Below are positions 1 to 64,000 of a DNA stretch of 64,000 nucleotides, one piece after another (the stretch's first letter is position 1; each line of letters starts with the position of its first letter). This DNA comes from Owenia fusiformis (lineage: Eukaryota; Annelida; Polychaeta; Sabellida; Oweniidae), in the NCBI GenBank assembly GCA_903813345.2, contig CAIIXF020000007.1:19579564-19643563 (forward strand), written 5' to 3'. The notes beneath the pieces were generated by a model, which was not told where the DNA came from, made no database searches, and saw only the letters and a program-made list of their open reading frames with translations. Made by a program: the position numbers and the translations under genes.

Positions 1-2
1 CA

Positions 3-272
3 TTGGCATCCATAAATTGCAGTTTCTGCACAAAAAGAAATTATTTCTGTTTTTTGGGTCACCGTGAACCTCCGGCTTCTGAAGTGATCCATTCTTTCAG
101 TCGTCCTGAGAAGTTTAAAGTGACCCTGAAGTACACAGCAGAGGTCAAATTCATACACGCGGGTAGATTGAAAACACGTAAACATTTTGGGCAATTCACC
201 ATAGTTATTGCAATCAGTGACATTTCGATGGAACCGCACCAGCGACTAACCAGCACAAGTACATTTGAATAG
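3..272. other. Unassigned open stretch at window edge
   Basis: Both strands are open over most of this segment (89 codons on +, 73 on -). I recognise no domain in either reading. It lies next to the repeat block starting near 340, so it could be repeat-derived or an exon whose neighbours lie outside the window. No function is proposed. Confidence 0.15.
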
Positions 273-1161
273 GTTGACACCGTTGTAAAAACGCAATATC
301 AGCACAGATGGGTTTTTGGACATGACTTGTATAACGGTAGGGTTTATCGTGGTAACCTCCTATCACACCAAACTAGTTCTTACCCGTACTTGCCAGTTCT
401 ACGAAAACGTCGTAAAACGGGCTCAATCTGGCCGTGGTCGGGAAATATGTCTAAAATGATTATGGCTACTTCTTTCATAAACAGTCTTCAATACGTCCAT
501 CTCATTTGCAGTTCGTTCAGGTCGCACCACGTCGGTGTGCAACGTCGTATAACGAGTCCCTTAGTCTAGAAGGTCATCATGACCTGATTACAAAACGGTA
601 AGGTCGCCATCGAATTTTGAATCGATTCAAAATTCTAAATCACATTCCCCAGTGGCGGATCCAGGAACCAACAAGGGCGGGGGGGCCAAATTTCCAGTCA
701 GAGAAAAAAACTTCCAAAAAACTTCTTACCCCCCTATCACACCAAACTCGTTCTTACCCGTTCTTGCCAGTCCTACGAAAACGTCGTAAAACGGGCTCAA
801 ACTGGCTGTGGTCGGGAAATATGTCTGAAATAATTAGCTTCTTCGTTCTTTAACAGTCTCCAATACGTCCATCTCGTTCGCAGTTCGTTCAGGTCGCACC
901 ACGTCGGTGTACAACGCCGTAGAGCGCGTCCCTTAGTCTAGAAGGTCATCATGACCTGATAACAGAACGGTATGGTCGCAATCGAATTTTGAATCGATTC
1001 AAAATTCTAAAATCACATTCCCGTCTGAGAACGTTCATAAAGTTCAAAAATAGACCTTAGAAAGTTGCAGCTACGTTCATTCCGTTCGCACACAGTTTAG
1101 AACCAGTTTTGAAGAACGCAGTGGCAACTTGTTTGGTGTGATAGCTATATTTTTGCTAACT

Positions 1162-1342
1162 CGTTCATAAGCAGTGTTAAATACGTTCTTAATCAGTTTA
1201 AACCCGTTTGCAATGAGTTCTACCTCGTTCTCAACACGTCCTCAGACAGTTCCACTCGTTGTTAAAACGTCCCTAGTAGGATTGAAGTACGACGGTTCCG
1301 TTCGTAGTACGTCCAGCTCGTCGTTAGTACGTTGTCACTCGT
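1162..1342. repeat. Degenerate array with 10-11 nt period (CGT/AGT phased)
   Basis: CGT or AGT triplets start at 1162, 1173, 1184, 1195, 1205, 1216, 1226, 1237, 1248, 1257 and 1268, then CGT again at 1299, 1310, 1319, 1330 and 1340. The average step is about 10.5 bases, one DNA helical turn. The bases between triplets vary, so this is not a simple tandem repeat. A related copy lies near 1934-2120, and a shorter run at 844, 855, 866, 875, 886. Confidence 0.65.
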
Positions 1343-2120
1343 TCTAATTGTAGAACGTGACGACCACGAAAACATTTTGAGCATTGTCTAAGTTCTAGAG
1401 GACCTACCCGTTCGAGTTCGTTCGTTGAAGTTTGTAAATAGACCCCAAACGGTTCTAAGTAAGTCCAGTCCGTTCGTACACAGTTGAAGCTCGTTTTCGA
1501 GAACGAAGTGAAAACTAGTTTGGTGTGATAGTAGGGCAATATGCCCCAATGACCAATAAACCGTGGTGTCGTTCCAAGTACTTTCGATGAAGTTTGTAAA
1601 TAGATCCCAAACGGTTCTTAGTTCGTCCAGTCCGTTCGTATACAGTTGAAGCCCGTTTTCGAGAACGTAGTGAGAACTAGTTTGGTGTGATAGTAGGGTT
1701 AGGGACCCAAAAAAATTTTGGGCCCCTAAAACCGAAAAGTGAGCACAAATTTTGAAATTTTTGAAGCCCATTTTCTTCAAAATTTGGCCTAAAATAAGGC
1801 CTTAGAAGGCCTTTTTTCGGGGCCCAACTTAGGGGGAGGGGGCGGGTCCCACGCCCCCCCCCCCCTCCGGATCTGAACCAGTTTTGAAGAACGCAGTGGC
1901 AACTTGTTTGGTGTGATAGCTATATTTTTGCTAACTCGTTCATAAGCAGTCTTAAAAACCTTCTTTATCTAAACCCGTTTGCAATTAGTTTTACCTCGTT
2001 CTTGATACGTCCTCGGACAGTTCAACTCGTTGTTAAAATGTCCCTAGTATAGGATTGAAGTACGACGTTCCGTTCGTAGTATGTCCAGCTCGTCGTTAGT
2101 ACGTTGTCACTCGTTCTTAT

Positions 2121-2633
2121 TGGAGAGGTTAAGCTTTGCATATATAATCGAAACTGAACCTGTACGTACCACTCGACCATATACAAATTCATGTAGCCTT
2201 CTCATATAAATAGCCGTTCAAATCCAGTGTTTGTTTAGACTACACCATAGCGTGTGTAATGATTCTATAGTATGTCATTGATGCGGTTTTATGGCTGGTT
2301 TTCTAATACATATTTTAAACGAGCTCGTTTCGTAAGATTTTTGGCGCTAAATCACGCATGACATACATCATCGTGTTCAGCAAGAATTCAACTGTGCATC
2401 GAAATCAAAATTGACAGCATAGTGTTCAATAGACACGAGTAAAATGGTTCCCGTTGACCCAACGTCAAATTTCAAATTATCCCGTTCTAAACCCGAAACT
2501 CTGATGCTGAAAGAGTATCTGAAGTAGACTAAGCGCGCATAAAACTATGAGCGCTCGATACATTCCTTTGTTAATTTTTGTACTTTGCGTTCACGGTTAC
2601 GTTGTGAAAAACATCGTTAGCTTAACCTCTCCA
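2121..2633. mobile_element. 513-bp MITE nested in the repeat block
   Basis: Ends are perfect 15-nt inverted repeats, TGGAGAGGTTAAGCT at the left and its complement at the right. The flanks are colinear with an uninterrupted copy of the host repeat at about 1333-1360, so an empty site exists in the same window. The target duplication is unclear (at most about 3 bp). No ORF. Confidence 0.65.
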
Positions 2634-3396
2634 GTGTAGAACGTATCGACCACGAGAACATTTTGAGCATGTTCTAAGTTCTAGAGGACCTACCCGTTCG
2701 AGTTCGTTCGTGTAGTTTGTAAATAGACCCCAAACGGTTCTAAGTAAGTCCAGTCCGTTCGTACACAGTTGAAGCCCGTTTTCGAGAACGAAGTGAAAAC
2801 TAGTTTGGTGTGATAGTAGGGCAATATGCCCCAATGACCAATAAACCGTGGTGTCGTTCCAAGAATTATGTAAGTGTAAGTGCGGTCGGATGAGTTTTTT
2901 TTTGTTTAAAACACGCGACCATGTAATTTGTGCTACGGGGCTTTTTGTTCTTTTTCTTGATACCTGGGAGGAAATCTCATTACCTATTACGCAATGTACT
3001 AGCGACGCGGGTAATTCAAAATTGCACTCTAAGAAATCAAGTTTATTCCAATTAAGTCAAATCGTTTATGTCAAAGATTGCCATCGCCTTTAGTCACCAA
3101 TACTTTCAATTATCTAAACCATTCGACTTTGATAGTAACTAATCACATACAGATGGCGTTTATAAAAATTAAAAATATTTTTAGAATCTTTATTTACGAT
3201 AGCCATTAAGTTGTCATAAACTAAATCATATTATAATCTAATCTGAAATTACAAAAAACTAGGTTTCACTCTTCAAAATCAACTAAAGGCAATGCCCTTT
3301 GGTCCAGTCTTGGCTTTGACTAGATACCAAACCATCTAGTAATCGCGGCAGGCTTCAATCGTGAACTCTAACCCAGCGCACCCATCGGTATCAAAC

Positions 3397-3576
3397 ATGA
3401 TAGGCAACATTGCATTTATAATATTCGGGCTGTCCGTTTGCATCGATGGAAAAATAGTGGATACAGAAGCGGGAAGAGTGGACGGGGACACACTAGATAT
3501 CCACACGGGACATAGAATTAATACTTGGTTTGGCATTCCATTTGCGAAAGCACCAAAAGGAGATTTAAGATGGCGG
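3397..3576 (+). CDS. Esterase exon 1
   Basis: Signal peptide and the start of the esterase fold (DTEAGRVDG, then [15 protein letters not shown]). The donor after 3576 reads GTAAGT, phase 0. An in-frame open stretch reaches back to 3361 but begins with GTG, so the ATG at 3397 is preferred. Confidence 0.88.
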
Positions 3577-6500
3577 GTAAGTCGTGGTTCGCCCTGTGCT
3601 AGTACTTTTAAAAAGGAGCTTCTGTCAAAAACCGTTCGGGAATGATAGATAGACTGGTATTAACAAGTAAAGAAGGAGGCTGTCCCACAAGACCCCCTTT
3701 ATCCGGTGTTTTACTCAATATACAAGGACGGATATAATTAATATAATGTGTTAACTTGTTCTGAATCTATGACTTAAAGATTCTCCAAATCAGCAAAACA
3801 ACTGTTGCAGGCTATGTGATAAGTGATGGCTGATTTGTGTCTAGTGAATGTTTTCTGTCGATCTTTGAAACTGGATTTCTTGATTTTGTTGCATGTCTTT
3901 AATATATGTTTCAAAAAATAAATAATAAATTAAGATGGTCTGCGATCTAAATCAATTGGTCGCGTTCTCATTTTTTCAGTAATTAGCTTAAGAGTGTTAA
4001 ATATTATGAATATTATACCTGTATGCACCCAAGCCCATGGCACTCTGTACAAACATAAATATGTTTGACTTTTATATGTATATCACATCTATTATCATAT
4101 CAAAAACGAAAAAATGACAATTTATCTCAATAGGAACATGAGCCAAGGTATTGAACTGATGATTTGATCCACTTCAAATTGATTACTTTTAATTCATTAA
4201 CACTCGCTGGATTTATTTATATTTAGCCTACTGTTTAAATGATAAGTCAATCATGCCTATATTTTGTTGTAGCCGCCACAGAAGCCAGATCCGTGGCAAG
4301 GCACGAGACCAGCCAAAGAGTTCGGCAGCGCATGTCCACAATTAAGCCTACTCATTACGGCAACCAATCTACTCTTTGACAACTTTGATGAGGATTGTCT
4401 CAACCTAAATGTGCATTCTCCCGAGGTAAGTTAATTCATTCGTTACCCTAATCTTACACACCTTTATCTACAGTATTTTAGTGTAAAGTACCAGAACTTA
4501 TGTTAAATTCTTGTGGATCACTCTGTATCTAGTCGCATATAAACGCCTGTGTCAAGTATGTTATTTGAGATTTATTACTTGGATTATAAAAAATGTAACT
4601 TTGTTTTGTGCGATAGAGATGTCAAATATTAAACTTAGAGGCCATTTCACTTTAAATAATATGAAATATGCACATGCATAAAGTGCATTTGGACTCATAT
4701 TAAGTAAAACCTGTAAAGTGGAACACCTCTCTAAGTGAAACACCTCCATAAGTGGAACACTTTTCATAGTCCACCCAAACCCTTGACTAATTGTGTATAA
4801 ATGAACCTCTGTAGGTGGAACACTTCCCAAGTGGAACACTTTTTAGATGTACCAAAGATGTTTACATAGGTTTTACTGTAATAGACATATTGCTTAGTTT
4901 TGGAGGTATGTACATTCAATCGTTTTGATCGGAGACCCTCCCATAGCTTCTACATATCTATGCACAATTCTTTGTGGAAAATGAGAAGAGGTGGATACTA
5001 ACCGTGATTCGATGGTAACAGGAAACGAACTAATAAATAGATTCAAAAATTTTATTTATTTTAAATGTTCATAAATTATAAATGTTTTGTAGTTCCTGGG
5101 TCGAAAAGGTGAGCATTTATAACCCTGATAATACTTCATACATTCCAAAACAATCCTAGACGGCTTAAGGTATGAGCTCTTGCAAAACAAAAGGTACATT
5201 TTACGAATGTTGAGTTTGGATTACTCTATACAAGACATACATAATATGTTTGAGCTTATGTATCTTTTCCAAGTAGTCTTGCAAATATGTTTGAATTTAT
5301 ACTCTTTCAAGATGTCTTGGAGACAGCCCACTAGGTACATCTCTATGAAAAATGAAGAATCATCCGTTTCCTCTTTTCTTACTTTTTGTAAAAATACATC
5401 CGGATCAAATAAATATATTCTAGAAAGCTTGGCTAGAAATAGAAAACGTGTGGCGAGGTTTTCAGCCAACACGATGATAATTCTTCTTTGAATGCAGTAT
5501 TTCGTTCAGCGCAATACTTCAAAACCGGAGTGTGGTTACCTTGTTCTTAACGTTACGTTTCAAGTTAGCTTGTTTAGGTCGAGATAAATATGCAGCGTAA
5601 AATATAGGGATAAACAGTACGGTGTATATTTTCTACATCAATAATGTGAAGCTACGGCCGTCGTACTGTTGTCATAAAGCAAATGTGACAGAGGTTTCTG
5701 AGCCCTTGAATCCAAAACGTTTTAGCCAATATATCGAACTGTACATCAAGAGACGGTGAGAGATTCTGTTTCAATAGACTGTAAATTGAGAAAATAGTCT
5801 TTCGTGAAGCTGAATGCAATGATCGAATATTTTAGCCCAATCATGTCAATTCTCCCCCCAAACCTGCAAATGGCTACCCAGTGATGATATGGATACACGG
5901 GGGAGGGTATTCTAGTTCCGCCAATGTCCAGTATCCAGGTCATTTCATGGCATCTAAAGGAGTGGTAGTGGTCACAATCAACTACAGGCTGGGATTCATG
6001 GGTAAGTACATTCATTACAATCATGACTTCTAGAACAATTCAATCGGCTAAAAAGACCAATCGACCCCACAATTCACTGAGAATAAAGCTGTCTTCTGGG
6101 GAAACTCAAATCATAATTTTGATTTACATCCATTGAATGAAAGGAAACAAAGTTCGACAATCTAGTTGCACATGTATATTTAGTTTTTCGCCCAGAAACT
6201 GGTTTAAGAGTTGCAACGAATTCGAAGCACTAACACCGAAACTGCCCATCTCTGTTACCAGGTTTCTTGACGACCGAAGATGAACATGCTCCAGGAAATT
6301 ATGGGATGTTGGATCAGGTAAGCTTGTAGTGCAGTGGATAAGGTTGTTAAATGTGTTATAATTTGTTTGCATGAATGTCGCGATCTTTGTTGTGATATTG
6401 TTGTGCCATAATGTCGGCTGTATGGATTGTTATGATGTGTTTTTGGTGGCTCTTATACAGGGAGAGCTACATTGCAAAAATAAGATAACTCGGTCAATAC

Positions 6501-9500
6501 ATAAGATTAAATAGTTGATCATCATATATCAAAAGGAAGGTTATCTTATTTCTTAAATGATATTGATATATAGAACACTATTTTCAAACACTCATATTTG
6601 AACATACCTTACATTGGGGTGAAAGATAATAAATTCCTGATTATAGGGTATTTTATCATATACCAAGAGAAAAAGAATTTAATAGCTGATCCTAAACAAA
6701 ATACTAAGATTAAACAATTTTTTGTCAAACATGTTTTGGCTTCATTTTTCTGATCTAATCACTTTTCGCCCACCCTTTGCTAAATGGCGTGCACGGACCT
6801 GGGGATGTGTGTCAGCTTTAAGCATTAATCCCTGCCTTATTAAAAAAGCTAATCATGTGTTTAAAATATCATTTTGAAGTATTTTTATACGCATTTCAGA
6901 GATATTATTTTTTCTAGAAAAGTTTGATGTGATATACCATATTTTTAAAATTGAATATACCCCGACATGGTCAAATACTACGTTGTCCATGTATATCAAA
7001 TTTTGCTAACGCTTCATGTGAATTTCCTGACCGTTTTTCAAAAATTCAAAAACATTTTCGAAATATTGTCCTCGAGATCTTGTTACTCTGTGAATTTCTT
7101 CATGATTGGATAAGGATAAAGTTTCGGTTGACATAAACTTGCAAAAATGTAACGCTTGTCGTTTTTGACCTTATGAGTGTTGGCAAAAGGAGGAATTTTT
7201 TAACTACAGAGATCTCAACCACAACTTGTATTTACATTACATTGACCAATTGATAAGGGAAAATAATGTATCATTGGTATCTTCATTGGTACCTCCTTTT
7301 CCCAACACTACATACAAAACTAACCACGCAATTGTTTTGTTTCTTGTCTAAACTTATACTTTTGACTTAAGATTGTAACTTTCACGGGGTACCATCGAAT
7401 AATTTTGGCAACGTACCGGAGAACGACATTTTACTAAGAAATGGCAATAATTTAGCACAATATATTTTTTAACTAGAGTTCTATTTTGATTTTGACAAAA
7501 GTAAGTATTCCATGCAATAACTATTTCATTCATGAGTTTGTAGGAATTCTGTTGGAACCCAGTTCTGATCAAGTACGAAGTTATTGAAATCGGCGCAGAC
7601 GGCCTTTACTCCGAAAGATGGTTTTTCGATTATAACTTTTCACAACATTTAAGTATAGACTTTTGAAAAAAGTACAGAATAGTCCTTATACTTTTGAATA
7701 ATTCTGTTATTTCTGATTCACACGACTCTGATTTGTTTAATTAAAAAAAAAGTTTTAAAAATATTACTTAGGAACGTAACCGGAGCTGGGAACGTAACCG
7801 GAGCAGATCAGTTGAATTATTTAATCAAAAAAATTAAAATATATGATTTAAAGCACACTAATTTAAAAACATACGGGATTGTTCGAATGCGTATTTATTA
7901 ATATATATGCTTTAAATCATATATTTTATTTTTTTAAATTATATAATTCAACTGATCTGCTCCGGTTACGTTCCCAGCTCCGGTTACGTTCCTAAGTAAT
8001 ATTTTTAAAACTTTTTTTTTAATTAAACAAATCAGAGTCGTGTGAATCAGAAATAACAGAATTATTCAATAGTATAAGGACTATTCTGTACTTTTTTCAA
8101 AAGTCTATACTTAAATGTTGTAAAAAGTTATAATCGAAAAACCATCTTTCGCAGTAAAGTCCGACTGCGCCGATTTCAATAACTTCGTACTTGATCAGAA
8201 CTGGGTTCCAACAGAATTCCTACAAACTCATGAATGAAATAGCCATTGCATGGAATACTTACTTTTGTCAAAATCAAAGTAGAACTCTAGTTAAAAAATA
8301 TATTGTGCTAAATTATTGCCATTTCTTAGTAAAATGTCGTTCTCCGGTACGTTGCCAAAATTATTCGATGGTACCCCGTGACTTTATTGTTAATAATCCT
8401 GGCAGATTACGAGCGTCAACGCACCTATTTATGATATAAGTTCATATGAAATCCACGCATATGTGGGAAATAAGTACACATACATGCATACATTATTACA
8501 TTTTACATAACATTTTACAAAATGACTGTTATAATGCCTAGGTGATGGCTATGCAATGGGTACAAGACAACATTGCAAGGTTTGATGGAGATCCTAACAT
8601 GGTTACACTTTACGGGCAGAGTGCAGGCGCTAGCAGTGCCGCCTTACACGTCCTTTCGAAACGATCAAAAGGTGAGGGAATAGTAGTCCAAACGAGGGTG
8701 ATATAAATGACCACCTCTGCACTAATGTTCCAATACACCATTGGAAAGCTGAGTGTCCACTTTAAGAATCTGACCTCCAATTAAATTTTTAGGGAATGCA
8801 AATTTAGATATTACCCCTTTCAGCACCAAAGAGTCATTTGTTAATAATGGCAAATACCCCTATGGCCAAAATGGATTATTTTTAGGTTCACAATGTCAAA
8901 TCATAAATGTTTAAGAGTTTGAACCCAGATAGGCTGAGATAGGGGTCATGTAGTGCAGTGACCCCATTATTCTACAACATGCGTCAGAATTTTTGTTCTC
9001 GATACAAGAGAGATTTGATATTTGAAAAAAGTGTGTACATTTGGCGTATTTGGGAATGTACACTTACAAATTACTAATTTTCTCCTAAGAATATTAAGAT
9101 TGCAGCAAGTGTATATTGACTTAAAACATGAGAATATGCACCTTTGACTTAAAATGGGGTATAATCATATCCAATTTTGAATACTTTCTTAGGCATATCA
9201 GTCCATAAAGGCAATCTGAGAATAACATCATTTTTATGTAGAACCTCCCTCATTTGAACTAAGGGGAGATACACAATCACACAATTTATCATAGAGAGTG
9301 TCAAACATGTATTCTTTATGCAACTGAAGTACATACTCCTATTTTATATGAAAAATCAAGTGTGATGTAATTAAAATAGAAACTTGGCAATGTATTCATG
9401 GATATTTGGATAGTACTTTCAAAGAGAAAATGTAAACATAACCACGAAGTTGAAACATTATATTTGTTTGTTATGGATTTTAAGATTGAAAATAGAAACC

Positions 9501-12500
9501 GATTGCTAAAACATATTTCGATTGAAAAAGCATGATTGATTTCTTAATTTACCCCTTGATGATGAAAGGGTTAATATATTACTTTGCATTCATTGAAAAT
9601 TCAAAAGGAGGTTAGATTCTTTATTTAAGCTGACAGCTCTCAGCTTTCCAACGGTGTATTGGAACCTTAGTGCAGAAGGGGTCTCAGAGCACGCAGTACT
9701 TGGGACATCTTGACAATGTCGTCGTACAAAAGAATGAATTTATTTATTCTTTCTTTCTTCACTCTGTATTAGATTTGCATTTTGAGACTATTTGCTTTGT
9801 GAGTCCCATGCATGGCACTTGCTCTGTTGGCCACCATAAGTAAATACCATGTATTATATCTCAGTCCAAACTTTCAGTTAGAGAGACCAGTAAACCCCCT
9901 CATAAATGTACATCTTGTTTTCAGGATTATTCCATCAGATAATCTGCCAAAGTGGTTCAGATTTGACTGAATGGGCAATCAGTCCCCCCGACCTCATTCC
10001 CAAATGGTACACTCAACAACTTGTAGAGGACTTCAACGAGGAGTATCCTGATTGGAATATTCCGACTAATGATTCAAAGGCAATGCTCGATTCCCTCCGA
10101 ACAAAAGACATTTGGGAGATGCTAGAGGCTGACAATGTAACGAGGAAGGTAAGACCAGGGAAGGGGGAAACAACAGTATAATTTCCTGCCCATTACATCT
10201 ATCTGTTTTCAAAAGAAATATGCAGATAGAAGAAAACCATGGAGTTTATAAAAATCACTCTCAACTCAAGAAAGACAGGCAAAGATATCTGTAATTCCTT
10301 TCTTTTTAAGTTCAAAAAACGTTTTAGTGACTTTTGTGTAGTTTTCATTCATTTCGCAATGCCGAAAGTAGGGTTACAACTTCATAGAGTTGTCTTGCAA
10401 AAAAATCGTGGTTACCTCCCTACCCTTTCAAACACAGGGTGTGGGAACAATTAGTTGAGATAATGCATGTCTACCCAGATTGTTTGGATGTTGGCGATAT
10501 GTGCTCGATAGATGAGTGTCGTGACATTAGCAAATCAAGCTCTTACCTCATGCATGTGTGTTCATAATTGCCCTCTGCACTATCATGCACCCACTCTTTA
10601 AGAAGAGATTCTCTTTTATTAATGTGTTTTTCAAGCCTGGTTGGATCAGTCTGGGTTTTGTGCCTGTCGTGGATCATCCCCACAGACCCCGGGATCAAGC
10701 CTTCCTTGAAGACACGCCGTTTAACCTGAGGGATCGAGAGGATTTCGATAAAGACATTAACATCATCAGTGGACTCACTTCAGAGGACGGCTCCCTATAT
10801 GTAATTGCAGGTATTGTATTTATAAAATACAGTCAAAATGTGGTGAAATTTCAATAAAACTGGTATTGATGTGATGAAATTTCAATAAAACTGGTATTGA
10901 TGTGATATTTTAGTAGCCGATAGTTTTGCTTCAAGCCCTTATGATTCTACCCTCTTACCTCGCCTGAATAAAGGAGTAAAAGAGCGGTGAAAAGAGATGC
11001 CCATGGTGCGTGTCCAGAGAAAGGTCTGGGATGTCCAGATGTTGATACAAGACCAGCATCAGTATAGTCAATTAACAATTTGATATCACTCATATCTCGT
11101 TTGAAAATTGTAATGTAATGAAAACTGAAATAAATTATTTTGAAATTGAAATTGAAAATATCAGAATTAAAGTGTCTGAATAGGGAAATTGCAGTTCGTC
11201 CATTTGCGCACATGTTAATAAACCATTACTCCCATAAATCTTGATTCACGAGGTTTCAGTTGCTCCACATTAGAACTATCTTGGAATTTGAAGATACATC
11301 AATGTAGAGACCGCTTAATTTAAACACAGGAGACAGATTCATAAGCATGGTCTCAAGTTCCATTTCCTCAAAAATCTCTTCTCAGAGCCACGCAGTAGTC
11401 TTGTTGTATCCCTTCTGTCAGGGTACATACCAATTTTGGGATCGCCTCTGAATTTTGAATATTGTGCTTATGGGGAAAGGATAAATAAATACATACGAGA
11501 CGTACGTCTCCACTATAAATTCTACTTATGGCGAGTTATGGAGGTTTTATTTCATTATCCCGACGAAGGAAGTTCGGTAGGGATATAGTGAAGCCCTCCG
11601 TCCGTCTGTCCGTCCGTCCGTCTGTCCGTCCGTCAGTCCGTCTGTCCGGAAGATAACTCAAATATTAGTTGACGGATTTTGTTCATATTTGGTGGAAAGA
11701 TGTATATTGATAAATAGTTTTATGCAAAAAAAAAAATTTCAAGATGGCCACCGCTTTAAAAATGACGGGACTTTTTCGCAAAAAGCATAAATTTTTCATT
11801 CTAAACCAAAGTAATTAATATTATTGTTTGAAATTTTGGTAGTATATTCGCAACCTCTATCTATTTCACATATATTCTGTGTTTTTCATCCTGATCCCCA
11901 GGGGCCGTGTATGGGGGGTCAGGAAATTTTTGCTAATTTTTAGATCTTTCTGAAGTATAGCTTTATTATACTCAAATGAAAGGCAATTAAGAGTAGATTG
12001 CAAATATTGTATCTTTTTTCTGACTCGAGCCTCGTAAAATTCAAAATGGCCGTCTAATGTACGATTTCGCAATAATTTATGATCCCTTCAAAGTATGGCT
12101 ATATTATACTCAAATTGAAGGAATTTTGGTGTAGATCACAATTATGGTATTATTTTTCAGATTTGTACCTCAGAAAATTCAAAATGGCTGCTTTGCAGGA
12201 ATTCGCAATTCTAAAATCTAAATTTTTCAATTTTAACCAAAGTAATGAGTATAATTGATTGGAATTCGGTAATTGATATTTTGTTCGTTGGGATTTGCTA
12301 CTCCGCGGAGTTGCCGTTATCTAGTTAGTTATATCTTCTTTGTACAGTGCTCCCTGACTCTCTTGATCGTGGATATAACAGAACCGAGTTCCTTGAGCGA
12401 CTCACTATACTTGCCTATGACCTCAGCTACAACGATATCTATGAGGATGTTACTCAAGCTGTTGCCTTTGAATTCTCTCCTTGGCCACACATCAATGATT

Positions 12501-15500
12501 TGGATGCTAATAGACAAAAGTTTAATGAGGTGAGTTTGTCTACTTAGACTTTTGGATACCAATAACTACCAATGGAGATTTCAAACTTTGGAATTCGAAA
12601 CCTTAATTTTGAGAAGTCGTCTATGTCTAAGATCTCTGATTGATAGAGCGCCAAATAGCAAGAGGCAAGGAAACAGCCGGATAAAATATCTCAAAACTAT
12701 AAACAAGAATTAAAATATTTCATATCTATGCGTATCCGCATTGCGAAAAGATATTGATGTATTTCTTGGTAGCGAGCCGGAGCAGATCATTTGCTATGGC
12801 AGATCGATTACTCCGGCTCTATTTACCAAAATTAGAAGTCCCCTCCACCCTGTACTATGGTTTTTCTCTATCCACGACCATACATATCCTATCGTAATTA
12901 TCTCCTCTCCCTTAACCCCTATCATCTCACCAAGGTAGCTTAACGATTCGTGCGACTTGTTTTAGATGTTCACTGATGCTGGCTTTGCTATTGGAATGGA
13001 TTTACAGTTGAAGAGCCACCTCAAGCACAATCCTAACATGTACCAATACTGCCTTGGTTTCCGTAGCACCAATGCATCTGGAGTTGTTCCCGAGTGGATG
13101 GGTATATGCGTAGTTATTAGCAGTTAATCTAAGAACTGAATTTGTTTCCAATTCAATTCAATTAGTTATTTTAGATAATTTTCACATTTTTGCGCTATTT
13201 ACCTTTGGTGAAGAATTGTGAAATTTGTTCTAAAAAAACGGTTCTACAGTCCAGGGGCGGATCTGGGAACCAACAAGGGGGGAGGGCCAAAATCTCAGGT
13301 CAGAGAAAACAAATTTTGAAGGCCCCCCTCCCCAGATCCCCCAGTGCAGTCTAACGTATACCCTGGTGATTAGGCGTTCCTCACAACGGAGAGTTGCCTT
13401 ACGTATGGGGCTGGTCCTGGTTACGATTTAATGAGAACAATTTCGATTTTGAATTTAGGCGTTCCTCACAACGGAGAGTTACCTTACGTGTGGGGCTGGT
13501 CCTGGTTACAGTTCAACGAGAACGTTCGAAACCAGACGGGTATGATATTGGACCCCATTGAATGGAACCAAGAGGATGCCGAATATGCAGATTATGTGAT
13601 GACCATGTGGTCCAACTTTGCAAAGTTTGGGTAAATAATAAATATAAGCTCTTTTCATTGATTTTGATTCCTAACAATCACTACTATATATTCAAGTATA
13701 TCTAAGTTACAAATCGCCTTTATAGGTAGATATTCTGGGTAGTTGGGTGTCGCATCGAATAAGTAACTTAATCCGCGAGGGAAAGGTAAATTCACCAAGA
13801 CACATGTAAGGTCAGTGTCGAAGAAATGACATGTTCATAAACATCATTGATATGACCAAGATCACCGCACCTCCTAAGTTATCATTCCACTTGTATCAAT
13901 TATTCATGTTTTGTTTTGTGTCTAGGAACCCTACACCAGAGCCAGTGTGGAACACAACTTGGAATAAATGGGAACTTGAAGACAGAAAATACCTATGGAT
14001 AGATCGAGATTACCAAGTGAGTGTTCGTTCCACTTTAGAAAATTGCAATATCAGCGTGTGTTGACTACTTTTAATCGGTTTTATAAGACCAAAATAAAGT
14101 ATAAAATTAAGAAAAATCATATCATTGATCCTAAAAAATATATAGCTACAAATATAATGCAAAAAGAGATATTCCGACTCTACACGACATTTAACTAGGA
14201 TATATTAAATGATATTCCCCAGTTAAGTTCATTCAGTGTAATTATTACTTTTTATATATCCCCGGGTGTAAGGGTTCAGGAATAAAATATGATGCAAGCC
14301 ATTCAATATGGTGAAATGCAGCACGAGTTGGACAGAATGTCGTACAAAACACGAGTTTTCAATAAATTATATTTTCTTGGGAAACCGAATTCTCTGTCCA
14401 CCATCTTGATAGAGCAGTGCGTTACTCTTGACATCCAACGCATTAGTAGACATGGAACTGGTGCGTTTATGTTACTCGCCGTGAAATAAGTTCACTCACG
14501 GTTATATCACAGTGTAACATTAGACTGTGATGCTTTTTTGCGGATTGAGTTATTCCGATTAATATTTTCGTGTCGTTTTAATATCAACTTTGACTAGGAA
14601 TAGTTCAGAGCTTTGTTAGTTGTACCAGTCAGTACATTCGTGAAAGTATGACAAATCCAGACTTATTTGAATAGTGGGTGCGTCCTCGATGACATTCTCA
14701 AAGTTACCTTGGAAGATTTCTAGTCATTTCTAGATTTTTAGTCATAGTCAACCAAATGTTTAGGCTTTAAAATGCACTTTTGTCAAAAATAAATATTTAC
14801 CAGACCAGCCTAAAAAACAAATGTAAAAGTGCAAATATCAAGGATTAAAACTAATGGTTGCAAAACATCATATTAACGTTTTCAGAAAGATCATAAGATT
14901 ACTTGTCAAATGTTTTGAAATGCTTTAAAATGTATTGGCTGAAGGTAATATATTGAAAAGAATTGTTGTTAGTAAAGTTTTAAAGCATATAGAATATCAG
15001 GATGTCCATCTTTCCAAGAAATATCACTCATTAATTATTAGACATAAAGAGTAATAAAAGAAATAATTGGCTTACTTTCAGAAAGGAAGCAACAAAAGAC
15101 AACCTAATGTAAAATATCACATTTCATTTAATTATATATGTACTTCTGTAATTTGATCTAGGAGAAGCAACATTACAGAGTCCACGAGCTGGCGTTCTGG
15201 CAGGAGTATATGCCGACTTTTATCAATAAGTCGAATGGAGGTACGCTCAATACTTCATGTAATCGTGTTTATATTAGAACATGTTTACAACCTCTTTGGA
15301 CACCGCAAAGCTAGATTCTCTGAATTTGAGATCGACTCTAGGTACTACTGGATATAGGCTGATTGGAGACTTGTCAACATTTACTTGCACTTTTAAATTT
15401 ATTAATTTGACCTTGTCGAGTATTTCTTAAGTATTTCTTATTTCTGCCAGCTGGTTTTATAATGTTTTCACTTACATTTACGTACAAACAAGAAAGACTA

Positions 15501-16428
15501 GTTCATATTAGTCGACAATAGACCATAAACATGTAGTCACACATATTTTTGGATCACTAAAAAAGTGAATAGCCTAATTCAGATTCAGAAATGCATTTAC
15601 TCCTATCGGACAAAGAGAGGGAAAACCCCAGGGTTCAACAATAACCTACGTCTTTAATGTAATTCTGCATTGAGATGACCCACCGTCCTGATTGGTCCAA
15701 ATCGACAATCAAAAATGGCGGATTCAAAATTTTCTAATAACGCTTCGAATGTTAATTTCTGCCGTGTTGGCCGATATCATAGCATGTTATTTCACATCAA
15801 GATAAAGAAAGATGTAGGCCTAAGGAATATGCTTACATCGATTAAAACAACAACGACGTGTTATATTCAAAAACTAACTGGTGAGAATTTGCGCAAATGA
15901 AGGTGGTACGCAAGAGACGTAATATGTCTGTCATCGATAAAGCTTTGAGGGTTTCCCTTCTCTTTATCGAACAAAACATATCTAATAAATATTTTTTTTA
16001 ATATTGAACATAACATACAGGCAGTATGAGTAAGGTCCTGTGTCCCTAAGACATCTGTATATAAATTTTGAACCAAATCAGTTGATATTTGTCGGCCATT
16101 TTGAATTCAGTAGCCATGTTGGCTTCTTAAATAACAAACGGACGGACGGACAAACGATGGACAAATGGCAGGTTTAACACAGAATACAATGGTTTCAGAT
16201 ATGGGAGAATGGGGTCCACCAACCAAGTTTCCTCCAAGCACAACGACGCCTGCCCCTACATCTACAATAGTGCCAGCAGTTACTGCACGTCAGGTAACTG
16301 ATGAAAAAGAACGTTTAAGGAACGCTACAATTGCCCTTGGGGTCCTTTCGGGTACATTCCTGGTAATCCTATTAATTCTAGCGGGATGTCTGGTAATTGC
16401 AAGACGGAACAAGGGAGAGTTTGCTTAA
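3397..16428 (+). CDS. Transmembrane type-B carboxylesterase / cholinesterase-like protein (13 exons)
   Basis: Alpha/beta-hydrolase of the carboxylesterase type-B family, predicted as a type I membrane protein with its esterase domain outside the cell. The joined exons encode about 657-666 aa without a stop. The start is the ATG at 3397, followed by a hydrophobic signal peptide ([18 protein letters not shown]). Visible motifs: oxyanion-hole IHGGGY (exon 3), EDCLNLNV with the family disulphide Cys (exon 2), GNYGMLDQ (exon 4), nucleophile elbow GQSAGA (exon 5), His motif [13 protein letters not shown] (exon 10), then a Thr/Pro-rich stalk and one membrane helix near the C-terminus. The usual KDEG catalytic Glu motif is replaced by LPDS across the exon 7/8 junction. 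The Trp that binds choline in acetylcholinesterase, counted back from EDC, is Asn. True cholinesterase activity is therefore unlikely. It may be a general esterase or an adhesion-type relative. Neuroligin is less likely, because Ser is kept. Confidence 0.9.
4273..4425 (+). CDS. Esterase exon 2
   Basis: Encodes [23 protein letters not shown] and [12 protein letters not shown]. The two Cys match the first conserved disulphide of the cholinesterase family. The acceptor is TTGTTGTAG, the donor GTAAGT, phase 0. Confidence 0.9.
4702..4880. mobile_element. Pogo/Tc1-like MITE copy (AGTAAAACCTG ends)
   Basis: Starts AGTAAAACCTGTAAAGTGGA and ends AGGTTTTACTGTA, with internal AAGTGGAACAC repeats. Copies or fragments occur near 35639, 51561, 52772 and 60083. 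Lies in esterase intron 2. Confidence 0.65.
5836..6001 (+). CDS. Esterase exon 3
   Basis: Encodes [12 protein letters not shown] (oxyanion hole) and [14 protein letters not shown], core beta strands of the fold. Ends in phase 1 at a GTAAGT donor. Confidence 0.9.
6262..6317 (+). CDS. Esterase exon 4
   Basis: A short 56-nt exon encoding [18 protein letters not shown], the conserved GN.G..DQ segment. Phase 1 in, phase 0 out. Confidence 0.9.
7383..8380. mobile_element. 998-bp foldback element in esterase intron 4
   Basis: Two arms of about 480 bp are almost perfect inverted repeats around a loop near 7862-7905. Ends are CACGGGGTACCATCG and complement. Flanked by the direct duplication ACTTT (7378-7382 and 8381-8385). 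The arms carry GGAACGTAACCGGAGC in tandem. The mirrored ORFs at 7354-7572 (-) and 8191-8439 (+) are arm translations, not genes. Confidence 0.85.
8542..8671 (+). CDS. Esterase exon 5 (catalytic Ser)
   Basis: Encodes [20 protein letters not shown] followed by [16 protein letters not shown]. The Ser of GQSAG is the expected nucleophile. Donor GTGAGG, phase 1. Confidence 0.92.
8709..9685. mobile_element. About 0.98-kb MITE in esterase intron 5
   Basis: The left end (CTGCACTAATGTTCCAATAC near 8715) recurs inverted at 9640-9675, with similarity over about 75 nt on each side. No transposase ORF. Target duplication not resolved. Confidence 0.6.
9925..10148 (+). CDS. Esterase exon 6
   Basis: Encodes [19 protein letters not shown], the conserved helix and QSGS after the nucleophile elbow, then a helical cap region. 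Acceptor TTTTCAG, donor GTAAGA, phase 0 out. Confidence 0.92.
10636..10810 (+). CDS. Esterase exon 7
   Basis: Encodes [20 protein letters not shown] and ends at LYVIAG, just before where the family catalytic acid should appear. Phase 1 out. Confidence 0.88.
10841..10901. repeat. Two tandem 31-nt repeats
   Basis: GAAATTTCAATAAAACTGGT plus TATTGATGTGAT is repeated once, just inside esterase intron 7. Confidence 0.8.
11550..12324 (+). mobile_element. Non-autonomous Helitron-like element
   Basis: Begins near TTATCCCGACGAAGG, has a CCGTCCGTCTGT-rich tract at 11576-11650, repeated 'AAAATGGC' blocks, and ends with the palindrome ACTCCGCGGAGT followed by TGCCGTTATCTAG and a flanking T. A short 3' hairpin, a CTRR end and insertion before T are Helitron hallmarks. 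No terminal inverted repeats and no Rep/helicase ORF. Confidence 0.6.
12348..12529 (+). CDS. Esterase exon 8
   Basis: Begins [19 protein letters not shown]; family members usually have a KDEG-like motif here. The remainder is the cap-domain helix region ending [11 protein letters not shown]. Its acceptor lies 23 nt after the 3' end of a Helitron-like element (12324). Confidence 0.88.
12966..13101 (+). CDS. Esterase exon 9
   Basis: Encodes [19 protein letters not shown] and [11 protein letters not shown], matching the family segment FTD..F..P.......G..vY.Y.F. Phase 1 out. Confidence 0.9.
13252..13346. mobile_element. 95-bp hAT-like MITE
   Basis: Ends CAGGGGCGGATCTGGG and complementary CCCAGATCCCCCAGTG, flanked by CAGTC on both sides (13247-13251, 13347-13351). 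Lies in esterase intron 9, directly before the duplicated exon edge. Confidence 0.65.
13374..13439 (+). pseudogene. Partial duplicate of esterase exon 10 with its own acceptor
   Basis: After TGATTAG the sequence repeats the first 66 nt of exon 10, including the His motif, with six base differences. Four of the five altered codons are silent; one changes Gln to Arg. The offset to the real exon is 85 nt, so reading through from this acceptor into exon 10 shifts the frame. It is a decoy 3' splice site, an exon remnant, or a haplotype join in the assembly. Confidence 0.75.
13459..13630 (+). CDS. Esterase exon 10 (catalytic His)
   Basis: Encodes [16 protein letters not shown], where His matches the catalytic triad His, then the helix [21 protein letters not shown] partial duplicate of its first 66 nt, with its own acceptor, lies 85 nt upstream (13374-13439). 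Phase 2 out. Confidence 0.92.
13926..14016 (+). CDS. Esterase exon 11
   Basis: Encodes [20 protein letters not shown] and [10 protein letters not shown], the final strand and helix of the esterase domain (family: FA..G.PN.....W..Y....YL.I). Phase 0 out. Confidence 0.9.
15162..15240 (+). CDS. Esterase exon 12
   Basis: Encodes [26 protein letters not shown], the C-terminal helix of the catalytic domain (FW). Acceptor TTGATCTAG, donor GTACGC, phase 1 out. Confidence 0.85.
15660..16165. mobile_element. Helitron-like repeat fragment before the last esterase exon
   Basis: Carries 'AAAATGGCGGATTC', 'CCATTTTGAATTCAGTAGCC' and a GGACGGACGGAC tract at 16140-16152, as in the family at 11550 and 26139. 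It ends within about 35 nt of the last coding exon. Confidence 0.5.
16199..16428 (+). CDS. Esterase exon 13 (stalk, membrane helix, stop)
   Basis: Encodes [18 protein letters not shown], a Thr/Pro stalk, then [20 protein letters not shown] as the membrane helix, ARR and a short tail ending GEFA, stop 16426-16428. Two acceptors keep the frame: AG at 16197-16198 (tract GGTTTCAG) and AG at 16170-16171, which follows purine-rich repeat DNA. The first is preferred; the second would add nine residues. Confidence 0.8.
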
Positions 16429-17515
16429 GACTATCAGGGATTTGTACTGCAAGAGGCCATATGTCTACATACAGAATGTAGCAAACACTCTAGTACATAT
16501 GCTTAAGAAATGCTACATCTAGTAACCAATTACATGGTAAATCCCCATTTTTCATAGGCGATAAAACATGTTTGCAAGTGCAACTTACAGAGTCAAACGA
16601 TATATTTTATGAATATAGAGAGTTTAGGATATTTAGAAAATATGAATGTAGAATAAGATTTGGATTAAAAAATAAAAGGCCAATATTTTTATTCGAAAAG
16701 TCAACCTTTAAAGAAATTTCTATAACAACTTTTCATGGGGCTATTAAGAATTTTAATCACAATCGCTGCATTCTGAGTCACAAACTTTTGCGACTCACAC
16801 AAATAAAATTGGCCTTCTGGTATTTGAGTTATTGCAGGAAAACTTGAGACATCACAGAATTCCAAAGTGTCAAAAAGATCAGTACATATGAAATGGACTG
16901 TGTTCCTCCATTCAAACTCAATTTGTTGGGATACAAGTACATTCACTGTTGAGGAAAAGAAATATCACCAAAAGAATAACCAATAGAACAACATTTTAAG
17001 GAATATTTATACAATGATGAAAAACAATGTATTTCCCATCCATCTTCAGGAGGGGGTAACATGACCTCCACACATTGTAATGCGGCACCAATATTGAAGA
17101 ACCATAGATTGTGTACATATCTGTAAAATGGGGGATCATCTCAAGTGTTTCACATTAAATTCGACATATAATCAATTTCACCAGTCACCACTAGGCACCA
17201 ACCCAACCTTGTTAGCAAAACATTACACAGCAGCACTTCTAACGACGAAATGAAAGTGATTATGTATTATGGATTTAGATTGACACATATGAGATGATCC
17301 CTTATGTTTGTATCTTTTCTACAATATAATTTAACGTTTTTACATACTACTACAGGCATGAGTTGTTGCATGTTATGGTAGTATTTACATATGTAACCAT
17401 GGATACGCTATGAAAGCCTAGTAATGTAAACATGCAAATGATTTATAGCTTTGTACCACTTCAGTAGTTGCAAATAAGAACATTTTTAAAGCTAAATAAA
17501 GATTAAAATTAAATT
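16429..17515 (+). other. Probable 3' UTR of the esterase gene
   Basis: About 1.1 kb without another gene, from the TAA to the AATAAA at 17495. Confidence 0.5.
17495..17500 (+). terminator. Polyadenylation signal AATAAA (esterase)
   Basis: The hexamer AATAAA lies about 1070 nt after the stop. Cleavage would follow 10-30 nt later. Other AATAAA-like words occur in this AT-rich DNA, so it is a candidate only. Confidence 0.45.
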
Positions 17516-17520
17516 TCTTA

Positions 17521-19485
17521 AACTACCTTGGTCTTGTGTATTATTCATTATAACCAGTTTATCTGACATAGGCTAACTTCAAGAATCATTAACACTATTC
17601 AAAACTGTTATGACTACCATTGTTGTTATGTCAACCATTGTTATCACTTCAAATTCAATAAGTGTTATGATGCACCATTTTTATAACTGAACATCATTGT
17701 TTCGTATCAGCTGCACCTATTTAGAATAACTCTTCAAAAACAATAGTACTAATTAGGAGATTTTGCAGCCTATTCTACTTTATACCTTACATTTGACAAA
17801 TTATTTGTCCCTACTTAAAAATATTTAGCACACTTACAAAATATATTTTTTGCTGTTATAAGCTTCCTACCAGTTATCATTTTGACATCTTTTCTAAGAG
17901 TATATTTTTGGCAAATTGGAGATTTTGCATTAAAATTATTCCATAAACCTTAAGTGGACGTCACGTGGGTAGAAGTGAATGAACCTGGAACCTAAATGCA
18001 CCTTATGTTCACATATCTCTATCATGACATGTACGAAATTGTGAATTATGATCTGCAAAATTTACCAAAGTTACATGAAAAGGGCCATTGAATTGTAATC
18101 TAATGATGTTTTCATGGAAGTCCCAAGATCGTTTATTCTACTCAGCCTTAATCTTAATAATCTATATTTCTCTCAATGAGGCAAATATGTAAAGAGGAGC
18201 CCATATTTGAAGGACCATATTGGCTAGTAAGTGAACGAATCATTAGTTATGACTGCACTTCAAATGGGAATTGCTACAATTTTAGCACGAGCTGCACAAC
18301 CATATCATACTGTATTATGTTCCATAAATAAAAATGATTTGGGGATTTTTCAAATTATGTATTTTACAATAACATGTTAATATCCACATAACATTTACAA
18401 AAATATTACCCACATCATTGATCATTGGTTATTATCATCATGAGAATTCTATGAAAATTCTCAGCATGCGCTTCTGCCTTAATTACAGTGGACAGATCTC
18501 ATCTCTTCATCAGGTTCATATCTATATAGGGAACTAGTCAGGTGGCCCAAATTAGGACAGTCTTAGGCTAACTGCCACATTCATTTTAGGGATATTTGTT
18601 TTACTAAGGGTGATAGCAGCATTTCAGTTATGGAACACAAAGGAGAAGGAGACATTAAGATGCAGAAAAAGCTGTAACATGAGGTTCAATGAGCCTCATG
18701 TATAAATTGATACACTTAATTTTCAACATACCGTAGCTACACACTTAAAATATGTGATATAACATGGGGTATCATATAATAAGTACTAATGAAGTATATT
18801 TTTCCATATACAATACTATATCATACTGTATTTTCCAGAACATGGCAATTCATATATACTTTTCAGAGTGCAGTCAGTATAGCTGCAATTTCAAATTAGT
18901 GGCAATTTCTCCATCCAAGTACCATTGTTCAGAGAAAGTAATTTTAAGGTAACAAATATGAACTTTCACTGAACGCACGAATGGCTATTGCACAATTTTG
19001 AACACTTTTGACAAACCATGATTACATTAATAATACTTATTCCTAATAAGTTAATAAGCTAATAGGGAAGTTAAATTACACATTATAAGAGAATTTAATG
19101 TGTAGAATTATGGGCACTTAGGAAGATCCCTGGAAAAACCAGTTGAGAGGGGATGATTCTCCCTGAGGTTCATTAAATTACATGTTCATGTACAAGTTTT
19201 TGAGAACATGTAGCTTAACCTCCCTATTATGTGTACAGTACTCTGAAGTAACAAGTAGTGTGTTTCGCACAAAAGCTTAAGCCAACCACTGTTTTAAGTC
19301 TGACATGTCTGAAACAAGTTTCTCTTTCTAGCTATAAAGTCTATGGCACATCCGTTAAAGGAGTGCCTTGAATATGGCATTTTTAGGACAGTTTGGGACA
19401 GTGTTTATCTGTACATGATTTAGCCATGAAGTATCCTGAAGTTCTATTCTTCTTTACAGAAGGTGAGGTAATCTAACATAGCACA
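17521..19485. other. Intergenic, nothing recognised
   Basis: AT-rich DNA between the convergent esterase and Smad genes. I see no coding exon, RNA gene or clear repeat. Confidence 0.5.
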
Positions 19486-19489
19486 TGTG

Positions 19490-20045
19490 TAACATTATGT
19501 GACACCTATGCCATATACCTCTATGTACAATGTGACATTATTTTGTATGACATCATATACAAATAGCAGAAAGAACAGTGTACATTATGACATCATAAAT
19601 ACATAGCAGCAGAATGTACACTGATAGCATAACATACATTGTGATGCTGTACACACGTAGTACATTGTGACATCATATGAAAATTGCAAAATGTACATAG
19701 TGACATCATACACTGCTACTTATAGAATACATGAATAGTGACAGTGTACATGTACACTAAATGTACATTGTGACATCATTTATAAATACATACATATCAG
19801 AAAGAACTTTGTAACAACATACACACATATCGTAGTGAACAATGTGACACCATACAAACATCATAAAGTATGTCCTGACATTATACACATATCAACAATG
19901 TATGTTGTGACATCATACACAAAAATCAGAATGATGTCACAATGTATTTTTGACATACACATATTTTCAGAATGTGTGTTGAAAGGAGTGTATGTTGTGT
20001 CATCATACACATATGGCAGCATGTACATTGTTACATCATACACAA
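19490..20045. repeat. Degenerate minisatellite (ACATTGTGACATCATACACA type)
   Basis: The words 'TGTACATTGTGACATCATAC' and 'CACATATCAGAATG' recur many times with variable spacing of about 30-60 nt. The ORFs on both strands here (about 83 aa) are repeat translations. Confidence 0.75.
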
Positions 20046-20461
20046 AGCAAAGTTCACATTTAAAAGTTCCAATACCTTGGAAATAAAAGGTACATCCAAA
20101 AACGTAAATTAACAATAAATGTTTTAATATGTTGAGGGGTTCACATTAATTTGTTCTACTGTATTCAACACAAAAGAAACCTGTACTACCTACAAATGTC
20201 AATGCCATGGACTGTATGACAAAAATTGACTATAACTGCTTTCATTACGTGACTCATTACCTATAATGGCAATCACAATGTTAGTCCTTGTATCGTACTG
20301 TTTCTAAGGGGTCCTAATTGTAAAACTGGTATATGAGTGAGAATATGATTATGCCTCAAGAGTCCTAGTATAGACAGACAAATGATGGAGTCTTGACTAC
20401 CAGTCACTTTATTTATTAGAAGCCATTTAGCAGATGATCATTGCGTAGAGTATAGGTCCAT

Positions 20462-21751
20462 GCCTGTAGCCAGCAGGGGTTTGTGTGAACAAGTTCATAA
20501 AATAAATTAGGTAAGATTTAACCCATCAATGAGAAAGCATGGCCTTCATATTTCTCGTTGAAGGCAGAATGTGATGAGTATCAGAATGGATTTAACCATT
20601 TACAGGTGGGGCTACGTAGCGTATTAGTCCCATTCAAATCTAAAACAAGGGCGGGATGTCTAGTAAGAGCAAAATCATTTCAACATCAAAATATTAAACA
20701 TAGTAATTGGCCATTTAATTTAATCTTAATAATAGATTTTTTCTAAAAAGTTATGAATTCACAATTAAGCAACGGTGTATCTTTTAGAATTGATATTTTA
20801 TAATGAAGTGTATTTTTAAAATTTAAATCTTAAATAAAATAAGATTAGCGTCAGAATCGATTACATACAGTATTACAATTCAATAAATGAGAAATGTAGG
20901 AACGGTATACTCTTTTATGATCAATATTTAATCGTGCTGAGTTTTGACTCATATGGACAAACTAGTGACAAAGATAAATCCCAACTTTACATTAAAAGAT
21001 AATCTTGCAACATTAGCAAGACAAAATGCCACACAGGTTATCGCAAACAAATAAATAAATTAGATAGGGATTCAACCATTGGCGGTGTTCATATATGTAG
21101 CGTGTTAGTTCTGTTTGTATCTGTAACTAGAGCTCATGTGGTGTCTAGAAGCAAAATCTGGGGCAAAATCATTTCATCTGAATATTATAGTAATACTAAT
21201 TGGCCATTTAATTGACTTTTTTAATAATATTTCTTCTGAAAAGTTACGGATTCACAATGACACAATAATGGTGTATCTTTTAGAATCAATACTTTATAAT
21301 GAAGTGATTTTTAAAATTTAAATCTTAAATAAAATAAGATTAGTGTCAGAATGATCTGGTTTACATATAACAATAAAAAAAGAAATGAAGGAACGTTTTA
21401 ATCTTTTATGATCGATATTTGATCTTGCTGTCTTGGCTTATTATTTATTGACAAACTAGTGACAGAAACAAATGCTAACTTAATTGACATTAAAAGTTAA
21501 TCTTGCAGAAGAATTTGCAAGACAAATAGGTTATTGCAAACAATTTTAGACAGTTATCTCTTGGATTATAACGCTATTCTGACCACGAAGATAGGCATAT
21601 CTTTAAGATCCAATCATTATCTGAAGGAAATGTATTGTATATACTATGATAATTAAGTCAATTACTGAATTAGGTATTGCGCGTGGTGCAAATCTGCGTA
21701 TAAATTTAACAAAAAGAGAACCCCACTTGAGAAATCCTGGCTACAGGCCTG
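20462..21751. mobile_element. 1.29-kb hAT-like element with an internal duplication
   Basis: Left end GCCTGTAGCCAG, right end CTGGCTACAGGCCTG, flanked by an 8-bp duplication AGGTCCAT (20454-20461, 21752-21759), typical of hAT. The left end seems to lack the outermost CAG. The interior is a direct duplication of about 480 nt (about 20575-21052 against 21058-21543). No transposase ORF. Confidence 0.75.
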
Positions 21752-21759
21752 AGGTCCAT

Positions 21760-22426
21760 TACAGTTATATAACAGCATACACACTCAAAAATCATGAGAA
21801 ATGAATTCGCTTGCCTTCAATAATTGATGAGATTTGAATTACATAAGTTTCTTCAGTCTGGCCTACGCTAGCATTTAGGAGTAATTAGAATTTTCTTCTC
21901 CTGCGTGTGTTGTGCTGTACTGCATTTCTTCTTTGAATTTAGATTCATAATTTCTTTTTCTATGTCACATCTGTCCACTCATATTCAGGGTGTGCCATAA
22001 GAAATTCACACATACTAGTCGAAAATGAATTTCTGACCAATATTCTTAATAGATGAAATAATTAACAAGGTCAGATCAAAACTACCTGGCTCCGGACTTC
22101 AGGACTCATGTAGTACCACACTCCTGAATGTATGTATTCCTATATATATTTGACTCTGATTCTTCAATAGAATCACTTGCAGAGAACAGATTCATTCTCC
22201 AGCAGCTACCTCCAAGTCGAACATCTCTGCCGCATATCATATAATATAATAATTACATGAGATGCTTTTTAACAGCATCATTCCTCCTGGTCATTTGCAA
22301 TGTACCTCGGATCACTGTATCTCAGTATGCTGTTAAATTAGAGGAGCCACTTAAGGGATTTCAGAACTGTCCTCCTCACATGGAGAACATTCCTTATAGT
22401 TGGTATCAACAGTGTTTAGAGATTGT
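21760..22426. other. Smad2/3 3' flank / likely 3' UTR
   Basis: Lies directly downstream of the Smad stop on the - strand. No other feature recognised. I could not choose a polyadenylation signal with confidence. Confidence 0.35.
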
Positions 22427-48441
<26,015 letters not shown>

Positions 48442-49825
48442 AGTGCCTACGGGTAAATCCTAGTGCTTTACGCAGACGGAGATCCAATTTCACCATTGAA
48501 TGCTCAATCTGAAGTTGTCTTGCGGAACATCGACTGAAAACAGGTATTATTTTGAAAACTACGACTGATGGCTCAATTTTGCAGACATTGACCGAACAGC
48601 ACAGCGGAAATGCTCTCGAAATTTTGAGTCAGAGGATATAGTTCTGTAAGCAATCATTATTTCTCATTTTTGTGTGGCATGCAATGATCATAAATTTGTT
48701 TTTGAATTGAAACAAACTCTATAGTTGCATTATGTATTTTAAATATTAATCGAGGATCAATTAGTGGTTGTATTTATTGGAAAATAGTTCGTTTCTTTAT
48801 TCATCCGCGGACGGGACGGTGATGAGGTTAATTAAAGCTCATGCATGGGCGTCTGGAACAATCTCTATACAACCATGGGCCTTCAACAAATTGAAAGCCC
48901 ATGATACAACAGACTTATTCTCACTCAGTTTTTTTTATTTCTATAATGGTACGATCCATTTTAACCAATTTGTTTTCCTTAAAATCCTACATTCCAATAT
49001 AATAGCTCATTGGACATCTAAACTTTTTAAATAAATTCCGGTGAATAGAGTATGCCACAATGGTTCATTTTTCAAAGACACATAATTTTATATGTCACTG
49101 ACTTTTTCAATAGGCACTAGGGCGACAGAAATATGGCAATAGTGGTATGTATTTTCAATACATATTCTCTCTCAATTGTAGGAACATAAGTCGAACAACA
49201 TCCCTGAATTATTTAAAATTCAGATTTGCACCTTAAAAAGCTATAGTACCCGATTGTGCTGAATTATGTTGAAGTAGACGCTTACAAACACTACCAACAA
49301 GGGTGTACTGAGGAAATCAAAGGCATTAAATTTGTTTTGCCAGGTCACGAAATAGGGGTGGCAGATCGATCAAGCTTGGGTTGAACTGGATTGAAAAATA
49401 TTTAAATATTATTTTTTAAAGAGAGCACGTTATTTATTAAAGAGAGTGTGTTATCCAGGTTTTGTGGCTTTGCTAATGAACTAGACCTTTGCAAATGGAT
49501 AAATAAACATATTTATTTATATTACATTATTATCATTTTTTCAATACATTGCTGAAATGGTTACTACAATGTTTGTTCTAGGTGCCCATGTAAATAACCT
49601 GGACTGGCCAAGAGCACAAATGACAAACATCAATCACACAACTTGATCAGACTGTCAGCTGTCAAAATATCATTTATTAGTAATTTCATATTTATTTTAA
49701 ATCAGCTGTATGTTTCTTATCCAATCCATTTAGATTGAATTACAACTAAAGATTTTCGCATTATATGCACAGGTTGTATTGTATGCAGCTAAATGCATCA
49801 TAAAGTAGTCAATTAAGAAGTTGAG
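48442..49825. other. Upstream of Smad2/3: probable 5' UTR and promoter region
   Basis: Lies directly 5' of the Smad ATG on the - strand. I see no clear TATA box or further coding exon, and cannot place the transcription start. Confidence 0.35.
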
Positions 49826-49829
49826 TTAA

Positions 49830-50322
49830 ACCTGCACATCGCTCCAAAACGCAATATGTTGACATATATATTGTTTTTACATTTTTAAGCTCTAATATAA
49901 AGTTTATGTAAATAAAAATTGTTTTTTCTGCGTAATATCAAAGAACAATCATTTAGTTAAAAAAAATAAAAAAGAGTATGCGGGATTTGAACCCGGGCCT
50001 CCCGCGCGCTAGACGAGAATTCTACCGCTACACCACCGCGTTATTATGAAAGGTGGAAGTAATTAAAAGCTACTTATTTTGAATGCTATGATTCGGAAGT
50101 GACGTCACGTTCTTCATTTAGAAACCTTTCCAAAATCATATCGTCGGCGCCGATCGAAGCAATTCAATGAAAAATCTTTGAAATGACACATTTATCGTAA
50201 GTATACATTCTACACAAGATTTGCCCCATTTGTTCATCATTCTATAATCTTTCATTTAGCTCAAAATGATAAAGTTCACCCCCGAAACAACCCAAGATTG
50301 CGTTTTGGAGCGATGTGCAGGT
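49830..50322. mobile_element. 493-bp TTAA MITE with a tRNA-like insert
   Basis: 26-nt perfect inverted ends beginning ACCTGCACATCGCTCC, flanked by TTAA at 49826-49829 and 50323-50326, as for piggyBac or Kolobok elements. It holds a tRNA-like sequence (49976-50042) and a TGACGTCA palindrome near 50100. Confidence 0.85.
49976..50042 (-). pseudogene. tRNA-like sequence, probably tRNA-derived pseudogene
   Basis: On the - strand it shows GTAGCGGTAGAATTC (D arm), a five-pair anticodon stem around CTAGCGC (anticodon position AGC) and GGGTTCAAATCCCG (T loop, B box). The 5' and 3' acceptor strands do not pair, and one T-stem pair is a C-C mismatch. It resembles tRNA-Gly/GCC outside the anticodon. T-rich DNA follows its 3' end. 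Confidence 0.6.
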
Positions 50323-50326
50323 TTAA

Positions 50327-50729
50327 GGTTCAGCTGGAAAGTAACATTTTGGTAAAAATTGCCATACCTGCACATGTTATTTTCTGGTACATAATTAAGT
50401 ATGAAGGCATGTGTGTATTTCCTTGCTTTTTTCAGGAAAGTATCATTACACTGTCTACTTTTAGTAAACCTGGAAACAGGTCAATGGTAGCTCCTGTGTT
50501 GTCTGGAAACTTTGAAAGAAAATTTGGAAAAACACAAAGTGTGAAATATCAGAATTTCCTGGAGTTCCCATTGAACGCCTACCAGTTATTCTAAAAGAAG
50601 ACAATGTAATGATACTTTCCTGAAAAAAGCAAGGAAATTGATACATGCCTTCATACTTTATTTTGTACCAGAAAATAACATGTGCAGGTATAGCAATTTT
50701 TTACCAAAATGTTACTTTCCAGCTGTACC
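50327..50729. mobile_element. 403-bp TTAA foldback element
   Basis: Inverted arms of about 140 bp: GGTTCAGCTGGAAAGTAAC at the left, and GTTACTTTCCAGCTGTACC at the right. TTAA at both edges (50323-50326, 50730-50733). The left TTAA is shared with the neighbouring MITE. Confidence 0.8.
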
Positions 50730-51560
50730 TTAAGGATTTAAGCCCTGAACTCAGTGCAAATCATTCCTCATAAAGGTGTTACTCCAAGTTACTTTTTGCA
50801 AGGGTCAAGTTGGCAAAGCATCATGAAAAAAAACAGATCAAAAAATATTTACTAAAACTTTAATTATTTTTAGGGGCAATTTGATGGCACATACTGTATT
50901 TTTTATTTCTGAAGTCATGCATTGGTAGATCCCTATAACTGCAATCCAACAAACTTTGTAATTAACTTAATCCATCCGTGGGAATATACATAAATCCTTG
51001 TGTCACCCACTTAATTGTATACTTTATTGTATGTATTTATGAAATAAACAAATTGAAATTCAAAGAATGACCTTGGGTTGGTTATTGGTTATATAATGCA
51101 GTGCAGTTATATGAAATACTGTGTTCGGATTGGCTGGAATGGGACACACCTTGCCTAGCTGTGTGTGAATGTTAGATAAGCGTACATTAATGCAACAAGT
51201 GCATGGTCCAACATATTCATCCTATCACAATATGCATAATAATTATTTTCACACTTTGCAAAGGATTTTCATTAATGATTTTAAAAAAGCAACACAATTC
51301 AACTTGAACTTGTAAAATTTCTTAGGGCACAGTATGTTTTGACATTAAGCCATCTAGAAATGTACAAAAAATCAAATAATCATGCATTAAACTTTCGTTT
51401 TGAAGTGTCAAACCTGATATAAGATTAACTTGTCATAGCACTATTCATGGGAAGATGTAAATGCATGTTTACTATAATTGGCAATGCATCCTGAACATTC
51501 AGCATACACTCCATTCTGTCATTCTGTGGAACTGTTTTGATTGGCAGAATAACATAGATG

Positions 51561-51646
51561 TACAGTAAAACCTGTGTAAGTTGAACACTTGTAACTTCTG
51601 AAGTGTTTCACTTGGGAGGCGATCCACTAACACAGGTTTGACTGTA
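51561..51646. mobile_element. 86-bp pogo-like MITE
   Basis: TACAGTAAAACCTGTGTAAG to ACACAGGTTTGACTGTA: nearly the whole element is terminal inverted repeat, bounded by TA. Confidence 0.75.
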
Positions 51647-52771
51647 TATACCTGGTATACTGCATGTTACTTTTTGCTATATAACTGTTATGCATTTTTG
51701 TTAATGGGAATATTTCTAGTGATCAAGGTAAAAAAAATCATGTCACAATGTACATGTACTCAGTTCAAGATTACATTCTTAGGTCAGGGTCAATTTGCTG
51801 TGTTATATATTATATTTTTAGAAAAATGACCAACAAATATTTTTCATCAACCATCTCTCAAAAAGACACAAATATCAATATGTATAAATTATGATAAGAT
51901 AACATATATATTTCATTTGTGTTGTTATAATATAATTTTCATTGCACTATATAATATATTTTATCAACAAGACTCTGAATACAAGTACTGTACAATATCT
52001 TAAGGACATAAGTTCCAGAACTGAATTATAATACAAACATAAAATCATATGTACCTTCTTACACACAGATAAATACATATAGCTAGAGATATAACATAGA
52101 CAATATAAACTTTATACAAAACTGCACTTTAAAGAACTCTTTTTCCATTATGTAGGTTTATACATTGTGTTTTGACTAACAGTATCTCATGGCACTGAGG
52201 AGGTTCCTCAGAATTCCCATTAAATAGGACTTTATTCTTACAATATCAAACAATTTTCATGTTCATTATATGTTCTAATCTTAGCTCTTACATGGTCGTG
52301 GCTAGAATCCAAAAAAGGCGAGGCAAATCTAAATTGGCGAGGCAATTTTGGGTTGAAGAGGAAATAACACAATACTATAAGTCTTCATTTCCACATTTTC
52401 ATTAGAAAACATGTATTCAGTTAATGCATTTCTGCTAAATTTTGGAAAGGCAGTTGCCTTGTCTGGCTCCTCATGCCTGGCTATGCCATTACTTAATCCA
52501 TTAATGTCCTTCAGGACTCTCAATAGTTGGCAGAAATATGGTGGTTGTGTTATGCACATAAACATGTAAATATCACGTAAAACGTATCACTTAATTTAAA
52601 TATTCTACACTGAAAATACCAAATAACATTTAAATCTTCTTTCATCTAAAAACATAATTATGTTCATTCTTGTAATTAATTTAGTGTGTTTGTTGTATTA
52701 CTTCTGCAATATTTACATGTTATCAAATGCAAGTTGTGAACTATACTTGTCAATAGACAGAAAGTCCAGCC

Positions 52772-52938
52772 TACAGTAAAACCTGTGTAAGAAGAACACA
52801 TTTTCTTACTTCTAAAAGTGTTCCATTTGGGAGGTGTTCCATTTGATATTAAGGCCATTGGTCATAGAGCTATAAAAGTGTTCCACTCATGAATTAGTTC
52901 CACTAACAGAGGTGTTCAATTTAAAAAGTTTTACTGTA
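52772..52938. mobile_element. 167-bp pogo-like MITE
   Basis: TACAGTAAAACCTGTGTAAG to AAAAAGTTTTACTGTA with TA edges and GTGTTCCA words inside; same family as 51561 and 4702. Confidence 0.75.
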
Positions 52939-53026
52939 CTTGGCAACATTATGTCACCTTCAACAGTAGGCCTTTTACAATGTCCACTGTTCAGTAGCAT
53001 GTCACACAAGTTTCTCAATCCTGACC

Positions 53027-53080
53027 TCAGAACCTAACCTCCATGGGAACATTGTAGAAAAGTATATATGCAGCTGAAGT
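53027..53080 (-). CDS. USP last exon
   Basis: Encodes [17 protein letters not shown] and [11 protein letters not shown] is the conserved end of the USP8 catalytic domain. Confidence 0.92.
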   Translation of the reverse strand, partial: TSAAYILFYNVPMEVRF

Positions 53081-56000
53081 CTGAAAAAAATAATTAAATA
53101 GATTATTGTTGGAGGGTAACTCATACTTATAAGGAAACTAATGGAATAAAAGTAACATTATAAATGTATATTCCAAATTCTGAAATACGCTAAAATCCAG
53201 TTTGTGCGAAATGACTGGAACCATAACAATCATTGAATGGGGATATGAAGTTGGTAGGTAATTTATTATGATTTTCTATCCATTCCAATTAAATTAATTA
53301 TGATCAACTCCTGTGGCAAAAATAGGTTTGCCCAATATTCAATAAATAGGGCATAAACATGCGAAATGCCACCACCAGCCATTTGTTATAGATGCCAAAT
53401 GTCAAACACTAAACACCATCCACAAAAAAGCTGGATACTATAATAATACCACTTCACCACTCATGGTGGTGAAGTAAAAATTAAGTCACACGTCATGCAT
53501 GTCATGTGTACTATTAAACTGTTTATAGCCTAATGCACTATCAGGACGTACCTTAACTTCTCTCTCAGACATATCTGAAACCATGTGATCATCAAACCTA
53601 TGCCAGCGTTCTGTCAAGCTATTCCTGCTAAAGGCAGTATCTGAAAATATGAATTTTATAAATAGACATATTCTAACAGACAAGGGCTATATACTGATTT
53701 TACACCCAAAATGTAATTATCTATGTTTGTGGATGGGCTGCGGGAAATACATACTGCAAAAATCATTGAAAGATGATTGCCCCCATAGAATGAAATATTT
53801 ACTTAATATTTTTGGGGAGAGGGAATAGCACTGATATTAGGATCTAGTCCCTCAGCTGCACATAATAAGTGGTACTTTATTTCTAATTCAGTGGTGGAGG
53901 ACCCCCCCCCCACCCTCCACTTACATGAGAAATATCAACAGGTATTTTGCAGAAATATTCAAAACCAATTGTCAAAAATAACATCATGACAGACAAAATA
54001 GATTTAAATGTGTTTTTAGAAACAAATCCAGTCAAAAATGCAACATTAAACCTCTATTTTACATTGATGTGTTTGAAGAAAAAACTACATGCATTTTGTA
54101 TAAATCAAGAGTAATATATTTTTTGTACTTACAATGACCTCCTTCCATTGTGCCATAGTGGTTCTGCAAATAAAAATTGTGAAGGAGAATTGAATTCATT
54201 TGATATTCTGAATAAATGAGAAAGTAATATTACTAGAGTATCATTTATTATATTAAATGGTGTTCAAAAATAATAAATTTTATGTAAGTCTCAGTCAAGA
54301 ATGTGACTTTTCCATGAGAAAGGCCAAACAGGCACCATAAAATACATATTGCAAAAAATAGTACATCCATATCTAATCCAGTATTAACCAGAAGTCTCAT
54401 ATTCACTTTTGGATCTAATTATTAGATAAGTAAGAAACTTAAAACAGGAAAATACTAGTCTTATTTCAAGACTGTGGACCCTTATCTACTTCTCCAACAC
54501 ATGATGAAAAGAAGATAGGGAGGGGGGGGGGGGGGTCCAGGGTCCCGAAGCAAGACTAGGAAAATACAATAAATTGAAGATATCTTTTTCGTAAAAAATG
54601 AGAGAAGTAATATGTATTTTCACCATAATATAAAATTGACCTTACAATGAGATTGATTAAGCCTTAAATCAATGGTATTATGATATTTTCTTTGAGAATA
54701 TTATATTACTCCTCCTTTCCTCTTAATAAATAACATCTATTTGTAAAATAACTTACTGAAACTGCGTATAAGTTGTAAGGCTTTGTCCTCTTAGGGCCCT
54801 GTATGATACCGTTCAATGACATATCCCTCAGTGGAAAGTCAACTGTTGTAGTTATCTTCTGCCTAAATTGATGACTATCAAACCAGAACCTGAAAAATTT
54901 AATCAATTTTACCCTGGTCATATTTGTAAATTTTCTGCCCTCTAGGGCTAGGACTAGAACTGATGATTTAACACTTTGGGTGAACCAGTCTGAGAGTACA
55001 TTTAACTAAGATCCACAACACAAATATTTTTTACATAGATAGAGAACTGTCATTGGGGGATAAGTCACTCTGCTTGGCAAGGTGAGACAGAGGCATATTG
55101 AGAGTGTGAGACAAACCCCCAACTCTTGAAAAGGGTAAGTACATTTCAGATGTCATGAGAGTCTTGGGATTTTGATTTTAATTAATATTATTGTGAACTA
55201 TAATGAATCTAAATTCTTAAGGAGTACATGCTTAGATCAAGAAAATCTATTTTCAACCGCATTATAAAGCCATCCCCTATGTGGGAATTTCATCCAATCC
55301 TCCTAAACAAATTGTCTTGCCAAAGTACACCATTTATAAAGTATTTTCAGGAACCAAAAGTTCTGTTTACCCCCTCTATGTTTTCTTCACCAACTTACCT
55401 TTTGAGACAAATAATCAAAACTGGTGGAGTTTTCCAGATATCTATTTTCTTGATCGCATCTCTCTTACATTTGCATCTTGGGCAGTTCCATCGACTATCA
55501 CCTGTCATTTTTTCCTCTTTAAGGAATAGCTTGAAACAATCCTGAAAGAATTTTTCAACATTGGAGGCACTGAGCAGACAAAAACACTGGTGTTAAAATA
55601 TAGTATTCTTAGACTATTCTAGTACCGTTTTATGAATAGAAAACATTTAAATCACTGTCAGATTAATCACAAAGGGGACATGCCATTAAGAGGCCATTCT
55701 CTGACTTAGTCATTTTTTCAAAAGTGTCAAAATAAAAAAATTCATGAAAAGTTCTTAAAATATTCTGAATAACAAGTTGAATATATATATTTAATGATGG
55801 CACAAGCAAAAGTCTGAAAATTAACATGAAATGAAGGGTTTTGACAGATGCAAAAGATGGTAGATTTGTGATGAAGAAATAAAGGTTTTTGCAGTAACAA
55901 CACAATTACCTCGAAGTTATCCGTTATGAGAGGCTGAGGACTAAACTTGACATAATTTTCAATCTCAGATTATCAGTTGTATCTAACTTCTGAACTTAAG

Positions 56001-59000
56001 CCGGACAGCCACTCAGAATGTATATGGAGCCCATAAGATTCATTTTTCTCAATTGAAGTCACTTTTTCTGTTTTTAGCTTCAGAGGATAGGAGGTACATG
56101 AACATGCTAAGTTTACCTAGATCACAAGCCTTACCACAAATATAAAGTATATAGGAATAGAGTTGATATGTATGAAAACTTTAAACTTCACATTTTATTG
56201 GGGATGGAACTTGTGGACCATGTGTATTTCTAACTTCTTCACATGTACATGGATCTAAAATTGTGGCAGCCATCTTGGATTTGTCATATTATGTGGACAT
56301 GGTTTTGGTTGTGCTGAATTTGTTTCAAAATAACATTTCTTGTATACCTAAGTGAGATAGGCATTTGAAATTAAATACAGATAGTATACTTGACATTTAA
56401 TGCAGTAAACAGTAATACAATTCATTCTTACATAATAAGTGAGTCCAGACAAAAAGTTGTTATTGTGTTAGTTTAACTGGGCATAAATTAAACTCATTGG
56501 CATTGGTTTTCTTAATTGGCTTGGATAAATGTTGTTCTGCTTATTCAGAAAAGGAGTATAGTTCAATATGCAAGTTCACATTCGTTCCATCCTCTTGTAG
56601 AAATGAATCTCATATTATTTCATCTCAAATATAGAACACAAAAATATAATAAAAAACAAGTTTCTATTAATTGCAAAAGTTAGCTTCTATGTCATGACTG
56701 AGTTTGGGTTCCGCTTCTAGGGAAAAAATATCCATCTGGAAATATCGTATTGATGATTGCTATATACGAGGGTTGTCCCAGAAGTAATGCACTATATGCT
56801 CTAACTTTATCAATAATTGATATTTTTCCATTAAATTTTCAGTAAATGTTCCTTAGAGACATTTTGATTATTCTAAAAAGATTCATGTTGACTGATAAAA
56901 CTATATTGATGTTATAATAAAATCAAGTTGGTGTGTTTAAGTAGGGCGGGGCAGGTTATACAGTCACGTCAAAAGGAATAAAAAATTGAAAATATGAAAT
57001 AATTAATCAACAAATGCCATTTGGGGAAGCTATAAGAAGTATGCTCAAAAACACGTTTTAAGATAATAAACTACTATGAGCACATCCTAGATTTAATGAA
57101 TGTATATTATGCACAGTGTTCCATTTCACATTTTCTCAAAATATTGACCTTTGCATGTTATGTACTTTTGATGCCTGTCAAGTCAAACACTCTCGGCAAT
57201 TTCTTCAACTTTGACTTGTTGAGTTTTTGCCTCTTATGTTTGGAGTTGTCATCCAGGGTCAAATCGTCTCTTTTAAAACTCTTCTGCCACCCCATAATTG
57301 TAGTTCTATCTGGTATATACTCCTTATATACTTTCTTCAAGGTAGCATTGTTTTGCGTGGCTGTGAGTCCAAGTGAAGTATGAAATTAGGCCACCAAACG
57401 CAATGCCTTCTGTTATCAGGTGAAAATTGCAGCCATTTTTGCAATTTCTTGCCTGTGACTGTATTTGAATTCGTGACAATTGAAATGTGGTATTATGACA
57501 CCACAGTGGTAAATGTCATTATTTGTACTTGGTTAACATCATGCTGAATAAATTTAACAATTTCCCAAACATTTTGACCATTTAAAGGAAAGAAATATTA
57601 ATAAAATAACACTTTCGATATTTTCATAATTAGAAAAATTGGTACCTGCCCCGCCCACCCCTACCCCCATGTTGTTATAGCAACCATATTGAGACTTAAT
57701 ATTAATGTTGGATGCTGAAACTTCAGGATATAATAGATGAAACTTCAATTGTTATATACACAAAATTTCAGCTGAATTGAAGAATATTAAAGAAAGTTAG
57801 AGCATATAGTGCATTACTTCTGGGACAACCCTCGTACACTCCATATTTAATCCTCCCAGTAAATAACATTGATATACAGTATACATAGAGGATATCCTAT
57901 GATTTAAGAGTGATATGATTTTTATCCACGAATGGATATGATATCTGCACGAGCGAGCGTAGCGAGAGAGTGCAGATTTCAATAACCATGAGTGGATTAA
58001 AATCATATCACGAGTAAATCATAGGATGTTCTTTTTATTCCATAGTTAAAGTCATCATCAGAATCTTCAGAAATTAAGTCATTTAATTCGAATTTTCCAA
58101 ACGATCCGGCGATGTTGACACTTAGCCTCGTTTTGAGTCTGAAGTAGCAAAAATCCATAAACCATCGCATACGACGTCGTATGTCATGGCTAAAAAACCG
58201 TATGCTATGGTTAAGTGAAAATTTGTCAAAAATATCATATTTTACCACTGATTACAAAAATACCGTTTTTATTTTCACATGTTATCCTATGAATATCATG
58301 CTAACTATGGAATAAAAGTATATATGACATCAAGGATCTGGGGTTTGGGTAATGTGAGACATGAGGCCACTTGTCTTTTTGAATCTCATATTCAATATTC
58401 TTTCTTTAAACCCTCATATTTAATATTTTTGGAGTGGTAATTCAATTATGTACCTATTTTTTATTCGTTATCCCATAGTTGAACTCTGTTCCACTCTGTT
58501 AGGTAACATGAAAACATATTTATGATATTTTGTAAATGCGTGGAAAAAGTGATATCTGTGGAATACGGAAAATATTTCACAGATATTACCTTTTGGCAGG
58601 GATTTGAAAACTACCACCAATATGATGTGTTTTGTTACATAGTGATTTCATGACATCACGGGGATGAATGAATGAATGGATGTTGTTTTGATATGCTTTG
58701 TTTAGTTTTAGAGGTGAACTATGGGAAAAATAGAACATCCTATGAATTTTCGTGATATTGTGTTAATCCAACTCATTGATATCAATATCTGCGCTAATTC
58801 GCTATGCTAACTTGGCAAGATATTGATATCAACTCGGAGATAAAGATAAAATCATTTAAAATCATATGATATCCTATACATATCCTTTACTGTGCTACAA
58901 CTTTCTCATATGTTATATATGTTATATATATATATTGCCCTATGTGCTTTTCCATGAAAATAATTTAATCGTATCTTTTCTTCAGTATTTCATATATTAC

Positions 59001-60656
59001 ATTTTAATATATTTAAATTGGTTAATATTTATATACTATTTACTTAGACAACAATAAATAAAGATTTTTTTGTAAAAACACCAAAAATGGTATATGATCT
59101 TTAAATGACTGTTGCATGAACATCAAAGCTCAAAATTCGCTGAAATTGTAATTTTATAAAGCACAAATGATTTTTCTTCAATATGATATGCATTATTATC
59201 AGATATCTTTGTGGGCTAAAAAGGGCCCTTAATGACACCCGTCCTTTACCTGTAAAGAACAGCTTCTTGAAGTTGGAACAGGGAGAGTGATGTACATGAA
59301 TACATCAAACTTCACTGATGTTTTACCACAGGTTAGACAAGTAAGTGTGGATTTCAACTGCCCCTGAAAAATACAGTCAATTTTAAATGAATTTCAATAT
59401 TCACTATACAATACAGAATACATTTTGTATTATCAATTTATTCAGATATCTAAAAAGGGCCCAGTCTTAATATACCCCTTAAAATCAAACAGTCTGCAAT
59501 TTTCACTAACAATTTATTTACAATGTAGATACAATCTTCCTTCTGTATTTAGGCCTGATAAATCCCTTTCGTGAGTGGACTGGCAAGTGCAATAATTATA
59601 AGAGACAAATGCACACCTTAGTGATTTATTCACACACTAGTTATAAAGCAAACAATTTAAACTGCAATATTTACAGAAAATAAGGTTTCTACCAATTTGC
59701 ACCATTGAAAGACTGAAAATCCTTCATTGATGCAAGTTTATGTATATTCTTTATGAGCTTTGATTTAATTTTGTACCCTGTTTCATTTACATGCATAAAA
59801 TGCCTCAGAAATATGTTGTATGTGAAATATGTATTTTTACCTGGAATAGTTCTACCATGATTGACTGATTGAATTGTTTGTGGACCTGCCACGCCTTCTC
59901 TGCTGCTGTATGATCAGGTTGACCACTAAAGTCATCTTCCTTTGCTTGAGGCCTATTTTTCACCTGGAAAAACCAAATTCCTGGTTATAGGACTGAGGGG
60001 TTTTTTGACATTACTTCTTTAGGCATAATATCAGAGTTTGGGATAGAGGGATTTTTTTCCTGAAAGCTGATTTTATAAACAATACAGTAAAACCCCTACA
60101 TATATGTATATCTGAACACCTTTCTAAAGCCTCTCAATGTGAACATTTTTTCAGTCCCATTTTTAATCTACCATAGATTTCCATGTTAAAAAACCTTGAA
60201 ATATTGAAACCCGCTGAACCATACACTTTTGGCTAGTCTCTTTGACATTCAGATTAGACAGGTTTCTGTATATATTTTTTGACAGATGAATTTAAAGGTT
60301 TGATGATAGGATCTCAATGGCCTCAAATGAAGCTTTCATCAAATTCATAATATATTACGAGAATTCGAACATGAATATGTTAGCTTATCATCTACCTATA
60401 AAAGCAGAAAATTTAGCGACAAAATGTTCAAACGACAAATTCTGGTTGATCAAAGAATCAAATTCATTACACTCAGATATCACAGTTGAAGTATTTATTA
60501 ATTGAACAAAACATAATCATGTATTGACTATTCGTGTAGCTTACTTACTCTATTGCAATCTTCATGTATTCCATCTAACAGAAATACAAGAAGTTCCTGG
60601 GAGTCTTGTTGACTAAACCCTCCAAACAGGGGTTGAAAGTACTTATCCACTGTACA
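53027..60656 (-). CDS. USP8-like ubiquitin-specific protease, C-terminal part (8 exons, 5' incomplete)
   Basis: Cysteine protease that removes ubiquitin from substrates; USP8 acts on endosomal receptors and ESCRT partners. Eight exons join to 795 nt (264 aa plus stop). In order: [20 protein letters not shown], a helical insert, two zinc pairs (CLTC; CPRC), [58 protein letters not shown] (catalytic His in GGHY), [19 protein letters not shown] (Asp in FDDH) and [13 protein letters not shown]. The order and the ending match USP8 better than USP2 or USP21. The catalytic Cys box (GNTC) and any MIT or rhodanese domain would lie 5' of 60656. I did not find them up to 64000, so the gene probably continues beyond the window. 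Confidence 0.9.
53552..53640 (-). CDS. USP exon g
   Basis: Encodes [20 protein letters not shown] and [10 protein letters not shown]. Includes the catalytic Asp region. GHYTAYC in vertebrates is GHYTAFS here. Confidence 0.93.
54133..54163 (-). CDS. USP exon f (31-nt micro-exon)
   Basis: Encodes [10 protein letters not shown] and one base of Tyr; supplies the catalytic His motif GGHY across the junction. Acceptor TTTGCAG, donor GTAAGT. Confidence 0.92.
54757..54889 (-). CDS. USP exon e
   Basis: Encodes [36 protein letters not shown] and PYNLYAVS, completing the LKRF box. Confidence 0.93.
55399..55541 (-). CDS. USP exon d (second zinc pair)
   Basis: Encodes [36 protein letters not shown] and [12 protein letters not shown]. 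Vertebrate USP8 has HLKRF; the residue before LKR is Cys here. Phase 2 out. Confidence 0.93.
56767..57834. mobile_element. 1.07-kb mariner relic
   Basis: CGAGGGTTGTCCCAGAAGTA at the left with exact complement at the right, continuing to about 40 nt; TA on both sides. It carries a transposase N-terminal remnant on the - strand. Confidence 0.85.
57158..57340 (-). pseudogene. Mariner transposase N-terminal remnant
   Basis: Reads [20 protein letters not shown] and [16 protein letters not shown], matching the mariner pattern T...W...FK.GD..L.D..R..R, part of the helix-turn-helix region. In-frame similarity extends upstream without an ATG. The DDD catalytic part is absent. Confidence 0.55.
57880..58890. 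repeat. Palindromic repeat cluster in USP intron
   Basis: Arms at 57893-57950 (ATCCTATGATTTAAGAGTGA) and 57982-58035 are inverted around CGAGCGAGCGTAGCGAGAGA. Related arms recur near 58270 and 58740-58880, with TTATTCCATAG and complement at 58037 and 58307. Confidence 0.55.
59250..59363 (-). CDS. USP exon c (first zinc pair)
   Basis: Encodes [19 protein letters not shown] and [15 protein letters not shown] is the first CxxC of the USP zinc site. Confidence 0.92.
59841..59963 (-). CDS. USP exon b
   Basis: Encodes [20 protein letters not shown] and [21 protein letters not shown], like the USP8 segment AWQKHKQLNESIIVALFQG. Confidence 0.9.
60083..60260. mobile_element. Pogo-like MITE, right end unclear
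   Basis: TACAGTAAAACCCCTACATA, then CTGAACACCTTTCTAAAGCC. Only the left end is clear. Confidence 0.4.
60549..60656 (-). CDS. USP exon a (QQDSQE motif)
   Basis: Encodes [20 protein letters not shown] and [16 protein letters not shown], the QQDAxE-type box of USPs. Phase 0 both sides. Its acceptor and start are repeated in two further copies upstream. Confidence 0.9.
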
Positions 60657-60819
60657 CTGAAAATAGTAAAGGCATATACTATTTAACTCTCCTTGCAGTG
60701 GTCCAAATATTTATCCACTGAACACTGAAAACATTAAAAGGCATACAATATTTTAACTCTCCTAGCAGAGATTGAATATATTTATCCTCTGTACACTGAA
60801 AATATCAAATGGCATACAA
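60641..60819. repeat. Three tandem copies of the USP exon a edge
   Basis: Units of about 68-71 nt start at 60641, 60709 and 60780. Each carries the acceptor (minus: TTTTCAG|TGTACAGTGGATAA or a near form), and the first two also extend about 40 nt into exon sequence. The third is cut by the Helitron-like terminus at 60820. Confidence 0.75.
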
Positions 60820-61615
60820 CCAGAACAACGGCAACGCCAAAGCGTAGCGAATCCCATCGAACAGCCATGGATGGCATTTTTACAAACAAAGTATTTAGCA
60901 AAAATGGCAGGCATTTTTCAAAATGGCCGCCTTCTACCAAAAGTGTCATTAGACCATTTGCCATACTTATAGTATTCACATACCAAATATGAACAAAATC
61001 GCTCCACTACTTTTCGAGTTATAGTAAAATACGTTAAAATGGTGGCCATTTTGAAAAATGGCCGCCTTCTACCAAAAGTGTCATTAGACAGTGTGCCATG
61101 CTTATAGTATTCACATACCAAATATGAACAAAATCGCTTCACTACTTTTCGAATTATTATAAAATACGTTAAAATGGCGGCCATTTTTCAAATTTTTTTT
61201 CAAAATGGCCACCTTCTACTAAAAGTGTCATAGGACAGTGTGTCATGCTTTTAGTATTCACATACCAAATATGACCAAAATCGCTCCACTACTTTTCGAG
61301 TTATAGTAAAATACGTTAAAATGGCGGCCATTTTGAAAAATGGCCGCCTTCTACCAAAAGTGTCATTAGACAGTGTGCCATGCTTATAGTATTCACATAC
61401 CAAATATGAACAAAATCGCTTCACTACTTTTCGAGTTATAGTAAAATAGGTTAAAATGGCGGCCATTTTTCAAAATGGCGGCCATTTTTTAAAATGGCCA
61501 CCTTCTACCAAAAGTGTCTTTAGACAGTGTGCAATGTTTATAGTATTCACATACCAAATATGAACAAAATCGCTCCACTACTTTTCGAGTTACAGCAAAA
61601 ATCGTAAAATAACGA

Positions 61616-63225
61616 CAGGGTTCGTACACCTTTTTCAAATGAATTTCCCTGACAATTCCCTGACATTTCCAGGCAAAAAAGGAAATTTCCAGATCTAATT
61701 TTCCTCGCGCTAAAAAGTCTCAAACAACTGTATTATTCAAGACAAAAAGACTTATTATGAAACATTTGGGGTTTCTCCTTCGGTACCATTTCTCATGACT
61801 TAACTACTTGTACAGGCAGTCTTATTCACCAATTTATTCCTGATACATTTTATTTTTAATATTACATATTCTACATTGCATAAGGCCAAAGGTAAACATA
61901 CATGTACAGGGGCATAGCCAACAAGTATCAAGGAGGTGCATCTTTTGGGGTTTGCATCATTGTGAGCGAAGGAAAACCAGAAGGGGGGTACGGGGGTTCA
62001 CCCCCGAAAATATTTCAAAATTGGCAATTGTATCTGGTGCATTCTAAGCATTTCAAACTATAATTTGTTAATGTTTTGTAATGAATCCAAATGACAACTG
62101 AAACTTTAAAACTTTGATCTAAATCCTACTAGAAAAATAGCAACTCACTTGAGGGGCAATTCCCACCTAATGAAACATGTTTCTATTGAATACTATCATT
62201 GTGAACATTATATGATAGCAATAATGATGGCATTACTATTGTCTTCTCCCTTTTGGGAAAATTACACCAAAACAATTGACACCATATTAGAAATTCCTTC
62301 TTAAGTAGCATCACCAGATCACGAAAAGGCTCAGGCCTATGATACCAAATCAAATAATCAGTATTTTGTGTTATCAGGAATCAAATTTCTTTAAATTATC
62401 AAAAATTTCATAAAAAATGGTGGCAATTTTGAATTCAGAGACCATCTTGAATATTTCTTCTTGAGCAGGTCCTTTGTCCCTAAGGCTACATCATACAAAA
62501 TTTGAGCCAAAGTAAAATGCTGGGTTCATCTTTACAAGAAGAAAAATTTGGACCAAATTCAAAAACTGTTAATAGTACCCCACACACATTTTGGTTGCCT
62601 ACACGTACTTCCATGTGCTAAGGTTTTCAAAATTGGCAAAGCCCCTGAAAGTTAAAAAGACTGACGTACGATCGGACTGTCGAACAGACAGCTTCTTAAT
62701 ATAAATACAATTTTACATTGTAAAGAGCGCCCAGAATTTTTTTTGTTTTTCACCTCCCCCCCTCAGATTAACCCCTCATCAAACCATGAATTATATACCA
62801 GTAATTAACTTTGAATGGCCTAAGACTAAGCTTACTACATAAAAAAGCATAATTGTATTAAATCATCTATACATTATTTTTATTGTTCGGTTTCAGTGTA
62901 ATGTTCACACTGTTCTTACAAATAGACAATACCAGATCTCATGTCATTCAACCAACCCTAATGAAACGATTTGGAATTTGTGGAAACAACTAGATGATTT
63001 TGGATTTCACTTATATCCTGTCATAGCCCTAAAATGTATTTTGCTGGAACATTATTCTTTCAACATTGATACAAAATTCCCTGACATTTCCCTGACACAT
63101 CTACTGTTTCAAAATTCCCTGACATTTTTGGCCCTTTTTGACCCAATTTTAAAATTCCCTGACATTTCCAGCACCTGGAAAAATAAATCAATTTCCCTGA
63201 CATTTCCAGGTGTGTACGAACCCTG
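61616..63225. mobile_element. 1.6-kb nested element, CAGGGTTCGTACAC ends
   Basis: Left CAGGGTTCGTACACC, right GGTGTGTACGAACCCTG, flanked by AACGA (61611-61615, 63226-63230). 'AATTTCCCTGACATTTCC' recurs near both ends. It splits the Helitron-like element. No transposase seen. Confidence 0.75.
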
Positions 63226-63511
63226 AACGAGTAAAGGCCGCCATTTTTCAAGATGGCTGCCACGTGCTTCTTTAATATCTACATTTCTAGCTTTATTAAT
63301 GTCCTATATAATTTTTTTACATCTAAAACATATTGCTATTACAGTTTTACATATTGCACCTAAATTACTGTAAATCCGGCACTAAAATGGCCGCCATTTT
63401 GTAATGAGCGGCCATTTTGAAAATCGGCTTTCGAGCAGAACTTCTACCCCCATAGGGTATATGTGTACAAAATATGAACAAAATCGGGTGAACGGTATTT
63501 GAGTTATTGCC

Positions 63512-63557
63512 CGGACGGACGGACGGACGGACGGACAGACGGACGGACGGACGGACA
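63512..63557. repeat. GGAC microsatellite
   Basis: About eleven GGAC units with one change, at one end of the Helitron-like element. Confidence 0.9.
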
Positions 63558-63599
63558 TCATTTGTTGTTGCTGCATTGGTTTCTTCATTCATTTTCTTC

Positions 63600-64000
63600 T
63601 TTCTTTGTCTTGATTTGATTGCGATGTTACTTATCTTTCTTCAGGGTCCACAGACTTGAGACTGCGCATAGGTGGGTTAAACGTTTTGATCCGGCCGGAA
63701 AACTCTCCCCTTCCCCTTACTGTTGGTCTTATGCTGATTTGTCATCTTAGTTTACCCTCTTTGCGGAGAAGATACTGTTTCATATTCATTTGTTAATGTT
63801 CTCTTCTCTCATTAATTTTCCAGTCCTTCATGATGATATTCTCCTGCATATTGTATTTAGTACATATCCATTTATTTCTTGTTATAGCTTTCTTAGTATA
63901 CGAATTTAGTATGTTGCTCCTGTAGCCTTGACATTGTAGTTTATTTCCCAGGCTGGTAACTCTGTTTGTTGCATCTTCCAGTTGACTGCAGATTCTTGAA
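63600..64000. other. Window edge, nothing recognised
   Basis: No exon of the USP gene or other feature could be identified here. Confidence 0.4.

Follow-up and report, generated by a model that had tools for sequence, protein, structure and literature searches.

The window analyzed here, a 64,000-nucleotide stretch of Owenia fusiformis DNA, carries near its left edge a cluster of related transposable-element copies (positions 353 to 2863) and, at 3397 to 3576, sequence in which a gene of carboxylesterase type begins (PF00135, E value 4.2e-8). The phased triplets under study lie within one of these copies, copy Y, which was delimited by matches to its terminal inverted repeats (TIRs) and by comparison with copies elsewhere in the genome. 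The features of the cluster are as follows, in window coordinates; M denotes A or C and is the first base of each site's triplet.

353..649, plus strand: copy X (second element copy), left part, with its TATC end at 361
729..1536, plus strand: element copy Y of subfamily A, classified as a nonautonomous DNA transposon from TIR matches and genome copies, holding the main array
729..754, plus strand: left terminal inverted repeat, containing the MGTY site 749; the next sites, 759 and 769, lie just inside
844..890, plus strand: left-part phased run, M at 844, 855, 866, 875, and 886
1022..1109, plus strand: phased runs in the inner module that resembles the right end, with M at 1022, 1032, and 1041 and at 1063, 1074, 1083, 1094, and 1105
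1131..1143, plus strand: internal right-end copy GTTTGGTGTGATA, element bases 397 to 409
1158..1272, plus strand: main run of 11 sites, M from 1162 to 1268, none skipped
1295..1344, plus strand: second run, M at 1299, 1310, 1319, 1330, and 1340, with other [AC]GT intervening
1405..1496, plus strand: right-part sites, M at 1409, 1419, and 1429 and at 1462, 1471, 1482, and 1492, with other [AC]GT intervening
1511..1536, minus strand: right terminal inverted repeat, MGTY at base 15 inward
1570..1698, plus strand: third copy, a right-end piece terminating in GTGATAGTAGGG, followed by TTA
1875..2126, plus strand: copy X continued, matching 1100 to 1354 at 91% and holding the run 1934 to 2120
2635..2821, plus strand: copy X, right part, beyond an insertion at about 2123 to 2634

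Copy Y is 808 bp long, with 796 bp between its TATC ends; it is flanked by TTA at 726 to 728 on the left and by CAA after 1536 on the right, i.e., the target duplication is not intact. The segment inside copy X (650 to 1874) starts with CAGTGGCGGATCCAGG, which we take to resemble hAT ends, and the insertion of about 500 bp in the same copy has inverted ends, GGAGAGGTTAAGC and GCTTAACCTCTCC, by which it is probably another MITE. The right ends at 1349 to 1578 and 2635 to 2863 are 96% identical, and this identity runs about 42 bp past the end of the element; consequently, the cluster includes a local duplication and not nested insertions alone.

The family was followed through the genome (498 Mb, 525 contigs). 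A search with window bases 1100 to 1540 returned 1931 candidates, 40 of which were scored; of the resulting 50 matches, 40 (window copy included) showed 97 to 100% identity and ten showed 70 to 94%. Comparison of the loci placed the family ends at TATCACACCAAAC... and ...GTTTGGTGTGATA, with a 26-bp TIR, CCCYMCTATCACACCAAACTMGTTCT; T[A/T]A usually adjoins both ends, and the usual surroundings are CCCCCC before one side and GTAGGG after the other. The 20-nucleotide end TATCACACCAAACTMGTTCT has 2773 exact matches in the genome (1374 + 1399), while the reversed control pattern has none; at two ends per element, this suggests that the family probably numbers over a thousand copies. Many copies measure 796 bp between the TATC ends, others about 553 to 576 bp, and rearranged copies also occur. 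Of 19 end pairs that were fetched, 18 span 553 to 802 bp between these ends and the remaining one 986 bp. From 28 oriented copies, consensus A (796 bp) was built on 21 rows and consensus B (568 bp) on 7 rows, leaving out three rearranged copies (L015, L021, and L024) as well as any whose ends did not match the script's patterns. Note that consensus A leans toward the window copy, as most of its rows are top matches of the search with that copy. Divergence from the consensus averages 2% over the 21 A and 7 B rows, and the longest stop-to-stop frame is 61 amino acids in A and 60 in B, with up to 135 in single copies. Judged by its TIRs, short length, high copy number, low divergence, and lack of a transposase frame, the family is a MITE, i.e., a nonautonomous DNA transposon. 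A literature search for a MITE with 10.5-bp periodicity gave no match, by which we make no claim that the family is absent from print.

Within consensus A, bases 286 to 409 resemble bases 673 to 796 at about 75%, and a copy of the right end lies internally at 397 to 409; by this resemblance, the two segments are an old internal duplication, of which the right-end copy at window positions 1131 to 1143 is the mark. An alignment of one half of A with the other gives 68% identity in 372 columns; since periodic arrays align with themselves, kinship between bases 1 to 285 and 411 to 672 is less clear. Subfamily B lacks most of A 371 to 624, where the strongest run sits; the main run thus belongs to A-like copies. 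Palindromic forms also occur (L015 at C1:702555-703660, and C11:25045340-25046214), consisting of two left halves or of two copies face to face. At about element base 201, the copies L003 (about 1129/1938) and L060 (about 249 to 256) both seem to be interrupted by a family member at CGTCCCTTA, a site that might be a self-insertion hotspot. A frame of about 100 amino acids recurs in the left part of two copies (L032, 1072 to 1377; L034, from 3527), probably by chance.

The sequence-only reading had described CGT/AGT triplets spaced by one helical turn, and a recount reproduced its positions and spacings exactly: in the main run, [AC]GT starts at 1162, 1173, 1184, 1195, 1205, 1216, 1226, 1237, 1248, 1257, and 1268, i.e., at steps of 11, 11, 11, 10, 11, 10, 11, 11, 9, and 11, without a further [AC]GT in between. 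CGT does resume on about the same step in the second run, and triplets out of step within 1162 to 1342 start at 1275, 1286, 1303, 1306, 1322, and 1326. Both related runs that had been pointed out were recovered as well, the one at 844 to 886 in the same element copy (steps of 11, 11, 9, and 11, with one extra [AC]GT at 882 out of step) and the one at 1934 to 2120 as the equivalent segment of the second family copy. In the Fourier comparison with shuffled controls that had been proposed, the CGT spectrum over 1162 to 1342 peaked at 10.5 and was matched by none of 500 dinucleotide shuffles; the same held for four further patterns (0 of 500), and the peak of a sixth, GT plus any base, was matched in 4 of 500. 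Because this stretch had been selected by eye, a scan of the whole window (150-bp stretches, step of 25, both strands, periods of 10.3, 10.5, and 10.7) is the fairer control. Its top stretches start at 1126, 1101, and 1151, with scores of 9.9, 7.7, and 7.6, all within the same element, and elsewhere than in the repeat cluster no stretch scores above 4.59 (at 48401). The phased array is real, statistically strong, and unusually long for a helical array, in an element of an ordinary kind.

The triplets are present and phased as first read, but the real unit is longer: in consensus A, it is A-N3-[A/C]GT[T/C]C, mainly on one strand and about once per helical turn. Specifically, A-N3-MGTY occurs 34 times on the plus strand of A versus 9.0 times in shuffles, and 17 versus 5.8 times in B; the minus strand of A has 11 occurrences versus 4.4 expected, with weak periodicity at 10.9 (0 of 200 shuffles). 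Beyond window base 2900, such motifs number about 3 per kb per strand, compared with 43 in consensus A. Over all MGTY sites, A gives a best period of 10.40 and B one of 10.50, reached by 0 of 300 shuffles each, so that both the repeat family and the period across its copies, as anticipated from the single locus, were borne out. The control pattern KGTY was not periodic, 186 of 200 shuffles being as high in A. MGTY pair distances in A cluster at 11, 20, 31, 42, 53, 62, and 73 bases, and counted inward from the consensus ends, sites lie at 15 and 25 on the left and at 15 and 26 on the right in both A and B. At a period of 10.5, the in-phase sites of bases 15 to 371 lie near one phase, and those of 428 to 606, just past the internal end, about half a turn off.

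For a finer description of the motif, 38 sites picked as in phase were aligned, GT and the A/C at position 0 being universal by that choice. Of these sites, 31 have A at -4, 29 have T at +3, 25 have C at +4, and 24 have A at +7; the remaining positions are nearly random. The Myb core AAC[G/T] is the reverse complement of MGTT, and the Myb site has a purine after the core. The array might thus consist of sites for a host regulator, e.g., a Myb-type factor, used for expression or targeting: MGTT matches the Myb core, and the sites are dense and mainly on one strand. However, the consensus contains no frame over 61 amino acids, and the base at +4, after MGTT or MGTC, is that C in 25 of 38 sites instead of the purine of a Myb site, a partial fit; we consider host-regulator sites quite unlikely.

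A period of 10.4 to 10.5 would also suit a nucleosome or DNA-bending element, in which the period sets DNA wrapping, and AA and CG do differ in phase within 420 to 620. Nucleosome positioning had been among the explanations suggested for the triplets, but the periodicity of AA/TT/TA against GC-type sequence (WW/SS) turned out to be ordinary. At three positions in the array, it ranks at 3%, 26%, and 32% among 6386 stretches of the window, and when the spacers were shuffled with the motif core kept, it was reproduced in 163 of 500 cases. The positioning claim is not upheld by these figures, and an explanation by wrapping appears very improbable.

A more serious contender is a minisatellite relic, in which slippage of a 10- to 11-bp unit built the array and the period is a mere memory, without binding function. 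Traces of such slippage are present: an 11-bp stretch is tandemly duplicated in B compared with A, copy L019 is without one 11-bp stretch, and Tandem Repeats Finder reports a weak 22-bp array at 1158 to 1208. The mean step, however, is 10.2 to 10.4 (10.6 in the main run) and not 11, and the units are nearly random outside -4, the MGTYC core, and, weakly, +7. The distances between sites are also sharp out to 73 bases, a range over which phase-keeping is thereby supported. Compensation of unequal steps is only suggested. In a first test on eight runs picked by phase, a choice favouring the result, the 31 steps had a mean of 10.32 and a standard deviation of 0.79, and four of six steps of 9 sat between two 11s; the variances of sums over two, three, and four steps were 0.78, 0.64, and 0.54, compared with 1.25, 1.88, and 2.50 for independent steps, and the lag-1 covariance was negative (permutation P = 0.014). 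For unselected chains of successive MGTY sites, the corresponding variances were 1.37, 0.50 (n = 10), and 0.40 (n = 6) versus 2.34, 3.51, and 4.68 if independent, with the long chains stemming mostly from the main run (consensus 428 to 534) and the runs sharing ancestry. The unselected lag-1 covariance gave P values of 0.23 for MGTY, 0.021 for A-N3-MGTY, and 0.60 for all [AC]GT, and the lack of significance for the first and last of these sets counts in favor of a relic. This weaker outcome slightly lowers the standing of an array of protein sites, including the bolder version given below, and slightly raises that of the relic.

Conservation of the motif bears on the same choice. The expectation that triplets are kept better than spacers held for GT in the internal duplication, where 16 of 16 GT columns are kept, compared with 40 of 57 other columns (P = 0.016); taking the sites from the opposite half gives 14 of 14 versus 44 of 63. 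It did not hold for the whole motif core, either there (38 of 47 kept; P = 0.26, not significant) or between the subfamilies. When A is compared with B, 29 of 30 and 14 of 14 GT columns are retained, but the core (81 of 90 versus 260 of 278 for the rest, and 37 of 41 versus 118 of 131) is no better kept, again in line with a relic. In individual copies, MGT columns stand at 1.6% versus 2.1% in A but at 2.4% versus 1.9% in B, a divergence of 2% being too little for this comparison. When the halves of A are aligned, MGTY columns show 76% identity versus 66%, a difference of little weight since periodic arrays self-align. Within the left 370 bases, A and B differ by an A/C exchange at eight positions, four of which (15, 298, 329, and 349) coincide with the M of in-phase sites, where the exchange preserves M; this post hoc observation speaks against a relic. 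Such exchanges on M number none of two in the right part of the A/B comparison and one of two in the internal duplication. Overall, these alignments suggest selection on the triplets. Slippage of an 11-bp unit certainly contributes to the array and, on the sequence evidence, may account for everything; as the full explanation, we give the relic a substantial probability that nevertheless stays well below one half.

The TWA flanks point to PIF/Harbinger as the likely superfamily; a TWA target is given for this group in PMC4482050. In 29 TWA pairs, 18 drawn from the first 100 entries in a list of 2568 ends and 11 read by eye from the locus comparison, W is identical on both sides in 17 (11 of 18 and 6 of 11) and differs in 12, the set excluding non-TWA or indel-shifted flanks, the window copy (TTA/CAA), and L004 (TTA/TCA). 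The mismatches may stem from donor-site overhangs that moved along with the element, and the nested case L003 fits a TTA target duplication. PIF/Harbinger elements and their MITEs (PHIS superfamily) share with the present family TIRs, a probable TWA target, and short, high-copy copies; the family differs in that no transposase is linked to its ends among the loci inspected and in the mismatched W of 12 of 29 pairs. Among loci of the DDE transposase PF13359 (150 matches listed, 269 candidates), 21 (14 + 7) were checked for the TIR, family sequence, and inverted repeats over 5.3 to 5.7 kb each, and none carried the family ends or sequence; a phased-MGT scan of the first 14 gave a best score of 5.2.

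Several loci were considered as autonomous elements and set aside. An 8.5-kb end pair (L032) proved to be two family copies, L051 has family copies at both ends, and in L052 a segment containing a 374-amino-acid frame splits a single copy close to its right end. Thirty-two odd continuations of the TIR were found and four of them fetched, of which L034 and L035 are family copies, whereas L033 and L036 each show one isolated end-like match and no second end to pair with it. Most of the remaining 28 look like slightly altered family ends. Patterns for an alternative TIR continuation gave no matches in some cases and two deletion variants elsewhere, and another continuation pattern had two matches, one within family copy L018.

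In our view, the array is best read as putative sites for the element's own DNA-binding protein arranged on one face of the helix, a reading that we hold tentatively, at just short of an even chance. An autonomous relative would supply this protein in trans, either the transposase or a partner such as the Myb-like protein of PIF/Harbinger, a group marked by a second gene with a Myb/SANT/MADF domain; in zebrafish Harbinger3_DR, a Myb-like protein recognizes a 9-bp subterminal motif (PMC9710019). The protein would bind along one DNA face, probably cooperatively, and many weak sites together would mark and pair the element ends. The array would have grown most likely via duplication of a 10- to 11-bp unit, its phase then being held as out-of-phase versions moved less well. 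For this reading, we count the high-copy family with TIRs, the period, the excess of A-N3-MGTY, the sites near both ends, the A/C exchanges on M in the left 370 bases, and the retention of GT in 16 of 16 cases; against it, none of the 21 PF13359 loci inspected is an autonomous partner, the sites run mostly in one direction, while end-recognition sites are often mirrored, the core is not significantly better conserved, compensation depends on the set of sites, and slippage events exist.

The closest comparison is the left end of IS1535, a member of the IS607 family, where four 9-bp motifs in helical phase are bound by TnpA, whose filament captures the opposite end; the same source states that IS607 ends are not always spaced in helical phase (PMC6188088). 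The likeness lies in short direct motifs at 10- to 11-bp steps near a transposon end, the cooperative filament being a result for IS1535. However, IS1535 is a bacterial element with a serine transposase that has neither TIRs nor a target duplication, and its four motifs lie between about 20 and 60 bp, whereas the present element, bounded by TIRs and flanked by TWA, carries roughly in-phase sites, some 38 in number, along about 750 of its 796 bp. By analogy, the element may work like an IS607-type end, yet it is not a member. Galileo and Foldback elements are alike in having internally repetitive ends with several transposase sites, as described for Galileo (PMC3688188), but the excerpted account presents Galileo as a P-superfamily element with a THAP transposase and inverted repeats over 1 kb, and mentions no once-per-turn phasing. 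In place of the long repetitive inverted repeats of that group, the present family has a TIR of only 26 bp, and its sites number 34 on the plus and 11 on the minus strand in A, the palindromic copy L015 being an exception to this one-strand layout.

A bolder version of the protein-site array, which we think unlikely, would treat the whole element of about 800 bp as one continuous helical operator, marked and paired by a filament of DNA-binding protein on some 38 phased A-N3-MGTTC sites, with M being A or C since both offer a major-groove amino group; TWA insertion with carried-over donor overhangs would then explain the W mismatches. If the array does bind protein, its helically phased stretch would far exceed the four motifs of IS1535 in length and would be a substrate for testing polymerization of a eukaryotic transposase or partner on transposon ends. 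The young copies, probably more than a thousand, also supply natural variants in site number and phase.

Elsewhere in the window, tandem arrays lie at 26312 to 26706 (period of 126 to 145 bp), 41728 to 42092 (22 bp), 47189 to 47529 (20 bp), and 60901 to 61600 (135 bp), the first and last of which contain ATGGCNGCCATTTT-like palindromes.
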